Assembly: GCF_024707485.1 (NCBI RefSeq)
Contig: NZ_CP102602.1
Coordinates: forward strand, 1,736,001 to 1,800,000
Length of the DNA stretch: 64,000 bases
Direction of reading: 5' to 3'
DNA from: Thermococcus thermotolerans
GTDB taxonomy: Archaea > Methanobacteriota_B > Thermococci > Thermococcales > Thermococcaceae
Positions 1 to 64,000 of this stretch are shown here, one piece after another. The position numbers were made by a program, and so were the translations under genes. The first letter of the stretch is position 1; the number at the start of each line of letters is the position of its first letter. The notes under the pieces are model-generated. The model ran no database searches. It was not told where the DNA came from and saw nothing but the letters and a program-made list of their open reading frames with translations.

Positions 1-216
1 CACGCCGGGAGGAACGAACATGACGCTCATGTTCCTGACGAATAGCTCCGCCTCCCCCTCCACCCACTCCAGTTTGATGAGGCCCGCGAGCAGAGAACCC
101 AGGAGAAAGAGCATCCCCATAACGCTTCCGGGAACCGTCAGGTTGAGGATGTATGTTACCAACTCGCCCAGTGCGTAGAAGCCGAATATTATCGCCAGTC
201 CGCGGTAGGCCTTCAT
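1..216 (-). CDS. LrgA/CidA-family holin-like membrane protein (3' end cut by window)
   Basis: The 72 visible residues begin MKAYRGLAIIFGFYALGE and form two hydrophobic segments. They end in a charged turn followed by MFVPPGV, which resembles the conserved FVPAGVG region of the CidA/LrgA family. In bacteria these small polytopic proteins modulate murein hydrolase export or small-molecule efflux; the archaeal role is unknown, and an LrgB partner would be expected downstream, outside the window. The ATG at 214-216 is the first in-frame start. The gene is divergent from the next gene, with a shared 89 bp spacer. About 40-50 residues are missing. The family call is from sequence resemblance only. 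Confidence 0.8.
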   Translation of the reverse strand, partial: MKAYRGLAIIFGFYALGELVTYILNLTVPGSVMGMLFLLGSLLAGLIKLEWVEGEAELFVRNMSVMFVPPGV

Positions 217-237
217 GTCTCAACCTACGGCAAGGGC

Positions 238-245
238 ATATAAAA
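238..245 (+). promoter_or_regulatory. TATA box of the 306-1763 gene
   Basis: ATATAAAA with a purine-rich BRE-like stretch before it lies 61 bp upstream of the ATG at 306. This predicts transcription near 268-270 and a leader of about 35 nt. The leader ends in GGTGATA, which provides the ribosome binding site and is also part of a TGM-like palindrome (287-303). Confidence 0.6.
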
Positions 246-305
246 GCGTCCCGGCCCATGCGAAAGACCAATAAGCCATCACCGCGTAACACCCCTGGTG
301 ATACC

Positions 306-1763
306 ATGCTCCTCAGGGACTATAGATTTCCCCCAAGGTACGGCCCGGAGTGGGGTAGCGGCGGCATATTCGGGCTGAAATACCACAATGGGACGCTTTA
401 CTTCACGCTGGCCTTCGAGGCCGAGGCGCACTTCATAGACGTGAAGAGCGGCGAGGAAAAGACCTACGACTTCACCCTTCTCGGCGATGCCCCGACGAGC
501 GGTGGAGATACCTACAACGCGGTCGAGACCGTTGACGAGTTCATATACTTCGGCGGCTGGGTTCACGCCCCGGCCGTTTACAGAGAGGACCGAAGGATAC
601 TCTTCCACAACAAGTACTCCCACGTCCACGTCTACGACACCGAAGAGGGGACTGTAAAGCTCCTCTGGAAGGATTCCATCCACCACGAGACCGACTGGGC
701 AGGGGAGGTAAGCGATATACTCTACGACCCCTACAACGACAGGCTCCTGCTCGCGAGGGAAGACGGGCACGCGAACCTCGGTGTCTATGCCCTCGATAGG
801 AGAACCGGGAAGGCGGAAGCCCTGATTCACGAGCCCTCCCTCAAGGGGACCCTGGTTCACGATGCAGCCTTCTTTGGGGTCGGGAGCAACTTCACCGCAG
901 GGCTGAGGGAGATAAGGGCCCTCGACCTGATAACCGGAAAATGGGAAGCGTTTAAACCCGGGGACAGCGTCGATGGAAGGCCTTACATAAGGCCGGAATA
1001 CGGACCACTGGCGAGTGCCTACAACAGGGCCTTTGCCTTCGTCCGTGGGGGGATAATAGCAGGCAACCCCCTCATGGGTGAGGACTTCGGGTTCTTCCGT
1101 CTCTTCGAGTTCTACACCTTCTACGCCCCCTTCAGGGTGAACGCGATAAACGTCGGCGGTGGAATACTGACGGCCTACAACGCCCACCACGACGTCCTCT
1201 ACCGGCCGGACGGGAGTCTGACGTGGGCGACGACCAACACGATAGCCGGGCCCAGCGTTCTCCTCTACATCGCACCGCCGATGGTAAAGATAGTGGGAAC
1301 CTTCGGGGCGAGGGTTACGGGCATCGAAAAGGTGGACGGAAAGCTCCTTATTGCCACCAACACCACCCCGAACACGGGCTCAACCGAGGCGACGCCCTTT
1401 GACACGGGGAGCAGGGATGTGGTGGTTCTCGACGAGAAGATAATTCAGGAGAGGCCGCCGGCGGTGAGCTTCTCAGTGCCCCTGTCACTGCCTAGCATGG
1501 CGAGGAAGCTGGGCGGTGGGACCTTCGGAGGAGTCCCCCTCGACGGCTACCGCGAGCCCAGGATGGTTCTCTACCTGAGCAACGACAACAGGCTGACCGT
1601 CTACGAATACGACCTTTCGCTTCCAGCGGGGGAGGCCGTTGCGGAAACCTTCGATGTCAAGGCGGGCAAGAACATCCTTGAGCTGGACTCCTTCAGCGGA
1701 ATCGTGGGCTTCGAGCTGGAGAAAGAGGACATGAAAGGAAAAGTAAGAATAGAGCTCCGCTGA
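306..1763 (+). CDS. Conserved beta-rich protein of unknown function (possibly DUF2139)
   Basis: A 485-residue soluble protein without signal peptide or membrane segment. It is full of short Y/F-rich strands alternating with D/G turns, for example LYFTLAFEAEAHFIDV, IYFGGWVHAP and LLLAREDGH, the texture of a six- or seven-bladed beta-propeller. I think it belongs to the archaeal family DUF2139, but that is from memory of the family and not tested. The start is the ATG at 306, five bases after GGTGA at 298-302; the frame stays open upstream to 153, but that part is low in coding character and overlaps the divergent LrgA gene. A T-rich stretch after the stop (1767-1777) probably ends transcription. 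No enzymatic motif is recognisable. Confidence 0.85.
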   Translation: MLLRDYRFPPRYGPEWGSGGIFGLKYHNGTLYFTLAFEAEAHFIDVKSGEEKTYDFTLLGDAPTSGGDTYNAVETVDEFIYFGGWVHAPAVYREDRRILFHNKYSHVHVYDTEEGTVKLLWKDSIHHETDWAGEVSDILYDPYNDRLLLAREDGHANLGVYALDRRTGKAEALIHEPSLKGTLVHDAAFFGVGSNFTAGLREIRALDLITGKWEAFKPGDSVDGRPYIRPEYGPLASAYNRAFAFVRGGIIAGNPLMGEDFGFFRLFEFYTFYAPFRVNAINVGGGILTAYNAHHDVLYRPDGSLTWATTNTIAGPSVLLYIAPPMVKIVGTFGARVTGIEKVDGKLLIATNTTPNTGSTEATPFDTGSRDVVVLDEKIIQERPPAVSFSVPLSLPSMARKLGGGTFGGVPLDGYREPRMVLYLSNDNRLTVYEYDLSLPAGEAVAETFDVKAGKNILELDSFSGIVGFELEKEDMKGKVRIELR

Positions 1764-1774
1764 GCCTTTTCCTT

Positions 1775-2080
1775 TTATGATTCCATGCTTCCCAGGATGT
1801 TGTTCCAGGAGTAGCTGGATTCCACGAGCTCCCTTACGGCTATGCGCTCCTCTCCGATTATCTCCGGTTCCAGCTCTTTCAGCTTCTCTAGAAGCTCCTC
1901 CCTGGGTAGTGCATCCTCATCGAATACCACGAAGCCGTTTTTGGCGTAGCCGTTGAGGAACGCCCTCCATATCCTTTCGTCCTTCAGGAGCTCGTACTGC
2001 TTTGCAGTGGCCTTCTCCCAGTCTATGTTCCCGAACCTGAAGCTGAGCACCGTGAGCATCTTGTCCGGGCTGACGCTCAT
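1775..2080 (-). CDS. Small conserved hypothetical protein downstream of the radical SAM gene
   Basis: A 101-residue, charged, mostly helical protein beginning MSVSPDKMLTVLSFRFGNID, with no membrane segment and no cysteines. I do not recognise the family. The chosen ATG (2078-2080) has AGGTGG five to six bases upstream; a GTG at 2087-2089 would add three residues but lies inside that ribosome binding site. It starts 10 bp after the stop of the tetraether-synthase-like gene and is surely cotranscribed with it, so it may assist that enzyme; this is inference from position only. Confidence 0.75.
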   Translation of the reverse strand: MSVSPDKMLTVLSFRFGNIDWEKATAKQYELLKDERIWRAFLNGYAKNGFVVFDEDALPREELLEKLKELEPEIIGEERIAVRELVESSYSWNNILGSMES

Positions 2081-2090
2081 CTCGACCACC

Positions 2091-3863
2091 TCACGCCTTT
2101 TCCATGACTCCGAGGTAGTCCTCGATGTCGACGTAGGTCTTCCTGTAGAGCTCGCTGTTCTTCATCCGCTCAACGAACTCCTTCGTTCTGATGTACTTGT
2201 CCTTCCGGTACTCCCAGTCAGGATGGAGCGCCTTCCACTCCTCCCAGGTGTAGCTGAACTGGGCCTGCACCTTGTCCCTGTAGAGCTCCGGGATCACGTT
2301 GAAGGTACAGAAGGGCACTATCCTTCCGTCCGGCATGGCGTAGTGGATGACGCAGCGCTCAACCCTCTCGACGTCGTAGTTGTACTCGTCCATGAAGTGC
2401 ATCATTCCCAGGAAGAGTGCGTTGAGGTGGAACTTTCCGAGGGCGTCGTAGTTGCCGTGGACAAAGGCGTTCTTTATGAGGTCGAGGACACCGAGCCCTT
2501 CGGGGGCGTACTTCTCGTCGTAGAAGCTCTTGAACTTCATGAATATCTCGGCGCCGAGCTTGAGTTTGTGGAGCCTGCCCATGCTCTTCCAGCCCTCTAT
2601 CTCCTCCGCCTTGCTCTCCAGGTACTCAACGAAGCCTTCCACATCAAGGAACCTTCCAATCGGGACGACCCTCTTCTTCTCCCTGTCCAGGAAGACGTAG
2701 GTGGCGGCACCGCAGCCGTAGTGGCTGGTCATGTAGTACTTACTGCCCGAGAACGCCTCAAAGAACCTGGCTATATGCCCCGCTATCGGAATCGGATACC
2801 AGTCCTCCCTGGCTATGGCACCGTGGGTCTGCTCCTCTATCCTCTTTATCGCGCCCGGTATGGTTATTCTAAAGCGCTGGCGCTCCTTCTTCGGAACCCT
2901 CCCTACGAGGGAAATCGGCTGGAAGTTTACACCGCGGACGATGTCGAGGTGGTTGAGGCCGAAGTTGATTATCGCCCCGAGCTCGTGATCGTTGACGTTC
3001 CTTATGGTGGTCGGCACGAGGACTATTCCTGGCCCGCTGGCCTTCCTCACGTTCTCAAAGATGAGCGGTATCTCCCAGTGGTTCTTCCAGTTGGTCTGGG
3101 GGGTCATTCCGTCGTAGCTGAGGTACAGCACGTTGACCCCTGCCTTGCGTATCTCTTTGACCAGCTCCGGCTCGAAGGCGAGCTTTATTCCGTCCGTGTT
3201 GAGCTGGACGTGGTCGTAGCCTTCCTCCTTGGCGATCCTGATTATCTCTATGAGGTCCTCGCGGAGGGTCGGCTCGCCTCCGGTGAGCTGAACGGCGTTT
3301 GCCCCGATGGGGTGCTCCTTCTTTGCATTGCGGAGCATCATCCTTATCTGCTCAAGGGTTGGCTCGTATATCGGCTGGCCCTCCTTGGCATAGAAGAAGC
3401 AGTACCAGCAGCTCAGATTGCAGCGGTTGGTGAGAACTATGTTGAGCAGGCTGGTGTGGGAGCGATGCCTAGCGCAGAGACCGCAGTCGAGGGGGCAGTT
3501 GACGCCCGAGGCGTCAACGTTGGCACTCATAAGCTTGAAGTCAAACTTCCACCGCTGGAACCGGTAGTACTGTTCAACATCCTCATAGTAGAGGTCGGTT
3601 ATCATACCTTCCGGACAGCGCTTCGTTATCCACACCATACCGTCCTTCTCCCAGACGACTGCCGGAACGACCCTTCTGGTTTCCGGGCAGAGGGAGTACG
3701 TCCTGTGGGGCAGATGTCCACCGTAAGCCCTGCTGGCCTTCCTAAGCATCTCCTCGAACTCCTCCTCGCTGATCTCCGGAAACTCGACTATATCCCTGAT
3801 CCTCCTCGTCAGCTGGTCGAATTCCTTTTCGCCGCTGGGCACTTCACCAACGCTCTCTGCCAT
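2091..3863 (-). CDS. tes: Radical SAM enzyme, tetraether lipid synthase (Tes)-like
   Basis: A 590-residue radical SAM protein. The cluster motif is C148-x3-C152-x2-C155 in CNLSCWYC, followed by a GGEPT glycine-rich SAM motif. Ahead of it sit single cysteines in SLCPE and RCPEG and the cluster CPLDCGLC. This matches the archaeal Tes/MJ0619-type family (COG1964), whose structure carries auxiliary iron-sulfur clusters and a rubredoxin-like iron site in addition to the radical SAM cluster. Tes joins the ends of two isoprenoid chains to make macrocyclic archaeol and GDGT tetraethers. A related family makes bridged GMGT lipids, so the exact product is uncertain. The ATG at 3861-3863 has GGGTG seven bases upstream; an ATG at 3867 is two codons earlier. 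A small hypothetical gene follows in the same operon. Confidence 0.75.
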   Translation of the reverse strand: MAESVGEVPSGEKEFDQLTRRIRDIVEFPEISEEEFEEMLRKASRAYGGHLPHRTYSLCPETRRVVPAVVWEKDGMVWITKRCPEGMITDLYYEDVEQYYRFQRWKFDFKLMSANVDASGVNCPLDCGLCARHRSHTSLLNIVLTNRCNLSCWYCFFYAKEGQPIYEPTLEQIRMMLRNAKKEHPIGANAVQLTGGEPTLREDLIEIIRIAKEEGYDHVQLNTDGIKLAFEPELVKEIRKAGVNVLYLSYDGMTPQTNWKNHWEIPLIFENVRKASGPGIVLVPTTIRNVNDHELGAIINFGLNHLDIVRGVNFQPISLVGRVPKKERQRFRITIPGAIKRIEEQTHGAIAREDWYPIPIAGHIARFFEAFSGSKYYMTSHYGCGAATYVFLDREKKRVVPIGRFLDVEGFVEYLESKAEEIEGWKSMGRLHKLKLGAEIFMKFKSFYDEKYAPEGLGVLDLIKNAFVHGNYDALGKFHLNALFLGMMHFMDEYNYDVERVERCVIHYAMPDGRIVPFCTFNVIPELYRDKVQAQFSYTWEEWKALHPDWEYRKDKYIRTKEFVERMKNSELYRKTYVDIEDYLGVMEKA

Positions 3864-4066
3864 ATCCATTCACCCCTCATTTCCACTCCTTTTGCTGGGT
3901 TTTATTTCGCTTCAGGATATAAAAACTTTTGCGTAAATATGAAGATTTTCCTGCATATCTATGCCCCATACTTGGGTAGAGAGCTGACCTGTCATGGATG
4001 GTGGGGTTTTCGAGAGGAAAAAAGGTAAGGTTAAAAACAGACCCTCAAACTTAGTCCGGTGGTGAG

Positions 4067-4426
4067 ATGCCTGCGAGAGAGATGAGGATGGAAATGTTCC
4101 TCCGCGCCCTGCTGAGGAGGGACTTCACAAAGGCAAAGGCGCACCTGGAAAAGCTCCAGAAGATGGCCGGCTCCGATGAGTGGGGCAGGGGCTACGGGAA
4201 GGCAATAAACGGGTTCATGAGCGCCCTGAAAGACAACGACACAGATGCACTCATAGTCCAGCTGATAAACGAGCACGACAGGGAAAAGGCCGAGAAGCTC
4301 CTTGGGCACTTTGAATCCATTCTTGAACACGAGTTCAGGGACGAGTACGAGAAGGGCTACTATACGGCATGGGTCGAGTTCCTCAAAGCCTACCTGAGCC
4401 AGAAGACCCTCGCACTCAAGAGATGA
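4067..4426 (+). CDS. Conserved hypothetical helical protein upstream of udg
   Basis: A 119-residue, highly charged, all-helical protein (starts MPAREMRMEMFLRALL) without cysteines, signal peptide or membrane segments. The helices at roughly 5-45, 50-75 and 78-112 could form a tetratricopeptide-like bundle. GGTGGTGAG ends two bases before the ATG, and a TATA-like GGTTAAAAAC stands about 37 bp upstream. The stop is 9 bp before the uracil-DNA glycosylase start, so the two genes form an operon. I do not recognise the family; a link to DNA repair is suggested by context alone. Confidence 0.75.
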   Translation: MPAREMRMEMFLRALLRRDFTKAKAHLEKLQKMAGSDEWGRGYGKAINGFMSALKDNDTDALIVQLINEHDREKAEKLLGHFESILEHEFRDEYEKGYYTAWVEFLKAYLSQKTLALKR

Positions 4427-4435
4427 GGTGTTTTC

Positions 4436-5023
4436 ATGGGCAGGGAAGAGGCAATGAGAAAGCTTGAGGAGCGGATTAGGGCGTGCCAGAAGTGCCCGCT
4501 CGGCCAGCTCAGAACGAACGCCGTGCCCGGTTCGGGAAGCTACGATGCAAAAATCATGTTCGTCGGGGAAGCACCGGGGTACTGGGAAGATCAAAAGGGC
4601 CTCCCCTTCGTTGGGAGAGCCGGTAAAGTTCTCGATGAGCTTTTGGCTGAGATAGGCCTCACCAGGGAAGAGGTCTACATCACCAACATCGTGAAGTGCC
4701 GTCCCCCAGAAAACCGCGACCCCACCGATGAGGAGATCAGGGCCTGCTCCTCCTACCTCGACAGGCAGATTGACATCATCAGGCCGAAGGTCATAGTCCC
4801 GCTCGGCAGGCACTCGATGCGCTATATCCTTGAGAAGTTTGGCTTCGAAGCCGAGCCGATAAGCAAAATCCACGGAAAAACTTTCGAGGCAAACACCCTT
4901 TTCGGGAGATTCGTCATAATGCCGATGTATCATCCGGCAGTGGCCCTATACCGTCCCCCGCTGAAGGAAGAGCTGAGGAAGGATTTTCAGAGGTTGAAAG
5001 AGCTTATCAAGGGCTCTCCATGA
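4436..5023 (+). CDS. udg: Family 4 (type IV) uracil-DNA glycosylase
   Basis: A 195-residue enzyme that removes uracil from DNA in base excision repair, important in hot-growing cells where cytosine deaminates quickly. Visible signatures are C17-x2-C20 in CQKCPLG, the catalytic-loop motif GEAPG with the following GLPFVGRAG, further cysteines in KCRPPENRD and RACSSY that complete the [4Fe-4S] site, and the MYHPA leucine-loop motif near residue 163. Length and motif order match family 4 UDG. GAGGTG lies before the ATG at 4436. The gene follows the small helical protein by 9 bp, and a spacer of about 300 bp separates it from nhaC. Confidence 0.95.
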   Translation: MGREEAMRKLEERIRACQKCPLGQLRTNAVPGSGSYDAKIMFVGEAPGYWEDQKGLPFVGRAGKVLDELLAEIGLTREEVYITNIVKCRPPENRDPTDEEIRACSSYLDRQIDIIRPKVIVPLGRHSMRYILEKFGFEAEPISKIHGKTFEANTLFGRFVIMPMYHPAVALYRPPLKEELRKDFQRLKELIKGSP

Positions 5024-5330
5024 GGCTGTTCCACTTTCAATTACTCTTCCGAGTGAGTCTTCCCTACTTGGCGTTTTTTAAGCCCGAGACGCTGTCTCCT
5101 GAAGCTTTTTCTGGGAAAGATTTTTATGGAATTGGTGAGCATTATTGTACTTGAGAGTATGCATTAATGCAGAGGTACACTAATATTCACTGAGATGCAG
5201 GAAATACGGTTCAAATGCATGGAAGGGGACCACGAAATTTTCGAAAATATGTCATTATGTCAAAAAGTATTCAGGAAAGCTTATATTCCACCCAAGATTT
5301 CAAGGCATGATATTTAATGGGGGTGAAACC
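5024..5330. other. Intergenic spacer upstream of the NhaC-type antiporter
   Basis: About 307 bp with no gene that I can support. It is AT-rich compared with its flanks. It holds the perfect 12-bp palindrome TGCATTAATGCA at 5160-5171 and the nhaC TATA region near 5280. The T-rich stretch CGTTTTTTAAG at about 5074-5084 may end the udg transcript. Confidence 0.6.
5278..5287 (+). promoter_or_regulatory. TATA/BRE of the NhaC-type antiporter gene
   Basis: AAAGCTTATATT reads as a BRE plus TATA box about 50 bp upstream of the ATG at 5331. Expected transcription start is near 5308, leaving a leader of about 23 nt that carries GGGGGTGA. Confidence 0.6.
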
Positions 5331-6938
5331 ATGTCGGACTTCGGTATACTATCTCTGCTGCCACCTCTGGTGGCTATTATACTGGCGATATGGACGAAGA
5401 GGGTTATCCTAGCGCTGTTCGCCGGTGTCTGGATTGGCGGCGTTATGGTATCGGGCTGGAACCCAGTGACTGGAACCACCCAGACCCTCGACTGGATAGT
5501 GGCGAACGCCACCGACGACTGGAACGTCAAGATACTGCTGTTCGACTTCCTCATTGGAGCCGGCGTCGGGCTGATCTATAAGTCCGGCGGTGCATACGCG
5601 ATAGGCCGCGCCCTCGCGAGCAAGGTTAAAAGCAGCCGCGGCGCCTCGCTGATGGGATGGCTCCTCGGCGTGCTCATCTTCTTCGACGACTACACCAACA
5701 CCATCATCGTCGGAAACACCATGAGGCCCATCACCGACAGGACAAGGGTTTCGAGGGAGATGCTCGCCTACATAGACGACTCAACGGCCGCACCGGTCGC
5801 CGGTCTGGCTATAGTCTCGACCTGGATAGGCTACGAGGTGGGTCTCATCGGCGACGCCTTCAGCAAGCTGAACGTTGACCTGACGTCCGTTGGGGGCGCC
5901 TATGGTGCGTGGGCCCACAGCGTTCCCTTCAGGTTCTACTCGATACTCGCGATAATACTCGTCTTCATCGTGGCGCTCACCCACAGGCACTACGGGGCCA
6001 TGCTCCAGGCCGAGATGCGCGCAAGGAAGGAGGGCAAAGTCCTCCGCGACGGCGCCAGGCCCCTCATGACAACGGAAGTCGACCTGGGGATGCCCAAGGA
6101 AGGAGGAAGCGTTCACATCTTCATATGGCCCATACTGACGCTGATCTTCGTCACGCTCTACGGCATGTGGTACACCGGTGGTGGGGGCGAGGTCTACGCC
6201 ACCGACGGACTGATGGGGGTCCTCGGGAACTCCGACTCTGCACTGGCGCTCCTCTGGGGAAGCTTCGCGATGGTCGTTGTTGCCCTCTTCCTCGTGCTCG
6301 TCACCAGGCAGATGACGGTTGAGGAGGCCGAGGACGCGATAGTCCGCGGCATGAAGCAGATGGTTATTGCCAACACCATACTCCTCCTGGCATGGAGCAT
6401 CAAGAGCGCCACCGACGCCGTTGGAACCGCACCCTACATCGTCGACCTCGCCAAGAGCGCCGGCGTTACAGGAAGCTGGGTGCCCCTGATAGTGTTCCTC
6501 ATCTCGATGTTCATCTCATTCACGACCGGAACGAGCTGGGGAACCTTCAGCATCATGCTGCCGATAGCGATACCCCTCGCCTACGGCGTTACCGGCTACC
6601 TCGGTCCGGAGGTCTTCGCGGCAATCGGTGCCGTCTTCGCAGGAGGAATATTCGGCGACCACTGCTCCCCGATCAGCGATACGACAATCATGAGCTCTAT
6701 GTTCAGCGGTTCCGACCACATAGACCACGTCACGACCCAGGTTCCCTACGCGATGACCGCCTCGGGCGTCGGCATAATACTCTACCTCCTCTTCGGACTC
6801 GGAGTCCACACCTGGTGGATCCTCCTGCCACTTGGTCTGGTGCTCCTCGTCGGAGCCTGGTACTTCCTCAGCGAGTGGTACGGCAGGAAGTACGGCATAC
6901 CCCACGGCAAGGTGCCGGTCTACGTGGCCGAGGAGTGA
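5331..6938 (+). CDS. NhaC-family Na+/H+ antiporter
   Basis: A 535-residue polytopic membrane protein with about a dozen hydrophobic segments. Conserved polar motifs of the NhaC superfamily are visible inside the membrane region: FFDDYTNTIIVG near residue 120, DDSTAAPVAG near 150, TGTSWGTFSIMLPIAIPL near 405 and GDHCSPISDTTIMSS near 440. These carry Asp and Ser/Thr residues typical of ion-binding re-entrant loops. It would exchange Na+ for H+ across the cytoplasmic membrane and help ion homeostasis; a related amino-acid/H+ exchanger cannot be excluded. The start at 5331 is preceded by GGGGGTGAA; an upstream ATG at 5307 would put this ribosome binding site inside the gene. A T/C-rich terminator-like stretch follows (6940-6958). 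Confidence 0.9.
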   Translation: MSDFGILSLLPPLVAIILAIWTKRVILALFAGVWIGGVMVSGWNPVTGTTQTLDWIVANATDDWNVKILLFDFLIGAGVGLIYKSGGAYAIGRALASKVKSSRGASLMGWLLGVLIFFDDYTNTIIVGNTMRPITDRTRVSREMLAYIDDSTAAPVAGLAIVSTWIGYEVGLIGDAFSKLNVDLTSVGGAYGAWAHSVPFRFYSILAIILVFIVALTHRHYGAMLQAEMRARKEGKVLRDGARPLMTTEVDLGMPKEGGSVHIFIWPILTLIFVTLYGMWYTGGGGEVYATDGLMGVLGNSDSALALLWGSFAMVVVALFLVLVTRQMTVEEAEDAIVRGMKQMVIANTILLLAWSIKSATDAVGTAPYIVDLAKSAGVTGSWVPLIVFLISMFISFTTGTSWGTFSIMLPIAIPLAYGVTGYLGPEVFAAIGAVFAGGIFGDHCSPISDTTIMSSMFSGSDHIDHVTTQVPYAMTASGVGIILYLLFGLGVHTWWILLPLGLVLLVGAWYFLSEWYGRKYGIPHGKVPVYVAEE

Positions 6939-7006
6939 GCTTTCCCTTTCCTTTTCTCGCCACTTTTAAAAGGCAAAGGTTCAACCCTCTTCTCGGAGGT
7001 GAGAGA

Positions 7007-7909
7007 GTGCTCGTCAGGGCTTTCGTTCCGGCTCACATAACGGCTTTCTTCGTCCCGGTGTTTCACGATGACCCTCTAAAAGCAGGCTCCCTTGGTGCGG
7101 GCGTGAACCTCGACAAGGGTGTCAACGTCTTCGCGAGCGTCGAGGAGGGCTCCCTTGAGAGGCACGTACACATAGCCTTCAACGGCGAGCCGGTTGGGAA
7201 GAAGAGGGCAGTCATAAGCTACTCCGTCGCGGATGAACTCGTTCCAGAGGATTTCCGCGGAGAGGTTGAAATCTGGCAGTACTTCGATTTTCCGAACGGG
7301 TACGGCTTCGGCAACAGCGCCGGCGGCGCTCTGGGAACGGCCTTAGCGTTAAGCTACACCTTCGGCGGGACGTGGCTTAGGGCCGCTCAGACAGCGCACA
7401 AGTATGAGGTCCTCAACAGGGGCGGCCTTGGGGATGTGATAGCCCAGCTCGCCGGTGGGATAGAGGTTCGCGTTAAGGCAGGTGGCCCGGGAATCGGGGT
7501 TGTTGACAACCTGTTCTTCGAGGGATACAAAGTCCTCGTCGTCCCCCTTGGAAGGCTATCAACGAGAGAAGTTCTGGACGGCGATGTCGTGAGAACCATA
7601 GAGCGCGAGGGGAAGGAGGCCCTTGAGAAGCTCCTCCTGGAACCGAGGCCTGAGAGAATGATGACCCTCGCGAGAGGGTTCGCGGAGAGAACCGGCCTCC
7701 TGAGCGGTGAGCTCCTTGAGCTGGCGGGGGAGATTGATAGGGTACTCAGGAATCCCAGCTCCATGATAATGCTGGGCAGGGGTCTCTTTGCCCTTCTCCG
7801 GGAGGACGAGGTGGAGAAGGCCATAAGCTTGGTCTCCGACCTCGACCTGCCCTACGATGTGACCGGAATCCATGAGGGCAGGCCCGTGGTGGGAAGGTGG
7901 GTCGGCTAA
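7007..7909 (+). CDS. Pantoate kinase (archaeal coenzyme A pathway)
   Basis: A 300-residue GHMP-superfamily kinase that phosphorylates pantoate to 4-phosphopantoate, the first of two archaeal steps replacing pantothenate synthetase and pantothenate kinase. The GHMP phosphate-binding motif appears as [15 protein letters not shown] (about residues 97-111). Other marks are AHIT near the N-terminus and the glycine-rich [11 protein letters not shown] near 143. It starts with GTG at 7007, seven bases after GGAGGTGAG; the reading frame is open upstream into nhaC but that part is antisense-like and has no ribosome binding site. The neighbouring DNA ligase (TATA-less 44 bp spacer) matches the pantoate kinase-ligase order known in Thermococcus kodakarensis (TK2141-TK2140). 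Confidence 0.92.
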
Positions 7910-7953
7910 ACCCTTTTATCTCCCTTCCCCCTAACCTATCCCAGGTGGTGGGG

Positions 7954-9633
7954 ATGAAATACGCCGAACTGGCCGACCTTTACAGACGCCTTGAAAAAAC
8001 GACACTCAAGACCCTCAAGACGAGGTTCGTCTCCGATTTTCTGAAGAGAACCCCCGATGAGCTCCTTGAGATAATACCGTACCTCATTCTCGGAAAGGTA
8101 TTTCCCGACTGGGATGAGAGAGAACTCGGCGTTGGTGAGAAGCTCCTCATAAAGGCCGTCTCCATGGCAACCGGCGTTCCCGAGAGGGAGATAGAGAACT
8201 CGGTGAGGGACACCGGCGATTTGGGAGAGAGCGTCGCCCTTGCCCTGAAGAAGAAAAAGCAGAAGAGCTTCTTCTCCCAGCCCCTCACGATAAAGCGCGT
8301 TTACGGCACGTTCATTAAGATAGCAGAGGCGAGCGGGCAGGGCAGTCAGGACAGAAAGCTGAAGTACCTGGCCAACCTCTTCATGGATGCTCAACCCGAG
8401 GAGGGCAAGTACCTCGCCAGAACGGTTCTGGGAACGATGAGAACCGGCGTTGCCGAGGGACTCATGAGGGACGCCATAGCGAGCGCCTTTGGAGTCAAGG
8501 CAGAGCTCGTCGAGAGGGCCTACATGCTCACCAGCGACTTCGGATACGTGGCGAAGGTGGCCAAACTTGAGGGCAATGATGGCCTCTCAAAGGTCAGAAT
8601 TCAGGTGGGCAAGCCTATAAGACCGATGCTCGCCCAGAACGCGGCCAGTGTGAAGGAAGCCCTGGCGGAGATGGGTGGGAAGGCGGTATTCGAGATAAAG
8701 TACGACGGCGCGCGCGTCCAGGTTCACAAGGATGGTAGCAGGGTTGTTATCTACTCCCGCCGGCTGGAGAACGTGACGAAGTCCATCCCCGAGGTTGTTG
8801 ACGCTGTTTTGGAGAGCGTAAAAGCTGAAAAGGCCATCGTGGAGGGCGAGCTCGTTGCCGTGGGCGAGGGCGGGAAGCCCCGGCCCTTCCAGTACGTGCT
8901 GAGGCGCTTCAGGAGAAAGTACAACATCGAGGAGATGGTGGAAAAAATCCCGCTGGAGCTGAACCTCTTCGACGTCCTCTACGTTGACGGTGAGGGTCTG
9001 ATAGACACGCCCTTCTCCGAGCGCAGAAAGAGGCTGGAGGGGATAATCTCTCCGGGGGAGCGGATAAGGCTGGCTGAGCAGCTGGTAACCACCAGCGTCG
9101 AGGAGGCCGAGGCGTTCTATAAGAAAGCCCTTGAGATCGGCCACGAGGGACTGATGGCGAAGCGCCTGGATTCGGTTTATGAGCCGGGAAACAGGGGCAA
9201 GAAGTGGCTCAAGATAAAGCCCACGATGGAGGACCTCGACCTCGTTATAATCGGCGCCGAATGGGGTGAAGGAAGGCGCGCACACCTCCTCGGCTCCTTC
9301 CTGGTTGCGGCCTTTGACCCCCACAGCGGAGAGTTCGTCCCGGTCGGAAAGGTCGGGAGCGGCTTCACCGACGAGGACTTGGCAGAGTTCACCAGGATGC
9401 TCAAGCCGCTCATAGTTCGCGAGGAAGGCAAGTACGTCGAGATAGAGCCGAAGGTCGTTATCCAGGTCACCTACCAGGAGATACAGAAGAGCCCGAAGTA
9501 CGAGAGCGGCTTTGCCCTCCGCTTCCCGCGCTACGTCGCTTTGAGGGAGGACAAGAGTCCGGAGGAAGCGGACACTATCGAGCGCATAGCCCAGCTTTAC
9601 GAGTTCCAGGAACGGTTTAAGGCGAAGCGCTGA
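7954..9633 (+). CDS. lig: ATP-dependent DNA ligase
   Basis: A 559-residue replicative and repair ligase. The N-terminal alpha-helical DNA-binding domain spans about 1-210. The adenylation domain has the nucleotidyl-lysine K249 in motif I (KYDGARV), motif III in LFDVLYVDG, motif IV in [11 protein letters not shown] and motif V in GKKWLKIKP. An OB-fold C-terminal domain ends in [12 protein letters not shown]. Length and motifs are typical of Thermococcus ligases, some of which also use ADP or NAD+. The ATG at 7954 directly follows AGGTGGTGGGG; a longer frame beginning at 7897 overlaps pantoate kinase and lacks support. The last 17 bp overlap the convergent PrsW-like gene. Confidence 0.97.
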
Positions 9634-10354
9634 TTTCCTCCGTCTCTTCAATATTCTCCGGCACTTCGCCCGTTCCTTCATCCTTCTCTGGAACAAGTCT
9701 CCCCGCCAGCTCGGCGGCCTTTTTTGCCATTAGCGGTGTCACGATGAGGAAACCTGTCGACAGTCCGGCAAGATAAGCCACAACGGTTCCGGGGTAGCCG
9801 TCGGCAACTGCCAGTGGTGGGAGATCATAGAGGGCATGGGCGATCATCGAGAAGGCCAGACCAGTGAAGCGCTTCCATCCGGTCTCGCCTAGCAGAAAGC
9901 CTATCGTGATGGCCGCCCACACAGTGTGCAGTCCAACGAGAACTAGTCTGACACCCACGAGATAAGCCGGTTGGTTAAGGGCGAAGATTCCAGCGGTGTA
10001 CATTATTCCTTCCACGACTCCCAGGAACAGTCCGGTACCAATGACGAGCTTCCATTTCTCCCACTCCTGAGAGCGCTCGAAGAACTTCAGGGGCAGGAGC
10101 TTCACCGACTCTTCGACTATCCCCGCCGCGAAGGCCAGTGCAACCCACGTCTTGAGGAACAGAAGGGGTGCCTCAAGGATCGAGGCTATAATGAGGCCGA
10201 GCACTCCGATGGCGAAGGATTGAACCTTCCAGCCGCTCTCGGGGAAGGAGCGCCATCTCCGGAGGGTGTATCTAACTGCCAGCAGAACGGAGAGGCCGCC
10301 AGCTATGGTTATGACCCCGAAGTAGTATCCGATGACCCTTTCCGGTGTGAGCAT
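9617..10354 (-). CDS. PrsW-like polytopic membrane protein, possible intramembrane protease
   Basis: A 245-residue membrane protein with about seven or eight hydrophobic segments. Its EE-x3-K motif ([12 protein letters not shown], about residue 91), [10 protein letters not shown] and the later H-x3-D ([10 protein letters not shown]) are the intramembrane polar residues of the PrsW/CPBP type of putative metalloproteases. A charged, acidic cytoplasmic tail rich in Glu ends the protein. In Bacillus PrsW cleaves an anti-sigma factor; the archaeal substrate is unknown. The ATG at 10352-10354 has GGTGGAGA before it. It is divergent from pyrE, sharing a promoter region that contains an 18-bp palindrome, and its 3' end overlaps the ligase gene. 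Confidence 0.75.
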
Positions 10355-10382
10355 GGTATTCTCTCCACCATCACTCTTTATT

Positions 10383-10400
10383 AAAGTTGGCCCCAACTTT
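10383..10400. promoter_or_regulatory. 18-bp palindrome between the PrsW-like gene and pyrE, candidate operator
   Basis: AAAGTTGG-CC-CCAACTTT is an inverted repeat with perfect 8-bp arms. It sits directly next to the TATA-like TTTTTTAAATTC and the alternative GTGTATATC (10411-10419), that is, where a dimeric regulator would block transcription of pyrE or the divergent gene. Nothing in the sequence identifies the regulator. Confidence 0.5.
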
Positions 10401-10461
10401 TTTAAATTCGGTGTATATCTCACCCGTGACCCGCAGGAAAATTTACATTAGGGTGTTCAAA

Positions 10462-11022
10462 ATGGGGGACATGAAGGATCAGCTCATTGATATGTTCTTC
10501 TCCGAGGGGGCCATACTCTTCGGGCATTTTGTGCTCACTTCGGGGAAGGAGAGTGACTATTACATAAACGTCAAGAGGCTCAGCACGAACCCTAATGCAC
10601 TCAAACTTATCGCGAGGCTGATGGCGGAAGAAGTCCAAAAGGCCGGGATAAACTTCGACCGCGTTGCCGGTCCCGAGCTTGGGGCCGTGCTGATAGCGAC
10701 GGCCCTATCGCTGGAAACCGGAAAGCCCCTCGTCATAGTCCGCAAGAAGCCCAAAGGGCACGGTACGGGGAGCCAGATAGAGGGCGAGGTCATGCCCGGC
10801 GATAGGATCCTCCTCGTCGAGGATGTCACAACAACCGGCGGAAGTGTTCTGAAAGCCGCTGAGGTTCTGGAGAAGGCCGGAGCTGAGATAGTCACCATAA
10901 GCGTGGTCGTTGACAGGGAAGAGGGGGCAGGCGAGAGAATAGGAAAGAGGTACAGATTCATACCCCTTGTCACGGTCTCAGAGCTTTTTGCCCGCAGGGA
11001 CTCTGCCGGAGTGGAGGAATGA
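10462..11022 (+). CDS. pyrE: Orotate phosphoribosyltransferase
   Basis: A 186-residue enzyme that joins orotate to PRPP to give OMP in pyrimidine synthesis. The PRPP-binding signature is [11 protein letters not shown] (about residues 115-125). The N-terminal part has [20 protein letters not shown], typical of PyrE, and [16 protein letters not shown] is the catalytic loop. AGGGTG ends six bases before the ATG at 10462; an ATG three codons later (10471) is a weaker alternative. It does not sit with other pyrimidine genes here. Its last 45 bp overlap the convergent MinD-like gene, so both C-termini are encoded by the same DNA. Confidence 0.93.
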
Positions 11023-11826
11023 GCTTATTGCCTCATATAGCCTGTGGAGCAGGCCCTCCCTCCTCTTTCCGAATATCCACTCGTTCAGGATGTCGCCGGC
11101 CTCCCTAATGGCCTTTGACGCCGGAGCGTGGGGTGCGTAGTCGAGAACAGGTCTCCCTATGTTTGTTGCTTCAGGAACCTTATGGTCGTAGGGGATGATC
11201 CCGACAACGGGGATATCGACGCTGTACTCAAGGAAGTCCACAACGTCATCGATGTTGTGGGACGATTCCCTGACCTTGTTTATTATTACCCCTACCCTCA
11301 GCCCGTAGGCCTCGCCCAGGGCCTTGAGCTTGATGACTTCGTTCTCGATCATTCTGTGGATCGAGCGTATCGGGGAGCGCTCTATTTCGAGCACGATGAG
11401 CTGATACTGAGCGAGCCGGAAGGTCGATATAGTGTCGAAGGGTATGCCAACTGGGGAGTCTATTATCGTCAGCTGGTACCTCGTTGAAATCTCCCTCACG
11501 ATGTTCCTGAGTCGTTTGTTGTCGAGGTCGATGACATCGTACAGCCTTGAGCTACCCGGAAGCACATCGACACCTGTGTTGATGTCGTGGTAGACGGCAT
11601 CCAGAGCGCGCATTTTGGGATTTTTCAGGAGGGTGTGCAGGTTGTATATCGGGTTGTATATCCCGAAATGAAATGAAAGTTTGGGCAGGTACAGGTCACC
11701 GTCTATGACGAGTGTCCTGTATCCGTTCTTGGAAAAGTACGTGCCTAGGTTGGCGGTCATTGTGGTTTTTCCAGCGCCACCCCTGCCGGTTATCACCACT
11801 GATACCACTGTCCGGGCCTCCATCAT
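10978..11826 (-). CDS. MinD/ParA-superfamily ATPase with an altered signature lysine
   Basis: A 282-residue P-loop ATPase. The Walker A is GRGGAGKTT (residues 14-22): the invariant MinD/ParA signature lysine (KGG) is replaced by Arg15, while the phosphate-binding K20 is kept. LVIDGD (switch I/A' region) and LTIIDSPVG (Walker B) follow, and [10 protein letters not shown] contains the base-recognition Asn-Lys. The C-terminal 30 residues are basic with an amphipathic helix ([17 protein letters not shown]), reminiscent of a MinD membrane-targeting sequence. It lies 26 bp after a small winged-helix gene; a TATA-like TTTTTAAATAATG directly precedes the ATG, so a separate, short-leader transcript is possible. 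Role unknown; positioning or regulatory functions are inference. Confidence 0.85.
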
Positions 11827-11852
11827 CGCATTATTTAAAAATAATTTGGGAG

Positions 11853-12068
11853 TCAGATGAAATCCTCTATGGTCTTTGCCCTGACCATTATTGAAGCCTT
11901 GTTCTGGCCGTAGAAGACCTCCACCAGACCGTCGGATTCAAGCTGTTTGACGGTTTTGAGAACCGCGGGCATTGGTGTTTCAAGCTCGGCACTCAGGGCC
12001 TGGAGCGCCACGGCCCTCTTTTTGGTGGCAAGAACCTTATAAACAACGTCCTTACGCCTGCCGAACAT
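11853..12068 (-). CDS. Small winged-helix DNA-binding protein
   Basis: A 71-residue protein, MFGRRKDVVYKVLATKKRA onward. The segment QALSAELETPMPAVLKTVKQLESDGLVEVFYG reads as helix-turn-helix plus beta-wing of the MarR/ArsR type. ATG at 12066-12068 is preceded by GGTG at a spacing of five; an upstream TTG would add four residues. Its neighbour downstream is the MinD-like ATPase, in the same direction and 26 bp away, which suggests a regulator-ATPase pair. Divergent from the RNA methyltransferase gene. Confidence 0.75.
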   Translation of the reverse strand: MFGRRKDVVYKVLATKKRAVALQALSAELETPMPAVLKTVKQLESDGLVEVFYGQNKASIMVRAKTIEDFI

Positions 12069-12147
12069 CAGGGGCACCAATATTCAGTTACTCATACCAC
12101 CTAAATAAACCTTCTGTGGACAGGATTGGCACATGTACAAGGGCAGG

Positions 12148-12156
12148 TTTATAAAG
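12148..12156 (+). promoter_or_regulatory. TATA box giving a leaderless m5U methyltransferase transcript
   Basis: GTTTATAAAG is centred about 25 bp before the ATG at 12177, so transcription probably starts at or next to the start codon. This supports 12177 as the true start over the longer upstream frame, which would place the promoter inside the gene. Confidence 0.6.
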
Positions 12157-12176
12157 CGACTGCTGAAGAGGGAATC

Positions 12177-13430
12177 ATGCGCGGGATCGTTGAGAGGCTT
12201 GACAACGAGGGACTGGGAGTTGTGAGGCTTGGAAAGAGGGATGTCCATGTTCCCTTCACGGCACCTGGCGACGAGGTGGAGGTAAGGAGATGGCGAAAGA
12301 GGAAGAGAACCCTCGTGGCGACCGATTTTGAAGTGACAAAGCCTTCTCCGATGCGGATTGAGCCGAGGTGCCCCCACTTCGGGACATGCGGCGGGTGCCT
12401 GCTCCAGCATATTCCCTACGACGAACAGGTCAGGTTCAAATCTGACAAGTTGTCCCAAATTCTGGGTTTTGATGTCAATGTTATCCCGTCATCAGTGATA
12501 TATGGTCACAGAAATCGTATTGATGTTGTTATTTCGACAAACGGTATCGGCTTCAGGCGGCGCGGTACGTGGTGGGACGCTGTCGATATTGAGGGGTGTC
12601 CCGTCTTCGGCGACTCCAGCCGGAAGGTTCTCCGCTCCCTGAGGGACTTCATAGAGGACTTTAAACCGAGCCTGTATGAGATCCGCAGGAACGAGGGGTT
12701 TTTGAGATACATAGTTATCCGGGAGGGCAAGTTCACGGGAGAGCTTATGGTGAACCTCGTCACCTCGGAGGGTGAGCTTCCAGCGGAGTTCCCTGAATAC
12801 TTCGACTACGCCACCTCGGTCTACTGGAGCGTTAACAGGACCAAGAGCGATGTCTCCTACGGCGATGTGGAAAGGTTCTGGGGCTCCGAGTTTATACGAG
12901 AAAGGCTCGACGACGTTACCTACCTCATACATCCCAACAGCTTTTTCCAGACCAACAGCTATGGGGCGGTCAACCTCCTCAGGGAGGTGGCCAAACTAAT
13001 TGACGGCGAGCGGGTGCTCGACCTGTACTCTGGCGTTGGGACCTTTGGAATATACCTCGCCAAGCGGGGCTTTAGCGTGGAGGGGGTGGAGGTCAATCCC
13101 TTCGCCGTGGAGATGGCCAATAAAAACGCCCAGCTGAACGGCGTTGAGGCAACCTTCAGGATTGGAGAGGACAAAGATGTCGAAAATCTTTCGAAATACG
13201 ACACGGTAATCGTGGATCCGCCGAGGGCAGGGCTGCATCCGAGATTGGTAAGAAAATTCTTAAAAGAGGGACCGCAAACCATCGTTTACGTCTCCTGCAA
13301 TCCAAAGACACTCAGAGACAACCTGAATGTCCTCTCCGAGAAATACTCCGTTGAGAGTGCAGTTGGCCTCGACATGTTCCCGCATACACCCCACGTGGAG
13401 ACGGTTGTCAAACTTAAACTCAAGGTTTAA
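12177..13430 (+). CDS. TrmA/RumA-family RNA (uracil-5-)-methyltransferase
   Basis: A 417-residue enzyme that methylates C5 of a uridine in tRNA or 23S rRNA. An N-terminal TRAM domain (about 1-55) is followed by an iron-sulfur motif CPHFGTCGGC (about 66-75) and the SAM-binding motif LDLYSGVGTFG (about 281-291). The catalytic loop is SCNPKTL (about 375), with VDPPRAGL upstream of it. Pyrococcus has two such paralogues, one making m5U54 of tRNA and one a rumA-type rRNA enzyme; sequence alone does not separate them here. The gene ends 69 bp before lrpA. Confidence 0.88.
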   Translation: MRGIVERLDNEGLGVVRLGKRDVHVPFTAPGDEVEVRRWRKRKRTLVATDFEVTKPSPMRIEPRCPHFGTCGGCLLQHIPYDEQVRFKSDKLSQILGFDVNVIPSSVIYGHRNRIDVVISTNGIGFRRRGTWWDAVDIEGCPVFGDSSRKVLRSLRDFIEDFKPSLYEIRRNEGFLRYIVIREGKFTGELMVNLVTSEGELPAEFPEYFDYATSVYWSVNRTKSDVSYGDVERFWGSEFIRERLDDVTYLIHPNSFFQTNSYGAVNLLREVAKLIDGERVLDLYSGVGTFGIYLAKRGFSVEGVEVNPFAVEMANKNAQLNGVEATFRIGEDKDVENLSKYDTVIVDPPRAGLHPRLVRKFLKEGPQTIVYVSCNPKTLRDNLNVLSEKYSVESAVGLDMFPHTPHVETVVKLKLKV

Positions 13431-13435
13431 CTTTA

Positions 13436-13464
13436 GAACCAATAGGTTCAAAAACTTAATATAC
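13436..13464 (+). promoter_or_regulatory. lrpA promoter with upstream inverted repeat
   Basis: GAACC-AATA-GGTTC (13436-13449) stands immediately before the TATA-like CTTAATATAC (13455-13464), about 40 bp upstream of the lrpA ATG. LrpA of Pyrococcus represses its own gene; this repeat is a plausible operator, although a hairpin at the end of the preceding transcript is another reading. Confidence 0.45.
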
Positions 13465-13499
13465 TTAGTCTGCATAACATTGAACAGAGGTGATGAAAA

Positions 13500-13925
13500 A
13501 TGCTTGATGAAAGGGACAGGATCATAATAGAGATGCTCACCAGGGATGCCCGTACTCCTTTCACGGAGATAGCCAAGGTTCTGGGCATCAGCGAGACAGC
13601 CGTCAGGAAGAGGGTTAAGGCCCTTGAGGAGGCGGGGGTGATAAGGCAGTACACCGTTGTCGTTGACCCGTCGAAGCTCGGCTACAACCTGGTCAGCCTG
13701 ACCGGGGTCGATACCCTCCCCGAGAAGATATTTGAAGTGGCCAACAAACTAAAGGAACTGGAATTTGTGCGTACCGTCTACCTCACCAGCGGTGACCACA
13801 TGATAATGGCCGAGGTATGGGCCAAGGACGGGGAGGATCTCTCCGACATAATCTCCAACAGGATAGGCAAAATCGAGGGCGTTACAAAGGTCTGCCCCGC
13901 CATAATTCTCGAAAAGCTGAAGTGA
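13500..13925 (+). CDS. lrpA: Lrp/AsnC-family regulator LrpA
   Basis: A 141-residue feast/famine regulator. The N-terminal helix-turn-helix covers about 20-45 ([23 protein letters not shown]), and the C-terminal RAM/ligand domain ends with [19 protein letters not shown]. The sequence, as I recall it, is very close to Pyrococcus furiosus LrpA, which forms octamers and autorepresses by stopping RNA polymerase recruitment. AGGTGATG precedes the ATG at 13500. A T-rich stretch follows the stop. The targets in this organism are not visible from the sequence. Confidence 0.92.
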
Positions 13926-13927
13926 GC

Positions 13928-13957
13928 TTTTCTCTTTTTGGATTTTCTCGGTTTTTA
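13928..13957 (+). terminator. T-rich terminator after lrpA
   Basis: Three T-runs (TTTTCT, CTTTTTGG and GTTTTTATC) follow the lrpA stop, the usual archaeal termination signal. No strong hairpin is needed. Confidence 0.5.
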
Positions 13958-14051
13958 TCCTTCATGGGTGATATTTCCATAGATTGTTTTTGGAGAAGAC
14001 GTCGTCCCAAAAACTGTTGAGTCTAGAAAAGATGCGTTCACCAGAATATTC

Positions 14052-14129
14052 TGGTGCGGTGGCCGGGATTTGAACCCGGGTTACCGGCTTGGGAGGCCGG
14101 TGTCCTAGACCAGGCTAGACTACCACCGC
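14052..14129 (-). tRNA. tRNA-Gly (CCC)
   Basis: The minus strand folds as a complete cloverleaf: acceptor GCGGTGG paired with CCACCGC, discriminator A, encoded CCA, anticodon stem CCGGC/GCCGG with loop CTCCCAA (anticodon CCC), and a T-arm GGGTTCAAATCCC. No intron. The 3' CCA overlaps a perfect 14-bp palindrome (14041-14054). Convergent with lrpA. Confidence 0.95.
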
Positions 14130-14173
14130 GCTGTCCAGCCCGTAATATAAGGCATCCTCGGACTTTAAAAGTT

Positions 14174-14776
14174 TTATCCCTCCTTTCTCCCCACAATAAG
14201 CCTTACAATCCCGTGGTAGCGGCTCTCCTCGTGCTCGACCTTGAAGTACTCTCCCACCAGTCTGTGGGTTTCCCGGAGGGTGTTGTCCTCTATTAGCCAC
14301 CCGAGGAGAATGTCAAGGGGCTTGAGGAAGAGCCAGTTGATCAGCTTGCAGTCGCTTTTTGTGTGTTCGAGGAATACCACCCTCCCGCCCGGCCTCAGGA
14401 CGCGATGGATTTCTTTCATCGCCTTCTCCGGGTTCGGCACAGTACAGAACACGAAGGCGCTCACGACCGTGTCGAAGCTCCCGTTCGGGAATTCAAGGTT
14501 CTCGGCGTCCATGACGTAGAAGTGGGCGTTCAGGCCGAGTTTCTTGGCCTTTTTCCTGGCGGCTTCCACCATCTCTGGGACTGCATCAACCGCGTGAAGT
14601 TCAATGGTCTTTGGATAGTAGGGAAGCATCAAGCCCGTCCCCACACCGACCTCCAAAACCTTTCCGGAAACAAAGGCGGCCGCCTTCCTCCTCAGGGGGT
14701 CAAAGAACCTCTCAAGCGGCCCGTCTATGCGCTCGTACTTCTCGCCCAGTCTTGAATACTTTTCCCTAAAGCTCAT
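14174..14776 (-). CDS. Class I SAM-dependent methyltransferase
   Basis: A 200-residue UbiE/COQ5-like methyltransferase. Motif I is LEVGVGTGLMLPYY (about 41-54), motif II DAENLEFPNGSFDTVV (about 92-107), and the post-motif region is LRPGGRVVFLEHT. The C-terminus VGEYFKVEHEESRYHGIVRLIVGRKEG resembles archaeal phospholipid- or menaquinone-type methyltransferases, but the substrate cannot be told; Thermococcales make no quinones. The ATG at 14774-14776 fits the family start; the open frame extends far upstream across a divergent gene and is rejected. Upstream is the divergent SPOUT gene. Confidence 0.85.
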   Translation of the reverse strand: MSFREKYSRLGEKYERIDGPLERFFDPLRRKAAAFVSGKVLEVGVGTGLMLPYYPKTIELHAVDAVPEMVEAARKKAKKLGLNAHFYVMDAENLEFPNGSFDTVVSAFVFCTVPNPEKAMKEIHRVLRPGGRVVFLEHTKSDCKLINWLFLKPLDILLGWLIEDNTLRETHRLVGEYFKVEHEESRYHGIVRLIVGRKEG

Positions 14777-14876
14777 ACCATGGAGTCCGCCTTCGGGATT
14801 AAAAACTCTAACTGGGCAGTTCCGGGAAGTCGGCAGACTTTTAAGGCCTAACCCTAAAGCTCCCCCGGTGATGCTC

Positions 14877-15512
14877 ATGCCGTACCTGATAATCGAGCAC
14901 CTTGAGGAGCTGAGGGAGTGGGTTCTGCTGGAGTACCGGCACGCGAGCGAGTGGTGGGGTGAAAAGCTGATATTCACCAACGTTCTCCCAGAGGAGGGGG
15001 AAGAGCTGGCGAAGCTGGGGAGTGTGATAACGGCCAGTGTTACCGAGTTTCCCTTCGACCGCTCGAAGCTGATAATCCTCGATCCCTTCGCAGAGGAGGA
15101 GCTGAAGCCGGAGGACATCGACGAGGACAGCATAATCGTCGTCGGCGGAATACTCGGCGACTTCGAGTTCACGGGGAAGACCAAGAAGTTCATAACCGAG
15201 AAGATCGAGGGCGCGAAGGCCAGGCACATCGGGAGCGTGCAGTTCTCCATAGACGGCTCGGCGATAGTGGCGAAACTGATAGCAGAGGGAAAGAGGCTGG
15301 AGGAGATCGAATACGAGCTGAACCCCACGATAAAGCTCGACGAGTTCAGCGAGATAACGCTCCACTACGCTGTTCCAAAGCTCGATGGAAAGCTCCTCCT
15401 CACGCCGGGACTGATAGAACTTCAGAAGAGGGAGCTCGGATACACTGAGGCTGACGATGAGGTAAGCGACGAGGAGCTTGAGGCGTTCTTTGAGGGAAGG
15501 GGAGAGATTTAA
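14877..15512 (+). CDS. SPOUT-type methyltransferase, Sfm1/COG2428-like
   Basis: A 211-residue protein beginning MPYLIIEHLEELREWVLLEY, the conserved N-terminus of the Pfam family for predicted SAM-dependent (RNA) methyltransferases to which yeast Sfm1 belongs. IIVVGGILGDFEFTGKTK and ARHIGSVQFSIDGSAIVAKLI form the knotted SAM-binding part. Yeast Sfm1 methylates an arginine of ribosomal protein uS3; the archaeal substrate is unknown. A Glu-rich tail ends the protein. ATG at 14877 has GGTGATG five bases upstream; an ATG two codons earlier overlaps that site. TATA-like CTTTTAAGG at 14838-14846. Confidence 0.8.
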   Translation: MPYLIIEHLEELREWVLLEYRHASEWWGEKLIFTNVLPEEGEELAKLGSVITASVTEFPFDRSKLIILDPFAEEELKPEDIDEDSIIVVGGILGDFEFTGKTKKFITEKIEGAKARHIGSVQFSIDGSAIVAKLIAEGKRLEEIEYELNPTIKLDEFSEITLHYAVPKLDGKLLLTPGLIELQKRELGYTEADDEVSDEELEAFFEGRGEI

Positions 15513-15679
15513 GTCACTCTCCACTTTAACATTTTAGGTTCATTGAGGGTTCGATCCGAGACTTTTTGGAAATCAAATACGTTGGTTACTTAATTCTGGT
15601 TTGTTACTGTACAACCGGCACTAGCTGTTTTTGCATTCACTAACTCAGGTGTATTTAACATAACTTTAAAACGTAAGAC

Positions 15680-15688
15680 TTATAAGGT
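15680..15688 (+). promoter_or_regulatory. Promoter of the seven-gene secretion/ABC operon
   Basis: ACTTATAAGG lies about 45 bp upstream of the ATG at 15729 in an AT-rich 215-bp spacer. It is the only good TATA box before the operon; downstream genes are joined by overlaps of 4 bp or gaps of 4 bp. Confidence 0.6.
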
Positions 15689-15728
15689 CCGGCACGTCAT
15701 TACTAATGCCCTCAAAGGGGGTGCTACC

Positions 15729-16100
15729 ATGAAGCGTAGGATACTGCTCGGAGTCCTCCTGGTTGGAGGACTGTTGATTGGCCTCGTGAACGCCGCAGGC
15801 AGCAACGCCTCCACCCAAAGCTGCTGGACGCCATGGGACCACAACAGCGACGTTAGGCAGTGGAGCGACAACGAATGGGTCTGGGCCGGCATACACGGGC
15901 AAGTACTCGTATGCAACGGCCAGTTCAAGATGGTCCTCACAGACACCGTCTACGGAACAGCCACAGCAAAGGGAATGGAATGGTATCAGCCAGAGCATAG
16001 AGTTACTTCTTCTTTTGCATATTACAAGGTAGTTTACAAGAGGTACTCTGAGCCATACAAAGACACTGCAATAGCATACCTACCTAATTACTGGAGGTGA
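15729..16100 (+). CDS. Small secreted protein heading the ABC operon
   Basis: A 123-residue precursor. The basic start MKRRILLGVLLVGGLLIG followed by LVNAAGS is a Sec signal peptide with probable cleavage after Ala22 or Ala23. The mature part of about 100 residues is Trp/Tyr-rich (eight Trp, nine Tyr) and has two cysteines (in QSCWTP and LVCNGQ) that could form a disulfide outside the cell. No membrane anchor. I recognise no family. It is first in an operon of two anchored paralogues, a PEGA protein and an ABC exporter, so it could be the exported or sensed molecule. Its last third has a lower GC content than the first part. The ribosome binding site is GGGGGTG, six bases before the ATG. Confidence 0.7.
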   Translation: MKRRILLGVLLVGGLLIGLVNAAGSNASTQSCWTPWDHNSDVRQWSDNEWVWAGIHGQVLVCNGQFKMVLTDTVYGTATAKGMEWYQPEHRVTSSFAYYKVVYKRYSEPYKDTAIAYLPNYWR

Positions 16101-16104
16101 ATTG

Positions 16105-17130
16105 ATGAAAAATATCTCTCTTTTATCTCTTTTTTTTATTATCCTCGAGCTTGCTGTATTATTGATTTCTCCAGTGTCGTCTGTTCATACCCTGTCCTTA
16201 GAGGGGGTTTATTTAAAATATGCCCTGCTAACTCCCGACAATCCCCAAGAATATGATGTTAATATCTTTGAGGTTTACCTATCCCAAATACCAAATCAAT
16301 CCCGGGATTTAATTTTAAAACGTCTAACTGGTACAGGTGCAGATGAGCTTGTATCCTTAGTGGTTCGGGGAAACGTATTTCTGACGTTCAGGATATTGGA
16401 TGTGCAAAATGAGACTGCACTTGTAAACACCACTCTCGAACTTAACGATGTCTGGATTTACAACAGATATTATCTAAAGAAGATTGTCATGTCCACGACC
16501 CTCACATTAGATCTTAGACGCATGGAGTACATAGATAACAACGGTTCAGTACTCGGAAGGCCAACTTTTCTTGTCTTTCCAGAGAATCTGCCCCTCAAAG
16601 GAAGTCTACTGGTAAATATGAGCCGTGTCGGGAAATTGGGTGCTGCAACCCAAGACATTCTCGTGGACAATGTATCTTATTCTTTGTGGGAGCATACAAA
16701 GTTAAACACATACTATCGCACTTTTGAACCCCCATATATCCACATATCCAGCTCACAGGTTCCTTTCTACTGGAAACTCAGTGACGGTTATTACTCAGCT
16801 ACAATTTGGAGTAACTACATCTATGATTTTGATACTGGGGTCTTGATAACAGGATCTTTTGATGTAACTCCAGAGTTGCTGGCCCTCGGAGTAATAAACG
16901 GCGATAGTTATGATTATTCAGCCGCCGAAAGGAATGAGAGGCTTAAGGATCGGGGCGGAACCCCCCATGGGCTCTGGAATCCTGGCTTCAACCTCTACGA
17001 TACTAACATTAAATTCCCTGAAACTTCTTCCACAGCAACCCCAAGAACAGGAATGAAGTACTTCTTCGCGGCTTCACTAGCGCTCTTGGTCATCGCTGCA
17101 GTCCTTAACTGGAGGTGGAGAAGGGAATGA
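16105..17130 (+). CDS. Secreted, C-terminally anchored protein of unknown function (paralogue 1)
   Basis: A 341-residue type I membrane protein. The signal peptide ends near SPVSSVHT, an extracellular domain of about 280 residues follows with many Asn-x-Ser/Thr sites, and a single C-terminal segment (YFFAASLALLVIAAVLNW) ends in the basic stop-transfer RWRRE. It is clearly paralogous to the next gene: GVYLKYA/GTYIKYA, DVNIFEVY/EVNIFMIW, FLTFRILDVQNETALV/YLTFEILNVTNETALV and GFNLYDTN are shared. Unlike its paralogue it is strikingly AT-rich, with many ATA, TTA and TTT codons. GGAGGTGA overlaps the stop of the previous gene and precedes the ATG at 16105. The family is not recognised. Confidence 0.75.
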   Translation: MKNISLLSLFFIILELAVLLISPVSSVHTLSLEGVYLKYALLTPDNPQEYDVNIFEVYLSQIPNQSRDLILKRLTGTGADELVSLVVRGNVFLTFRILDVQNETALVNTTLELNDVWIYNRYYLKKIVMSTTLTLDLRRMEYIDNNGSVLGRPTFLVFPENLPLKGSLLVNMSRVGKLGAATQDILVDNVSYSLWEHTKLNTYYRTFEPPYIHISSSQVPFYWKLSDGYYSATIWSNYIYDFDTGVLITGSFDVTPELLALGVINGDSYDYSAAERNERLKDRGGTPHGLWNPGFNLYDTNIKFPETSSTATPRTGMKYFFAASLALLVIAAVLNWRWRRE

Positions 17131-18161
17131 AGAAAACCACCATTGTTATCCTAGCACTCTTGGCAGTCTCAGCAACCACATCCCCAGTTTACTCGCTCCC
17201 ATATTGGTTCAAAGAAGGAACCTACATCAAATACGCAATGAAAATGCCTGAAAACCCTGAGAAAAATGAGGTAAACATCTTCATGATCTGGCCAAGACTC
17301 CTCCCGAAGGACACCTACAACAGAATTAAAAAGACCTCTAAAGAAGATGGCAGTCCTTTGGAGATTGACAACCGCACCCTGATATCTCTCTTCGTTACGG
17401 GCGATTCGTACCTGACTTTTGAAATCCTCAACGTCACCAACGAAACGGCTCTCGTGAGGGTTACGCTTGAAATGAACAACGTGAGTGTGAGGCCGGGTGA
17501 AATCATTCCCCGCTTGGTTCTTTCGAGAGTCCTCCGCTTAAACCTGAGCGATATGGTGTATTATGAGGAGGATGGTACCCCAATCGGGCCACCTACGTTC
17601 TTCATAAATCCTGCCAGCCCGCCGAAAAAGGGTGATTATCTCCTCACCCCGGCTTTTATGAAGAAGTATGACCTTAAGGGGGATGATATCGTCATAACTA
17701 ACGTCTCGTTCACGTGGATGGAGGACAAAATCCTTCACACCCACTACAGGGACTTTATCCCACCCTACCTGTTTGTTGAGAGCAGGGGGGCATACGTTAT
17801 TGATGATCTAACAAGAGGTGAGGGCCATACCATAATAACTGAGCTGATTTACGAACCGGACACGGGTGTTCTTATAGCAACGATTTTCACGGACATGACA
17901 TCAGAACTAACAAGTTTGGGGGTTATAGGAGCGATTGCTCTTGACAGGGTGAACTCACGGAAGCTTCACAAGCTCATCGATGAGGGCAAGGTGGATAAGG
18001 AGTGGTATGCTCAAGGTTTCAACCTCTACGACACCAACGTCAAGCTCCCTGACTATGGAAGCGGACGTTCACCTTCGACGCCGGTTAAGTACTTCTTCGT
18101 CCTCTCGCTCGTCGTTCTCGCTATGATAGCTTTGTGGACGGAAAGGAGGTGGAAGCGGTGA
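17127..18161 (+). CDS. Secreted, C-terminally anchored protein of unknown function (paralogue 2)
   Basis: A 344-residue protein with the same architecture as the gene before it: signal peptide ending at SPVYSLP, a glycosylatable ectodomain, a C-terminal hydrophobic helix (VKYFFVLSLVVLAMIALW) and a basic tail ERRWKR. Its codon use and GC content match the rest of the chromosome, in contrast to paralogue 1. The ATG (17127) overlaps the preceding TGA in ATGA, with GGAGGTGG eight bases upstream, so translation is coupled. The two ectodomains may form a heterodimer at the cell surface; this is inference. Confidence 0.75.
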   Translation: MKKTTIVILALLAVSATTSPVYSLPYWFKEGTYIKYAMKMPENPEKNEVNIFMIWPRLLPKDTYNRIKKTSKEDGSPLEIDNRTLISLFVTGDSYLTFEILNVTNETALVRVTLEMNNVSVRPGEIIPRLVLSRVLRLNLSDMVYYEEDGTPIGPPTFFINPASPPKKGDYLLTPAFMKKYDLKGDDIVITNVSFTWMEDKILHTHYRDFIPPYLFVESRGAYVIDDLTRGEGHTIITELIYEPDTGVLIATIFTDMTSELTSLGVIGAIALDRVNSRKLHKLIDEGKVDKEWYAQGFNLYDTNVKLPDYGSGRSPSTPVKYFFVLSLVVLAMIALWTERRWKR

Positions 18162-19747
18162 GGTGGAAGCTCATTTTCCTGGCGTTTTTGGTGGCCGGTC
18201 TGCTCGTTCCCCCGGCGTATTCAGCCGAGGAAAGCACGATGGAGAGGCCAGGCTACCTGTCCGTTGAGGCGCCCGGAACCGTGGCTGAGATAGTTGGGGT
18301 GGGCTCTTATGCCACTCCCGTTGGCCTGGTGCTCAAGCCGGGAAACTACACCGTCAGGATAACCGGAAACGTCACGGTGGTTGCCAGGGTTTCGGTGGTG
18401 GCCGAAAAGGCCACAATAATTCGCGTGAACCCCGCGGGGATTGCGGGGGCAGTTTCGGGGGAAGGGATAGTGTTGATAAGGGCAATCTTCAATGAGAGTG
18501 CCAACTACAGCCGGGAGAAGCTCAACCCGCCTTTCAATCCGTTTGCATTCCCGGGTGGGTGTGGAAGCAACTCCGGGTATCTCAACATATCGAACCCCTA
18601 CCCGATGGGCCTCGCAGTGCGGGGAAGGGACGAGGTGTACATAACCCTCAACGGAACCTTCATGCACATTGGAGACGATGACGGGAAACCCTGTATTTTC
18701 TACGTCGAAGTGTACTCAGGAGGAAGCGAACGGCAGGAGAGCGTCAGGAACGCCACCTATCTCGTCCCCTGGGCGCGGCTGGAGATAACCTCGGTTCCCG
18801 AGGGCCTAACGTTCTACATCAACGGAGGCCACAATAGATACATCTTCTACACCCCCATGGGCCTCTACGTTCCAGCGATCCCCCACGATGTCCACAACGC
18901 CACCGCCGTCGGTTACTATGGGACGATACGGATTCCGGTAATTCACAGGCTCGACACCCACGTCGTTGGAATCGCGGAGAACCACTACTTAATCGAAAGC
19001 GTCGTGAAGGTTGCTCCCAACGAAACCCGCCACATCAACGTGGACATGGAAAAGGTGAAGTCCGCGCTGACTGTGGAGAGGGAAGATTTGAGAGCGGTTT
19101 CCCTTAAAGTCGATTCAGAGCCGGGCAACGCTTCCATAGTGGTTACCGACGGGGTTCTAAGGGCCTTTGCCGTCACACCCACCACGATGTTCCTTCCTCC
19201 CGGGAACTACACGGTCATAGCTTCGAGGGGCAACCTCTCGGCTAAAGAATCAGTGGTTCTTACGGGGAGCGCGAGTGTTTTCCTGAAGCTCTCCCCTGCC
19301 AGCGCGACACTCAACCTCGTGACGTATCCGGGCAACGCGACGGTGCTCTTGAACGGCAAGGAGGTCAATGTCAAAAACCTCACCCTCAGCCCCGGGCGAT
19401 ACAACATCACCGTGAAGGCTCCCGGTTATCTCACGAAGAGCCTGGAGGTAATCCTGGCCCCTAACGAGTCAAAGGCAGTTGAAGTAAACCTGGAGAAGAA
19501 GCCCGCGGTGGAGGATCAGGAAATCGTCATCTCGCCCCCTTCGAGCGGAGCGGAGGACATGAAATCTGGGGAAATGGCTGAGACCGACGAGAAAGACACT
19601 TCCGACGACACTCAAACCCTCCCAGCGCCTTCCGTCGATGATGTTCCCAGTACATCGAGAAGGGACAGCGGCTCTCTGTGGATCAAGCTAGCCCTTTTGA
19701 CTGGAGTTGTCGCGGCCGTTTACCTGGCCCTGAGGGTGAGGAGGTGA
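18158..19747 (+). CDS. Surface-anchored PEGA-domain protein
   Basis: A 529-residue protein starting with GTG (GTGA overlap with the previous stop; GGAGGTGG upstream). Signal peptide to about residue 24 (PPAYSAEE). Beta-rich repeats follow: LEITSVPEGLTFYINGG (about 210), VSLKVDSEPGNASIVV (about 320) and ATLNLVTYPGNATVLLNGKEV (about 392). The last two are PEGA domains, with PPGNYTV and SPGRYNITV signatures. A low-complexity Glu/Asp/Ser/Pro linker (about 450-505) leads to a C-terminal transmembrane helix LWIKLALLTGVVAAVYLAL and LRVRR. PEGA domains commonly anchor or present surface proteins. It is followed by the ABC permease after 4 bp. Confidence 0.8.
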   Translation: MRWKLIFLAFLVAGLLVPPAYSAEESTMERPGYLSVEAPGTVAEIVGVGSYATPVGLVLKPGNYTVRITGNVTVVARVSVVAEKATIIRVNPAGIAGAVSGEGIVLIRAIFNESANYSREKLNPPFNPFAFPGGCGSNSGYLNISNPYPMGLAVRGRDEVYITLNGTFMHIGDDDGKPCIFYVEVYSGGSERQESVRNATYLVPWARLEITSVPEGLTFYINGGHNRYIFYTPMGLYVPAIPHDVHNATAVGYYGTIRIPVIHRLDTHVVGIAENHYLIESVVKVAPNETRHINVDMEKVKSALTVEREDLRAVSLKVDSEPGNASIVVTDGVLRAFAVTPTTMFLPPGNYTVIASRGNLSAKESVVLTGSASVFLKLSPASATLNLVTYPGNATVLLNGKEVNVKNLTLSPGRYNITVKAPGYLTKSLEVILAPNESKAVEVNLEKKPAVEDQEIVISPPSSGAEDMKSGEMAETDEKDTSDDTQTLPAPSVDDVPSTSRRDSGSLWIKLALLTGVVAAVYLALRVRR

Positions 19748-19751
19748 GGCA

Positions 19752-20522
19752 ATGCGGGCACAGATAATGTGGGAGCTTGAGGATCCCTACAACCTCATCG
19801 TCTTCATCTTTGGCTTCATCATGCTCGGCATCACCTTCTTTTCCGGCCTGACGAGCAACGATACCGTGTTCATGGTGGCCGGGCCGGAGGGCGTAATAGT
19901 TTCCGAATCGGCCAAGAACATTGGCCTCACCCTGCCAAGGCTGGGAGTCGAGGAGTACACGATCTTCGCGCTCACCGGAGCGTTGCTGGTCTCGCTGATG
20001 CTCAGGTACGATAGGGACACAAGGGTTGCCAGGAGCGTCTACAGCTTGCCCATCAGGAACCACTCGGTGGTCCTTTCGAAGGCACTCTCCGCGATGATAC
20101 TGCTATTCCTCGCCTCAATCCTACCGGCGTTCCTTGCTTTCATCTACATTCACGGGGACGTTCCCGAGCTGATCAGAAGGGCGCTCTTTGGAGAGGGCTT
20201 TTTAGCGGGCTATCTCCTGTACTGGGCTATGATGGTGCTCTACGTGGTGTCCATCTCGGCCCTGGTGGCTATGCTCTCCCCCAACACCTTCGCCTCCCTC
20301 CTCGGGAGCATCACACTCCTCTACGTGCCCATCGTGCTTAAACTGAGGAGCCTTCCTCCGGCGGTGATCGACAACGCGTTCTTCAAGGCATATACAGCTC
20401 AGTTTTACCCCTCCGACAGGATAGCGGCGTTTCTTGATGGTTCCTTCTACGTGGGGCTTCTCCTTCCGGTGGTGATGCTTGGAATGGCTCTCATAGTCAG
20501 CGAGTGGAGGGACGTCTCATGA
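19752..20522 (+). CDS. ABC-2 type transporter permease
   Basis: A 256-residue membrane protein with six hydrophobic segments. Motifs typical of ABC-2 permeases are RVARSVYSLPIRNHSVVLSKALSAMILLFLASILP (coupling helix and second helix) and a long C-terminal pair of helices ending LGMALIVSEWRDVS. Between helices 1 and 2 there is an unusual extracellular stretch (about 33-72). With the ATPase encoded two genes later it should export a peptide, lipid or glycan. GAGGTGAGG precedes the ATG; the following gene overlaps in ATGA. Confidence 0.85.
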   Translation: MRAQIMWELEDPYNLIVFIFGFIMLGITFFSGLTSNDTVFMVAGPEGVIVSESAKNIGLTLPRLGVEEYTIFALTGALLVSLMLRYDRDTRVARSVYSLPIRNHSVVLSKALSAMILLFLASILPAFLAFIYIHGDVPELIRRALFGEGFLAGYLLYWAMMVLYVVSISALVAMLSPNTFASLLGSITLLYVPIVLKLRSLPPAVIDNAFFKAYTAQFYPSDRIAAFLDGSFYVGLLLPVVMLGMALIVSEWRDVS

Positions 20523-20956
20523 GGCTCCTGAAGGCGGTGCTGCTTTCCATAGTCATCATGACCGTTCTGGTGTTCCCGATAGAGAAGAACGCGCTGACCC
20601 AGCCGATTTCCGAGGTCGTTCTCATGGGGCAGGGAATCATCGTGCCCTCCTCGGGAATGGTCATGCTCAGCTCCAGCGCCGACGAGGGAACCGAATACGC
20701 CATCAGGGTCTTTGATCCGGAAAGCGGAAGGGCGGTCCTTGAGAGAAACGTGAGCGGAAGCTTCAGGGGCAGGGTTATGCTGGAGCATTCCGGCCCCTAC
20801 TACTTCTCGGTTCAGACCATGACACCAGTAACAATGGCGGTGAGGGTCATAAACAGATACCCATCGGTAATGGTGCTCAACATCAGGTACGGCCTTGGTG
20901 GAGTGAGCGCCCTTATTCTGGCGGCGATCCTGCTCGTGGAGGGGAGGAAAAGATGA
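20519..20956 (+). CDS. Small two-helix membrane protein within the ABC operon
   Basis: A 145-residue protein with an N-terminal hydrophobic helix (LLKAVLLSIVIMTVLVFPI), an extracellular beta-rich domain of about 90 residues, a second helix (VSALILAAILLVE) and a basic tail GRKR. The ectodomain (GIIVPSSGMVMLSSSADEGTEYAIRVFD...SGPYYFSVQTM) reads as a small beta-sandwich. Family not recognised. ATGA overlaps on both sides couple it to the permease and ATPase, suggesting a fixed subunit of that transporter. Confidence 0.75.
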   Translation: MRLLKAVLLSIVIMTVLVFPIEKNALTQPISEVVLMGQGIIVPSSGMVMLSSSADEGTEYAIRVFDPESGRAVLERNVSGSFRGRVMLEHSGPYYFSVQTMTPVTMAVRVINRYPSVMVLNIRYGLGGVSALILAAILLVEGRKR

Positions 20957-21615
20957 TAACCGCGAGAAACCTCACCAAGCGCTTCGGCAGGCTGGTGGCG
21001 CTGGATTCAATAAACTTAGATATTGACGAAGGACTAACGCTGATACTAGGCCCCAATGGCGGTGGAAAGAGCACCTTCCTGAACCTCTGCTCCGGCCTCT
21101 ACAGGCCGAGCGAGGGAGAGATCAGGGTCCTGGGGGAGAACCCCTGGAGCAACGACGAACTGAGGAAAAGGATAGGCGTCTCCTTCGACCCACCGGCCCT
21201 TCCGAAGCACAGGACGGCCAGGGAATGGCTCAACTACCTGGCCCAGGTCAAGGGACTGGGAGAGAGCGAGGTAAGGGAAGCCGCGGAGCTTTTCTCCGCG
21301 GTGAATTACCTCGACAGGAAGATGGGGGAGTACTCTGCTGGAATGCTCAAGAGGATCAGCCTCACCCAGGCGTTCCTCGGGAGGCCTGAGCTGGTGCTCC
21401 TCGACGAGCCCCTGGCTAACCTGGATCTTGAGGGCATAAAGGAAGTGGCGAAAGTAATCGGGGAGCAGGCCAAGGAAGGAACCAACATGGTCGTGGTGTC
21501 CCACATCTGGCGCCCCCTGGTGGAGTTCGCGGATAGAATAGTTGTGATAGCAGCGGGAAAGGTTGCGCTGACGGGAATCCCGGAGGAGGTGGTGCCAAAA
21601 ATCGAGGAGATTTAA
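20953..21615 (+). CDS. ABC transporter ATP-binding protein
   Basis: A 220-residue nucleotide-binding subunit. Walker A is GPNGGGKST (about 33-41), the Q-loop region is IGVSFDPPALPKHR, the signature motif is the variant YSAGMLKR, Walker B plus D-loop is LVLLDEPLANLDLEG, and the H-loop is VVVSHIW. It pairs with the 19752 permease; both are short and of the exporter type. The final 4 bp overlap the convergent DUF2103-like gene. This ends the operon. Confidence 0.93.
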   Translation: MITARNLTKRFGRLVALDSINLDIDEGLTLILGPNGGGKSTFLNLCSGLYRPSEGEIRVLGENPWSNDELRKRIGVSFDPPALPKHRTAREWLNYLAQVKGLGESEVREAAELFSAVNYLDRKMGEYSAGMLKRISLTQAFLGRPELVLLDEPLANLDLEGIKEVAKVIGEQAKEGTNMVVVSHIWRPLVEFADRIVVIAAGKVALTGIPEEVVPKIEEI

Positions 21616-21908
21616 CCCTTCCACTCCCCCACGAGCCTCTCTATCTCCCTCCACACCCTCTCTCTGTCGGCTTTGTCAACCACAAGAAACACGTCTTGGA
21701 CTGAGCCGTCGCTCTTGGCTATCAGCTTCAAACCGGTTGCCGTTTCCCTTGAGACCTTTATCTCAAAGCCCCTAGAATCGCTGGCGTAGATCCTGCCGGG
21801 GATTACCTTCTTAACCCCGGGTATGGCTGCTATCCTCTCCAAGGGCTTTTCAAGACCCTTCAGGAAGTGGTGCTCCCTCTTGACGCCTTTCTTGAAGTGC
21901 TTTGGCAT
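21612..21908 (-). CDS. Small conserved archaeal protein (DUF2103-like)
   Basis: A 98-residue basic protein beginning MPKHFKKGVKREHHFLKGLE, with a central beta-alpha-beta part (IPGVKKVIPGRIYASDSRGFEIKVSRETATGLKLIAKSDGSVQDVFLVVDK). It looks like the archaeal family DUF2103, described as predicted metal-binding, where the N-terminal HH is conserved. No function is known. It overlaps the ABC ATPase stop by 4 bp (convergent) and lies 31 bp downstream of arcS, so it is probably cotranscribed with arcS. Confidence 0.8.
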   Translation of the reverse strand: MPKHFKKGVKREHHFLKGLEKPLERIAAIPGVKKVIPGRIYASDSRGFEIKVSRETATGLKLIAKSDGSVQDVFLVVDKADRERVWREIERLVGEWKG

Positions 21909-21939
21909 GTGTGGAGAATTGAAGGGAGGTTTTTAGGCC

Positions 21940-23646
21940 TTACGCCCTCTTCCTCACCTTAACGGCGACTCCCTTCTTTGAGCGAACCATCTCCTCTCCG
22001 GCCAGAACGGCCTTCCCGACGCCGACAACTTTCTCATCCCGGACTATGCCGACTATGTCGTCCGGCCTTATCGCCGGGTCCGCCTCGTCAACACCGATTG
22101 CGAAGACGTCACCGCGAAGCTCGAAGTCTATCCTCACCCAGTAGCTTCCAACGGCGTCATATATCCTCTGCATTCCATAGGGAGTGACGCTTATCACTCC
22201 GTCCCTGAAGGTTCCCGTCTGCTGGTTGTCCACGAAGAGGCGGAGCATCTTGGAGCCCTTGACTTTCCCGCCGTCCGGCAGAACGGCCTCTCCGGCACCA
22301 ACTCCGAAGTAGAAATCAAAGACCTTCCTTATGCCCTCGAAGTAGCGGTACGTCCTGTCCTCTTTGGTACCCTCAAGTTCAAACTCCCTCAGCGTTTCTG
22401 TGAGGGATTTTAAGCTTTCCCTGCCCGTCGTGCCGTTCCTAGCTTCCGTAAAGGTTATCTCCCTTCCGGAGAGCTCGGAGGCGAGCTTTGCAATCTCGAC
22501 GTAGGCTTCATCCAGGTGCGCTATTATCGGAACGTCCTTCGGGTACTTCTCAAGGGTTTTTGCGAGGAGTTCGGCGGCGGGCTTAATCTCCTCCTCGCCC
22601 CAATGGCCGGTAACTACTATGTCGTACTTTGCCAGCCATTCCCATTCTCTTGGAACCACACCGAAGGGCGAAGTCAGAATCAGCTCGTGGACTCTGGCTA
22701 TTCCTGAGCCGAGGGCTTCCTTAACCGCCTTCCGGTAGAGGGTGTGAGAGCGGGAGAAGGAGTATGGCTTCTTGGCCGAGCATGGGAAGAGGAGAACCAG
22801 TTCAGTGTTCTTCGGCGGGACGAAGCGCTCGGCAACTCTCGAATGCCACCTCTTAACTTCCGGTCTCCTTATCGAGGCGTCGCTTATGAAGTAAACCGTC
22901 TCCTTCTGGAGTGGAGTGTACTTCTCAAGGTAATCCGGATGCTCTAAATCCGCTATGCGGAGTATCCCGGCGTGGTACTGGGTGTTGAAGAAGTTCTCAA
23001 CGAGGTAGCGGAGCTTTCCCTCCTCCAGGGCTTTCCTCACAAGGAGTATAGTCTCCCTGGCGAAGTCGAGGGAATTGGGCTCCTTCCCCCACAGGAAGGG
23101 GCTGTACCCGGTGAAACCTTTGCCCTCGAAGTCGTAGAGCTTGAGCGAGCGGGTGTCGAAGGCATCAACTCCGAGGTAAACGGCGAGCGGATAGAAGAAC
23201 GGCTCCAGGTCGGCTATTATCATGGCGTTGGGGAACCTCTCGCGGAGCTCCCGAAGGATTCTCACGAAGTAGCGGTACTCCCTCACTAGAATCTTTGAGT
23301 TTCCGAGGTAGACGGCATCGAAGTTATGGCGTTCAATTATCTTGAAGAACTCACCTAAATACTCCGTTCTCCTCAAAGCTGGTAGGTAAAATGCGTTGAA
23401 GCCCTCGTAGTTTACGCTCCAGAGCCTTCCTATGGCCTTCTCTATTACATCGTCCGGCGTGTAGAAGCCGAGGGGTATAGAGGGAGCCAGATTGAAGTCG
23501 TACTCCCCCGGTTCAGAGGGGTGGAAGAAGGAGTTGAACGGGGATAGTGTGAAGTCTACCCCCACTAGGGCTGGAGTTCTGAAGGTGTGCTCCCCGAGCC
23601 TTACGAGGCCCAGCCTTCCAGGCCCTTCGTGCCGGATGACTTCCAT
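21940..23646 (-). CDS. arcS: Archaeosine synthase alpha subunit (ArcS)
   Basis: A 568-residue multidomain protein. The N-terminal half resembles the TGT fold. The central core carries LLFPCSAKKPYSFSRSH (about 288-304), the catalytic motif of ArcS, and the C-terminus is a PUA RNA-binding domain (about 490-565, DGVISVTPYGMQRIY then DFELRGDVFAIGVDEADPAIRPDD). ArcS attaches lysine to preQ0 at position 15 of tRNA; in Thermococcus a radical SAM partner (RaSEA) then releases the formamidine, giving archaeosine. That partner is not in this window. ATG at 23644-23646, 9 bp after the coiled-coil gene stop, so probably one operon. Confidence 0.92.
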   Translation of the reverse strand: MEVIRHEGPGRLGLVRLGEHTFRTPALVGVDFTLSPFNSFFHPSEPGEYDFNLAPSIPLGFYTPDDVIEKAIGRLWSVNYEGFNAFYLPALRRTEYLGEFFKIIERHNFDAVYLGNSKILVREYRYFVRILRELRERFPNAMIIADLEPFFYPLAVYLGVDAFDTRSLKLYDFEGKGFTGYSPFLWGKEPNSLDFARETILLVRKALEEGKLRYLVENFFNTQYHAGILRIADLEHPDYLEKYTPLQKETVYFISDASIRRPEVKRWHSRVAERFVPPKNTELVLLFPCSAKKPYSFSRSHTLYRKAVKEALGSGIARVHELILTSPFGVVPREWEWLAKYDIVVTGHWGEEEIKPAAELLAKTLEKYPKDVPIIAHLDEAYVEIAKLASELSGREITFTEARNGTTGRESLKSLTETLREFELEGTKEDRTYRYFEGIRKVFDFYFGVGAGEAVLPDGGKVKGSKMLRLFVDNQQTGTFRDGVISVTPYGMQRIYDAVGSYWVRIDFELRGDVFAIGVDEADPAIRPDDIVGIVRDEKVVGVGKAVLAGEEMVRSKKGVAVKVRKRA

Positions 23647-23655
23647 AGCCAGGCC

Positions 23656-24558
23656 TCAGACGAGGTTGTACCTCTGGAGGAGGAGCAGTTCGTCGAGCGT
23701 TAGCTTTTCCCCGCGCTTGAACTTCTCAAGGGCCTCAACGGCCTTCTCGAAGCTGGCGTCCTTCTTCGAGCGCATCCTGGCGACGAGCCTGTAGGCTATG
23801 AGTTCCTTGTGCCTCTCGTCGTACTCTCTTATCTTCTTCTCGATCTCGCGGAGCTCCTTCCTGACTTCCTTGATCTTCTCCCTGAGCTCGACGACCTTGG
23901 CGTGGTACTCGTCGGCTTCCTTTTTGACCTCGTCGGCCTGGTTGAAGGCCTTTATCATCTGCTCGTGGAACTGCTGGCTCTGGTTGGCGAGCTTCTGTAT
24001 CTCCATGCTTATGCCCCTCCTGGCCTTCTTGAGCTGGTCCACCTTCTTTCTCGTTTCGACGAGCTTGTTGTGGAATCTCTGGGCCTGCTGGATTATCTCA
24101 AGTTCAGTTGCGAGAACCTGGATCTGGTCGACTATCTGCTTCTCCCTGTCTGGGGTTATGTTCGGGTTGGTCTGGAGCTCCCACTCCAGCTTCTCTATAC
24201 GCTCCTGTATTTTCTCCGGCGGCATCTTAAGTCTGCGAAGCTGGTTGTACTCGTCCCTCTTCGTCCTGTACTCGAGTATCTCCTGGTAGAGGAGGTCGAG
24301 CTTGGCGTTTATCTCCTCGCGGTTCTTCTTGAGCTCCTGTATCTGCTGGTTGATTTCATCCCTCTTGGCTTTATACTCGCGCCCCTTCTGACGCAGTTGC
24401 TTGACCTCGTTGTTCTTTTCATCCCTCTTCTGAACCCAGATTTGAAGCTCCTTCTCCAGCTCATCTAGTTTGGCCCTTATCTCATTTCTCTCCTTTTCAA
24501 GGGCCTCTATCTCCCTCTTGATCCTCTTAATTTCCTCTGGATCCACTTTCACTTGCAT
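23656..24558 (-). CDS. Archaeal coiled-coil protein (COG1340-like)
   Basis: A 300-residue protein made almost wholly of heptad-patterned Glu/Lys/Arg helices (about 5-260), broken near 113-135 by a proline-containing turn (MPPEKIQE, TNPNITPDREKQ), consistent with an antiparallel hairpin. A short globular tail (SFEKAVEALEKFKRGEKLTLDELLLLQRYNLV) ends it. No Walker motifs, so it is not an SMC or Rad50. Such proteins are widespread in euryarchaea and uncharacterised. Start ATG 24556-24558. Located directly upstream of arcS; a link to tRNA modification is not implied by sequence. Confidence 0.85.
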   Translation of the reverse strand: MQVKVDPEEIKRIKREIEALEKERNEIRAKLDELEKELQIWVQKRDEKNNEVKQLRQKGREYKAKRDEINQQIQELKKNREEINAKLDLLYQEILEYRTKRDEYNQLRRLKMPPEKIQERIEKLEWELQTNPNITPDREKQIVDQIQVLATELEIIQQAQRFHNKLVETRKKVDQLKKARRGISMEIQKLANQSQQFHEQMIKAFNQADEVKKEADEYHAKVVELREKIKEVRKELREIEKKIREYDERHKELIAYRLVARMRSKKDASFEKAVEALEKFKRGEKLTLDELLLLQRYNLV

Positions 24559-24703
24559 CTCTCTTCCCCTTCCCTATTTTTAGAACAGCCCGTGAGCTTA
24601 CTCCAAACATCTGGACTGAAAACGGTGAGAGTAAATAAAAACTTTTTGGCTGAAATTTTGCGAACAATTCGAAAAAGGTTAAAGTAATAGAAAACCCGGC
24701 ACT

Positions 24704-25546
24704 TCAGGAGCTCTCGCCCTTCTGGGTGTAGGGCATGAACTCCACCGTGCCCCTCTGCTTTGTTGGCTGCCTGTAGAGCTCCATGAGAGCATAAACTTCA
24801 TCCGGAACATCTGTTTCAACGTGAAGGCCGAGCTCCTTGGCGTGCTCGTATGTAATAGGGTAGTCGTGGGTCCACCGGCCCTCGGTGAGTATCTGGGCCA
24901 GTTCTCTGGCTTTCTCCTCGCCGTATCTGTCCTTCAGGAGGCTGTAAACGAAGTCCCGAACCTGTTTGATGGCCTTTTCTGCCACGTCGGCCAGGATGAG
25001 TGTCTGGTCGTCCACCTTGTCAACGCCCTTTCTCTCGACGGCCCTCACTATGCTCGGCCCGGGGTACTGGCCGAGCTGGGGGTCAACCGGCCCCAAAACC
25101 GCGTGCGGATCCATTATTATCCTGTCCGCGGCGAGGGCGATGAGCGTTCCGCCGCTCATGGCGTAATGGGGAACTATGACACGCGTTTCAGCCGGGTGGT
25201 CGTGCAGTGCCTTTGCTATCTGCGTTGCCGCGAGAACCAACCCTCCGGGGGTGTGTATTATGAGGTCTATCGGCTTGTCCTTGGGAGCGGCTCTAATAGC
25301 TCTGAGCACCTCCTCGCTGTCCTCGATGCTTATGAACTTGTAGAAGGGTATTCCGAAGAGCCCGACGCTCTCCTGCCTGTGGATCATCGTTATCACGGTT
25401 GAGCCCCGCTTTTCCGAGAGCCTCTTCAGTATCTTGGCCCTGGCTAGCTGCAGGCTCCTGTACTGCATCTGGGGCCACAGGAGGATGTACATGAAGAACA
25501 GCCACCACAGCAGGGAGCCAAAGAACCCGGTCGTCGCGTCCGCCAT
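24704..25546 (-). CDS. SDH-family Clp-fold membrane-anchored serine protease
   Basis: A 280-residue protein with one N-terminal helix (GSLLWWLFFMYILLW) and a Clp/crotonase-fold domain. LIIHTPGGLVLAA forms the first oxyanion region, YAMSGGTLIALAAD supplies the nucleophile serine (MSGGT, about residue 128), and the lysine or histidine expected from ClpP-like enzymes lies further on (DPHAVLGPVDPQLGQ). This corresponds to the serine dehydrogenase proteinase family found across archaea; despite the name, members are putative peptidases rather than dehydrogenases. The active site would face the cytoplasm or membrane interface. GGTGATG precedes the ATG. A spacer of 48 bp separates it from carbamate kinase. 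Confidence 0.85.
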   Translation of the reverse strand: MADATTGFFGSLLWWLFFMYILLWPQMQYRSLQLARAKILKRLSEKRGSTVITMIHRQESVGLFGIPFYKFISIEDSEEVLRAIRAAPKDKPIDLIIHTPGGLVLAATQIAKALHDHPAETRVIVPHYAMSGGTLIALAADRIIMDPHAVLGPVDPQLGQYPGPSIVRAVERKGVDKVDDQTLILADVAEKAIKQVRDFVYSLLKDRYGEEKARELAQILTEGRWTHDYPITYEHAKELGLHVETDVPDEVYALMELYRQPTKQRGTVEFMPYTQKGESS

Positions 25547-25594
25547 GTCATCACCGGATAAAATTTGGGAAGAGAAGTATTTATAGGATTTGGT

Positions 25595-26542
25595 TCAGCC
25601 TTTTATGACCTGCGTCCCGGTCTTTCCTTCCAGTGCATCAACTGCCTTTTCCAGGTGGGCTATGACGGCCCTCTCGCCGCCCCACTCCACGAATCTTATG
25701 GCGGCCAAAACCTTCGGACCCATGCTGCCCTTCTTGAAGTGCCCCTCCTCGTAGTACCTTCTGAGCTCCTCGACGGTGACCTTTCCGAGCCACCTCTCGT
25801 CGGGTTTTCCGAAGTTTATAGCTGCCCCGTTCACGTCCGTGAGGATCATGAAGATGTCCGCGTTTACCTCCTCGGCGAGCCTCTCGCCCGCCAGATCCTT
25901 GTCTATAACCGCCTCGACGCCCTTGAGCTGGCCGTCCTCCTCGATGACCGGAACGCCACCGCCTCCACTGGCTATGACTATGAAGCCCTTTTCCACCAGG
26001 TCAACTATGACCGGCGCCTCGACGTGGCCCTTTGGATCCGGGCTCGGCACGACGCGCCTCCAGCCCCTGCCGGAGTCCTCTATGACGACCCAGCCCTTCT
26101 CCTTTGCAAGCCTTTTTGCCGTCTCCTCGTCGTAGAAGGGTCCAACCGGCTTGCTCGGGTGCTGGAATGCTGGGTCGTTCTTGTCAACGATGGTTTGAGT
26201 GACTATCGTCGCCACGGGCTTGTCTATCCCGCGTCTCTTCAGCTCGTTCCTTATCGCCTGCTGTATCATGTACCCTATCTGCCCCTGGGTCATCGCGCCG
26301 GCAACGTCCATGGGCTGGGCCGGGATGCCGTGGGTGGCCTGACCCGCGTCCATGTGGAGGAGGAGCGCCCCGACCTGCGGACCGTTTCCGTGGGTGATTA
26401 CAACCTCGTAGTCACCGTCAAGGATTATGTCAACTATCTGCTTGGCCGTTTTCATGACGTTGGCCATCTGCTCTTCGTAGGTCCCCTTCTGGCCTCGCTG
26501 GAGAATAGCGTTCCCGCCAAGAGCGATGACAACCCTCTTCAT
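25595..26542 (-). CDS. arcC: Carbamate kinase
   Basis: A 315-residue amino-acid-kinase-family enzyme. [19 protein letters not shown] is the N-terminal phosphate loop, [15 protein letters not shown] the carbamoyl phosphate binding part, and [27 protein letters not shown] the nucleotide region. In Pyrococcus the enzyme works in vitro as a carbamoyl phosphate synthetase from ATP and ammonium carbamate, while its structure is that of a carbamate kinase; it may instead make ATP from carbamoyl phosphate. ATG at 26540-26542 has GGAGGTG six bases upstream; GTG/ATG codons three to two positions earlier overlap that site. Monocistronic by appearance, with its own TATA-like CGTTTTTATTC. Confidence 0.95.
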
Positions 26543-26681
26543 GAGCATCACCTCCGGGATGGATAACTCAGCGCAGGAGAATAAAAACGTTCGTTAGAAG
26601 CCAGGACTGTTCACCGAAAAAAGGTTCGAGAGGAGGAAAAATAAGTTGGCAAAGGTAAAGAAAGGATAGGCAAGAACTGCC

Positions 26682-27944
26682 TCAGAGATACCATTCCCGG
26701 AAGTCCCCAAGGCCGAGCCTCTCAAGTGTCCTCATGACGCCGAGAGCTATGCCCTCAACCTCGATTCCTCCGGGTGGCTTGTAGGCGTCGCCGACGATGT
26801 AAACATCGCTTATCGGGAAGTCCTCGACGGTCTGGCCGCTGGCGACCCTGTTGACGGGATTCCCGTCGAGGTAGGTCTGGATGAGCAGAATCTCCCCTTC
26901 CTCGTCGAGGTTCGGGAAGATGCGGTAGATGTCCTCGATGCCCTTCCTCTGCTCGGCCTTGACGTTTCTGCTCTGTAAAGCGTGGTGGAGCATTACCAGA
27001 GTATATCCCTCCCTCGCTAGCTCAGGGCTCAGAGATGACGGCTCGTTGTAGCCGTTTATCCTCTCCGTGTCAAGGGTGAAGACGACGGTGTTCCCTATCC
27101 TTGACCCGCCCTTCAGGGCAACGTTATACTTGATGCCCTCGCTCGGTTTGAGGGAATCAACGCGCCTGAGGTAGTCCCGGTCGAAGTTCTCCCTGCCGAT
27201 CAGCTCGACGGTTTCCTTTATCCCGACGTTGGAGATGAGGACGTCGTAGGCGAACTCCTCCCCGTCGGAAGTAAAGACTCTCTTCGCCTCGGGGTCGATT
27301 TCGACGGCCCTCTTCTTCATGAGGATTTTTCCGCCGTTTTCTACCACTATCCTTGCCAGCTCTCCGGTTATCGCCCTACACCCTCCATTGACCAGTCCGG
27401 GCCCTCCCCATCTCAGCGCCGCCTTTATCTCCCTCGCCAGCTCTCCCGCCGGAACGTCCAGGACGCTGTCGGCCCAGCCGAGGAAGCTCTTGATGAAGAG
27501 GTCAACGAACTCGTTGTCGCCTATCCTTTCCCTTATCCACTCGCGGCCTCTCATCTCAGCCTCTTCTCCGGCCGGTAGTTTGTTCCTCTTTATGTCAAGG
27601 AGGAGCTTTGTCGCTTTCGCCTTCTCGGTAAAGCTCAGGTACTTCCAGCCATCACGGTAGTGGAAGGTCTTTCCGCCGTAGAGAATCATGCCCTTCGGCT
27701 TCGAGTTGACGATTTGGACGTCCGCGTTGAGGAGCCTGAGAAGGTGAGCCAAAGGCCCGTCCTCGCCGTGGGGGAGCATGTGGAACGCTCCTGTGGAGAG
27801 GCCGAAGCCCCTGTAGTTTAAATTTGTAAAGCGGCCGCCGATGTGGGGTGACTTTTCGATGACGGTGACATCGTAACCGTTTTTAGCCAGGAAGGAAGCC
27901 GTTAGAAGACCGCCGATTCCGGAGCCTATTACAACTGCCCTCAT
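26682..27944 (-). CDS. CrtI/phytoene-desaturase-like FAD oxidoreductase
   Basis: A 420-residue flavoprotein. MRAVVIGSGIGGLLTASFLAKNG is the Rossmann FAD motif, followed by VIEKSPHIGGRF. The C-terminal FAD motif is VYIVGDAYKPPGGIEVEGIALGVMRTLERL. The middle part LISNVGIKETVELIG is typical of COG1233 (phytoene dehydrogenase and related). Thermococcus does not make carotenoids, so the substrate is more likely a prenyl chain or another isoprenoid; this is inference. GGTGAG precedes the ATG at 27942-27944. It has no close operon partner. Confidence 0.85.
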   Translation of the reverse strand: MRAVVIGSGIGGLLTASFLAKNGYDVTVIEKSPHIGGRFTNLNYRGFGLSTGAFHMLPHGEDGPLAHLLRLLNADVQIVNSKPKGMILYGGKTFHYRDGWKYLSFTEKAKATKLLLDIKRNKLPAGEEAEMRGREWIRERIGDNEFVDLFIKSFLGWADSVLDVPAGELAREIKAALRWGGPGLVNGGCRAITGELARIVVENGGKILMKKRAVEIDPEAKRVFTSDGEEFAYDVLISNVGIKETVELIGRENFDRDYLRRVDSLKPSEGIKYNVALKGGSRIGNTVVFTLDTERINGYNEPSSLSPELAREGYTLVMLHHALQSRNVKAEQRKGIEDIYRIFPNLDEEGEILLIQTYLDGNPVNRVASGQTVEDFPISDVYIVGDAYKPPGGIEVEGIALGVMRTLERLGLGDFREWYL

Positions 27945-28118
27945 TTTTCTCACCTGAAAACCTGAGGAAAGAGAAGAATATAAGGGTTTAGCTATTGCAT
28001 GGCTATGCAACTCTTTTACTCTGGCTTCTTTTCGTTCATTCTAAGAGCAAAACTCAACTCTAAAAAAATTCGTACTCGGATAAAAAATGAAGAAAATTTA
28101 CTTGTGGTAAAAGGAAAA

Positions 28119-28127
28119 ATTTATAAA
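28119..28127 (+). promoter_or_regulatory. TATA box of the AT-rich secreted-protein locus
   Basis: GGAAAAATTTATAAAGG is a near-consensus BRE-TATA about 55 bp upstream of the GTG start at 28176. It is one of the best promoters in the window, suggesting strong expression. Confidence 0.65.
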
Positions 28128-28175
28128 GGCAAGTTGCTCACGTGGTGATGCAAAAACTCAGAGGAGGTAAACTGG

Positions 28176-29036
28176 GTGAAGTGGAAACCACTATTGGCAG
28201 TCCTCGTTGGACTGCTAATGGTTGGAACCTTAGGAAGGGCAGTATACGCAGAGCAGTATCCAACGACAGATGCTTTAGAAAAGATTAGTACCAACGAGAA
28301 AATTACGGTTGATGGAGTGAATGTTCCACTGAGAAAGATGAACAACGGAATGATAATTATAGGGCAAACTTCGAAGGTGGGCAGGGGTGATATATTAGAG
28401 AGGGTTAATCAGCTAATGGTAAGGCGTGTTTTAAACAAATGGACGGAGGATATAAGATTACAAAGCAACTATGAAAATACAATAATCAAATCTGACAGCA
28501 ACTACAGAATCACCACTTTTAAACTGAATGAGCGGGACAACAAGAAGATAAAATTATCAGTAGGAGCCGCTCTTTCTGCAAGGTTCAGAATGGACCAGTA
28601 TGATCCAGTAGAAACAATAGACCTCAGTGTTTACCACTACGCATATAGCACGGCCATCACGGAATATCCCCCTTATATCACATATCAGTACAACTGTAAG
28701 AGCATCAAGTTGAGCAACAAACTCTCTTTTGGAGGAGAAACATACGCCAGCGGTTGGAGCATAGGAGGTACTATTTCAATACCTCCGGGATTATCAATCC
28801 AAGTATCTGGTGGTAGTTCATGGATTTCAATTGACGGTTCATTTGGAGAGGACAGCATTAACAATTACGACTCGATATCTCATTCATACGAGGGTGCACT
28901 AACGGTTAGGGACTACACCAAAGTAAGAATATACAGTGTAAGTTCCATGCCCTTGGCAACGTTTGAGGTTACAACGGGCAACTTTAAGAGTCTTTCTACG
29001 AGCACATATGTGGCGATAGACTCATCAGCATTTTGA
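28176..29036 (+). CDS. Secreted beta-rich protein of unknown function
   Basis: A 286-residue precursor starting with GTG, seven bases after GAGGAGGT. Signal peptide: VKWKPLLAVLVGLLMVGTLGRAVYAEQ, cleavage after Ala25 or so. The mature protein has a charged helical N-terminal part (about 45-110), then a long Ser/Thr/Tyr/Gly-rich alternating beta region (about 120-286) with phrases such as SIGGTISIPPGLSIQVSGG and LATFEVTTGNFKSLSTSTY, without a membrane anchor. One Cys in the mature chain (QYNCKS). It is AT-rich compared with the chromosome. No family recognised; the alternation of polar and hydrophobic residues would fit an S-layer-associated or pore-forming beta protein, which is speculation. 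Confidence 0.75.
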   Translation: MKWKPLLAVLVGLLMVGTLGRAVYAEQYPTTDALEKISTNEKITVDGVNVPLRKMNNGMIIIGQTSKVGRGDILERVNQLMVRRVLNKWTEDIRLQSNYENTIIKSDSNYRITTFKLNERDNKKIKLSVGAALSARFRMDQYDPVETIDLSVYHYAYSTAITEYPPYITYQYNCKSIKLSNKLSFGGETYASGWSIGGTISIPPGLSIQVSGGSSWISIDGSFGEDSINNYDSISHSYEGALTVRDYTKVRIYSVSSMPLATFEVTTGNFKSLSTSTYVAIDSSAF

Positions 29037-29045
29037 GGTGGGACA

Positions 29046-30737
29046 ATGAGAAACAAAATCCTAGCCACTATTTTGATTTTTTTATTGGGGATTGCTCTCA
29101 TCATCTCGGCAACAAAGACACGGCCTATTTCACCCGAGGTAGTATCCTCTTCATGGGTAAACTGGACGGTAAAACGCCTTTACCTCGCTCAGGATCCGGT
29201 TACAGGTGGCTGGAACGGCGACGTTTCATTTACGATACTTCCAAGCCTGTATCACACATATCACGGTATCATGACGCTGAGCCTTCTGAACCTTAGTCCA
29301 ACACATCTCGAAAAAACCATAGAGTTCCTGAGGGAAGAAGAGGAGAATTTTTACAACGGTCGGAATTACCCTTCGGTTCTTGATGCCTATTATCTGCTAA
29401 CACTCTTTAAAGAGTTCAATATGAGCCTCAGAAACAGGGAGGCCTTCGAAAACTTCATCATTGAGGACATGAGGAAGTCAAACGAGACCTTCCTGCATGC
29501 GAAAACCCTCATTCTGCTTAATTCTACCTTGGCGAAGAACGTTTCCATGTCTCTCTGGCTCAAGCTGAGGCCGGAACACTCACTGGATTTTTTGTGGGAC
29601 TTCCTTCAGTTCAGGGGGCTTCTCATGGAGTCAGGATACTCCCCCGATGAAATACCCAACTACACCGTGATGTATGAGACCGCGAGGGCCGTGTTTGATG
29701 AGGCGTCCGACAGAATAGAGAGACTCGGTTTCTTTGATCTCAAAACCATGGCGAGATTCATAAGGGAGGAACACATCAAAAACGAAACGCTAAGAAGAAA
29801 AATACTAACGAGTATTCAGAAATACAAGTGCCTTGACGGCGCATACTCTGACACGAGAGGCGCTAAAAAGGGACACCTTGACACCACGCACTGGGCGGTG
29901 GAGACGATAACCTATGCAGGAGGAGACGTTGGGGCGGATACTGTAAGCTACCTGCGGTCCCTTGAAGGGCCACTCGGAGGTTTCGTAGGCATTCCAAACT
30001 ACATAGTGCCTAATCCGGTGGGCACCGCCTTCTCCGTAATAACTCTCAAGCTTTTGAATTCAACGGTGCCCAATGAGACGAGTGTCAGAGACTACCTACT
30101 CACTGAAATCTCAAGGGAGAGTAAACCGAGCCTGATATGGGTGGAATACGAGGCACTAAAGGAGCTTGGTGTGCCTCCCAGTAAGCTTAAGGAGACAGTA
30201 GAACCCCTTCTGAAAAGCTTCCTCGACAACCTGAACCTCTCGGATGTCTATCAAAACCACTACCTGCTAAAGGATATATACTACCTGCTTGTAACGAGTA
30301 GGGAACTGGGCATTGAAATCGACGAAAGATGGAAAGAAAACGTGACCTCCTTTGTTTTGGGACTAAAGGATAGTGATGGAGGGTTTGGTAGCAAAATATC
30401 AAAGATAAAAATTAACCGGCTCGAAATAACTCTTTACTCAGTCCTGATCCTCAACGAGCTTGGGTACGGGTATGGGGATAAAAAGACGGTTAAGTTCATT
30501 AAATCCAGCAGACAAGGCGCCCTGTGGTGGTCTTTACCAATAACCAGGTACACTTTGCTGGCTCTAAACTCAATGGGGGCCAAGGTTGACGGGAAAGAGG
30601 AGATAGCAAAGGCACTTGAGCTGAGAAAGTGCCCCTATGGCTTTTTCTCTTACGCCCCATGCGAACATCATGAGCAGGGGGGACCAATACCAACGTTTTT
30701 AGCGCTCGATATCCTCAGGCTTCTTGATTATCATTAG
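29046..30737 (+). CDS. Secreted alpha/alpha-toroid (prenyltransferase/terpene-cyclase-like repeat) protein
   Basis: A 563-residue protein with an N-terminal signal or anchor helix (ILATILIFLLGIALIISAT). Repeated units resemble squalene-cyclase/prenyltransferase-beta repeats: QDPVTGGWNGDVSFTILPSLYHTYHGIMTLSLLNL (about 53-87), LDGAYSDTRGAKKGHLDTTHWAVETITYAGG (about 265-295), LGGFVGIPNYIVPNPVGTAFSVITLKLLNS (about 310-340), SDGGFGSKISK...EITLYSVLILNELGY (about 440-475) and a final CPYGFFSYAPCEHHEQGGPIPTFLALDILRLL. These helices form an alpha6/alpha6 barrel in known families. Catalytic DxDD of terpene cyclases is absent. Two cysteines near the end (CPYGFFSYAPC). Located outside the cell, it is more likely a binding module than a prenyltransferase. 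Cotranscribed with the gene 9 bp upstream. Confidence 0.7.
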   Translation: MRNKILATILIFLLGIALIISATKTRPISPEVVSSSWVNWTVKRLYLAQDPVTGGWNGDVSFTILPSLYHTYHGIMTLSLLNLSPTHLEKTIEFLREEEENFYNGRNYPSVLDAYYLLTLFKEFNMSLRNREAFENFIIEDMRKSNETFLHAKTLILLNSTLAKNVSMSLWLKLRPEHSLDFLWDFLQFRGLLMESGYSPDEIPNYTVMYETARAVFDEASDRIERLGFFDLKTMARFIREEHIKNETLRRKILTSIQKYKCLDGAYSDTRGAKKGHLDTTHWAVETITYAGGDVGADTVSYLRSLEGPLGGFVGIPNYIVPNPVGTAFSVITLKLLNSTVPNETSVRDYLLTEISRESKPSLIWVEYEALKELGVPPSKLKETVEPLLKSFLDNLNLSDVYQNHYLLKDIYYLLVTSRELGIEIDERWKENVTSFVLGLKDSDGGFGSKISKIKINRLEITLYSVLILNELGYGYGDKKTVKFIKSSRQGALWWSLPITRYTLLALNSMGAKVDGKEEIAKALELRKCPYGFFSYAPCEHHEQGGPIPTFLALDILRLLDYH

Positions 30738-30842
30738 CCAGCCACATTTTTTACATTTTTAGATTTGAGCCATTTATAGGATAGAAAACCGACAATCGTT
30801 CTTTTCGCAAATAGATAGGAAAATGAAAACTAAAATGAAAAC

Positions 30843-32801
30843 TCAAAACCTCCACTCCACTCCCAGAATCTCGCTGTATGCACTGAGCACCCTCTCGAGG
30901 TACTCCTTGGCGGTGCCGACCTTGTCGATTCTGAACCTTTCGGCCCAGCGCTCGTTGCCGAACTCCTCGCTTCCGGCGGCGACGAGGTCTATCACGCGCA
31001 TGCTGTCCCAGAATGCCGGGGTGTAGCCGGCTTTCCTCGCGTACTCTATGAGCCTCTTTATCTGCTTCTTCGCGTGCTCCTCCATGTCGACGTTCTCTCC
31101 GTAGGCGTCCATGAACAGTGCCTTAAGGACGGGCTTCATCCATCCCCTGTGGAAGCGGCACCAGCCGACGTTGTCGTACCAGAACTCCCAGAGAGCCGAG
31201 GCGATTATCTTCTGGGCGAGCTCCTCCGGCTCAAGAAAGACGCCGAACTGGTAGAAGGTCCAGTACCTACCCTGAATCGGGAGCGGTATGTAGTTGCCTA
31301 TCGCCCAGTACATCGTCGGCGTCATCTCACCGTCCTCGCCGAGAGGGACAAAGACGCCGTAGTCCTTGAAGCTCTCGCCGTACTTCAGCCTGTCCTTGAA
31401 CCTCTCGTCGAAGATTACGCTGGCCTTCCTCTTTCCGAGGCCGATTATCCTCGCTATCTCGTTCTCGGCGAAGGCCACCCTGTGGGCCAGCTCGGCGACG
31501 AGCTTGGCGTTGACCTCGCTCGCCTCCACCGGTCTCTCAAGAAGGGCCTCTTTGGTGAACTCCGGCTTTCCGCTTATGCCAACCTCCTCCGGCTTGAGCA
31601 GACCGCGGTGGATTAATTCCAAAACCCACGCTGCGGTTCCACCGAACTCTATCGCGTCGAAGCCCATTGCATCGGCGGCGTGGACGCTTATGTCGCTGGC
31701 TCTCAGGCTTATGCTTCCGCTCAGCGGACCGTTGGCCTCGTAGGGCTCGTACTCTACGTGGTGTCCCCTCCGGTGCTTCTTACACACGACAGGACAGGGC
31801 TCGCCGCAGGTCGTCCAGTTCTTGGGCTTTATGGCCTCTTCGTTGAAGGGCTCCCAGTAGTGCTTCATGATGTTTTCGTGGATTTTTATGCGCTCCTCCT
31901 TTGGAATGTAGGGCATCTGCCAGTTTAGTATCGGAACGAAGTCGCCCTCGGCCGGGTAGTTGCCACCGAAGGTTCCGCCGGTGTTGAGCTTGGGGTTGAA
32001 GCGGTACTTGGTCGTCTTCTCGGCTATTATCTCGTTGTACGGCTTTTTGTGCACGCCCTCGACGATACTCTTGGAGGTCTTGAAGCTGCCGATGTCCTCG
32101 CCCGGGAAGCTTCTCCTCCTCGGCTTTCCGCCGAATATTATTCCGACGACGTTGTGAGCCCTGAGAAGAACCGAACCCGGGCCTCCCCTTGCCGCCCAGT
32201 CCTCGCTTCCAACAAGCCTTTCTCCCTTCCTGAGTGCCTGGGAGAATATCGCTCCGTAGTTGGTGTTTAGAGCGGCGGGCCCAACGACCGCTATTCTGTA
32301 CTCGAAGTCAAAGCGTTCTCCAAAGGTATCGATGAGATACTGGGTGAGGGCATAGACTCCCTCCTCTCCCTTGTAGCCCCTCCATATTTCGATGACCTTC
32401 TCAAGCTCTATCGCGTGGAGCTCCACCCTTACGTTTTCGCCGTCGTTGTAAAGTAAAACAACGACGGGCTTCTCGGCCTTGCCCTCGAAGGCCACGAAGT
32501 CTATGCCAACGTTTTTGAAGGCGTAAGCAGCGCCTCCCATTGCAGATGGAAAGAGAGTCCCGTATAGGGGGGAACGGAAGAAGAACATGAGCCTGTGAGC
32601 CCCGGGCAGGGTTGAGCCTGAAAACGGCCCCATGCCCATTACCATGACGTTCTGGGGATCGTATGGTTCAAGGCTGTGGGTTTCCAGGCTCTCGTGAACC
32701 TCTATCCCGTAGTCTATAACCCCGTATACCCCATCCCTCTCCAGCTCCTCGCTTTCGACCTTTCCTTTGTTCAGGTTGATCCTGAGAACCGTGAACCTCA
32801 T
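30843..32801 (-). CDS. gor: Glyceraldehyde-3-phosphate:ferredoxin oxidoreductase (GAPOR)
   Basis: A 652-residue tungsten enzyme of the AOR family that oxidises GAP directly to 3-phosphoglycerate and reduces ferredoxin, replacing GAPDH and phosphoglycerate kinase in the archaeal glycolytic direction. The tungstopterin region is seen in LNTNYGAIFSQALRKGERLVGSEDWAARGGPGSVLLRAHNVVG. [4Fe-4S] cysteines are C332, C336 and C340 in TCGEPCPVVC, with a fourth in GWCRFHRG. The length and sequence fit Pyrococcus furiosus GAPOR (653 aa). Start ATG at 32799-32801, four bases after GGGTGAGG; a GTG three codons earlier is inside that site. Expression is probably controlled by Tgr through the motif at 32815-32831. 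Confidence 0.95.
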   Translation of the reverse strand: MRFTVLRINLNKGKVESEELERDGVYGVIDYGIEVHESLETHSLEPYDPQNVMVMGMGPFSGSTLPGAHRLMFFFRSPLYGTLFPSAMGGAAYAFKNVGIDFVAFEGKAEKPVVVLLYNDGENVRVELHAIELEKVIEIWRGYKGEEGVYALTQYLIDTFGERFDFEYRIAVVGPAALNTNYGAIFSQALRKGERLVGSEDWAARGGPGSVLLRAHNVVGIIFGGKPRRRSFPGEDIGSFKTSKSIVEGVHKKPYNEIIAEKTTKYRFNPKLNTGGTFGGNYPAEGDFVPILNWQMPYIPKEERIKIHENIMKHYWEPFNEEAIKPKNWTTCGEPCPVVCKKHRRGHHVEYEPYEANGPLSGSISLRASDISVHAADAMGFDAIEFGGTAAWVLELIHRGLLKPEEVGISGKPEFTKEALLERPVEASEVNAKLVAELAHRVAFAENEIARIIGLGKRKASVIFDERFKDRLKYGESFKDYGVFVPLGEDGEMTPTMYWAIGNYIPLPIQGRYWTFYQFGVFLEPEELAQKIIASALWEFWYDNVGWCRFHRGWMKPVLKALFMDAYGENVDMEEHAKKQIKRLIEYARKAGYTPAFWDSMRVIDLVAAGSEEFGNERWAERFRIDKVGTAKEYLERVLSAYSEILGVEWRF

Positions 32802-32814
32802 ATTCCTCACCCCG

Positions 32815-32831
32815 TATCACTCCCAGTGTTA
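32815..32831. promoter_or_regulatory. Thermococcales glycolytic motif (TGM) upstream of gor, repressing position
   Basis: TATCAC-TCCCA-GTGTTA matches TATCAC-N5-GTGATA at 11 of 12 positions. The gor TATA-like box (minus strand CTTAAATAC, 32844-32852) lies upstream of it, so the motif covers the presumed transcription start near 32823. In T. kodakarensis, Tgr bound downstream of the TATA box represses glycolytic genes under gluconeogenic conditions. Confidence 0.75.
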
Positions 32832-32925
32832 TTTACAATTAATGTATTTAAGAGTTTTGAGAGGTTGTGCTATGTCCTGCCGCCGGAGGAAATAAAATGG
32901 CGAATTGAGCGGAGGCTTTGCCGTA

Positions 32926-33291
32926 CTACACCTCCCTCGTGGCAACTATGTTCGCCCCGGTTCCCAGTACGTTCTCAACGATGACCTGCCCCACGCTGAC
33001 CGGCGCTTCGACCTCAACTTCCGCGAGCTTTTTCATTATCTCGGGTATGAGCTCCTTGGGAACGGGCCTGTCGCTCTTAACTGCCACCGTCGGAAACCTT
33101 CCTCCCCTCACCTTCACAACGCTCATGACGATGCGCTTCGGCTCCCTGATTTCCTGTATCGCGTAGTCCTTCCCCCGGGGGCATGTGAAGCCCTCAACTC
33201 CGGTTATCCTGTCGCCTTCCATGGTCACCTCAACCGTACAGCCAAGGGGGCAGACGATGCAGGTCAGCCTGAACTTCTTGACCTCACTCAT
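32926..33291 (-). CDS. DUF1667 iron-sulfur protein of the glycerol-3-phosphate oxidation complex
   Basis: A 121-residue protein with LTCIVCPLGCTVEV (three Cys, C-x2-C-x3-C type) and a further Cys in EGFTCPRGKDYA, together a [4Fe-4S]-like site. The rest is a small beta domain (PTVAVKSDRPVPKELIPEIMKKLAEVEVEAPVSVGQVI). DUF1667 proteins occur next to GlpA-like and NAD(P)/FAD oxidoreductases in anaerobes. Its start overlaps the stop of the flavoprotein gene by 8 bp. Likely an electron-transfer subunit. Confidence 0.85.
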   Translation of the reverse strand: MSEVKKFRLTCIVCPLGCTVEVTMEGDRITGVEGFTCPRGKDYAIQEIREPKRIVMSVVKVRGGRFPTVAVKSDRPVPKELIPEIMKKLAEVEVEAPVSVGQVIVENVLGTGANIVATREV

Positions 33292-34534
33292 CCCGGACGA
33301 CCTCCATGGTGATTCTGTCTTTGGCCCGGGCTATCTCCTCCCTCTTCAGCTTCACCCTTATCATCTCGGAGGGCTTCACGAATGGGAGTCTTATCTCCTT
33401 TCCAATCTCCGGGAAGCGGAGCCTGACGTTCTCCTCCGGCTCCCCAACCCTCGCATAGATTGTGACGTCCTTGGTGTCGGCTAAGTAGTGCGGCACGGCG
33501 AGCCTGATGTTCCTCCCCTTCACGAGCTTTCTCCATTTGAGAGCCGGCAGGCCGCCGTTTTTGACGAACTCGTACGCTCCCATGGCGGCCTCCTCGCCCT
33601 GCTCGACGACGTAGTCAACGAGGTCGTTGATGACTAGGGCGTTTCCGGCCACAAATATCCCTGGAACGCTGGTTTCGAGGTAGCTGTTGACGACCGGTCC
33701 TCTGGTGACGGGGTCTATCTCCACCCCTGCCTTCTCTATGACTTTGAGGTACGGGACAAGACCGGCCGCCAGAACGACGGTGTCGCACTCTATGCTCTCC
33801 TCTGTTCCCGGAATGGGCCTAAGCTTCTCGTCCACCTTCGTCACGATGACCCTCTCTACCCTCCTCTTCCCTTCAACCCTCGTTACTGCATGGCTCAGGT
33901 AGAGGGGGATTCCGAAGTCCTCAAGGCACTGGACGACGTTTCTTGTTAGTCCGCCTGGATAGGGCATCAGCTCTATGACGGCCTTTACCTTTGCCCCCTC
34001 AAGGGTGAACCTTCTCGCCATTATGAGTCCGACGTCGCCCGAACCCACTATCACTATCTCCTTTCCGGGCATCACCCCGTAGATGTCCATCATGGTCTGG
34101 GCTTCCCCGGCGGTGTAAATCCCTGCAACCCTGTGGCCGGTTATTCCTATCTCGAACATGTGCCTCTCCCTTGCTCCGGCGGCGTAGATAACCGTCTTTG
34201 CCGCCACCTCAAAGAGCCCCTCCTCCGTCACAATCCTGAGAATCTTGTGCCTGTAGGAGTACGGCGCCACCTCAAGGACGTGGGCGTTCGTGTAGTATTC
34301 GATGTCCAGCTCCCTGAACCGTTCGATTATGCGGTGTATGAACTCCGTCCCTGTCAGGTCCTCCTTGAAGTAGTGGATACCGAAGCCCGGGTGCACGCAC
34401 TGCATCGGAATGCCGCCGAGGAACTCCCTGCTCTCGATGAGGAGGACGTTAAGACCGAGCTCCTTCGCCTTTATTGCGGCGGCAAGGCCAGCCGGCCCTC
34501 CTCCGATGACAACGACGTCGTACTCACTCCTCAT
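33284..34534 (-). CDS. NAD(P)/FAD-dependent oxidoreductase, GlpA partner
   Basis: A 416-residue flavoprotein of the disulfide-reductase fold. FAD motif VVVIGGGPAGLAAAIKAKELG at the N-terminus, the NAD(P) motif IVIVGSGDVGLIMARR (about 165-180) and the second FAD motif VPGIFVAGNALVIND (about 275). PMQCVHPGFGI has one Cys rather than the CxxC of disulfide reductases. It joins the GlpA-like protein (ATGA overlap) and DUF1667 protein in an operon, the usual three-component set that passes electrons from glycerol-3-phosphate to a carrier, probably NAD(P) or ferredoxin. Confidence 0.88.
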   Translation of the reverse strand: MRSEYDVVVIGGGPAGLAAAIKAKELGLNVLLIESREFLGGIPMQCVHPGFGIHYFKEDLTGTEFIHRIIERFRELDIEYYTNAHVLEVAPYSYRHKILRIVTEEGLFEVAAKTVIYAAGARERHMFEIGITGHRVAGIYTAGEAQTMMDIYGVMPGKEIVIVGSGDVGLIMARRFTLEGAKVKAVIELMPYPGGLTRNVVQCLEDFGIPLYLSHAVTRVEGKRRVERVIVTKVDEKLRPIPGTEESIECDTVVLAAGLVPYLKVIEKAGVEIDPVTRGPVVNSYLETSVPGIFVAGNALVINDLVDYVVEQGEEAAMGAYEFVKNGGLPALKWRKLVKGRNIRLAVPHYLADTKDVTIYARVGEPEENVRLRFPEIGKEIRLPFVKPSEMIRVKLKREEIARAKDRITMEVVRDE

Positions 34535-36024
34535 TCTTCCTCACCCCTCAGGAGAACCTTTATGTCGCCGATGCCGTATTCGGTGCCCTCTCCCTTGATG
34601 CTGACCTTCCAGAGCGGGACTCCGGTTTCCCTGGCGATGATGTTGGCTATCCTCACCCTGCAGAATGAACCCTGGCAGGTTCCGCCCGTGACGCCTGTCC
34701 TGAGCTTAACGCCGTCGAGGGTTATTGTTCTGACGCCCATCTTCTTCATCCTGGCTATTGCGTCGAGTATATCCCCCTCCGTTATCGTGCGGCACATGCA
34801 GATTACCCTGCCGTGGGAGGGGTTCTCCTTCACGAGCTCTGCCTGCTTCTCCCTTGGGAGGGCCTTGAACCAGAAGGCGTTCCGGTAGGGGTTCCAGCGG
34901 GACTTTTTGGTCAGTTTTACGTCCAGCTTGCCCTTAATCAGCTCCTCAGCAACGTAGTGCGCTATCGCTGGAGCGGCTGTTAGTCCGGGCGACCTTATCC
35001 CTGCAACGTTTATGAAGCCCCAGGGGTCGTCGTAGGCCTCTATTATCCACCTGCCGTCCGGGGGCTCTGGCCTCAGGCCCGCGAAGGTCCTTATCACCCT
35101 GCTCCTGGGAGGCAGCCCCTTGACGAGCTTCTTCGCCATCTCCCAGACGAACTCCAGCCCCTCCCTGGTTGTGGAGGTGTCGTCCTTGGCTTCCTCGGGC
35201 AGATCCTCGGCGGTGGGTCCTATCATCACCCCGTCGTTCATCTCGGTGATGACGTAGACCCCCTTTGTGGTCGGGGTCGGCGTCTGGTGCACTATCCTCC
35301 TGACCTTTGGCCCGGCGTCGTCGTCGAAGATGTAGTACTCGCCCTTCCTGGGACGTATTGTGAAGTGGTCTATGCCGGCCATGGCCGAGATTCTGTCCGC
35401 GTATAGGCCGGCCGCGTTTATGACGATGTCGGCCTCGATGAATCCCCGGTTCGTTTCAACGCCCTTTACCTCCCCGTTTTCCACCTTTATTCCCCGCACT
35501 TCGGTCTCCGGGTGGAACTTGACACCGTTGTCGACGGCGTTCTCTGTGAGTGCCACGGCCGCCATCGGGGAGGACATTACTCCAGCTGTCGGTGCCCACA
35601 GCGCTCCCGCGGCGTTTGGGTTGACGTTGGGCTCAAGCCTCAGAAGCTCCTCCCTGTCAACGAGCCTGACGCCCGGAACGCCGTTTTTCTGTGCAAGCTC
35701 CAGGTAGTACTCGGCGACCTTTATGTCCTCCTCTTCGAGTGCGACCATGAGCTCGCCCGGCCACTTCGCTGGAATTCTCAGCTCTTTCGTCCACTGGTAC
35801 CAGAGCCTGTTTCCCTCGACGCAGAGCTTTGCCCTCAGAGGGTGCTTTTCGGGGTCATCCTCGTGTCCGGGATGGATTATGCCTGTATTGGCCTTGCTGA
35901 CGCCCATCCCGGCGTCGACGTTCCTCTCGATTAGATGAACCTCAAGTCCCTCATACTGGCTGAGAACGCGCGCTATCGACGCCCCGACGACGCCGGCACC
36001 GATTATTGCTATCCGCGTTTTCAT
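34531..36024 (-). CDS. GlpA-like glycerol-3-phosphate dehydrogenase with BFD-like [2Fe-2S] domain
   Basis: A 497-residue protein. The DAO-type FAD domain begins IAIIGAGVVGASIARVLSQYEGLEVHLIER, with KANTGIIHPGHEDDPE near 42, typical of GlpA/GlpD and L-2-hydroxyglutarate oxidases. The C-terminal BFD-like domain has VICMCRTITEGDILDAI and GGTCQGSFCRVRI, four cysteines for a [2Fe-2S] cluster. It oxidises glycerol-3-phosphate to DHAP. GGAGGGAAAAG precedes the ATG at 36022-36024; a promoter of its own may lie in the 199-bp spacer after glpK. The neighbouring glpK settles the substrate better than the sequence alone. Confidence 0.85.
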   Translation of the reverse strand: MKTRIAIIGAGVVGASIARVLSQYEGLEVHLIERNVDAGMGVSKANTGIIHPGHEDDPEKHPLRAKLCVEGNRLWYQWTKELRIPAKWPGELMVALEEEDIKVAEYYLELAQKNGVPGVRLVDREELLRLEPNVNPNAAGALWAPTAGVMSSPMAAVALTENAVDNGVKFHPETEVRGIKVENGEVKGVETNRGFIEADIVINAAGLYADRISAMAGIDHFTIRPRKGEYYIFDDDAGPKVRRIVHQTPTPTTKGVYVITEMNDGVMIGPTAEDLPEEAKDDTSTTREGLEFVWEMAKKLVKGLPPRSRVIRTFAGLRPEPPDGRWIIEAYDDPWGFINVAGIRSPGLTAAPAIAHYVAEELIKGKLDVKLTKKSRWNPYRNAFWFKALPREKQAELVKENPSHGRVICMCRTITEGDILDAIARMKKMGVRTITLDGVKLRTGVTGGTCQGSFCRVRIANIIARETGVPLWKVSIKGEGTEYGIGDIKVLLRGEEE

Positions 36025-36223
36025 CTCTTTTCCCTCCTAATTAACTTAAAAAAGGGTCTTTCTTGTTTTAAAGCTTTCTTAAACTTTAAGTTCCGGACAG
36101 AAGGGCGTAGAGAACATATCTAGGCATACGAAGGCGGCACATTGGTGAACATTGGAAGGATGGACTGAAGTGTCCTTCCCGTTTTCATGGGAAACGGCAA
36201 AAGTGAATGGGAGGGCTGTCCCC

Positions 36224-37711
36224 TCAGGTGCCGGTGACCTTTGCCCACTCCAATGCCCTCTTCACGGCCTCCTTCCAGCCGCGGTAGAGCCTCTCTCTGG
36301 TCTCCACGTCCATCTTCGGTTCAAAGACCCTCTCGGCCTTCCAGAGCTCTTTGATCTCGTCCAGGCCATCCCAGTAGTCCACGGCTAGGCCTGCTAAATA
36401 GGCCGCTCCGAGGGCAGTCGTCTCTTTAACGACGGGCCTTACGACGGGCTTTCCGAGTATGTCCGCCTGGAACTCCATCAGGAAGTCGTTGGCGGTGGCC
36501 CCACCGTCGACGCGGAGCTCTTTGATTCCGACCAGCCTCTGCATCTCTTCGATCACGTCCCGGGTCAGGTAAGCTATCGCCTCCAGCGTCGCCCTTGCCA
36601 GGTGCTCCCTCCCGGTTCCGCGCGTTATCCCGATTATCAGACCCCTGGCGAACTGATCCCAGTAGGGCGCACCGAGGCCAACAAAGGCCGGGACGAAGTA
36701 AACACCCTCGTTGCTTTCGAGCTTCCTTGCGAGTTCCTCTGTCTCCCCGGCGCTCTTTATGATCCTTATCCCATCGCGGAGCCACTGGACGGCGGCTCCG
36801 GTTACGAAGACGCTCCCCTCAAGGGCGTATGTGACCTTTCCGTTGAGCCCCCATGCTATCGTTGTGAGGAGGTTGTCGGAATAGCGGACGGTTTTGCCGG
36901 TGTTTGCCAGAATGAAGTTCCCGGTTCCGTAGGTGGCCTTCACCATTCCCGCCTCAAATGCCGCCTGCCCGAACAGGGCCGCCTGCTGGTCGCCGGCGTC
37001 TCCACTCACCGGTATCTCTGCACCGAGAAGTTCCCTTTTCGTGTAGCCGTACACCTCGCTTGACTCCCTGACCTCCGGGAGAATCCCTTCAGGAATCCCG
37101 AAGATTTCGAGGAGCTCGTCGTCCCAGTCGAGTTTCTTTATGTTGAAGAGCATCGTTCTGGAGGCGTTGGAGTAGTCGGTTATGTGCTCCCCCGTGAGGC
37201 GGTAGATGAGGAAGGTGTCCACCGTCCCGAAGAGCACCTCGTCCCTTTCGGCCTTTTCCCTTAGGCCAGGAACGTTGTCGAGGAGCCATTTGAGCTTGCT
37301 GGCTGAAAAGTATGCATCCGGAACCAGGCCGGTCTTCTCCTTGATTACGTTTCCGTATTCCCTCTTTATCTCCTCCACCATCTTGGCGGTTCTCCTGCAC
37401 TGCCAGACGATAGCGTTGTATAGTGGCTTTCCGCTTCTGTCCCACACTATCGTCGTCTCCCTCTGGTTGGTTACGCCTATTGCCGCTATCTGCTCCGGCC
37501 CTATCTTGGCCCTCTCAAGGGCCGTCTTTATCGCCCTGAACTGGGCGTCCCATATTTCGTCCGGCCTGTGCTCGACCCAGCCGGGCCTCGGGTAGTGCTG
37601 TGGAAACTCGTACTGCCCTATTCCTCTGACGTTGCCCTCCCTGTCAAAAACTATTGCCCTTGCCGAGGTCGTTCCCTCGTCGAGGGAGAGAATGAACCTG
37701 TTCCCGTCCAT
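36224..37711 (-). CDS. glpK: Glycerol kinase
   Basis: A 495-residue FGGY kinase that makes sn-glycerol-3-phosphate from glycerol and ATP. Visible motifs: [16 protein letters not shown] (phosphate 1), [45 protein letters not shown] and the C-terminal signature [23 protein letters not shown]. Length fits the Thermococcus KOD1 enzyme. ATG at 37709-37711 has GGTGG before it; a GTG three codons earlier is within it. Its promoter region carries a pair of ATTGATGG direct repeats (37746-37766) next to the TATA box at about 37783-37788. First gene of the glycerol block. Confidence 0.96.
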
Positions 37712-37745
37712 TTCAACCACCAGTGTACATTCCTATTCTCCCTGC

Positions 37746-37788
37746 ATTGATGGTGTATATTGATGGCTATGGTGCTCCAGAGTTATAA
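37746..37788 (-). promoter_or_regulatory. glpK promoter with two direct repeats
   Basis: On the minus strand the TATA-like CTTATAACTC (37783-37788 core) is followed by two copies of CCATCAAT, at 37759-37766 and 37746-37753, 13 bp apart, covering the expected transcription start. Direct repeats placed there suggest a repressor site for glycerol control; no regulator gene is nearby. Confidence 0.45.
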
Positions 37789-37835
37789 GATTTTACGGGC
37801 AGAAAAGGGGAACGGTATGGAAAGGAAAAAGGAGA

Positions 37836-38963
37836 TCACTCGACGGGCTCGAACCTGTCCTTGAGCTTCTCCAGGACTCCCGGAAGGGTGGTGTACTCCA
37901 TGTCCTCCATCGGGAGCCTGTGGGGCTCGAACGGGCCGTGTCTGCGCATGTACTCGGCGATCTCAACGGCCTTCTGCCTGGCCCCGTCGAAGGCCGGGTC
38001 GTCAAAGAGGTCAACCGGGCCGACGAGCTTTCCTTCGGGGCTTATCTGCCAGCCGAGGGCAACGACCCTTGGCGGGCCGTCGAACCTGGTCGGGTTGGCC
38101 ATGTGCATCGGAACAGGCATCACCGGGCCGTTGTGTGAACCCCTCATCCAGCCGCTGACAAGGTGCGGGAATGCGAAGGGCTCAAGAACCTCTCCGAGGG
38201 CCGGGAGGCCGCTCTGAGCCCTGACGATGGCCACCGGGTCGTCCTTTCCAACGTACTCGCCGGCTATCTCGTAGAGCTTTTCGGTGCTTATGACGGCGAC
38301 CGGCTCGTCCTTCGGGATTTTGTGTCCCTCCTTGGGGAAGACCCTCTTGATGACGTAGCGGCTCTTGGCTCCGATGAGGGCGAGGAGGTCGTAGAGCTCC
38401 TCGGGAGTGCTGAGGATAACACGCTTGTGCTCCTTTATGTTCCATACCTCAAAGCGGAAGCCCATGTGCATGTTGGGGTCTATGACCAGTCCGGCTGTGT
38501 TGAAGGGATCAGCGAACATCCTGAATATCGGGAGGTTAAAAGCGCCGGGCTCGGTCTTGTCCATGTGGAAGGTAACTATCGGCTCGCTCTTTCTCACGGT
38601 GATCTCCATCTCGGCTATCCCCGGGCCCATTCCCCTTATGTTGCCGCTGAACGCGTCTTTCAGAAGGTCTTGGCCAGCTCCATAAAGCCCGAGCCCCTTG
38701 GCGACCTTCGTGGCCTCCTCAAAGGCCTTCCAGGCGAGACCGTGTATCTCGGGGCTGTCAACGCCCTTCCTGTGGGTCATGATGAGCTGAAGGTCATCGC
38801 CACAGGTGGCAACGTAGAAGTCGATTATCGTGCCCTCCTCCTGAGCCTTCGCAAGAACCTCCTCCGCAGTCTCAACGAGCTGGGGATGAACCCTTGAATG
38901 TCCCGGCCAGCCGCCGATGTCGGCCTTTATAACGCTGATCGTTATCTTCTCTCCAACTGCCAT
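37836..38963 (-). CDS. fbp: Bifunctional fructose-1,6-bisphosphate aldolase/phosphatase
   Basis: A 375-residue gluconeogenic enzyme that condenses DHAP and GAP and dephosphorylates the product to fructose-6-phosphate. The N-terminus ISVIKADIGGWPGHSRVHP and GDDLQLIMTH supply the metal-binding Asp/His. Y237-V-G-K240 corresponds to the Tyr229/Lys232 pair known from crenarchaeal enzymes, where the lysine forms the Schiff base. GWMRGSHNGPVMPV and DLFDDPAFD are further conserved loops. The ATG at 38961-38963 is preceded by GAGGTGATT; upstream lie the TATA box (39000-39007) and a TGM in activating position. In T. kodakarensis fbp and gor are neighbours (TK2164 and TK2163); here the glycerol genes stand between them. 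Confidence 0.96.
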   Translation of the reverse strand: MAVGEKITISVIKADIGGWPGHSRVHPQLVETAEEVLAKAQEEGTIIDFYVATCGDDLQLIMTHRKGVDSPEIHGLAWKAFEEATKVAKGLGLYGAGQDLLKDAFSGNIRGMGPGIAEMEITVRKSEPIVTFHMDKTEPGAFNLPIFRMFADPFNTAGLVIDPNMHMGFRFEVWNIKEHKRVILSTPEELYDLLALIGAKSRYVIKRVFPKEGHKIPKDEPVAVISTEKLYEIAGEYVGKDDPVAIVRAQSGLPALGEVLEPFAFPHLVSGWMRGSHNGPVMPVPMHMANPTRFDGPPRVVALGWQISPEGKLVGPVDLFDDPAFDGARQKAVEIAEYMRRHGPFEPHRLPMEDMEYTTLPGVLEKLKDRFEPVE

Positions 38964-38999
38964 GGCAATCACCTCGATGGCTTTTAAGCACTTTTATGC

Positions 39000-39030
39000 T
39001 TATAAAACGTTAATATCACCGCCGATGATA
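39000..39030 (-). promoter_or_regulatory. fbp promoter: TATA box with upstream TGM (activating position)
   Basis: Minus-strand TATA TTTTATAAGC (39000-39007) is about 37-44 bp before the ATG. Immediately upstream (39014-39030) is TATCAC-CGCCG-ATGATA, 11 of 12 matches to the Tgr motif TATCAC-N5-GTGATA. Tgr activates gluconeogenic genes when its site is upstream of BRE/TATA, as known for fbp in T. kodakarensis. Confidence 0.8.
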
Positions 39031-39075
39031 CCCATAAAGGCAGCAAAGCCGAAATTCGGCGGAAAAAGGAGAGGT

Positions 39076-39312
39076 TCACTCGCAGATGTCGGTCCATCCG
39101 AACTCCTCTTTGACAACCTTGATCAGGTTCTTGAGTTCTTCCCTCTTTATGTTGACGCTTGAGCTTGCGCCGACGAGGGCTATGATGCCGTGGACCTCTT
39201 CCTGCACCTGTATCACGTCGTCGCTGACCTTAACCACGCGGAGCTCCCTTCTGGCCGTTTCTCCCTCGCCGATATAGAGCTTGTCGTGGCCTATCTTTAT
39301 GGGCTCCTCCAT
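39076..39312 (-). CDS. Small conserved hypothetical protein
   Basis: A 78-residue acidic protein, MEEPIKIGHDKLYIGEGETARRELRVVKVSDDVIQVQEEVHGIIALVG onward. Predicted as a small beta-sheet followed by a helix (KREELKNLIKVVKEEFG). One cysteine at the end (DICE). No family recognised. AGGTGGT precedes the ATG at 39310-39312, and a TATA-like TCATAAAAAG stands upstream, so it is a single-gene unit located between fbp and the tRNA-Trp region. Confidence 0.7.
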   Translation of the reverse strand: MEEPIKIGHDKLYIGEGETARRELRVVKVSDDVIQVQEEVHGIIALVGASSSVNIKREELKNLIKVVKEEFGWTDICE

Positions 39313-39761
39313 GATACCACCTCGTAAACTTTTTATGAGTCAAAGTTAATAAAACTTCCGCTTACACTTAAACTTTGCAAAGGTGAGCAGTCATTTTTCT
39401 GAAGTTTGACGGGCAACCTCTGGCGGGGGCTGGGGAGCTTTTGGGAAAGCTTCACCAAAAGTTTGTAGCTCATCACCAAAGGAGTAAAATGAGCAGGTTT
39501 CGAATTCCGAGCATTTCCTTCAAGAGAGAACACTCAACAATAATCTCTCAAAAAAGGGTTTACTTCCTCTGACGTCCTTCGGGCGTCTTTTTAAGATTAA
39601 ACCCCCCACAATAGGCTCCTAAAGATGTTCTCACTTATGATAGCTGATTCCAACCAGAAAATCCTCAAAACTCACACTTTAGAAGGAGCTACGAACTTTG
39701 ATGAAACTTTGCCCAGTGAAGTTTCTTTGATCAAACTTTTCGCCAGAAAAGTTTGGTGTAA
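39313..39761. other. Long intergenic region with small inverted repeats
   Basis: About 450 bp without a gene I can support; short frames here lack ribosome binding sites and coding character. Contents: the hairpin GACGTCC-TTC-GGGCGTC followed by TTTTTAAG (about 39570-39595), and a pair of adjacent inverted repeats at 39703-39754. A lone minus-strand C-box-like GTGATGA near 39470 lacks matching D boxes, so I do not call a box C/D sRNA. Confidence 0.5.
39703..39754. repeat. Double inverted-repeat element next to tRNA-Trp
   Basis: Two hairpins in tandem: GAAACTT (39703-39709) with AAGTTTC (39719-39725), then a TTTGATC linker, then AAACTTTTC (39733-39741) with GAAAAGTTT (39746-39754). From memory, similar AAACTTT/GATCAAA elements occur between genes in Thermococcus genomes, but only one copy is visible here. 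It lies 8 bp from the tRNA 3' end and could also serve as its terminator. Confidence 0.55.
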
Positions 39762-39902
39762 TGGTGGGGGCGCGGGGATTTGAACCCCGGTCCGCGGGTT
39801 TCTCCGGGTCAGAGCTCCAAAGGCTCATCCCCAAATCAGCAAACCCGCAAGTCCTCATACCTCTGGAGCCCGCGATGATGGACCAGGCTACACCACGCCC
39901 CC
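39762..39902 (-). tRNA. tRNA-Trp (CCA) with a box C/D-like intron
   Basis: Acceptor GGGGGCG pairs with CGCCCCC; discriminator A and CCA are encoded; the T-arm is CGGGGTTCAAATCCCCG. The anticodon stem GCGGG/CCCGC holds CCA, and about 63 nt of intron follow after position 37. The intron shows C-like TATGAGGA, D'-like TTGCTGA, C'-like GGATGAG and D-like CTCTGA elements. In euryarchaea this intron guides 2'-O-methylation of C34 and U39 of the same tRNA. 141 nt including CCA. Confidence 0.93.
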
Positions 39903-39941
39903 ATCCGGCTTAACCTACCCAAGCCGAGTTTATAAGTTTTG

Positions 39942-40769
39942 CTATCTCTTCCCGATGATTATACCGGTCACTATCATCGCCAGCCCCACCACCGTTGCCG
40001 GGGCGATGCTCTCCCCGACGACGAGGGAGATGAAGAACAGGCTCATGAAGGGCACCAGGTAGGCAAGGCTTGATGCAAACGCCATATCGCCCTCAACGGC
40101 CCGGTACCAGAGAAGGAAGGTAACTCCCATCTCGAACAGGCCGACGTAGATCGCTCCGGCGAGCCCTTCAGCGGGAGGAACGGCGAGCCCACCCGTTGCG
40201 GCCATCGCTGCGGAGATATAGATAAAGCCGAAGAGGAAGTTCCAGAACATCTTTTCGACGAGTGGTCGCTTATCGCGCAGATTGAGAAGCCAGTAGCTCG
40301 CCCAGATGAGTGCGCTTCCCAGGCCGAGGGCAACGCCCACTGGGTCGGTGAAGTTCAAACCAGCAACGTCCCCTTTCGTGGCAACAACAATCGCTCCGAA
40401 GAATCCGAGGAACAAGCCAAGCACAGTTCTCGCACTGGGTCTCTTTCCAAGGAGGGGAATAGAGAGGAGGACGAGCATCAGCGGCCAGGTGTAGTTGAGC
40501 GCCTGCGCCTCCTGGGCAGGCAGTCTGTCGTAGGCCGAGAAGAGGACGGTGTAGTAGAGGAGGGGGTTTATAAGGCCGAGGTAGGCCGAGCGGAGGTTTT
40601 CCTTTCTGGGGGTGAATTCTCTCGCGTAGAGGACTCCAAAGAGCACGAGCGAGGTTAGGGACGCGTAGAAAAGGAGCTGGAGAGGACTCATGTAGCGGAG
40701 CGAGAGTTTGAAGGCACTTGCAACCGTTGACCACAGGAGAACTGCACCGACGGCGTGCTTGCGGGACAT
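39942..40769 (-). CDS. EamA/DMT-superfamily transporter
   Basis: A 275-residue membrane protein of ten hydrophobic helices in two EamA halves (about 1-130 and 140-275). GLINPLLYYTVLFSAYDRLPAQEAQALNYTWPLMLVLLS and SLAYLVPFMSLFFISLVVGESIAPATVVGLAMIVTGIIIG are typical of drug/metabolite exporters. Substrate unknown (amino acids or other metabolites). ATG at 40767-40769. It lies 39 bp from the tRNA-Trp 5' end and is a single gene by appearance. Confidence 0.88.
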   Translation of the reverse strand: MSRKHAVGAVLLWSTVASAFKLSLRYMSPLQLLFYASLTSLVLFGVLYAREFTPRKENLRSAYLGLINPLLYYTVLFSAYDRLPAQEAQALNYTWPLMLVLLSIPLLGKRPSARTVLGLFLGFFGAIVVATKGDVAGLNFTDPVGVALGLGSALIWASYWLLNLRDKRPLVEKMFWNFLFGFIYISAAMAATGGLAVPPAEGLAGAIYVGLFEMGVTFLLWYRAVEGDMAFASSLAYLVPFMSLFFISLVVGESIAPATVVGLAMIVTGIIIGKR

Positions 40770-40878
40770 GGCTTCAACTCATTTTTGGGGCATATAAATT
40801 CAATGATTTTGATCTCCCTAATAAAATTTGGTTCCGCCCCCGTTACCTAAAAGGTTTTTGGAAAAAGAGGAGGAAAAG

Positions 40879-42075
40879 TTAGTCCTCCCTGAAGGCCCCG
40901 TACTTCTTCGGGTCATAGAAGGGCGGAGCAACGGTTACGGCCTTCTTGGGTTTGCCCCTTATCTCTATCTCCAGCTCAACGCCCGGCTTGGCGTACTCCT
41001 CCTTGACGAAAGCGATGCCTATCCCTATGCCGAGGAGTGGGGAGCTGGTTCCGCTGGTGACCTCACCTATGACCTCTCCGTTGGCCAGGACCCTGTAGCC
41101 CTCCCTCGGGATGCCCCTGTCCACCATTTTGAAGTGCACCATCTTCCTTCCCAGACCGCGCTCCTTCTGCTTGAGGAGCGCCTCCTTGCCAATGAACTCC
41201 TTGTCCCAGAAGATGGCGAAGTCGAGGTTGGCCTGGAGGGGGGTAACCTCGTCGATGTCCGTGCTGAGGAGCTGGAGCTCCTTGGTCTCGTTGCCGTAGA
41301 GGGTGTAGCCGGCTTCAAGCCTGAGAGTATCCCTCGCCCCCAGTCCGGCCGGCTTTATGCCGTACTTCTCACCGGCCTCAAGGATGGTCTTCCAGACGTG
41401 TAAAGCCTTCTCCGGCTTTCCGCGCTTGCTCTCGTCAGGGTGGTATGGGTTGGCGTCCTCGAAGTAGACCTCAAAACCGTTCTCGCCGGTGTAGCCGCTC
41501 CTTGAGAGGAGCATCTTTATCCCGTCGAGCTCGACCTCCTTTGCCTGGAACCACCAGAGCTCGTTGATGTCAATGCCGAAGAGGTCTTTCGCCAGATCCC
41601 TCGCCCTCGGGCCCTGGATTGAGAACATGGCCATGTCATAGGTCTTGTTCTCGATTTCGAGGTCGAGCTGGCCGAATTTCTCGATTCCTCTCTTTATGGT
41701 GTTAAACCAGGCGTCAAGCTTCTCGAAGGCATCTGAATCACAGACCATCATGTATGTGTCGTTCCCCATGTTGAAGACGAGGGTCTCGTCCTTTACCGCT
41801 CCGCGCTCGTTGAGGACGAGGGTGTAAGTTCCGCTTATCGCAGGGGGTCTGCTTATGTCGTTGGTGGTCACATACTGAAGGAACTCCAGGGCATCTTTAC
41901 CGCGGAAAATGAACTCTCCCATGTGGGAGACGTCGAAGATTGCCACGCCGTTCCTTACGGCTAAGTGCTCCTCCTTTATGCTGGAGTACCAGATGGGCAT
42001 CTCCCAGCCGGCAAAAACTTCAACCTTCTTCGCGTTTTCCTTGTGCCAGTCAAAGATGTGAACCCTCTTGACCAT
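40879..42075 (-). CDS. gcvT: Glycine cleavage system T protein (aminomethyltransferase)
   Basis: A 398-residue protein that transfers the methylene group from aminomethylated H protein to tetrahydrofolate (or the archaeal pterin) and releases ammonia. [35 protein letters not shown] is the GcvT N-terminal signature; [16 protein letters not shown] and [20 protein letters not shown] contain the folate-binding residues including the catalytic Asp near residue 95-100 (TTND). [21 protein letters not shown] marks the C-terminal barrel. Length fits the Pyrococcus protein. The ATG at 42073-42075 is preceded by GGTGATAG; the frame remains open upstream to 42264 but crosses the divergent promoter region. 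Other glycine cleavage genes are not in the window. Confidence 0.95.
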
Positions 42076-42178
42076 AGCTATCACCGTTGAGAGTTCGCTC
42101 TGAGCGTTATAACCCTTTCCAATTGAATGGATAACGATAATAAGCACCAACGTCCAAATTAATACTGAGGTGTCCAAG

Positions 42179-43015
42179 ATGTTTGAGAAGGTTTTGTACC
42201 CGACCGACTTTTCGGACGTTTCCCTGCACGCCCTGCGCACCTGCATCCCGAGGCTCATCTCCATGGGGGTTAAGGAGCTCTACCTCATCCACGTCATTGA
42301 CATAACCATAGCGGAGTTCGAGGCCTTTGAGCTTGAGGATATCTACCGCGAGAAGCTTGAGGATCTCGCGGAGGAGCTCCGGGCTGAGGGGGTAAATGTG
42401 AACGCGGTAGTCAGGATAGGTATTCCGTCGATAGAGATAGCCGAGGTGGCGGAGGAGAAAAGCATAGACCTCGTGGTTATCCCAAGCGTCGGTGAGAACA
42501 TCTGGAGGACCATGTTCATGGGTAGCACCGCCTCCAACCTGGCCAGGGCGACAAAGCGGCCGGTTCTTCTCCTCAAGTATCAGAAGAAGGACGACGGCTT
42601 TGAGCCCTCAGTGGACTGTTCGACCATATTCAAGCGTCCCCTGGTAGCGCTGGACTTCTCGAAGTGCTCGATAAAGATAGTCAAGACCGTCAGGGAGTTT
42701 GAGGAGCTCATAGAGCGTGGAATCCTGCTTCACTCTGTGGACTACGGCAGGATTGACGAGCTTGAGCACAACATAGAGGTGGCGAAGATAAACCTCAGAA
42801 AGTCCGCCAAGGGCGTAAAGGCCCAGTTTGACGTTGAGGTTCTCGTGGGCAGTGCAAGTCAGGCGATAATAGGGACTGCCCTGGCAAAGAACGCCACACT
42901 GATAGTCATAGGCAAGAAGGGCAGAAACTTCCTGAAGGACCTGCTCCTCGGAAGCACCGCGGAAAGGGTCATGAGGGACTCAAAAGCCCCTGTGTTACTG
43001 GTGCCGTGCGATTAG
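42179..43015 (+). CDS. Tandem universal stress protein (UspA domains)
   Basis: A 278-residue cytosolic protein of two Usp domains (about 1-140 and 150-278). Each begins with a beta strand and Asp ([22 protein letters not shown]). The second ends in the ATP-binding pattern [34 protein letters not shown] (G-2x-G-9x-G-S/T), and the first in [28 protein letters not shown]. Both domains therefore look able to bind nucleotide. GAGGTG is six bases before the ATG at 42179; a GTG three codons earlier lies inside it. A ten-T terminator follows. Confidence 0.9.
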
Positions 43016-43081
43016 CCTCAGACTGGAACGGCTTCCACATCAAGATTCGGTAGCTACCCTGTTGCCATCATCGGCCGTTTC

Positions 43082-43091
43082 TTTTTTTTTT
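43082..43091 (+). terminator. Ten-T terminator after the universal stress gene
   Basis: An uninterrupted run of ten T, preceded by TTTC, about 65 bp after the stop codon of the Usp gene, is a strong archaeal termination signal; no gene crosses it. Confidence 0.7.
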
Positions 43092-43108
43092 CGGCCCCTC
43101 TTATAAAC

Positions 43109-43696
43109 CTACTCCCGTGTGCTTTCTCCCATCATGACAGCGCTCGCTATCATGTGTGCCAGTCTGAGGGGCTCCGGGAGGAGTCCAGTTCGGGTCGTGA
43201 CCCTGATAACCTCGGAAGCCTTGTCCCCGTCGATCCCCACGGCCTGGATGTAGAGCTTCTCCGGGATGAGCTCCAGAAGGGGAGGCGCTTTCCTCAGGAG
43301 GTCTATCCTCTCCTCGGCATCTCTGAAGTGCTTCCTCAGCGCCTTCTCCATCGCCTCCATATCCGGCCGTTTTCTGATGACAACTATCGCCGGCAGGCCG
43401 GTCTCCGAGTGAAGCCTCTCCAGGTCAACGACGTTGAAGCCCGCGTAGGTTATGCCCTTCAGGAGAATCAGCCTCAAATCTTTGAACCTGGAGGAGTTGA
43501 TAGCATCTATCATCGCATCGGTTGCATCGCTCCCATCAACGGTTATCCAGCGCGAGAGAACGCCAACGACCTCCTGGGAACCTTTCATGACGACTCCCAC
43601 TAGGATGGTCTTCTCTCCTTTGAGTTTGGAAGAAAAGGAGAACGTCCCGTCGTCAAAACCCACAACCCTGATCTGGGGCTTGACCTTTCTTATCAT
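43109..43696 (-). CDS. DUF99 family protein (endonuclease V-like fold)
   Basis: A 195-residue protein, [19 protein letters not shown], with [17 protein letters not shown] and [42 protein letters not shown]. This is COG1628/DUF99, a widespread archaeal family related to endonuclease V; the Asp residues of FDDG and VDGSD could be the remnant or intact metal site. Function not established. The ATG overlaps the TGA of cutA in ATGA, so translation is coupled, although no functional link with CutA is known. Confidence 0.88.
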
Positions 43697-44004
43697 GACA
43701 GCACCTTCTCAAGCCACTCCGCGTACTCACCGTTCACCCTGTCGACCTCGATGCGGGCTATTATCGGAACGGTGTAGGGGTGCATCTCCTTTATGGCCTC
43801 CCTCAGTTCCTTCCACTTATCGACGCTCGTCTTGAGTATGGCGCCGACTTCGGTGTCCTCCTCGATCTTTCCCTGCCACCAGTAGAACGCCTTGTGCTCC
43901 CTGAGGTTGGCGCAGGCGATGAGCTTTTTCTCAAGGAGAGTCTTTACTATCTTCTCGGCGCTCTCCCAGTCCGGGAAGGTCGTGTAGACGAATATCATCT
44001 CCAT
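43693..44004 (-). CDS. cutA: CutA divalent-ion tolerance protein
   Basis: A 103-residue trimer-forming protein ([59 protein letters not shown]). It is close to the hyperstable Pyrococcus horikoshii CutA as I recall it. CutA binds divalent metals such as copper; its physiological role in archaea is open. The start is uncertain: ATG at 44002-44004 follows GGTGAGGGGC at short spacing, whereas the ATG at 43996-43998 would give the 101-residue form starting MIFVYTT. Confidence 0.93.
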
Positions 44005-44076
44005 GCCCCTCACCCGGTTCTGGAGTCGACGGATAAGCTTAAATCGGTTGTGGAACTACATCCAACGGGATGAGGT

Positions 44077-44352
44077 ATGGAGCGGGTGAGGGCTCACCTT
44101 AGAATCTACGGACGCGTTCAGGGTGTTGGCTTCAGGTGGAGCATGCAGAGAGAAGCGAGAAAGCTCGGCCTCAGCGGATGGGTGAGGAACCTTCCGGACG
44201 GAACGGTTGAGGCCGTTGTCGAGGGCGACCCGGAAAGGGTTGAGACGCTCATTGGCTGGGCCCACCAGGGGCCGCCGCTGGCGCGGGTAACGCGCGTCGA
44301 GGTAAAATGGGAAGAACCGGAGGGACTGGAGGGTTTTAGGGTCACGGGATAG
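44077..44352 (+). CDS. acyP: Acylphosphatase
   Basis: A 91-residue enzyme hydrolysing acyl phosphates such as 1,3-bisphosphoglycerate or carbamoyl phosphate. [41 protein letters not shown] contains the phosphate-binding GRVQGVGFR loop with catalytic Arg23-equivalent and the Asn in VRNLPDG. Length typical. The last 11 bp overlap the convergent ACT-domain gene. Divergent from cutA. Confidence 0.96.
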
Positions 44353-44935
44353 CCTCAAACCTCTCTATTAAAACCCGTCTCGGGCAGTATTTAACCTCGC
44401 AGTAGTTGCAGACGAACCGCTCCTTGTCCTTCTCCGGCGTGTGGAGGATTAGCTTCCTGAATCCTTCCATCTCCTTGACTCTCATGAAGACTTCAACCGG
44501 CAGGGTTCCGTCTATAACTATGTAGAGCTTTGTGGGCTCCTCCCTGAGGTTTCTGCTGAAAACCTCCATTACCGAAACGCCGTTGTCCGAGAGCAGGGCG
44601 AGAACCTCGGAAAAGCCCCGAAGATATCCTCCTTTGTCCAGCTCTATCTCCAGAACCTCCCACCCCATCAGAGGAGCGACCTCTATCAGGCTCGGAAGAG
44701 GGTTGAGGCGCTCGAATATCAGCTTGAGGGGATAGGTCTTCTCGATGTACTCTATGGTGTGATAGACTATCTTCCTGTTAACGCCTATGACCCTGGCGAG
44801 CTCGCTTATGGGAACCTCCACGTTCCGGAGGTATATCTTGCCGTTCTTTACGCTGAGGCCGTTTTCAAAGAGAAACTCGGCTACCTTCCTTCTGGCGGGG
44901 TAGTTCTTGAAGTAGGCCTCCAGTACAAGCATCAT
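44342..44935 (-). CDS. Predicted amino-acid-metabolism regulator with ACT domain (COG2150-like)
   Basis: A 197-residue protein. The N-terminal winged helix-turn-helix is seen in [26 protein letters not shown] (about 40-65). The ACT domain follows ([37 protein letters not shown], about 93-130). A C-terminal Cys cluster [16 protein letters not shown] (C-x2-C-x4-C) may bind metal. This matches the archaeal COG2150 family. Its ligand and targets are unknown. GAGGTGA precedes two successive ATGs (44935, 44932). Confidence 0.85.
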
Positions 44936-45047
44936 TTTTGTTCACCTCTTACTCATATGTGGGTAGGAATGGATATTTAAATCTTTCCCTTTCGGCTTTC
45001 CGCAAGATTATTAACGAAATCCCACATATCACATCACTCAGGGGGTG

Positions 45048-45944
45048 ATGTCTGTGGTCAGATTCGATGTGGTGGGAATTGGAAACCTCAACTACGACAT
45101 CATAATGCTGATGGATCGTTTCCCGGAGTTTCACGAGAAGGTCAATGCCAGGGAGGCCTTTTTCGGCCTGGGCGGTGCCGCGGCAAACACAATAAGCTGG
45201 CTGGCCACCTTTGGATTGAAGACGGGCTACATAGGGGCCGTTGGAAGGGACGAGATTGGCGAGGCTCATCTGGCATACTTCGAAAAGCTCGGCGTGGACA
45301 CCGGTGGCATAAAGGTTGTCGATGTTCCCTCGGGTGTTGCAGTGGCTATGATACGCGGCGAGGACAAGAGGATAGTGAAATATCCGGGTGCGAACCTGAT
45401 GAAGGAGGTGAATTTCGAGTACCTCTCGATGACTAGACACGTTCACCTCTCCTCGAACCCTCCGGAGACCATAGTTGAGGTCGTGAACTTCGCAAGCGAA
45501 AGCGGGATAACGGTCTCCCTCGACATAGGGGAGGCGGAACTCTCTCCGGAGATAGAGGAGAAGGTGGACTACCTCATGATGAACGAGGACGAGTACAGGC
45601 GGAAGTTTGGTTCCCTCGACCTCTCGCTCTGCTCAGCTAAAAACCTCGTGGTGACCCTCAACGGTGGAGGGGCTCTGGTGAGGGACGAGAACGGAAACGT
45701 GCACGAGGTCCGAGGGCTGAGTGCGGAGGTCGTTGACTCGACCGGTGCTGGGGACGCTTTCGATGCGGGGGTTATATACGGCGTTCTCAGCGGCTGGACG
45801 CTTGAGGAAGCCGCAAGGCTCGGCATGGTACTGGCGTACCTAACCGTTCAGAAGGTCGGTGCGAGGAGCGCCGTGGTGCCGCTGGAGAGGGTCATAGAAG
45901 TCGCGAAAGAGACGGGCATCGAGCTTCCCTTCAGTAGGCCTTGA
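45048..45944 (+). CDS. PfkB/ribokinase-family sugar or nucleoside kinase
   Basis: A 298-residue kinase. [27 protein letters not shown] and [19 protein letters not shown] are the N-terminal PfkB signature, and [20 protein letters not shown] the C-terminal one with the catalytic Asp. Thermococcales use members of this family as ribose-1-phosphate, cytidine and myo-inositol kinases; I cannot assign the substrate from sequence. GGGGGTG directly touches the ATG at 45048, so the GTG at 45054 (VVRFDVVG) with better spacing may be the true start. The 3' end overlaps the convergent ABC permease by 14 bp. Confidence 0.88.
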
Positions 45945-46749
45945 GACCGACGGTTTTTGCCTGTTTTTCACTCCATTTATATGCCAGGTAGCCGAGAAGG
46001 CCGTATGCTGTTGAGAGAACCAGAAGATACGCTATCTCCCCTGCCGCCGCCCCGTAACCGTAGGCAACGACTCTTCTTACTGCCTCAGTTGTGGGTGCGT
46101 AGGGCAGTATTCTGGCCAGGAACTGAAGTCCGCCGGGGAGTACCGAGATGGGGTACATCGCACCGCTCAGCGCGAACACCAGCATCTCCAGTATGCTTAT
46201 GAACGGCCCCGGATCCCGCAGATAGAGCACTATCCCCGCGGCGGTCATACCCATGCCCACCATTCCGATGGCACCGATCAGGAGCACCGGGATGGCCCTT
46301 GAGAACGCCACTATGTCGAAGTTCAGCCCGAACAGGAGTACGAACAGGGGGACGTAAACCGCCATGTACGCGAATGAAAGGAGCAGTCTCGTGAGGACGT
46401 TGCCGAGGAAGAAGGTTATCCTCCTCATCGGGGCGGCGAAGGAGTACTCAAGGGTTCCGGCGTAGAGTTCATCCACAACGCTCCAGACGAAACCGCTGAG
46501 AAACGTCAGCCCGAATCCCAGAACCATGAAGCCGAGGACGGCGAATGTTACGTAGTCTGAGTAGCCGGTCAGCTCGCGGAGGGCCTCGGAGTTTCTCTCT
46601 CCGGTGAGGCCTATCCCTATGAGGAGCGCCTGTCCAACGAAGAAGAAGCCGAGGGCTATATCGCTGATGAACCAGAGCTTGTAACTCAGGAAAATGCGCC
46701 AGCTTTTAACGGCCACCCCCCAGAGGGCTCTGAGCTCAGTAGCCGCCAT
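45931..46749 (-). CDS. ABC-2 type permease (third gene of exporter operon)
   Basis: A 272-residue membrane protein with six helices; MELRALWG-like cytoplasmic start, then [23 protein letters not shown], and the ABC-2 signature in [20 protein letters not shown]. The C-terminal region [29 protein letters not shown] is the usual extracellular loop and re-entrant motif of drug/lipooligosaccharide exporters. It is a diverged paralogue of the preceding permease, and the two overlap by 14 bp; they should form a heterodimer. Confidence 0.88.
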
Positions 46750-47536
46750 ACCCTATCACCCTCGTCGTTCTCTCCGCCCACCGGAAGAGCAGGTAGCCGA
46801 TGGCCCAGTAAGCGGGTATCAGGAGCAACAGCCACGCCACGGAGCCTGAGACTGCGGAATACCCCTCGCCTGCAAAGAGTGCCCTGACGATTCGTGCCGA
46901 ATGGGTCAGCGGGAACAGATGGGATAGAGTCCGGATGGGCGCTGGCATTACAGTGAGGGGGAAGAAGACGCCGGACAGGAACAGCATTGCGAACTCAAAT
47001 ATCTGGGCGAACGGCCCGATGTTCTTCAGGAGCATAACCAAGCCGGCAAATACAAAGCCGAAGCCCAAAAACGCCAGAAGCGACGCCGCTATAGCCGGCA
47101 TGGACTTCAGAACGATGACCGCGGTTATGGGGATTTTGAAGATTATCGCCCCCATGACAAAGACTATCGCCATGAGGATGGAATCCATGAGGAGCCAGCT
47201 CAGCGAGAGCCCGAAGAGCAGGCTGATAAGCCCTGCCGGGGACAGGACGTTGGTTTCAAATGTCCCCCTCTGGAGCTCCCTCCTGACGCCCCAGACGTAG
47301 GCTTCTATCGGTGAAACCGAGACCCACCAGAGGACGTAGCCTATGAGTGCATAGGTTGGATAGTCTCCCATCCCCGTGGAGGCCTCAAGCAGGGCCGAGT
47401 ATCTGCCCCCCAGAACCGCCTGTCCGAAGTAGACGAACTGGAGGAGGAAGACTATCCCCACGAGGATCGAGCTTATGACCCTTAGGGGGTAGCGGAAGAA
47501 CATCCGGAATTCCTTCTCCACAACGGCCAGTATCAA
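46736..47536 (-). CDS. ABC-2 type permease (second gene of exporter operon)
   Basis: A 266-residue membrane protein with six hydrophobic helices: VVEKEFRMFFRYPLRVISSILVGIVFLLQFVYFGQAVLGG and FFPLTVMPAPIRTLSHLFPLTHSARIVRALFAGEG are ABC-2 permease hallmarks. It begins with TTG at 47534-47536, which overlaps the ATPase stop in TTGA, so translation is coupled; no better start is visible. DrrB-like partner of the ATPase encoded upstream. Confidence 0.88.
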   Translation of the reverse strand: MILAVVEKEFRMFFRYPLRVISSILVGIVFLLQFVYFGQAVLGGRYSALLEASTGMGDYPTYALIGYVLWWVSVSPIEAYVWGVRRELQRGTFETNVLSPAGLISLLFGLSLSWLLMDSILMAIVFVMGAIIFKIPITAVIVLKSMPAIAASLLAFLGFGFVFAGLVMLLKNIGPFAQIFEFAMLFLSGVFFPLTVMPAPIRTLSHLFPLTHSARIVRALFAGEGYSAVSGSVAWLLLLIPAYWAIGYLLFRWAERTTRVIGYGGY

Positions 47537-48507
47537 TCCCTCAGCCCCCTCCCGGTGAGCTTGATGAAGACGTCCTCAAGGGTCGGCTCCATTTTCTCGA
47601 CCGACAGCACCTTGGCGTCACGTTTTACGAGCCATTCCACGAGCCGGGGCAGGTCTTCCTCATCAACCTGGGCCCTGAGCCTTACGGTTCCGGTCGAGGC
47701 GTCCTCCTCAATCACCGCCATACTGAAGGGGCTCTCTTTGAGACTTTTGGGGTTTAGCTCCCTTACCCTGATCTCGACGGTCTCTTCGTCCTTAACGAGC
47801 CTCTTCAGACTCCCAGGAGTGTCCATGGCTATTATCCTCCCGTGGTCGATGATCGCTATCCTGTCGCACAGCTCCTCTGCCTCGGCCATGTAGTGGGTCG
47901 TTAGAAGAACAGTCTTGCCTTCCTCCTTCACGAGCCTCTTCACGAACTCCCTCACGAATATCGCACTCTGCACGTCGAGGCCCAGTGTGGGCTCGTCCAG
48001 AAAGAGAACCTCGGGGTCGTTTATGAGAGCCTTGGCTATGGCCAGGCGCTGTTTCATGCCGCGGGAAAAGTTCATCACCAGGTCGTTCCGTCTCTCCCAG
48101 AGGCCTACAAGCTTGAGGAGGCTTTCTATTCTCTCCTTCTCCTCTCCTTTGGGGACGTAGTATATCCTGGCGAAGTACTTGAGGTTTTCGTAGGCGGACA
48201 GGCGCCAGTAGAGGGTTCTCTCGCCCTCCGCCACAAGGTTTATCTTCCTCCTGATCTCCCTGGCGTCCTTCCGTATATCCAGTCCTAGAACCCTTGCAGT
48301 CCCTCCACTGGGCTCCAAAAGGGTCGTCAACATCTTTATCGTGGTAGTTTTCCCTGCACCGTTGGGCCCGAGGAGTCCGAAGAGCTCCCCCTTCCTAACT
48401 TTGAAGCTTACTCCCTTTACGGCCTCCACCCACTCTACCTTCCTGAAAGGGAGGGGGATCTTCTTGGGATAGCTTTTTTTGAGCCCCTCTACTTCTATGG
48501 CCCACAT
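47533..48507 (-). CDS. ABC transporter ATP-binding protein, DrrA-type
   Basis: A 324-residue ATPase. Walker A GPNGAGKTT (about 49-57), Q-loop INLVAEGERTLYWRLS, signature NFSRGMKQRLAIAKAL, Walker B VLFLDEPTLGLD, H-loop LLTTHYMAEAEELCDR. The C-terminal 80 residues (LNPKSLKESPFSMAVIEEDASTGTVRLRAQVDEEDLPRLVEWL) form the regulatory domain common to the DrrA/NodI group. With the two permeases it forms a complete exporter of unknown substrate. Divergent from the 48673 gene. Confidence 0.93.
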   Translation of the reverse strand: MWAIEVEGLKKSYPKKIPLPFRKVEWVEAVKGVSFKVRKGELFGLLGPNGAGKTTTIKMLTTLLEPSGGTARVLGLDIRKDAREIRRKINLVAEGERTLYWRLSAYENLKYFARIYYVPKGEEKERIESLLKLVGLWERRNDLVMNFSRGMKQRLAIAKALINDPEVLFLDEPTLGLDVQSAIFVREFVKRLVKEEGKTVLLTTHYMAEAEELCDRIAIIDHGRIIAMDTPGSLKRLVKDEETVEIRVRELNPKSLKESPFSMAVIEEDASTGTVRLRAQVDEEDLPRLVEWLVKRDAKVLSVEKMEPTLEDVFIKLTGRGLRD

Positions 48508-48588
48508 AACCCGTCCCTATCGAGTTTGTGAACTTCAATAAAAATATTGTCTCATAACGTTTAAATAATAGCTGACATCATTTAATCT

Positions 48589-48638
48589 AAGGGTCCTCTA
48601 GGAAACCCTTAAAAATCTGCACCCTAAAAGCCTTAGGG
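48589..48638 (+). promoter_or_regulatory. Two leader hairpins before the 48673 gene
   Basis: Downstream of a TATA-like GTTTAAATAATA (48559-48570) come AAGGGT...ACCCTT (48589-48594 with 48605-48610) and CCCTAA-AAGCC-TTAGGG (48622-48638). With transcription near 48595 a leader of about 80 nt would carry at least the second, perfect hairpin, which is unusual in a genome where many mRNAs have short leaders. Confidence 0.4.
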
Positions 48639-48672
48639 AGACCAAAAAGTCTTTGGGCTGGAGGTGGAGCAC

Positions 48673-48960
48673 TTGGAAATCATAATCGACAACTTTAAGC
48701 CGAAAATCACCCGTCCCTTCAAAAGAAAGAACGAGTACTGGGTCAAGCTTATTCTGTCGGAGGGTGAGGAGTATATAATGAAGTTTAAGACACCTCTTGA
48801 GGCTGAGGACGCGATATACGGCATGCTTGATGACCTCCAAGTCTACGGTGGGAAGGTGAAGCTCCGTCTAAGGGAGGGCAACGTCATTGAGGACATCGAA
48901 GTTTTAGAACTCTACAAGCCATCCGCAAAGGAGCTTCTCAATGAGTACTTCACCGATTAG
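48673..48960 (+). CDS. Small conserved hypothetical protein upstream of tfe
   Basis: A 95-residue protein starting at TTG (MEIIIDNFKPKITRPFKRKNEYWVKLILSEGEEYIMKFKTPLEAEDAIYGMLDDL). GGAGGTGG lies about six bases before the TTG; the in-frame GTG at 48664 is within that site. It looks like a small alpha/beta protein with a basic first half; no family recognised. It lies 141 bp ahead of TFE-alpha, which has its own TATA box, so the two are probably separate transcripts. Confidence 0.75.
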   Translation: MEIIIDNFKPKITRPFKRKNEYWVKLILSEGEEYIMKFKTPLEAEDAIYGMLDDLQVYGGKVKLRLREGNVIEDIEVLELYKPSAKELLNEYFTD

Positions 48961-49010
48961 TCCATTCAACGTTCTTTTCTGTTCACTGGCGTTGGAAATA
49001 TGACAAAAAC

Positions 49011-49019
49011 CTATATATA
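49011..49019 (+). promoter_or_regulatory. TATA box of tfe
   Basis: CCTATATATAC is a consensus-like TATA about 85-90 bp before the GTG start of tfe, predicting transcription near 49043 and a leader of about 60 nt with GGAGGT at 49089-49094. Confidence 0.65.
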
Positions 49020-49101
49020 CTCCAGGCCACATAGTTTGCTATTGGACAGTATTTATGCGCTAAAAGTCAGTCCGGTTAAATATTCTACGGAGGTCGTTAT
49101 T

Positions 49102-49635
49102 GTGGCAAGGAGGAGGAACAAGGAGCTCCTTGAGCTTGCAATGGACATGGGCGGTGAAGAGGCCGTTGAGGTAATCAAGGCTCTTGAAAAGAAGAAGGAA
49201 TCCACCGACGAGGAGCTCGCCGAGATAACCGGTATCAGGGTCAACACGGTCAGAAAGGTTCTGTACATGCTCTACGACCAGGGATTGGCTGAGTTCAAGC
49301 GCATTCGCGACAAGGAAACCGGCTGGTATTACTACTACTGGCGTCTTGAGACGAAAAGATTGCCGGAGATTATCCGGGCAAAGAAAATGGCCGAGCTGAA
49401 GAAGCTGAAGGAGATGCTTGACGAGGAGACCAGCGAAATTTACTACCACTGCGGCACACCGGGGCATCCAAAGCTGACCTTCGACGAGGCCATGGACTAT
49501 CAGTTCCAGTGCCCGATATGCGGGGCCATGCTCATGCAGTACGACAACACAGCTGTCGTTGAGGAGCTTCAGAAGCGCATAGAGGAGCTTGAGATAGAAC
49601 TCGGCCTCAGGAAGAAGCCCAGAAAGAAGAAGTGA
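49102..49635 (+). CDS. tfe: Transcription initiation factor TFE subunit alpha
   Basis: A 177-residue general transcription factor that stabilises promoter opening by archaeal RNA polymerase. The N-terminal extended winged helix (about 1-85) includes [46 protein letters not shown], a strong TFE-alpha signature. The C-terminal zinc-ribbon region has C137-x2-C140 (CPIC), but the first knuckle shows only C117 with H122 (HCGTPGH) rather than a CxxC pair. A Lys-rich coiled tail ends it. GTG at 49102 follows GGAGGT by seven bases; longer frames upstream contain the promoter. Confidence 0.93.
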
Positions 49636-49670
49636 GAATGTTTGAATGGTCAATTGGATGAACGTCGGGG

Positions 49671-50414
49671 ATGGTGAGGATGCAGGAAGTAGTTATTCTT
49701 GAGAAGGTTTACGGAGACAGGAGCGGTTTTCTTAAGCTCGATAAGAAGCTCAAAGCCCTGCTTGGTGATCTGGAAGTTGAATGGAAGCTCTCAGCTGTGA
49801 AAAAGAACTGGGTCAAGGTAAGCCTCAACGGTGAGGACGAGGAAATAAGCGCGAATCTCGTCCGTGAGGAGTTCGGGGAGGTCCCCTACAGGCTCAAGGC
49901 CGTTGTAGAGGGCAAGACCTACCGGGGGCGCTTTATAGACCTCGGAAAGGTTGGCTACGGCGCCTACGTGGACATTGGAATCTTCACGCCCAGGCCAAAG
50001 GATGCCCTTCTCCCCCTCTACTACCTGAAGGAGACCTTTGGCGAAATGCCTGTCAGGCAGATGATACGGGAGTTCGGCTGGGTGGACAACCTGCCAGTCG
50101 AGGTCGTTGTGACTGGCGTTGAATTCGGGGCCAGAGAGGTCGAGCTGGCCTTCAGTGACGCCCAGTTAAAACGCATAAAGACTTGGCTCAGCGATGGCCA
50201 CGACAAGCTCTTCATCGCTGGGACGATAAGCGAGAACGTTGAGAAGGCCCTCATAAAGACGGGCCACGGAAGGGATGTCAAGCGGATTGAGGAGCTCGGC
50301 CTCATGGAGACCCTCCTCATACTCAAGAAGGGTACCCAGGCGCCGGGCATAATCAAGGAGATAGGCCCCCACCTCCGGGGCACCGTGATAGGGGCGATCA
50401 AGTTCCGGGAGTGA
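49671..50414 (+). CDS. DUF2110 family protein
   Basis: A 247-residue soluble protein, VVILEKVYGDRSGFLKLDKKLKALLGDLEVEWKLSAVKKNWVKVSL and FIDLGKVGYGAYVDIGIF onward. The latter stretch resembles an S1/OB-like RNA-binding domain (about 88-105). I believe this is the archaeal DUF2110 family, which is uncharacterised. It follows tfe by 35 bp and is probably cotranscribed, hinting at RNA or transcription work. The ATG at 49671 may be replaced by the ATG at 49680. Its 3' end overlaps the convergent membrane protein gene by 17 bp. Confidence 0.82.
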   Translation: MVRMQEVVILEKVYGDRSGFLKLDKKLKALLGDLEVEWKLSAVKKNWVKVSLNGEDEEISANLVREEFGEVPYRLKAVVEGKTYRGRFIDLGKVGYGAYVDIGIFTPRPKDALLPLYYLKETFGEMPVRQMIREFGWVDNLPVEVVVTGVEFGAREVELAFSDAQLKRIKTWLSDGHDKLFIAGTISENVEKALIKTGHGRDVKRIEELGLMETLLILKKGTQAPGIIKEIGPHLRGTVIGAIKFRE

Positions 50415-51765
50415 AGCCGTGGATCATCCTGATGGTGAGCGCCGCCAGCAGGATGAAGCAGTACGGGAACAGCGGGGGCACGAAGAGGGCTATTGGCAGG
50501 TACACCATCGTCATCAGTAACAGAAAGGCAGTCTGCCCCTTCATCTTTATTCTTCTCCGACCCTTTAGGGCCGTATAGGTCATTGCAGTTAGTGCAAGGG
50601 AGCTGTTAAAGAGGAACCTTTCGAGGTATCTCCATCCGTTGGGGTCTATGCTCTTAGGTATTCCGGGGGGCATGCCGAACTGTGTGTACATCAGAAATAC
50701 TCCGATGCCGGTTATCATCAGGTAGGCGTAGTTCCGTAGGTGCCTCTTGGGGAACGTCAGGACGAAGATTATAGGGATGAGTACCAGATACGGGTTTATT
50801 GCTATCGCCAGGAGCGTGAAGATAGAGAGAATAAAAGTCTGAAGCAGTGCCTTCCTTTTCTCCGGAGAGAACGCCACGTTGCTTATTATTGCAAGGACTA
50901 TTGCAAGGGCCGCCAGGCCGAGGGTGCTGCCGTTGATGTGGTACAGGTTCTCTCTGAACATTGGAGATACAAAAATGAGCCCAAATATCATGAATCCGAG
51001 CTCACGCGCCCGCTTTGGGGCCAAATAGAATGAGAATGATAGTATTAGCAGAATGAGGGTCCAGTGGATGAACACTATGTTCTCCTCTATGGGTGGCACG
51101 ACCCTGAACGTTGCACCAATTATCGCGCCCAGTGGCGAGTCCGGGGGCCCTCCGGCGGCGAACTTCAATCCCTGGAGGAGATAGCGCAGGAATCCCTCGG
51201 TCAGAACAGGCCTTTCAGCGGTGAGGTACCAGAGGCCGAGGAGGGAGGATGCGAGGAGATAAAAGCTCCCGGCGTGGCTGTTATCGCGGCTCAGACAGAC
51301 GAGAAATATCATGAATATCAGGAAGGAGATTGAAGAGAACGCCACCACCGAGCTCCTTGGAGGGTTCCAGAGCCCTTCAAATGCCCGCTCTGTCATGTAG
51401 ATGTTGTCCTCGGAGCCGGTTATGAGGATGGTGTCGTTGAGGACGACGATAGAGGGGAGAAGAGAAGCGTTGGCGGGAAGCCCCGTGAGGTTCCAAATCC
51501 TTGCCATCGCGGGGTTGTTGTAGACGTTTCCCACCAGAACGAGCGTTCCGTTGCCGTGGGGCTTTATCGTGTGGAGCCTCTCGTCGATGTAATACGCCCA
51601 GCCCCCTGCCCAGCTCTCGTTGCCGGCAACGACGGTGTACGATGAGTTTGAGTCGAGAAACGCCTGAAAATCACTCTGGTTGGGGTAATAGCCTAGTGTT
51701 TCAGCGGAAACCAGGGGAAGGGCCACGGTGAGGATGAACGCGATGAGAATGAGGGCCCGTTTCAT
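50398..51765 (-). CDS. Polytopic membrane protein with N-terminal ectodomain, unknown function
   Basis: A 455-residue protein. Signal-like N-terminus (ALILIAFILTVALPLVSAET), an extracellular domain of about 110 residues with several Asn-x-Ser/Thr sites (DSNSSYTVVAGNESWAGGW, GNGTLVLVGNVYNNPAMARIW) that resembles a short S-layer or cell-wall-binding-like fold, then about nine transmembrane helices from residue 135 on. IHWTLILLILSFSFYLAPKR and AFLLLMTMVYLPIALFVPPLFPYCFILLAALTI are typical segments. No transporter or GT-C catalytic motif is certain. GGGAGGGAG precedes the ATG; a TATA-like TTTTTAAC stands at about 51797-51804. Confidence 0.75.
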   Translation of the reverse strand: MKRALILIAFILTVALPLVSAETLGYYPNQSDFQAFLDSNSSYTVVAGNESWAGGWAYYIDERLHTIKPHGNGTLVLVGNVYNNPAMARIWNLTGLPANASLLPSIVVLNDTILITGSEDNIYMTERAFEGLWNPPRSSVVAFSSISFLIFMIFLVCLSRDNSHAGSFYLLASSLLGLWYLTAERPVLTEGFLRYLLQGLKFAAGGPPDSPLGAIIGATFRVVPPIEENIVFIHWTLILLILSFSFYLAPKRARELGFMIFGLIFVSPMFRENLYHINGSTLGLAALAIVLAIISNVAFSPEKRKALLQTFILSIFTLLAIAINPYLVLIPIIFVLTFPKRHLRNYAYLMITGIGVFLMYTQFGMPPGIPKSIDPNGWRYLERFLFNSSLALTAMTYTALKGRRRIKMKGQTAFLLLMTMVYLPIALFVPPLFPYCFILLAALTIRMIHGFTPGT

Positions 51766-51811
51766 GCTCTCCCTCCCGATGAGATACCCAGAACTGGTTA
51801 AAAAGTTAATG

Positions 51812-51890
51812 TAGCCCGGCCCAGCGCGGCCCCATCGCTTCGGCCCCAGCCGGTCTGAGCCGCGCTGGCTGTGGATAATACCACAGGCTT
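51812..51890 (-). ncRNA. GC-rich structured island, candidate non-coding RNA
   Basis: The 132-bp spacer between mrp and the membrane-protein gene contains a very GC-rich block in AT-rich flanks. CCAGCGCGG (51821-51829) pairs perfectly with CCGCGCTGG (51860-51868). Inside it a smaller CGGC-GCCG helix is flanked by an asymmetric internal loop. Next to it is a second hairpin, CTGTGG (51869-51874) with CCACAG (51881-51886). On the minus strand a TATA-like CTTTTAAGC (51889-51897) stands upstream, and CTACATT with a T-run follows. It could be a free small RNA or a hairpin terminator for mrp; the ACA trinucleotide is about 11 nt from the main stem, so a classical H/ACA fold is not met. Confidence 0.35.
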
Positions 51891-51897
51891 AAAAGCT

Positions 51898-52800
51898 TCA
51901 CTCCGATTCGGGGCTCTCCTTCTCTTCTCCCTTCATCTCCTCAAGCCTTTTCACGAGCTTCTCCACTATCTCCATGAATGCCTTCGCCGCTACGGTGTCC
52001 TCATAGAGGACTATGGGTATACCAGCGTCGCTCGCTTCTCTAGCCTTGAGGTCTATCGGAATCTCTCCGAGGAAGTCAACTCCCTCCTTCTCGGCGAGCT
52101 TTCTACCGCCCCCCTTGCCAAAGAGGTCTATCTCGTTGCCACAGTGCGGGCAGATGAGGTAGCTCATGTTCTCAACGACCGCTATGTAGGGGACCTCCAT
52201 CTTCTTCATCATGTTAACGGCCTTGCCCGTATCGAGCAAAGCCACCTCCTGCGGGGTCGTAACTATTATCGCCGCATCAAGCTTTACCGTCTGGGTGACG
52301 GTGAGTATCTGGTCACCTGTCCCGGGCGGGAAGTCTATTATCATGAAGTCGAGCTCGCCCCACTTGACGTCGCCGAGGAGCTGTTTTATCGCCTTTGTGA
52401 CGAGTGAGCCGCGCCAGATTATCGGCTGGTCTTCTGGAACCAGAAAGCCCATGCTCATGACCTTTATCGGTGTCGTCTGTCCGAGGAAGTCGTTCATCGG
52501 TGGTATCATTTCAAACCTGCCGTCTTCCATTTTTTCCGCCAAGACATCCGCCTTGTCAACGCCGAGCATCTTAGCTACGTTTGGTCCGTGTATGTCCGCG
52601 TCGAGGATTCCTACAAAGTAGCCCTTCTTGGCCAGTGCCGTCGCCAGATTGACAGCGACGGTGCTCTTCCCGACGCCGCCCTTGCCGCTCAGCACGGCTA
52701 TCTTGTACCTCCACTTCCTCTGCTTCTCGTTTATTCTCTGGGTGAGCGGATCTGCGCCGAGTCCGGCTATGTTGAGTGTTGGGGGAGTCTTTATCGTCAT
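51898..52800 (-). CDS. Mrp/NBP35-family iron-sulfur cluster carrier ATPase
   Basis: A 300-residue P-loop ATPase. The deviant Walker A is SGKGGVGKST (about 36-45), switch I is LDADIHGPNVAKMLG, Walker B is DFMIIDFPPGTGDQIL, and MSYLICPHCGNEIDLFG carries the CxxC that bridges a [4Fe-4S] cluster in the homodimer. It supplies iron-sulfur clusters to target proteins, useful next to a region rich in Fe-S oxidoreductases. ATG at 52798-52800 with AGGTGG before it. The C-terminus is acidic (EEMKGEEKESPESE). Confidence 0.94.
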   Translation of the reverse strand: MTIKTPPTLNIAGLGADPLTQRINEKQRKWRYKIAVLSGKGGVGKSTVAVNLATALAKKGYFVGILDADIHGPNVAKMLGVDKADVLAEKMEDGRFEMIPPMNDFLGQTTPIKVMSMGFLVPEDQPIIWRGSLVTKAIKQLLGDVKWGELDFMIIDFPPGTGDQILTVTQTVKLDAAIIVTTPQEVALLDTGKAVNMMKKMEVPYIAVVENMSYLICPHCGNEIDLFGKGGGRKLAEKEGVDFLGEIPIDLKAREASDAGIPIVLYEDTVAAKAFMEIVEKLVKRLEEMKGEEKESPESE

Positions 52801-52921
52801 TTTTAACCACCTCTGGGTTAGGTTCCCCTAAGGGCTTAAAAGCTTTGCCTCAAAATATAGCACTCCTGGACAAATCTGTGTAAGAACTTTCATGGGGAAA
52901 ACACAAGAGAAAAGGGAGAAA

Positions 52922-53917
52922 TCACTCCTCCGGCTTCGGGAGGGTGACTTCGACGCCGAGGGTCTTCCACATGGCTTTGATCTGCTCGCGGAGCTGGTCG
53001 ATTGCCTCCGGCTGCTTGAAGAGGTGCTTGAACCTGCCCTGGAGCTTGAGGTACTCCTCGATGGGCTTCTTGAACTCGATGGCGACGACCCTTCCTCCCT
53101 CGCGCTTGACCTTTGCGCCTCCGCCCGGTGCCTGTATCTTGATGTTGTGGAAGTCGCCGTTCTCGATCTCGAAGAGCGGCCAGACACCGGTCTCGATGGC
53201 GAGCCTGGTGATCTCAATGCTCTTCTCGGGCGGGGCGCGCCAGCCCGGAACACAGGTACACTGAACCTGGATGAATGCGGGGCCGTCGATCTTGGCGGCC
53301 TTTTTCATCTTCCTGATGTAGTCGTAGGGGTTGGCGACGCTGGCGGTGGCAACGTAGGGTATCTGGTGGGCCGCAGCTATAAGGGCGACCCACTTCTTGG
53401 GCTTGTCCTCACCGATGGAGTACTTGCCCGGCGGTGAAGTGGTCGTCCAGGCTCCGTATGGGGTGGAGCTTGACCTCTGGATTCCGGTGTTCATGTATGC
53501 CTCGTTGTCGTACATGAGGTATACGACGTTGTGCCAGCGCTCCAGCATACCCGAGAGGGCCTGCATACCGATGTCTGCCGTACCGCCGTCGCCACCGATG
53601 GCGAGTATCTTGCCCTTCCTGCCCACCTTCTTCCAGGCGGCCTCAACACCGCTGGCAACGGCAGCCGCGTTCTCAAAGGCCACGTGAACCCACGGGGCCT
53701 TCCAGGCGGTGTACGGGAAAACAGCGCTGACGACCTCCATACATCCGGTGGCCTGGGCTATTGCAAAGGCGTTCGGATCTCCGTACTTCTCCTCCATAGC
53801 CTCGCTAAACGCTTTGGTGGCGAGCCTCAGGGCAGCGGCACAGCCGCAGCCGGCACAGGCGGCGTGTCCTGGGGCCCAGTACTCGCGAGTAGTGATCGGG
53901 GGCTTCCTAACGGCCAT
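52922..53917 (-). CDS. porB: Pyruvate:ferredoxin oxidoreductase subunit beta
   Basis: A 331-residue subunit that binds thiamine diphosphate and an iron-sulfur cluster. [18 protein letters not shown] gives the first cysteines; [17 protein letters not shown] is the ThDP-Mg motif with [18 protein letters not shown] after it; CTCVPGW supplies a further Cys. With PorA, PorD and the shared PorG it oxidises pyruvate to acetyl-CoA, CO2 and reduced ferredoxin in the cytoplasm. Length equals that of Pyrococcus furiosus PorB (331). ATG at 53915-53917 after GGTGAGG; a GTG three codons earlier lies in that site. Last gene of the operon. Confidence 0.95.
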
Positions 53918-53927
53918 CTTCCTCACC

Positions 53928-55112
53928 TCACAGTATCTCCTTCCTCAGTCCTATCCAGTTGACTTCATCAAACTCCTCTCCAGCGAGGGCCTTCTGGGCT
54001 ATGCCGAGGGCCTCGTCGAGGTCCTTGAAGGTGACGTCCCTGCCTCCGAGACCGAGGATGAAGTCAACTATGACGGGCTTCTCCTTCTCGTTGATAAGCG
54101 CCCTGCTGAAGTCCTGGAAGAGTGCCCCGCCAATGCTGAAGGTGACGTTCTTCTCAAGCAGAGCTAAGACCTTGGCCTTCTTCGCCAGCTCCCTGACCTC
54201 TTCGGTCGGGAAGGGCCTGTAGACGGTGATCTTGGCGACTCCAACCTTGACGCCCTTCTCGCGGAGCATGTCAACGTACTCCTTGACGGTTCCGGCGAGT
54301 GAACCCATGGTGACGAAGATTATCTCGGCGTCATCTGTGCGGTACTCCTCAATCTTCTGGTACTTTCTACCAAAGCGCTTCTCGAACTCGGCAAAGACTT
54401 CATCGATGACCTTCTTGGCGTTCTCGTTTGCCTCCCAGACGGTGTATCTCGCCTCCATGTAGTGAGCCGGGAAGGCGAGGGTACCCTGGGTTATCGGCTT
54501 GCTCGGGTCGAGGTAGGCGTGCTTTGGCACGTACTCGCCGAGGAACTCGTCGACGAGCTCCTGGTCTGGGATCTCAACCGGCTCGACGGTGTGGGTCAGG
54601 ATGAACGCGTCGAAGCCGACCATGGCTGGGAGGAGAACCCTCTCGTCCTCGGCGACCTTGAATGCTATCAGGATGAGGTCTAAAGCTTCCTGGTTGTTCT
54701 CGGCGTAGAACTGGAGCCACCCGGTGTCGCGCTCGCTGATGGTGTCCTGCCAGTCGTTCCAGATGTTGATCGGAGCAGAGAGGGCACGGTTTCCAACTGC
54801 AATGACTATCGGGAGGCGCATTCCTGCTGCAATGAAGAGTATCTCGTGCATGAGGGCGAGACCCTGGGAAGCTGTGGCCGTGAAGGTCCTGACTCCAGCG
54901 GCTGAGGCACCCACACAGGCTGAAATCGCTGAGTGCTCGCTCTCGACCTTGATGAACTCGGCGTCGAGCTCTCCATCCGCGACAAACTCGCTGATCTTCT
55001 CCGGAACCAGGGTGGACGGCGTAATTGGGAATGCGGCTATAACCTTCGGCTTGGCCAGCTTGGCCGCCCAGGCAGCCGCTTCGTTGGCCTTCATAACCTT
55101 CCTAATCGGCAT
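53928..55112 (-). CDS. porA: Pyruvate:ferredoxin oxidoreductase subunit alpha
   Basis: A 394-residue subunit. [41 protein letters not shown] and [35 protein letters not shown] are the conserved substrate-site motifs of 2-oxoacid oxidoreductase alpha chains. [24 protein letters not shown], with small residues, fits the pyruvate rather than the branched-chain enzyme. The start is ATG at 55110-55112. Paralogue of vorA in the same operon, 10 bp before porB. Confidence 0.94.
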
Positions 55113-55123
55113 TTTTCACCACC

Positions 55124-55441
55124 TCACTTGACTTCCCTAACCATTGTTATGGCATCAACAGGGCACTCGTTCGCACAGATGCCGCAGCCCTTACAGTAGT
55201 CGTAGTCAAAAACCGGATAGTTCTCCTCGTCCAGATAGATAGCCGGCTCCGGACAGTAGATGTAGCAGAGGTAACAGCGGACGCACTTGTCCCTGTTGAA
55301 CTCCGGCATGAAGACTCTCCACGAGCCGGTCTTGTTGACGACGCTGCTTCCCGGAATTACGGCTATGGCTCCGGGGGTCATCTTTTCGCTATACTCCTTC
55401 TGAACCCTCTCAATCTCGGCCTTAAACGGACTCTCGGCCAT
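55124..55441 (-). CDS. porD: Pyruvate:ferredoxin oxidoreductase subunit delta
   Basis: A 105-residue ferredoxin-like subunit with two [4Fe-4S] motifs, CVRCYLCYIYCPEP and CKGCGICANECPVDA. It carries electrons from the beta subunit to free ferredoxin. ATG at 55439-55441 preceded by GAGGTGATA; the GTG three codons upstream is inside that site. It lies 66 bp after vorB, the widest gap within the por/vor operon, where an internal promoter could exist. Confidence 0.95.
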   Translation of the reverse strand: MAESPFKAEIERVQKEYSEKMTPGAIAVIPGSSVVNKTGSWRVFMPEFNRDKCVRCYLCYIYCPEPAIYLDEENYPVFDYDYCKGCGICANECPVDAITMVREVK

Positions 55442-55507
55442 GCGTATCACCTCGGGTGAGTTATCAGATTGGAACTTAAACCTTGCGAGGAATTAAAGAT
55501 GGAAAGC

Positions 55508-56443
55508 TCAGCCGAATACCTCGGCGAGCTTCTTGAGCTTCTCCCATTCATGGAGAACCCACTGCTGGAGCACCTCAATGTCCTCCTTGGTCATGTACTT
55601 GAACCTGCCCTGGTACTTGAGGAACTCCTCGATAGGCTTCGGTTCCTTCTTCGTTGAGGGCATGTTGATCTTGTACTTTCCGTTCTCGTACTCGAAGAGC
55701 GGGAAGTAGGCAGTCTGGACAGCTAAGCGGGCAAGCTCGATGCTCTTGTCTGTGGGTGAGCGCCAGCCGGTCGGGCACGGCGCGAAGAGCTGTATGAAGC
55801 TCGGCCCCGGAATCTTCTGGGCCTTCTTGAGCTTCCTTATGAAGTCTTCGGGGTAAGCAATGCTGGCGGTTGCCGCGTAGGGCACCTCGTGGGCGATGAC
55901 GATGTCAATGACCTTCTTCTTGTGCCGCTTTTCCAGGAAGTGCCTCTTTCCGCCTGGAGTGTTGGTGGTCCAGGCTCCATAGGGGGTTGAACCCGACCTC
56001 TGGATTCCAGTGTTCATGTATGCCTCGTTGTCGTACATGATGTAGACCGCGTCGTGGCCCCTCTCAAGGAAGCCCGAAAGGGCCTGGAGGCCTATGTCGG
56101 CTGTACCGCCGTCGCCGGCCCAGCCGACTACCATTATGCCGTCCTCGCCCTTGACCTTAAAGCCCCTCGCCTTTAAGGCAGCTTCGATACCGCCTATAAC
56201 CGCTCCGGTGGTCTCAAAGGCGGTGTGGAACAGGTTGGCATCGAGGGCGCTGTAGGGCCACGGGCCGGCTATGATGGTCGAACAGCACGCCGGAATGGCG
56301 AAGATGGTCTTTCTTCCGTAAGCCTTAAGGACGTAGCGAAGTCCCAGGGAGGCACCACAGCCCTGACAGGCGGTGTGGCCCGCATAGAAGTGCTCCTCTC
56401 CGGGGATGCTCAGCCTCTTTTTAACGTTCTCGGGAATCTCCAT
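55508..56443 (-). CDS. vorB: 2-ketoisovalerate:ferredoxin oxidoreductase subunit beta
   Basis: A 311-residue ThDP-binding subunit: YAGHTACQGCGASLGLRYVL (cluster cysteines), [23 protein letters not shown] (ThDP-Mg) and PCPTGW. Its length matches P. furiosus VorB. VOR oxidises branched-chain 2-oxoacids from valine, leucine and isoleucine to acyl-CoA, giving reduced ferredoxin during peptide growth. ATG at 56441-56443, five bases after the VorA stop, with GGTGAG before it. Confidence 0.94.
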   Translation of the reverse strand: MEIPENVKKRLSIPGEEHFYAGHTACQGCGASLGLRYVLKAYGRKTIFAIPACCSTIIAGPWPYSALDANLFHTAFETTGAVIGGIEAALKARGFKVKGEDGIMVVGWAGDGGTADIGLQALSGFLERGHDAVYIMYDNEAYMNTGIQRSGSTPYGAWTTNTPGGKRHFLEKRHKKKVIDIVIAHEVPYAATASIAYPEDFIRKLKKAQKIPGPSFIQLFAPCPTGWRSPTDKSIELARLAVQTAYFPLFEYENGKYKINMPSTKKEPKPIEEFLKYQGRFKYMTKEDIEVLQQWVLHEWEKLKKLAEVFG

Positions 56444-56448
56444 CGTTC

Positions 56449-57639
56449 TCACCTCTTAAGGTGGTACCAGTCCACCTCTACGTCAAGCTCTCCCTTCTCG
56501 ATTATGGCCCTCATGTTCTCGGCTATCTTCCTGACGTCGCTGACGGTGAAGTCCCTTCCGCCAAGGCCGACGATGTAGTTCTTCATGATGGGCTTTGCAT
56601 TGGTGTTGTAGAGCGCGCCCTTGGCCTCGGTGAAGAGTATTCCCTCCATGCCGAAGGAGTAGTTCCTGTCGAGAACGGCTATGCCCTCAACGTTCTTGGC
56701 GAGCTCGTAGAGCTCCTCCTTCGGGAAGGGCCTGAACCAGCGGACCTTGGCTGCTCCTACCTTGTAGCCCTCATCGCGGAGAACGTCAACGGCCTGCTTG
56801 ACGGTTCCCATAAGGGAGCCCATCCCCATGAAGACGAAGTCTGCATCCTCCGTCCTGTAAAGCTCGATCATCTGGCTGTAGTCCCTTCCAAAGCGCTCCC
56901 CGAACTCCTTGCCGACCTCGTGGATGACCTCCTTGGCCTTCTCCATGGCCCTCTGTATCTTATAGCGGAACTCGTAGTAGTCGGCAGGAGTTCCGAGGGC
57001 TCCTATTGAGAAGGGCTTCTCGAAGTTGGTGAGGTCGTAGAGCGGCTTCCTCGGCGGGAGGAACTCATCCACAAGCTCCTGCGGTATCATCTCGACGACG
57101 TCATAGGTATGGCTCAGAATGAACGCGCTCTCAACGACCATGGCCGGCAGATTGACGGTCTCGGCTATCTTGAACGCCATCAGCACGCCGTCGTAGACCT
57201 CCTGGTTGTTCTCGGCGTAGAACTGCATCCACCCGGTGTCTCTCTGGGCAAGGCTGTCGGTCTGGTCGTCCCAGACGCTCCACGGTGGGGCCATGGCACG
57301 GTTGACGTCGACCATCACAACAGGAAGCCTCGCGCCGCTGGCCCAGTGGAGCATCTCGTGCATGAGCGCGAGACCCTGCGCGGAGGTGGCAGTGAAGACC
57401 CTTGCTCCTGCCGCGCTCGCTCCTATACATGCCGCCATGGCAGAGTGCTCGCTCTCAACTGGAACGTACTCAAGGTTCTCGACTTCACCGTTGGCTATGA
57501 ACTCGGCTATCTTCTCGATGATGCTCGTCTGGGGAGTGATCGGGTAAGCGGCCACAACCTCAACGCGGGCGTGCTTGACGGCGTAAGCGGCCGCATAATT
57601 GCCGCTCACAACCTTTCTAATCGGCTTGTACTCCGCCAT
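56449..57639 (-). CDS. vorA: 2-ketoisovalerate:ferredoxin oxidoreductase subunit alpha
   Basis: A 396-residue subunit, with YAVKHARVEVVAAYPITPQTSIIEKIAEF and [37 protein letters not shown]. Compared with PorA of the same operon, ARLPVVMVDVNRAMAPPWSVWDDQTD differs in the substrate pocket region. Assignment as VOR rests on operon order (gamma, vorDAB, porDAB), as in Pyrococcus, and on VorB and VorD lengths. ATG at 57637-57639, one base after the VorD stop. Confidence 0.93.
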   Translation of the reverse strand: MAEYKPIRKVVSGNYAAAYAVKHARVEVVAAYPITPQTSIIEKIAEFIANGEVENLEYVPVESEHSAMAACIGASAAGARVFTATSAQGLALMHEMLHWASGARLPVVMVDVNRAMAPPWSVWDDQTDSLAQRDTGWMQFYAENNQEVYDGVLMAFKIAETVNLPAMVVESAFILSHTYDVVEMIPQELVDEFLPPRKPLYDLTNFEKPFSIGALGTPADYYEFRYKIQRAMEKAKEVIHEVGKEFGERFGRDYSQMIELYRTEDADFVFMGMGSLMGTVKQAVDVLRDEGYKVGAAKVRWFRPFPKEELYELAKNVEGIAVLDRNYSFGMEGILFTEAKGALYNTNAKPIMKNYIVGLGGRDFTVSDVRKIAENMRAIIEKGELDVEVDWYHLKR

Positions 57640-57640
57640 C

Positions 57641-57958
57641 TCACTTCTCCTCCTTCTCCATTGTTATGGCATTGGTCGGGCACTCGTTGGCGCAGATTCC
57701 GCACCCCTTACAGTAGTCGTAGTCCACCCCAACGTAGCCGTCCTCGCGGATGAATATGGCCGGCTCCGGGCAGAACTTCCAGCAGATGTAGCACTTGACA
57801 CACTTGCTGTCATCAATGACTGGTATGAACGTCCTCCAGTCACCGGTGAAGTTGGTGAGGGTCGTCCCCAGAGTAACTGGTGCCTCAGGATACTCGTCCA
57901 CCGACTTGAGGACGATTTTGGTCGCTCCCTCTTTTCTTTCACCAAACAACGTGTTCAC
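57641..57958 (-). CDS. vorD: 2-ketoisovalerate:ferredoxin oxidoreductase subunit delta
   Basis: A 105-residue ferredoxin-like subunit with CVKCYICWKFCPEP and CKGCGICANECPTNA. It probably begins with GTG at 57956-57958 (VNTLFGERKEGATKIV), six bases after AGGGGTG; the sequence from there aligns end to end with P. furiosus VorD as I remember it. A TTG further upstream would add six residues. It stands 38 bp after porG. Confidence 0.93.
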   Translation of the reverse strand: MNTLFGERKEGATKIVLKSVDEYPEAPVTLGTTLTNFTGDWRTFIPVIDDSKCVKCYICWKFCPEPAIFIREDGYVGVDYDYCKGCGICANECPTNAITMEKEEK

Positions 57959-57996
57959 GCTTTTCACCCCTTGCAAGGATTATGAAGGAAAGAGAA

Positions 57997-58554
57997 TCAG
58001 AGCTCGTAGACTGTGGTCTTGTTGAAGGCTTCCTCTGCGGCCTTGGCATTCTTCTCGCCAAGTGTTCCTGAGAAGACGTCCTGGATGGCCTTCTGGACGT
58101 GCTCAAGGGTGACGACGCCGGTGGCCTTGGCGACGGCACCGAGGATTGCCGTGTTGGTGATGGGCAGGCCGAGGACATCAAGAGCTATGGTGGTAGCATC
58201 GACCAGGGCCAGCTTGGCAGGCTTCTTCTTGAGCTTGGCAAGAACCTCGTCCTTGCTCTTCTCGGTGTTGACGATGACGATTCCGTCCTCTTTCAGTCCG
58301 GCGGTAACATCGACGGTGTCGAGAAGGCTCGGGTCGAGAACGACGACGATGTCTGGCTCGTAGATCTGGGTCTTTATCCTTATCGGCTTCTCGTCAATCC
58401 TGGTAAACGCTGTAACCGGCGCTCCACGCCTCTCGACGCCGAAGAACGGGAACGCCTGGACGTACTTGCCCTCAAGGAAAGCGGCTGATGCCAGTATGTT
58501 GGCCGCGGTAACTGCGCCCTGTCCACCCCTACCGTGAAAACGGATCTCTATCAT
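57997..58554 (-). CDS. porG: Shared pyruvate/2-ketoisovalerate oxidoreductase subunit gamma
   Basis: A 185-residue protein, [53 protein letters not shown], the typical gamma chain. In Pyrococcus this one gene serves both POR and VOR, which explains why the operon has seven genes rather than eight. GGAGG lies before two adjacent ATGs (58557, 58554); the second gives the family length. A TATA-like ACTTAAATAAATG lies upstream (about 58599-58611). First gene of the operon. Confidence 0.95.
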
Positions 58555-58750
58555 CATTCCTGCCTCCTTAAATTTGTCAAAACTTATTCATCCATTGCAT
58601 TTATTTAAGTTTCGGTATTGGCTTAAGCTCCCTTCGTCAGCTGTCTTTGGGTAGGCGTGAACTTTGTCAGTCGTCAATGGTAAAAAGAGCGCATTGTTTC
58701 TCGAAAAAAGTTCGTCCGCTAAATTTTTAAGCCTATAAACTACATGCCAG

Positions 58751-58765
58751 TATATAGACTATATA
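58751..58765. promoter_or_regulatory. Palindrome at the start of the PiT transporter transcript
   Basis: TATATAG-A-CTATATA has perfect 7-bp arms. It lies 10 bp before the ATG at 58776, too close to be the TATA box for that start; the likely TATA is the TTTTTAAGCC near 58725-58734, so the palindrome covers the transcription start. Candidate operator for phosphate control. Confidence 0.45.
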
Positions 58766-58775
58766 GGTGGTGCTC

Positions 58776-59738
58776 ATGGACGGCATTGCCCTCGCAGCGA
58801 TAGCAGTGGCATTCTACATCGCCTGGAACATAGGCTCCAACGATTCCGCCAACGCTATGGGTACAGCTGTCGGCGCGGGCATACTCAGCTTCCGCCAGGC
58901 GACGCTGACGATAACTATCTTTGTCCTCATGGGGGCGTACCTCAAGGGCTACAAGGTCATGAAGACCGTCGGGAAAGGCATAGTTCCGGAAGGATACCTC
59001 ACGATGGAGATGGCTGTCATAGCGCTTCTGGCGGCGGGAGTGTGGGTCACGATAGCTACCGTGAAAGGCCTTCCCGTCTCGACAACTCAGGCTATAGTTG
59101 GGGGTGTCATCGGAGTGGGCCTGGCCACCCACGCACCCGTCAACTGGTACACCCTAGGGAAGATAGCCGCGGCGTGGGTCGTTTCACCTGTTCTCTCTGG
59201 GATACTTGCGATGTTCCTTTACAGGTTTTACTCGTGGGTTGTCTCTAGAATTGGAAGCATGTCAACGATCGAGGCCCTTTATAAAGCTCTGGCAATACTG
59301 GGAGGCTCCTACATGGCCTTCAACTTTGGAACCAATGAGGTGGCAAACGCCTCCGGGCCAATAGTGGGGGCGGGCTTCATGGAGCCCAAAACGGCCGGAA
59401 TAGTGGTGGCTCTCAGCTTGGCCGTTGGGTCCCTGACCTTCAGCTACGCTGTTATGCACACGGTCGGAAAGAAGATAACCGCCCTCGGCCCGGTTTCGGC
59501 CTTCGCGGCCCAGTTCGGCTCGGCCATGGCGGTGAGCCTGGCGAACTTCTTCGGACTGCCGGTCAGCTCAAGCCAGTCCATAGTTGGGGGCGTCGTTGGC
59601 GTTGGCCTTCTCGCCGGAGAGGGGGTAGAGAAGTCTGTGATAAGGGACATAATCTTTGGCTGGGTCGCCACGCCGCTGACGGCGATATTCATCTCACTGG
59701 CCATCTTCAGGGTCTTTGCGCTGGTGGGACTGGTTTAA
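58776..59738 (+). CDS. pitA: PiT-family inorganic phosphate transporter
   Basis: A 320-residue membrane protein with about ten helices arranged as two inverted repeats. The PiT signatures are IAWNIGSNDSANAMGTAVGAG (N-terminal) and FNFGTNEVANASGPIVGAGF (C-terminal), with KGLPVSTTQAIVGGVIGVGL and FGLPVSSSQSIVGGVVGVGL as the second pair. It imports phosphate with H+ or Na+. Sulfate permeases of the same family are possible. ATG at 58776 follows GGTGGTG. The stop overlaps the convergent lipoprotein gene by 4 bp. Confidence 0.92.
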   Translation: MDGIALAAIAVAFYIAWNIGSNDSANAMGTAVGAGILSFRQATLTITIFVLMGAYLKGYKVMKTVGKGIVPEGYLTMEMAVIALLAAGVWVTIATVKGLPVSTTQAIVGGVIGVGLATHAPVNWYTLGKIAAAWVVSPVLSGILAMFLYRFYSWVVSRIGSMSTIEALYKALAILGGSYMAFNFGTNEVANASGPIVGAGFMEPKTAGIVVALSLAVGSLTFSYAVMHTVGKKITALGPVSAFAAQFGSAMAVSLANFFGLPVSSSQSIVGGVVGVGLLAGEGVEKSVIRDIIFGWVATPLTAIFISLAIFRVFALVGLV

Positions 59739-61297
59739 CCTGTGCACTCCACAACCGACAGGTCGTCCCTTCTGAAAACGCAGTGCCCGAAAACATCCGC
59801 TTCCCCCGTCCATCCGGAAAGACCGTATGTCACCCTTATGTATTCGCCGCTCACTCTGAGGCGCACTCTGACGCCCAGAAGATGTTCCCCGGCGCTCGCC
59901 ACGAAGACTTTTTTCGTCTCGTTTCCCCTTAAGGCGTAGATGAAGGCATCGCCGCTGAACAGACTCGCCCCGGCGATGTAAACCTCTTCCCCCACAACCT
60001 TGACGTCCGTGATGTAGAACTTGTACTCGTCGGGGCAGAACTGAAACGTCTCTTCCCCACTCAGGGGATCCAGAAAATAGACGCAGCCCTGGGGGATGTA
60101 CTCATCGGAGAGTACAAGAACGATGCTGCCGTTCTGGTAGCCCGAGGGAATGGCCGGAAGTTCCCGCTCCCACAGGATGCTCAGGTTGTGGTCAAAAAAC
60201 ACTCCTTCCCCTCCTGTTGATTCGCCCGGATAGTACGTGTACACCAGAACGCCCTCTGGGGTGCACATGCGCTTTCCGTCGGGCCCTTTAAGGGTCACGT
60301 TAACCGTTCTGTTCCCCGTTTGGAGGGTGAAGTGGGTGTAGTATTCGGTGTCTTCTGTGGTTCTCTTCAAGATCCGCAGCGACGGGGGACAGGCAAACAT
60401 CGTGGTACCTCCAGTGGGGGATCTTTGGTTGTCCCCCTGCCCCGTGTCCGTGAGGGCCTCTATCGGATACGGAACACTTCCCGTGGGACTGATTACGTAA
60501 ACGGTATTCCCCTCGATCTTAACCCCACTGGGTCTCTTCTCCAGCTCCCTGCACGCGAGCCTCTCCAGTTCGGGGGTAAAGAGACAGAGGCCCTTCCTCT
60601 CGCCGCTACCGTTGGTGAAGCGATACGCGACGGCCACGTACTCCTCTGTGGCGGCCAAGTGGAGCTCGGCACTCACTTGAGCCCCGCTCAGGGAGTCAAA
60701 GTAGACGAGTCTGAGCTTGTCATCCTCCACCATGTGAACGTATCCCGTGGACGTCGCCAGGTAAATCGCCCCGTCCCTGAGCACGATGTCGCCCACCCTT
60801 CCCCCACCCGGAAGTTCACGGGAAAGAACGATCCTCCCGGTTTCCATGTCTACCAGGTAGAGAACCGGGTTGATCCTTGGGTTCCGGCTTCCCTGCTTTA
60901 CAAATATTCCCTTACCCTCCGTTGAGGCCCAGAACTCTGTGAAGCCTGGGAACCTCTTCCTCCACACGACCCGACCGGACTTCTCCACCAGCAGGAACTC
61001 CGTGGGTTTGGAGGTCTCGTTGGGATAGCCGGCGTACAGAAGAATGCCCTCTTTGAGCGGCACGTCTCCACCGACCTTACCCTCTAATGTGTAGGGGCCA
61101 AAGGTGGTGCCGTTGAGCGTAACCGTGAAGTTGACGAAGTGGGTGCCGTTAACTTCGTAGGGATGGATGCCAACTGAGAATGAGCTGCCTATGGTCTCTG
61201 TGGGCGTTTCCTCGCTGGTCTGGGATACGCATGCCGCGATAACGACCACTGCGGCAATTCCTAGTGCTAAAAGGGGATGGCCGAATTTCACGGGCAT
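59735..61297 (-). CDS. Secreted lipoprotein with beta-propeller-like repeats
   Basis: A 520-residue protein. LLALGIAAVVVIAACVSQTSEETPTET is a lipoprotein-type signal (lipobox AAC, Cys near 23) followed by a Thr/Ser/Glu linker. The rest is built of short strands with repeated units of the type YLVDMETGRIVLSREL, IYLATSTGYVHMVEDDKLRLVYFD and VYFLDPLSGEETFQFCPDEYKFYI, as in PQQ/WD-like propellers. Eight or so cysteines in the ectodomain (GLCLFTPELERLAC, MFACPPS, RMCTPEG) could form disulfides. Function unknown; surface-exposed, probably anchored by a lipid on Cys. ATG at 61295-61297. Confidence 0.82.
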   Translation of the reverse strand: MPVKFGHPLLALGIAAVVVIAACVSQTSEETPTETIGSSFSVGIHPYEVNGTHFVNFTVTLNGTTFGPYTLEGKVGGDVPLKEGILLYAGYPNETSKPTEFLLVEKSGRVVWRKRFPGFTEFWASTEGKGIFVKQGSRNPRINPVLYLVDMETGRIVLSRELPGGGRVGDIVLRDGAIYLATSTGYVHMVEDDKLRLVYFDSLSGAQVSAELHLAATEEYVAVAYRFTNGSGERKGLCLFTPELERLACRELEKRPSGVKIEGNTVYVISPTGSVPYPIEALTDTGQGDNQRSPTGGTTMFACPPSLRILKRTTEDTEYYTHFTLQTGNRTVNVTLKGPDGKRMCTPEGVLVYTYYPGESTGGEGVFFDHNLSILWERELPAIPSGYQNGSIVLVLSDEYIPQGCVYFLDPLSGEETFQFCPDEYKFYITDVKVVGEEVYIAGASLFSGDAFIYALRGNETKKVFVASAGEHLLGVRVRLRVSGEYIRVTYGLSGWTGEADVFGHCVFRRDDLSVVECTG

Positions 61298-61337
61298 CCC
61301 CGGTATTACTATCGAACGTTTTTCCTAAAAACCTTTC

Positions 61338-62624
61338 TCAATCGTTTTCAACTGACAGCCTCTTTATCCCAACCCCAAGCCTCGTGAGTTCCTTTATCAT
61401 CCCCATCTGGATGTAGGCCTCTATCCGCGTCTCCTCTCCGTACTCCACATTCAGAACCTCACCTATGGCGTTTATCAGAGCCATGACCTGCGGAACCTTC
61501 TCTGGTTCGCCTACAGTTATCTCGAAGGCACCGTACTTGGGCAGTGTGAGTATGACCTCTTCGAGGGCGCTGTACAGCTCCTCCAGCTGGCCGAGCTTTG
61601 CCGATATCGCCACCACGCGGGAGACGTTTACACCGCGCTCCTCGATTATTTCCCCTATCCTCCTTGCCTTGTCCCTCACGTCCTCCTCAGTGGTCAGGTC
61701 CCTCTTATTGAGTACCACTATCATTGGCTTATCGAGTGTTTTAAGCTCTCTTAGGACGTTAATGGACGCCAGGAACTTCCTCCTTATCTCGCCCCACGGT
61801 TCGCTTACGTCCAGAACGAGGAGTATTATGTCCGCCTTCACTATCTCCTCCAGCGTCGAGTGAAAGGCCTCGACTATGAAGGGCGGCAGGCCGTCTATGA
61901 ACCCGACAGTATCGGTAACGAGAACCCTCTTCCCGCCGAGTTTAAACCGCCTGGTGGTCGTATCCAGGGTCGTGAACATCTGATTCTTGGCTTCGATCCC
62001 TTCCCTTGCGAGCGCGTTCAGGAGCGTGGACTTGCCCGCGTTGGTGTAGCCCGCGAGGGCCAAGAGTATGAACCCGACCTCTTCGCGCCTTTTCCTCTTG
62101 ACCTCCCTGTCCGCTTTGACCTTCTCAAGCTCCTTTCTGATTCTGCCCATCCGGTACCTGATGTGCTTGAGGTATTGTTGCGTCTGGTACTCGCCCATAC
62201 CCTTGAATCCCGCCCTATCACCGAGTTTTATCCTCCGTATAGCCTCCTTCACGAGCGGAACCTCGTACTGGAGGGAGGCGAGTTCAACCTGGAGCTTGGC
62301 CTCCTTTGAGTGGGCCCTCTTTTCGAATATCTCAAGGACGAGCTGCCACTTATCGATGATTTCAACCCTCAGCTCCTTCCAGAGATTGTAGGCCTGGCTC
62401 GGCGTGAGCTTATTGGCGAATACGACCTTATCCGGTCCGAGCTCCCTTACAAGCTCCTTCAGCTCCTCCAGTTTGCCCTTTCCGATGTTGTACTTGGGGT
62501 GCTCCTCTCTGTTCTGCTCCAGAACTGCCACTACCTCGTAGCCGGCACTCCTGAGGAGCTCTTCAAACTCCTCTCGGCTTATCCTTTCCCGCCGTGATTT
62601 CCTTATGACGCCTATCGCCCTCAT
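61338..62624 (-). CDS. hflX: HflX-type ribosome-associated GTPase
   Basis: A 428-residue GTPase. The N-terminal HflX domain (NIGKGKLEELKELVRELGPDKVVFANKLTPSQAYNLWKEL) is followed by a coiled helix region (RAHSKEAKLQVELASLQYEVPLVKEAIRRIK...GEYQTQQYLKHIRYRMGRIRKELEK). The G domain contains G1 GYTNAGKST, G3 DTVGFI and G4 NKRD. HflX splits or rescues stalled ribosomes under stress in bacteria; archaeal members bind the large subunit. ATG at 62622-62624 with a GTG one codon earlier. Divergent from the AhpD-like gene. Confidence 0.94.
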   Translation of the reverse strand: MRAIGVIRKSRRERISREEFEELLRSAGYEVVAVLEQNREEHPKYNIGKGKLEELKELVRELGPDKVVFANKLTPSQAYNLWKELRVEIIDKWQLVLEIFEKRAHSKEAKLQVELASLQYEVPLVKEAIRRIKLGDRAGFKGMGEYQTQQYLKHIRYRMGRIRKELEKVKADREVKRKRREEVGFILLALAGYTNAGKSTLLNALAREGIEAKNQMFTTLDTTTRRFKLGGKRVLVTDTVGFIDGLPPFIVEAFHSTLEEIVKADIILLVLDVSEPWGEIRRKFLASINVLRELKTLDKPMIVVLNKRDLTTEEDVRDKARRIGEIIEERGVNVSRVVAISAKLGQLEELYSALEEVILTLPKYGAFEITVGEPEKVPQVMALINAIGEVLNVEYGEETRIEAYIQMGMIKELTRLGVGIKRLSVEND

Positions 62625-62669
62625 CACAACCGCCTACACTGTGGCCTTTATATCCTTTTGGCATAGTTT

Positions 62670-62700
62670 CCAACCTAAAGTTGGGGATATGCCTTTAAAC
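62670..62700 (+). promoter_or_regulatory. Promoter of the AhpD-like gene with CCAAC/GTTGG inverted repeat
   Basis: CCAAC-CTAAA-GTTGG (62670-62684) stands just upstream of the TATA-like GCCTTTAAACC (62691-62701), about 35 bp before the GTG at 62731. The CTAAAGTTGG half resembles the arm of the pyrE palindrome (AAAGTTGG). Confidence 0.4.
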
Positions 62701-62730
62701 CTAAAATGCAAGTTATTCACGGTGGTTCCC

Positions 62731-63090
62731 GTGGACTGCGAAGAGGTTAACGTCAAACTTAGGGAAATAGAAGAACTTCTAGATATTCTTGGAAAAAAAC
62801 ATCCCAAGGAAATGGGAGCTTTTTCGAGGTTCCTGAAGGAGGTCATTGACAATAAAACCCTCACAACGCGGGAAAAGGAGCTTATAGCGGTGGCTCTCGG
62901 AATAGCCCAAGGATGTGAGTGGTGTATAGCACTCCACACTCACAAGGCCCTCGAAGCCGGCGCAAAGCCTGAGGAGCTTATAGAGGCAGGACTTGTCGCG
63001 GTTCTCATGGCCGGCGGGCCCGCTCTAATGCACCTGATCCCGCTTATGAAGGCAATAGAAAACTTCCAGAAGGGAGCTGAAAAGGATTGA
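62731..63090 (+). CDS. AhpD-like/carboxymuconolactone decarboxylase-family protein
   Basis: A 119-residue all-helical protein. ALGIAQGCEWCIALHTHKALEAGAKPEELIEA contains the redox motif C-x2-C with a following His, the AhpD active-site pattern. Proteins of this kind reduce peroxiredoxin-type partners or act as oxidoreductases; the bacterial lipoamide partner is not expected here. It starts with GTG (VDCEEVNVKLREIEELLD), six bases after GGTGG, and a TATA box at 62691-62701 supports that. An in-frame ATG at 62689 overlaps the TATA and is rejected. Confidence 0.88.
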   Translation: MDCEEVNVKLREIEELLDILGKKHPKEMGAFSRFLKEVIDNKTLTTREKELIAVALGIAQGCEWCIALHTHKALEAGAKPEELIEAGLVAVLMAGGPALMHLIPLMKAIENFQKGAEKD

Positions 63091-63103
63091 GGGATTTTCT
63101 TTT

Positions 63104-63439
63104 TCATTCCTCTGTGAGTTTGAGTATCGCCTCTGCCAGGTCCCCCTTGGCCTCTTCCAGGGCTTTCTTTGCAGTATCGTAGTCGACGCCGGCCTGCTCC
63201 ATGACGAGCTTTATGTCCTCCTCCGGGATGCTGATCACTGTCCTTACTTCTTCACTGCCCGGGACTATCTGGTAGCTCTTTTCCCCCTGAGCGGTGATTA
63301 TTGTGATCAGGGGGTCTTTAAGGATTATCTCCTTGTTTTCGAGCCTGATTATTACCTCCTTAACGCCCTCAAGCTCCTCCATCTTGATGCCCATCTGGCG
63401 CATGAGCTTCTTCATCTGCCTGGGGTTCATTCCCATCAT
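63104..63439 (-). CDS. nac: Nascent polypeptide-associated complex protein (archaeal NAC)
   Basis: A 111-residue chaperone bound at the ribosomal tunnel exit. [64 protein letters not shown] is the NAC beta-barrel domain, and [36 protein letters not shown] the C-terminal UBA domain. Archaeal NAC is a homodimer of this alpha-type chain. GGTGGTAGGG precedes ATG at 63437-63439 (second ATG at 63434). T-rich sequence after the stop (63094-63103 on the other strand) separates it from the convergent AhpD-like gene. Confidence 0.95.
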
Positions 63440-63527
63440 CCCTACCACCTGAGGAGAGTTCCACCCAGATTTTAAAAAGGTTGGCAAAGTTTTTTAGGTG
63501 CCCCGCGGAATCCTCTCCGGGGGGAGA

Positions 63528-63710
63528 ATGTCGTACATCCCTCGAAGTATCCCCACTGACTTCCAGATAGTATTCGGCTTCTTTGCCATAGCCCTGCTCC
63601 TCCTGGCGATCTGGTTCTTCTTCGACTGGATGGAGCGCTATGCTGAGAAAAGGGCGAGGGAAATCGAGGAGGAACTGGAGGAGCTGGAGGAAATGGGAGA
63701 GGTGTATTAA
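63528..63710 (+). CDS. Small single-span membrane protein
   Basis: A 60-residue protein: MSYIPRSIPTDFQIVFGFFAIALLLLAIWFFFDWMERYAEK. One transmembrane helix (about 13-33), then a Glu-rich cytoplasmic coil (REIEEELEELEEMGEVY). GGGGGGAG lies five bases before the ATG; the frame is open upstream to 63498 without a ribosome binding site. No family recognised. Its dense acidic tail may bind a basic partner, which is inference. Confidence 0.7.
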   Translation: MSYIPRSIPTDFQIVFGFFAIALLLLAIWFFFDWMERYAEKRAREIEEELEELEEMGEVY

Positions 63711-63730
63711 GAATTGCGTTTGCCAAAAAC

Positions 63731-63738
63731 TATTTATT
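63731..63738 (+). promoter_or_regulatory. TATA box of the AbrB-type gene
   Basis: ACTATTTATTTT is centred about 26 bp before the ATG at 63761, so the mRNA is likely leaderless; no ribosome binding site is present before the ATG. Confidence 0.55.
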
Positions 63739-63760
63739 TTCCAAAAACCCAATCTTTACC

Positions 63761-64000
63761 ATGGCAGTGGAAGTTGTGAGACTTGATGACAACGGGAGGG
63801 TTTACCTACCCGCCAGCATCCGGAGGAGGCTCCGCTCCAGAGAGTTCTACATTGAGGAAAAGGACGGCAGGATAATTCTGATCCCCGTCAGGGAGAAGCT
63901 GATGAAATACCGGGGAATTTTCCGGGGGGAAAACCTCACCGGTGAAGAAATCGACGAAATAACCGAGAAAGAAACTGAAAAGCTCCTGAGGGGAGAGCTG
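63761..64000 (+). CDS. AbrB/MazE/SpoVT-type DNA-binding protein, probable VapB antitoxin (3' end cut)
   Basis: The 80 visible residues begin MAVEVVRLDDNGRVYLPASIRRRLRSREFYIEEKDGRIILIPV, a swapped-hairpin AbrB fold (about 1-45). An acidic tail follows (LTGEEIDEITEKETEKLLRGEL), typical of VapB antitoxins, which wrap a PIN-domain VapC toxin. A VapC gene is expected just after the window end but cannot be seen. The reading frame is still open at base 64000. Confidence 0.85.
   Translation, partial: MAVEVVRLDDNGRVYLPASIRRRLRSREFYIEEKDGRIILIPVREKLMKYRGIFRGENLTGEEIDEITEKETEKLLRGEL

Follow-up and report, generated by a model that had tools for sequence, protein, structure and literature searches.

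To our knowledge, antagonism by peptides or proteins is almost undescribed among hyperthermophilic archaea. In bacteria that make lantibiotics, LanFEG self-protection transporters have an anchored immunity protein, LanI, as a partner. Lactococcin 972 loci (PF09683; e.g., plasmid pBL1) encode a small secreted Trp/Tyr-rich product, followed by one or more membrane proteins and an ABC ATPase, which are thought to give immunity (PMC4055356). In polymorphic toxin systems, as summarised by Zhang et al. (2012, PMC3482391), a conserved N-terminal part is joined to an exchangeable C-terminal part, a cognate gene lies directly downstream, and orphan partner genes occur. Makarova et al. (2021, PMC8416519) describe VARTIG, a membrane-associated system of Thermococcales with a secreted product and linked partner genes, which is centred on a large Ig-domain protein (arCOG07710, mostly longer than 500 aa) and lies in recently acquired islands.

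The DNA examined here, referred to as the window, is a 64,000-nt stretch of the Thermococcus thermotolerans genome (assembly GCF_024707485.1, contig NZ_CP102602.1, positions 1,736,001-1,800,000, forward strand). It contains the following features, given in window coordinates:

15668..15687, + strand: promoter element AAAACGTAAGACTTATAAGG, BRE/TATA-like, ahead of A and conserved in relatives
15729-21615, + strand: operon of seven ORFs
15729..16100, + strand: A, 123-aa secreted Trp/Tyr-rich protein, characterised by sequence, alignments and an AlphaFold model
15729..15974, + strand: conserved N-half of A, codons 1-82, which diverges with the chassis
15975..16100, + strand: polymorphic C-half of A, codons 83-123, which belongs to the swappable cassette; breakpoint near codon 80
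16105..17130, + strand: B1, 341 aa, signal peptide, ectodomain and C-terminal membrane helix; partner of the window A
17127..18161, + strand: B2, 344-aa B paralogue without an A of its own, an orphan partner judging by its similarity to B partners elsewhere
18158..19747, + strand: anchored PEGA-domain protein, 529 aa, GTG start
19752..20522, + strand: ABC-2 type permease, 256 aa, assigned by weak Pfam and NCBIfam matches
20519..20956, + strand: 145-aa two-helix protein with an extracytoplasmic beta domain (alignment), present in most paralogous operons
20953..21615, + strand: ABC ATPase, 220 aa

The original prediction of seven genes served by one promoter and joined by short gaps or 4-bp overlaps was confirmed. 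All ORFs are present in the place and order given (A, B1, B2, PEGA protein, permease, 145-aa two-helix protein, ATPase), and the TATA-type promoter and the junctions were verified. A and B1 are separated by 4 bp, and the ribosome site is GGAGGTGA, at the end of A; the PEGA/permease junction is likewise a 4-bp gap, and the B1/B2, B2/PEGA, permease/145-aa and 145-aa/ATPase junctions are 4-bp overlaps. B1 and B2 are indeed anchored paralogues, 38% identical and each with a C-terminal anchor; the anchored PEGA protein matches PF08308 (E=1.4e-14; 54.2 bits versus a cut-off of 20.8), and the ATPase matches PF00005 (E=4.6e-23). The assignment of the permease to the ABC-2 type stood in part: ABC-2 matches were obtained, but they are weak (Pfam E only 0.09; drrC, 0.0014). 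The PEGA protein and the ABC ATPase are the only members of the tested families in the operon, and no Pfam or NCBIfam match was obtained for A, B1, B2 or the 145-aa protein. The block was also expected to be inherited as a unit, and instead of being scattered independently in other Thermococcales the genes stay together; identical gene order was seen in more than ten related genomes, which is more than chance. We conclude that the operon exists as described and is passed on as one block.

A appears to be secreted through Sec, with a signal peptide at approximately residues 1-22, read by eye from the sequence. In the protein alignment the N-half of A is conserved and the C-half is variable, and C32 and C62 are invariant. 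The AlphaFold model is all-beta, with six strands (mean pLDDT 78.6; about 90 across residues 50-118). The A profile was found in 26 of the 115 genomes examined from the phylum; when 85,000 species were scanned with patterns derived from A, seven loci came up, all of them in Thermococcaceae. No toxin family matched A above cut-off. The best PDB match to the A model was Zea/lmo2686 (4k15), a secreted hexameric RNA-binding protein (PMC6907008); at E=0.03, prob up to 0.97 and TM up to 0.40, this match was considered too weak to build on.

The composition and gene order of the operon suggest lactococcin 972. A resembles it in being, by sequence and AlphaFold model, a small and probably Sec-secreted beta-rich peptide, and in some lactococcin 972 loci, as here, a small protein is encoded between the permease and ATPase genes. 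However, lactococcin 972 loci have a DUF1430 membrane protein, whereas here there are a separate ABC-2 permease, the anchored B and the PEGA protein, none of which matched DUF1430. No PF09683 match over cut-off was obtained in 21 genomes, and hhalign aligned only the signal peptides and nothing in the mature parts; the identification of A with lactococcin 972 was therefore rejected. The operon likewise shares with LanFEG transporters an ABC-2 permease and an ATPase that resembles the lantibiotic-protection subunit TIGR03740, and the anchored B is comparable to LanI. In contrast to LanFEG, which has two ABC-2 permease genes (LanE and LanG), there is one permease gene per operon here, an extra 145-aa protein and a PEGA protein are present, and lanthipeptide genes are not. 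The TIGR03740 score of the ATPase, 129.8 bits, is below the cut-off of 309.75, and the ATPase was not assigned to LanFEG; its PADLOC matches were attributed to generic ATPase similarity. As in A, C-terminal variability in VARTIG arises through recombination, but the text of the VARTIG paper names neither ABC transporters nor PEGA (PMC8416519). The operon was not classed as VARTIG because its composition is different and its first gene encodes 123 aa with no Ig-family match. No description of the operon was found in a literature search; as that search did not extend to the survey of conflict systems in archaea published in mBio in 2019, an earlier mention is possible.

A search with the ATPase over 61 genomes gave many loci, most of which were fetched and mapped. 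Class I operons, the window type, have the order A-B(n)-PEGA-permease-145aa-ATPase; class II operons have the order A-B-permease-145aa-ATPase-PEGA, and class III operons, which lack PEGA, the order B(n)-permease-145aa-ATPase. Four operons of the family are present in the window's genome, at 298 kb, 401 kb and 454 kb and in the window. Genome G001 carries three A-B units and G104 carries two, each unit with its own promoter. A promoter of the AAAACGTAAGACTTATAAGG type is kept upstream of A in class I operons of the window-site type, including the internal A copies of G001 and both A copies of G104, and is weaker in L008, L013, L053 and L069. At several class III loci another small secreted gene, A' (107-122 aa, in 24 of the 115 genomes) or A'' (about 145-150 aa), lies ahead of B. 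Profile comparison detected no relationship among A, A' and A'', nor between any of them and lactococcin 972, and A' had no curated family match, only a sub-threshold one to Ntox47 (E=0.005-0.0065).

The original prediction had raised peptide export as a function of the transporter. Operon and promoter are common to A and the ABC genes, as would be the case for a bacteriocin exporter, yet this is the least probable of the readings considered here, because A has a predicted N-terminal Sec-type signal peptide. A', like most other first genes, also has a predicted one; a peptidase domain and a double-glycine leader are both absent, and the transporter is kept where A is broken or absent.

To compare divergence within the operon, amino-acid distances were correlated across 11 class I A-B pairs. 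Distances between A C-halves followed those between B proteins (Mantel r=0.92, p about 5e-5) and not those between permeases (Mantel r=0.08). The A N-half followed the permease (r=0.76) and not B (0.04), and B did not follow the permease (r=0.00). In the same pairs, mean distances were small for the mature N-half and the permease (0.17 and 0.13) and larger for the C-half and B (0.53 and 0.52). Coupling between the A C-half and B was retained with 13 pairs (r=0.89) and after removal of the commonest A type (r=0.90, 8 pairs); along B it was 0.77-0.95, and in the final ~40 residues 0.2-0.5. The DNA identity of A between close relatives is mostly >0.9 up to ~nt 240 and ~0.4 thereafter, giving a sharp breakpoint near codon 80. 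The three A-B units of G001, which accompany one permease, have C-halves that are 38-59% identical and B genes that are 34-53% identical, and the third of these A genes has a C-half identical to that of the G012 A, their B genes being 97% identical.

The remaining genes diverge together. The permease is 74-92% identical to its relatives, and its divergence correlates with that of the ATPase (r=0.93) and of the PEGA protein (r=0.53), which does not track B; overall, the PEGA protein, permease, 145-aa protein and ATPase are mutually correlated (0.53-0.93) and uncorrelated with B. For no gene tested was dN/dS >1. We conclude that the operon has two parts, a fixed chassis and a swappable cassette, the latter made up of the last ~40 codons of A together with B; this division was not recognised in the original prediction. 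The A C-half and B move together because of linkage; since the two genes are neighbours, their co-inheritance indicates a swapped block and not in itself physical binding.

In A' proteins the first ~66 residues are near-constant, the remainder is variable and the end is conserved (ASAGWPYI). Across 17 A'-B pairs, the correlation of the A' C-half with B was 0.88 (p=2e-4; 0.90 after thinning of close relatives) and that with the permease was about 0. The A' N-half was also correlated with B (0.66), so the two parts are less sharply separated than in A. One locus (L085 of G036) is an A'-B-A'-B array. As in polymorphic toxin systems, then, a conserved N-part is combined with an exchangeable C-part, orphan partner genes are present, and the variable part is passed on together with a cognate B directly downstream, at r=0.92 for A and r=0.88 for the unrelated A'. 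Unlike polymorphic toxin systems as summarised by Zhang et al. (PMC3482391), the product here is a single domain of ~100 aa when mature, with no known toxin domain, the partner is extracellular and anchored, and there is a dedicated ABC chassis.

Fast change of extracellular parts beside a conserved transporter would also be expected if A and B formed a surface complex, assembled by the ABC transporter, that varies as a means of evading viruses or vesicles; proteins with PEGA domains are located at the surface. Such surface diversification under virus pressure seems to us very unlikely: it does not predict a B of matching type after every intact A, nor B persisting alone, and a fold search of A against viral structures returned nothing with E <0.1. 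Envelope assembly, suggested in the original prediction, or lipid or glycan export, would have the transporter and B, possibly through a hydrophobic-ligand fold, move a lipid or glycan with A as an accessory. Nothing was found that supports envelope assembly specifically. The best PDB match to the B fold was the lipid-binding protein LmcA, followed by hot-dog folds, a very weak result (E 0.025, prob 0.33) that was not used. As no secreted gene could be recognised in several operons of the wider family, the transporter may serve some basic function by itself. Biosynthetic enzyme genes, however, are absent from all operons mapped, and the joint swap of the A C-half and B beside a constant transporter is left unexplained; we consider this reading highly improbable.

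The B family was found in 61 of the 115 genomes of the phylum, in Thermococcaceae only among the genomes listed, and has no curated family match. In-frame TGA codons in several B matches were read as terminal stops, as inferred from locus L019, whose frame of 384 aa is uninterrupted. B1 is of the same type as the B behind A in G090 and G104 (0.72 identity), and the A C-halves of these two genomes are 0.78-0.80 identical to that of the window A. B2 (AlphaFold model pLDDT 88.4, pTM 0.82) is 79% identical to the B adjoining an A of type MKEWYGG in G076 and 69% identical to the B of G019. Extra B genes are, in general, closest to the B partners of A types in other genomes, and B-gene arrays without A occur.

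A is deleted, truncated or frameshifted at 5 of 15 window-site loci (L006, L007, L009, L054 and L056), and B remains; the A remnants of L007 and L009 have the kind of tail that their B type would predict. A has also decayed at a second site (L010/L045 and L012), and A' has decayed in L091 and L094. Permease genes, too, are broken at some loci (L006, L027, L036 and L047), and in G007 only the 3' end of the ATPase is left at the window's site (L020). Every intact A is immediately followed by B (32/32), one such B being broken.

We read the system as antagonistic because no intact A lacking a B was seen, B is commonly present where A is not, and the arrays are antidote-like. The antagonism/immunity option of the original prediction, with the first gene making the exported product, is the best supported, by co-inheritance of the A C-half and B, by orphan B genes and by decay of A. 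In its full form, this reading proposes a polymorphic secreted antagonist (archaeocin-like) whose immunity proteins are anchored and which is accompanied by an ABC pump for protection; in our judgement it has an even chance of being correct. We infer toxicity of A, its binding and neutralisation by B, and a protective role of the transporter. A would leave the cell via the Sec route, its N-half being common to all variants and its C-half setting specificity. B, anchored outside the membrane, would be the cognate partner that neutralises the C-half. The C-half and B would be exchanged between strains as one cassette, with recombination taking place within the conserved first half of the A gene and close to where B ends, and extra B genes would be antidotes kept against other A variants. 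The whole chassis (PEGA protein, permease, 145-aa protein and ATPase) would form a general protection pump usable with any B, the ABC part most likely protecting the membrane or envelope, like the self-protection transporters of bacteriocin producers.

In the class II operon of G011, A is intact and both B and the permease are broken; this arrangement fits immunity badly unless another B protects. Another operon of G011, L013, has intact genes for A, B, PEGA and the rest of the chassis. Also counting against antagonism are the lack of a toxin-family match above cut-off for A or A', the family operons in which no secreted gene was recognised, the broken permease genes and the absence of any dN/dS >1.

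The main rival is kin recognition or signalling, in which A would be a ligand (a pheromone or tag), B its surface receptor and the ABC transporter a means of transmitting or clearing the signal, with variants defining strains. Ligand-receptor pairs likewise swap as cassettes and co-diversify, and polymorphic self/non-self modules are known in Thermococcales (VARTIG, PMC8416519). On the other hand, B has a single C-terminal helix and a short basic intracellular tail, with no signalling domain recognisable from its sequence, the operon has no regulator gene, and orphan-B arrays suit retained antidotes better than receptors without ligands. We regard this alternative as rather unlikely.

The antagonistic reading may extend beyond Thermococcaceae. 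When 200 genomes of a second archaeal phylum were searched with the B profile, 14 had weak matches (E 6e-11 to 7e-4). At each of the seven loci opened there, genes for an ATPase and an ABC-2-like permease lie next to B, in most cases along with one for a 145-aa-like protein; at five of the loci (L095, L096, L097, L098 and L100) a small, N-terminally hydrophobic protein is encoded directly 5' of B. These small proteins are unrelated in sequence and gave no Pfam or NCBIfam match. The loci of Thermococcaceae and of the second phylum could together represent an unrecognised class of archaeal antagonism, in which unrelated small secreted proteins are combined with one B family and one type of ABC chassis, specificity in Thermococcaceae being renewed by swapping half of the effector gene with the antidote; to this broader proposal we give somewhat less than an even chance. 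A and B can be typed and paired from sequence alone, which yields predictions of who is protected against whom, and the B profile together with ABC neighbours provides a handle for finding unrelated secreted products across archaea. If B is instead a receptor, the operon would be a rare case of an archaeal recognition system defined by sequence.

In the window, the operon lies 1.5 kb downstream of a tRNA-Gly (CCC) gene (14052-14129, minus strand), and this neighbourhood was found again in relatives. At the window's site in genome G007 (locus L020), the entire operon has apparently been deleted; the ATPase gene is reduced to its last ca. 77 codons (L020:10013-10234), which lie between the same flanking genes. 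Two genomes from a different genus of the Thermococcaceae contain stop-interrupted frames resembling A, the small secreted first-gene protein (G067:C1:985326-985663 and G071:C4:102458-102789). These frames are decayed copies that lie outside all of the operons analysed. A', the unrelated secreted family of sister operons (e.g. L031:8091-8411), gave a sub-threshold match to Pfam Bacterial toxin 47 (Ntox47) in 3 of 20 members (E 0.005-0.0065).

The operon of G082 (L053) is enlarged: the anchored partner B and the PEGA protein were multiplied jointly, the order being A-B-PEGA-B-PEGA-B-PEGA-B-B-PEGA-permease-145aa-ATPase. Units of B, permease and the 145-aa two-helix protein stand in tandem in L033, L037, and L072, the first unit being without its own ATPase; no small secreted gene was found ahead of that unit in these three loci. 

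A PEGA-domain protein of 54 kDa, TERMP_00292, was detected in the Thermococcus barophilus secretome (PMC10667668, Table 2).

In class I, the window's operon type, B tails comprise the C-terminal ca. 40 residues:

near 17000-17130, tail of window B1
near 18040-18161, tail of window B2

Tail type seems to go with operon position: the final B, ahead of PEGA, carries P(D/E)YG, and B copies earlier in the operon carry PETSS. This pattern would suit a second recombination point in these C-terminal residues.

In G104, a minus-strand ORF block (L058:8201-11100) separates two A-B units, and is possibly an insertion that split an A-B array. Immediately 3' of the operon, an ORF of ca. 430 codons is present in L004 (7101-8402; its product begins MKRSITVKLQPSKEQEKALFELAQ) and L058 (16572-17864), and looks like an IS200/IS605-type TnpB.

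What the first reader, a model, noticed from the sequence alone, without database searches (positions are those of the whole stretch)
28176..30737. AT-rich two-gene locus for a secreted beta protein and an extracellular alpha/alpha toroid
A strong promoter drives a 286-aa secreted Ser/Thr-rich beta protein and a 563-aa secreted protein built of prenyltransferase/terpene-cyclase-like repeats without the catalytic DxDD. Toroid repeats outside the cell are unusual in archaea; known extracellular toroids (complement thioester domain, cobalamin carriers, polysaccharide lyases) bind or process ligands. Low GC compared with flanks suggests transfer. The pair could be a binding/pore or surface-degradation system.
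Basis: partly seen in the sequence, partly recalled or inferred. Interest (0 to 1): 0.68.

Follow-up and report, generated by a model that had tools for sequence, protein, structure and literature searches.

The report
Swappable secreted-toxin/immunity-like cassette in Thermococcus
The two genes are one version of an exchangeable cassette found across heat-loving Thermococcaceae archaea, in which a near-constant promoter and export signal is joined to many unrelated secreted proteins, usually with a neighbouring membrane-protein gene; the best guess is that these are weapons paired with self-protection proteins, here a secreted protein plus a membrane-anchored alpha/alpha toroid.

Summary
An AT-rich insert of about 2.85 kb (27989-30838) carries P1 (286 aa, signal peptide) and P2 (563 aa, one N-terminal anchor helix, alpha/alpha toroid model, Z 18 to GGTase-beta, no DxDD). 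The insert is absent at the same site in 15 of 30 genus genomes examined.

The new part is what surrounds the pair. P1's leader and a 140-bp promoter module (palindrome TTGCAT-N4-ATGCAA about 180 bp before the start) each recur in 78 of 115 Thermococci genomes, up to 13 modules per genome. They are fused to at least 22 unrelated secreted cargo families, almost all without Pfam matches; downstream partner genes are cargo-specific and mostly membrane proteins.

At this same site other genomes put other leader proteins, or a radical-SAM RiPP operon, under the same module. P1 was deleted in two genomes that keep the promoter and an intact P2 under purifying selection (dN/dS 0.13); in a third P1 has decayed. 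No genome carries P1 without P2, though one has intact P1 with a frameshifted P2.

Best reading: polymorphic secreted toxin plus membrane-anchored immunity protein (about 0.55). Toxicity and immunity are inferred, not shown. The architecture was not found in the literature searched.

The parts
27989..30838 (.). Whole inserted unit (edges approximate, within about 10 bp)
   Evidence: Comparison of the filled site with empty sites in ten genomes, between ...ATATAAGGGTT and ...GAAAACTCA(A/G)AGCCTCCACTCC
27995..28134 (+). Conserved promoter module R1 (140 bp)
   Evidence: Profile built from 44 copies; 100.1 bits, E 3e-29 here; hits in 78 of 115 genomes. The window copy is one of the 44 training rows
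27995..28010 (.). Palindrome TTGCAT-GGCT-ATGCAA, 181 bp before the start codon
   Evidence: 0 mismatches; 0-2 mismatches at 165-195 bp upstream in 62 of 128 leader loci
28120..28127 (+). TATA box TTTATAAA
   Evidence: Sequence; invariant columns of the module alignment
28163..28168 (+). Ribosome-binding site GGAGGT
   Evidence: Sequence; GaGGTGAAC in the consensus
28176..28250 (+). Conserved leader (25 codons) MKWKPLLAVLVGLLMVGTLGRAVYA
   Evidence: Leader profile; mean 65% identity between cargo families against 6% in the next 100 residues
28176..29036 (+). P1, secreted cargo protein, 286 aa (GTG start)
   Evidence: ORF; relatives in 21 of 115 genomes; dN/dS 0.13-0.19 where measurable
29046..30737 (+). 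P2, membrane-anchored alpha/alpha toroid, 563 aa, proposed immunity protein
   Evidence: ORF; Pfam PF00432; model and fold search; relatives in 24 of 115 genomes
29049..29111 (+). N-terminal hydrophobic anchor helix of P2 (residues 2-22)
   Evidence: Helix in the model; lipobox-like N-termini in relatives
29220..30734 (+). Toroid part of P2 (residues about 59-563)
   Evidence: Range aligned by VIA-align

Best explanation
P1-P2 is one cargo/partner version of a polymorphic secreted-effector system of Thermococcaceae. Shown by sequence: a near-constant 5' module (palindrome, promoter, leader) is joined to interchangeable cargo genes, usually with a downstream partner gene, and sits at fixed sites such as the gap between the desaturase-like gene and the AOR gene. 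Inferred: P1 is exported, cleaved after the leader and acts on the surface or membrane of competing archaea. P2, held on the producer's outer face by its N-terminal helix, binds P1 (or P1's surface target) through its toroid and so protects the producer. P2 has no recognisable catalytic motif and would act by binding.
For: Leader and promoter module shared by unrelated cargos in 78 of 115 genomes. 25 cargo families by BLAST, at most three pairs merging by profile comparison. Cargos have almost no Pfam match; three carry glycine zippers. Partner family follows cargo family: 105/491 pairs within families against 36/5395 between, 0 of 500 permutations; 56 of 66 adjacent partners contain a hydrophobic segment against 22 of 59 control ORFs. 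P1 is never found without a P2 gene. P1 deleted with promoter and P2 kept in G059 and G002, P2 there at dN/dS 0.13 (p 2e-23). P1 decayed with P2 intact in G028. The same module at the same site drives a RiPP operon with an exporter.
Against: No toxin domain is recognised in P1 and its fold is unknown. No activity data exist. In one draft genome (G048) P1 is intact and P2 frameshifted. The P2-only cases are few (G059 and G002 share one scar, so count once). Cargo families 0 and 13 lack a consistent membrane partner. The more distant P1-P2 pairs at the second locus lack the module.
Confidence: 0.55

Rival explanations
1. A variable surface-recognition or adhesion system: cargos are secreted surface ligands and partners their membrane receptors or anchors (kin recognition, biofilm, attachment), without killing.
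For: Cargos are secreted and highly diverse, partners membrane-bound; one cargo matches a surface-adhesin model. VARTIG authors raise the same option for another variable module of this order (PMC8416519).
Against: P2 is kept under purifying selection after P1 is deleted, which a ligand-receptor pair does not predict; the same site and module carry a RiPP operon.
Confidence: 0.25
2. A nutrient or ligand capture pair: P1 binds a substrate outside and the P2 toroid, like cobalamin carriers or the other extracellular toroids named by the first reader, holds it at the membrane.
For: Toroids outside the cell are known as binding folds (general knowledge); P2 has no catalytic motif.
Against: No transporter gene accompanies the pair; presence is sporadic with many empty sites; the shared promoter and leader link it to unrelated cargos.
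Confidence: 0.12
3. A defence against viruses or vesicles at the cell surface (exclusion), with P1 and P2 as surface-altering proteins.
For: Rapid turnover and exchange at hot spots are typical of defence loci.
Against: No PADLOC match among the cargos; no P2 relative in viral contigs.
Confidence: 0.08

Closest known systems
Polymorphic toxin systems and bacteriocin/archaeocin-immunity pairs
   Same: Constant delivery part joined to variable cargo, cargo-specific neighbour gene, sporadic distribution, decay, neighbour outliving the cargo gene
   Different: The constant part is only promoter plus export leader; no recognised toxin domain; toxicity and immunity untested; partner is an alpha/alpha toroid
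VARTIG module of Thermococcales (PMC8416519)
   Same: Variable, secreted protein plus membrane-protein genes, same order, similar hypotheses
   Different: VARTIG centres on large proteins with Ig domains at the start of arrays; P1 is 286 aa with no Ig match in Pfam and a different arrangement
Thermococcus-specific secreted proteins arCOG10027/10028/10066 (PMC4158269)
   Same: Variable secreted proteins of Thermococcus suspected to act in conflict
   Different: Described in operons with a zincin/Ig protein; whether any carry the leader found here was not tested
Protein prenyltransferase beta subunits and squalene-hopene cyclases
   Same: Alpha/alpha toroid fold of P2 (Z 18.0 to 6j6x_B, about 12 to squalene-hopene cyclase)
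   Different: No DxDD, no conserved Cys or His that could hold zinc, membrane-anchored outside the cell, paired with P1
Radical SAM/SPASM RiPP clusters
   Same: A RiPP operon uses the same promoter module at the same site in other genomes
   Different: P1 is a protein of 286 aa with a signal peptide and no modifying enzyme next to it

Membership tests
Class II terpene / squalene cyclase | alpha/alpha toroid fold | tested here: met
   Z 11.8-12.5 to squalene-hopene and oxidosqualene cyclases, though with high rmsd (10-12); Z 18.0 to GGTase beta over 240 residues
Class II terpene / squalene cyclase | DxDD catalytic motif | tested here: not met
   No D.DD in P2
Protein prenyltransferase beta subunit | conserved Asp/Cys/His zinc site | tested here: not met
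   No Cys or His conserved across the P2 family; conserved charged residues are R44, E99, E307, D410, D444, K528
Polymorphic toxin / bacteriocin-immunity system | constant delivery part with exchangeable cargo | tested here: met
   Leader and promoter shared by at least 22 unrelated cargo families
Polymorphic toxin / bacteriocin-immunity system | cargo-specific neighbour gene | tested here: met
   105/491 against 36/5395 similar partner pairs, 0 of 500 permutations; not true of every cargo family
Polymorphic toxin / bacteriocin-immunity system | recognisable toxin domain | tested here: inconclusive
   No Pfam toxin domain in P1 or other cargos; many bacteriocins have none, and P1 could not be modelled
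Polymorphic toxin / bacteriocin-immunity system | toxic activity of the cargo and protection by the partner | not testable with these tools
   Needs a bench test
VARTIG (PMC8416519) | large secreted protein with Ig domains | tested here: inconclusive
   P1 has 286 aa and no Ig match in Pfam; its fold could not be modelled
RiPP cluster | short precursor with a modifying enzyme in the same operon | tested here: not met
   P1 is 286 aa with no such enzyme next to it; RiPP operons occupy the same site in other genomes

The most novel reading that the evidence does not exclude
Thermococcaceae carry a genome-wide cassette-exchange weapon system: a constant 140-bp operator/promoter plus leader is both regulon tag and recombination handle, so unrelated effector-immunity pairs, and even RiPP operons, can be swapped at fixed chromosomal sites. 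In this pair the immunity protein is an extracellular alpha/alpha toroid, a fold not known to me as an immunity protein.
Probability: 0.35. Interest if true: 0.88.

Novelty: new variant of a known kind. Interest (0 to 1): 0.72.

Why it matters
No bacteriocin system of Thermococcales was found in the literature searched. If right, the module and leader give a simple search tag that turns more than 150 otherwise uncharacterised secreted proteins of Thermococcaceae into a testable arsenal, with candidate immunity genes identified by position. It would also show how archaea can swap effectors while keeping promoter and export signal constant, and give a new role to the alpha/alpha toroid. Thermococcus kodakarensis genetics makes it directly testable.

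Tried and rejected
P1 structure: the three-sequence AlphaFold2 job failed (pLDDT 36), so no fold search was made with it. P1 against PDB sequences: nothing convincing. P1 in plasmids: none. P2 relatives in viral contigs: none. Leader cargos in PADLOC: none. Rfam on the promoter region: none, so a known RNA is not indicated. The first genome-contig scan with P1 found nothing, probably because of a poor pattern; the P2 scan gave four loci. Prenyltransferase or LanC-like catalysis for P2 was rejected for lack of conserved Cys/His and of DxDD. The idea that the leader is a generic Sec signal was rejected: its bearers are almost all uncharacterised proteins and the promoter is shared too. Recent transfer inferred from GC alone was rejected: low GC is a constant of the system. 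The 2019 mBio survey of archaeal toxins (10.1128/mBio.00715-19) was not held, so an earlier mention there is not excluded.

Full report
Observation. The two ORFs, the spacing and the low GC are as described. P1 (28176-29036) has a signal-peptide-like leader and no family match. P2 (29046-30737) matches Prenyltrans weakly; its five-sequence AlphaFold2 model is confident over most of the chain (pLDDT 78) and is an alpha/alpha toroid, Z 18.0 to geranylgeranyltransferase beta (240 residues, rmsd 3.4) and about 12 to squalene-hopene cyclase (about 415 residues, rmsd 11). DxDD is absent and no Cys or His is conserved, so a prenyl or terpene enzyme is unlikely. An N-terminal hydrophobic helix, replaced in relatives by lipobox-like N-termini, points to a membrane-anchored toroid on the outside of the cell.

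Distribution. Among 115 Thermococci genomes P1 relatives occur in 21 and P2 relatives in 24, all P1 genomes being P2 genomes. Where both exist they are adjacent and in the same order, also in distant relatives at about 25% identity at another locus and in two other genera. At the window's site, between an amine-oxidase/desaturase-like gene and an AOR gene, 15 of 30 genus genomes examined are empty, with the AOR frame ending about 110-130 bp into the stretch read from the desaturase-like gene. Comparing empty and filled sites puts the edges at about 27989 and 30838.

Loss pattern. In G059 and G002 P1 is gone from just after the promoter to its last codons, leaving the same scar, the promoter and an intact P2. 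P2 between these two shows dN/dS 0.13 (p 2e-23) and a dS of 0.21 against 0.66 and 0.54 for the flanking genes, which suggests that the P1-less cassette itself moved between them. In G028 P1 is in pieces and P2 intact; in G017 both are broken; G006 has an orphan P2 at another place. One opposite case exists: in draft genome G048, second locus, P1 is intact and P2 frameshifted.

The constant module: leader. P1's first 25 residues match leaders of other secreted proteins with unrelated mature parts. A leader profile finds members in 78 of 115 genomes at E up to 0.05 per genome, 11 in the window's own genome. In a sample of 111 near-complete cargos BLAST gives 25 families, and profile-profile comparison merges at most three pairs of them. 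Between families the leader is 65% identical, the following 100 residues 6%. Pfam recognises four of 101 cargos, as glycine zipper or C39-like. Partner genes track the cargo family (105/491 against 36/5395; 0 of 500 permutations), and 56 of 66 adjacent ones contain a hydrophobic segment, against 22 of 59 control ORFs (a simple hydropathy count, not a topology predictor). Two cargo families (0 and 13) lack a consistent adjacent membrane partner.

The constant module: promoter. About 180 bp before the start lies a palindrome TTGCAT-N4-ATGCAA (0-2 mismatches at 165-195 bp in 62 of 128 leader loci), followed by a conserved stretch to the TATA box (44 copies aligned). The window's copy is 27995-28134 (100 bits). 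Sequence 5' of the palindrome is not conserved, and at this site the palindrome starts within about 6 bp of the insert's left edge. A profile of this module (R1) hits 78 of 115 genomes, up to 13 copies each. No Rfam family matches here.

The same site, other cargos. With the same module at the same position other genomes carry a roughly 260-aa leader protein plus two membrane genes (G009, G047), a 442-aa leader protein plus a TM gene (G024), a 314-aa leader protein plus a polytopic protein (G030), or a RiPP operon: a 34-36-aa Cys-containing peptide starting about 180 bp after the start of the palindrome, a radical SAM/SPASM protein, a DrrA-like ATPase and a permease (G006, G010 and, on a short contig, G052; a further copy in G043). 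In G006 the radical SAM frame is shortened to 220 aa. The radical SAM proteins score about E 1e-50 to RiPP maturase models though below their equivalog cut-offs. This is the best independent hint that the system serves competition, though some RiPPs are signals.

Mechanism. Shown: constant module, variable cargo, cargo-specific partners, exchange at a site, P2 kept after P1 loss. Inferred: P1 is a secreted toxin acting at the surface of related archaea; P2 is the surface-anchored immunity protein that binds P1 or its target. I give this 0.55; surface recognition without killing 0.25; ligand capture 0.12; anti-virus function 0.08.

Relation to known systems. It works like polymorphic toxin or bacteriocin-immunity systems but cannot be filed as one while toxicity is untested and no toxin domain is recognised. 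VARTIG (PMC8416519) and the arCOG10027 group (PMC4158269) are neighbouring ideas in the same order but differ in gene content as described. In the held library no paper describing the module, the leader family or a Thermococcales bacteriocin was found; one relevant survey was not held.

Noticed in passing
window 15587-18161: A second low-GC stretch (41-47%): a 123-aa secreted-looking small protein (15729-16100) followed by two related proteins of 342 and 348 aa with N-terminal signal and C-terminal hydrophobic segments; no Pfam match. A weak module match lies just upstream (15587-15688, E 0.03). Possibly another cassette of this kind.
   Followed up: partly
L238:1581-4885, L237, L245, L264: RiPP-like operon of Thermococcus: 34-36-aa peptide (for example MEELIVLEKGAFGFNEPNFFICGSFCNPVKDNPN), radical SAM/SPASM maturase, DrrA-like ATPase and permease, under the same module.
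   Followed up: partly
window 27995-28110 and about 60 other leader loci: About 120 bp of conserved DNA upstream of the TATA box is unusually long for an archaeal promoter; the palindrome may be a regulator site, a recombination site or both.
   Followed up: no
L202, L203, L204, L195, L136, L162: Many leader copies end after 35-77 codons behind an intact module, suggesting frequent decay of cargo genes.
   Followed up: no
cargo families 1, 4 and 7 (for example L120, L130, L139, L173): Glycine/alanine-rich hydrophobic stretches such as ALGAAIGAYVANVPGAIVGAVVGLAGGIAF in the mature cargo, similar to glycine zippers of pore-forming peptides.
   Followed up: partly
L098:2144-4721 (genome G052): A more distant P2-like toroid with a lipobox-like N-terminus lies downstream of a 232-aa secreted protein that is not a clear P1 relative; the toroid may pair with different cargos.
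   Followed up: no
L066:6224-8862 (genome G048): P1 intact but P2 split by a frameshift, the only case against the pattern of P2 outliving P1; a sequencing error in this draft genome is possible.
   Followed up: no
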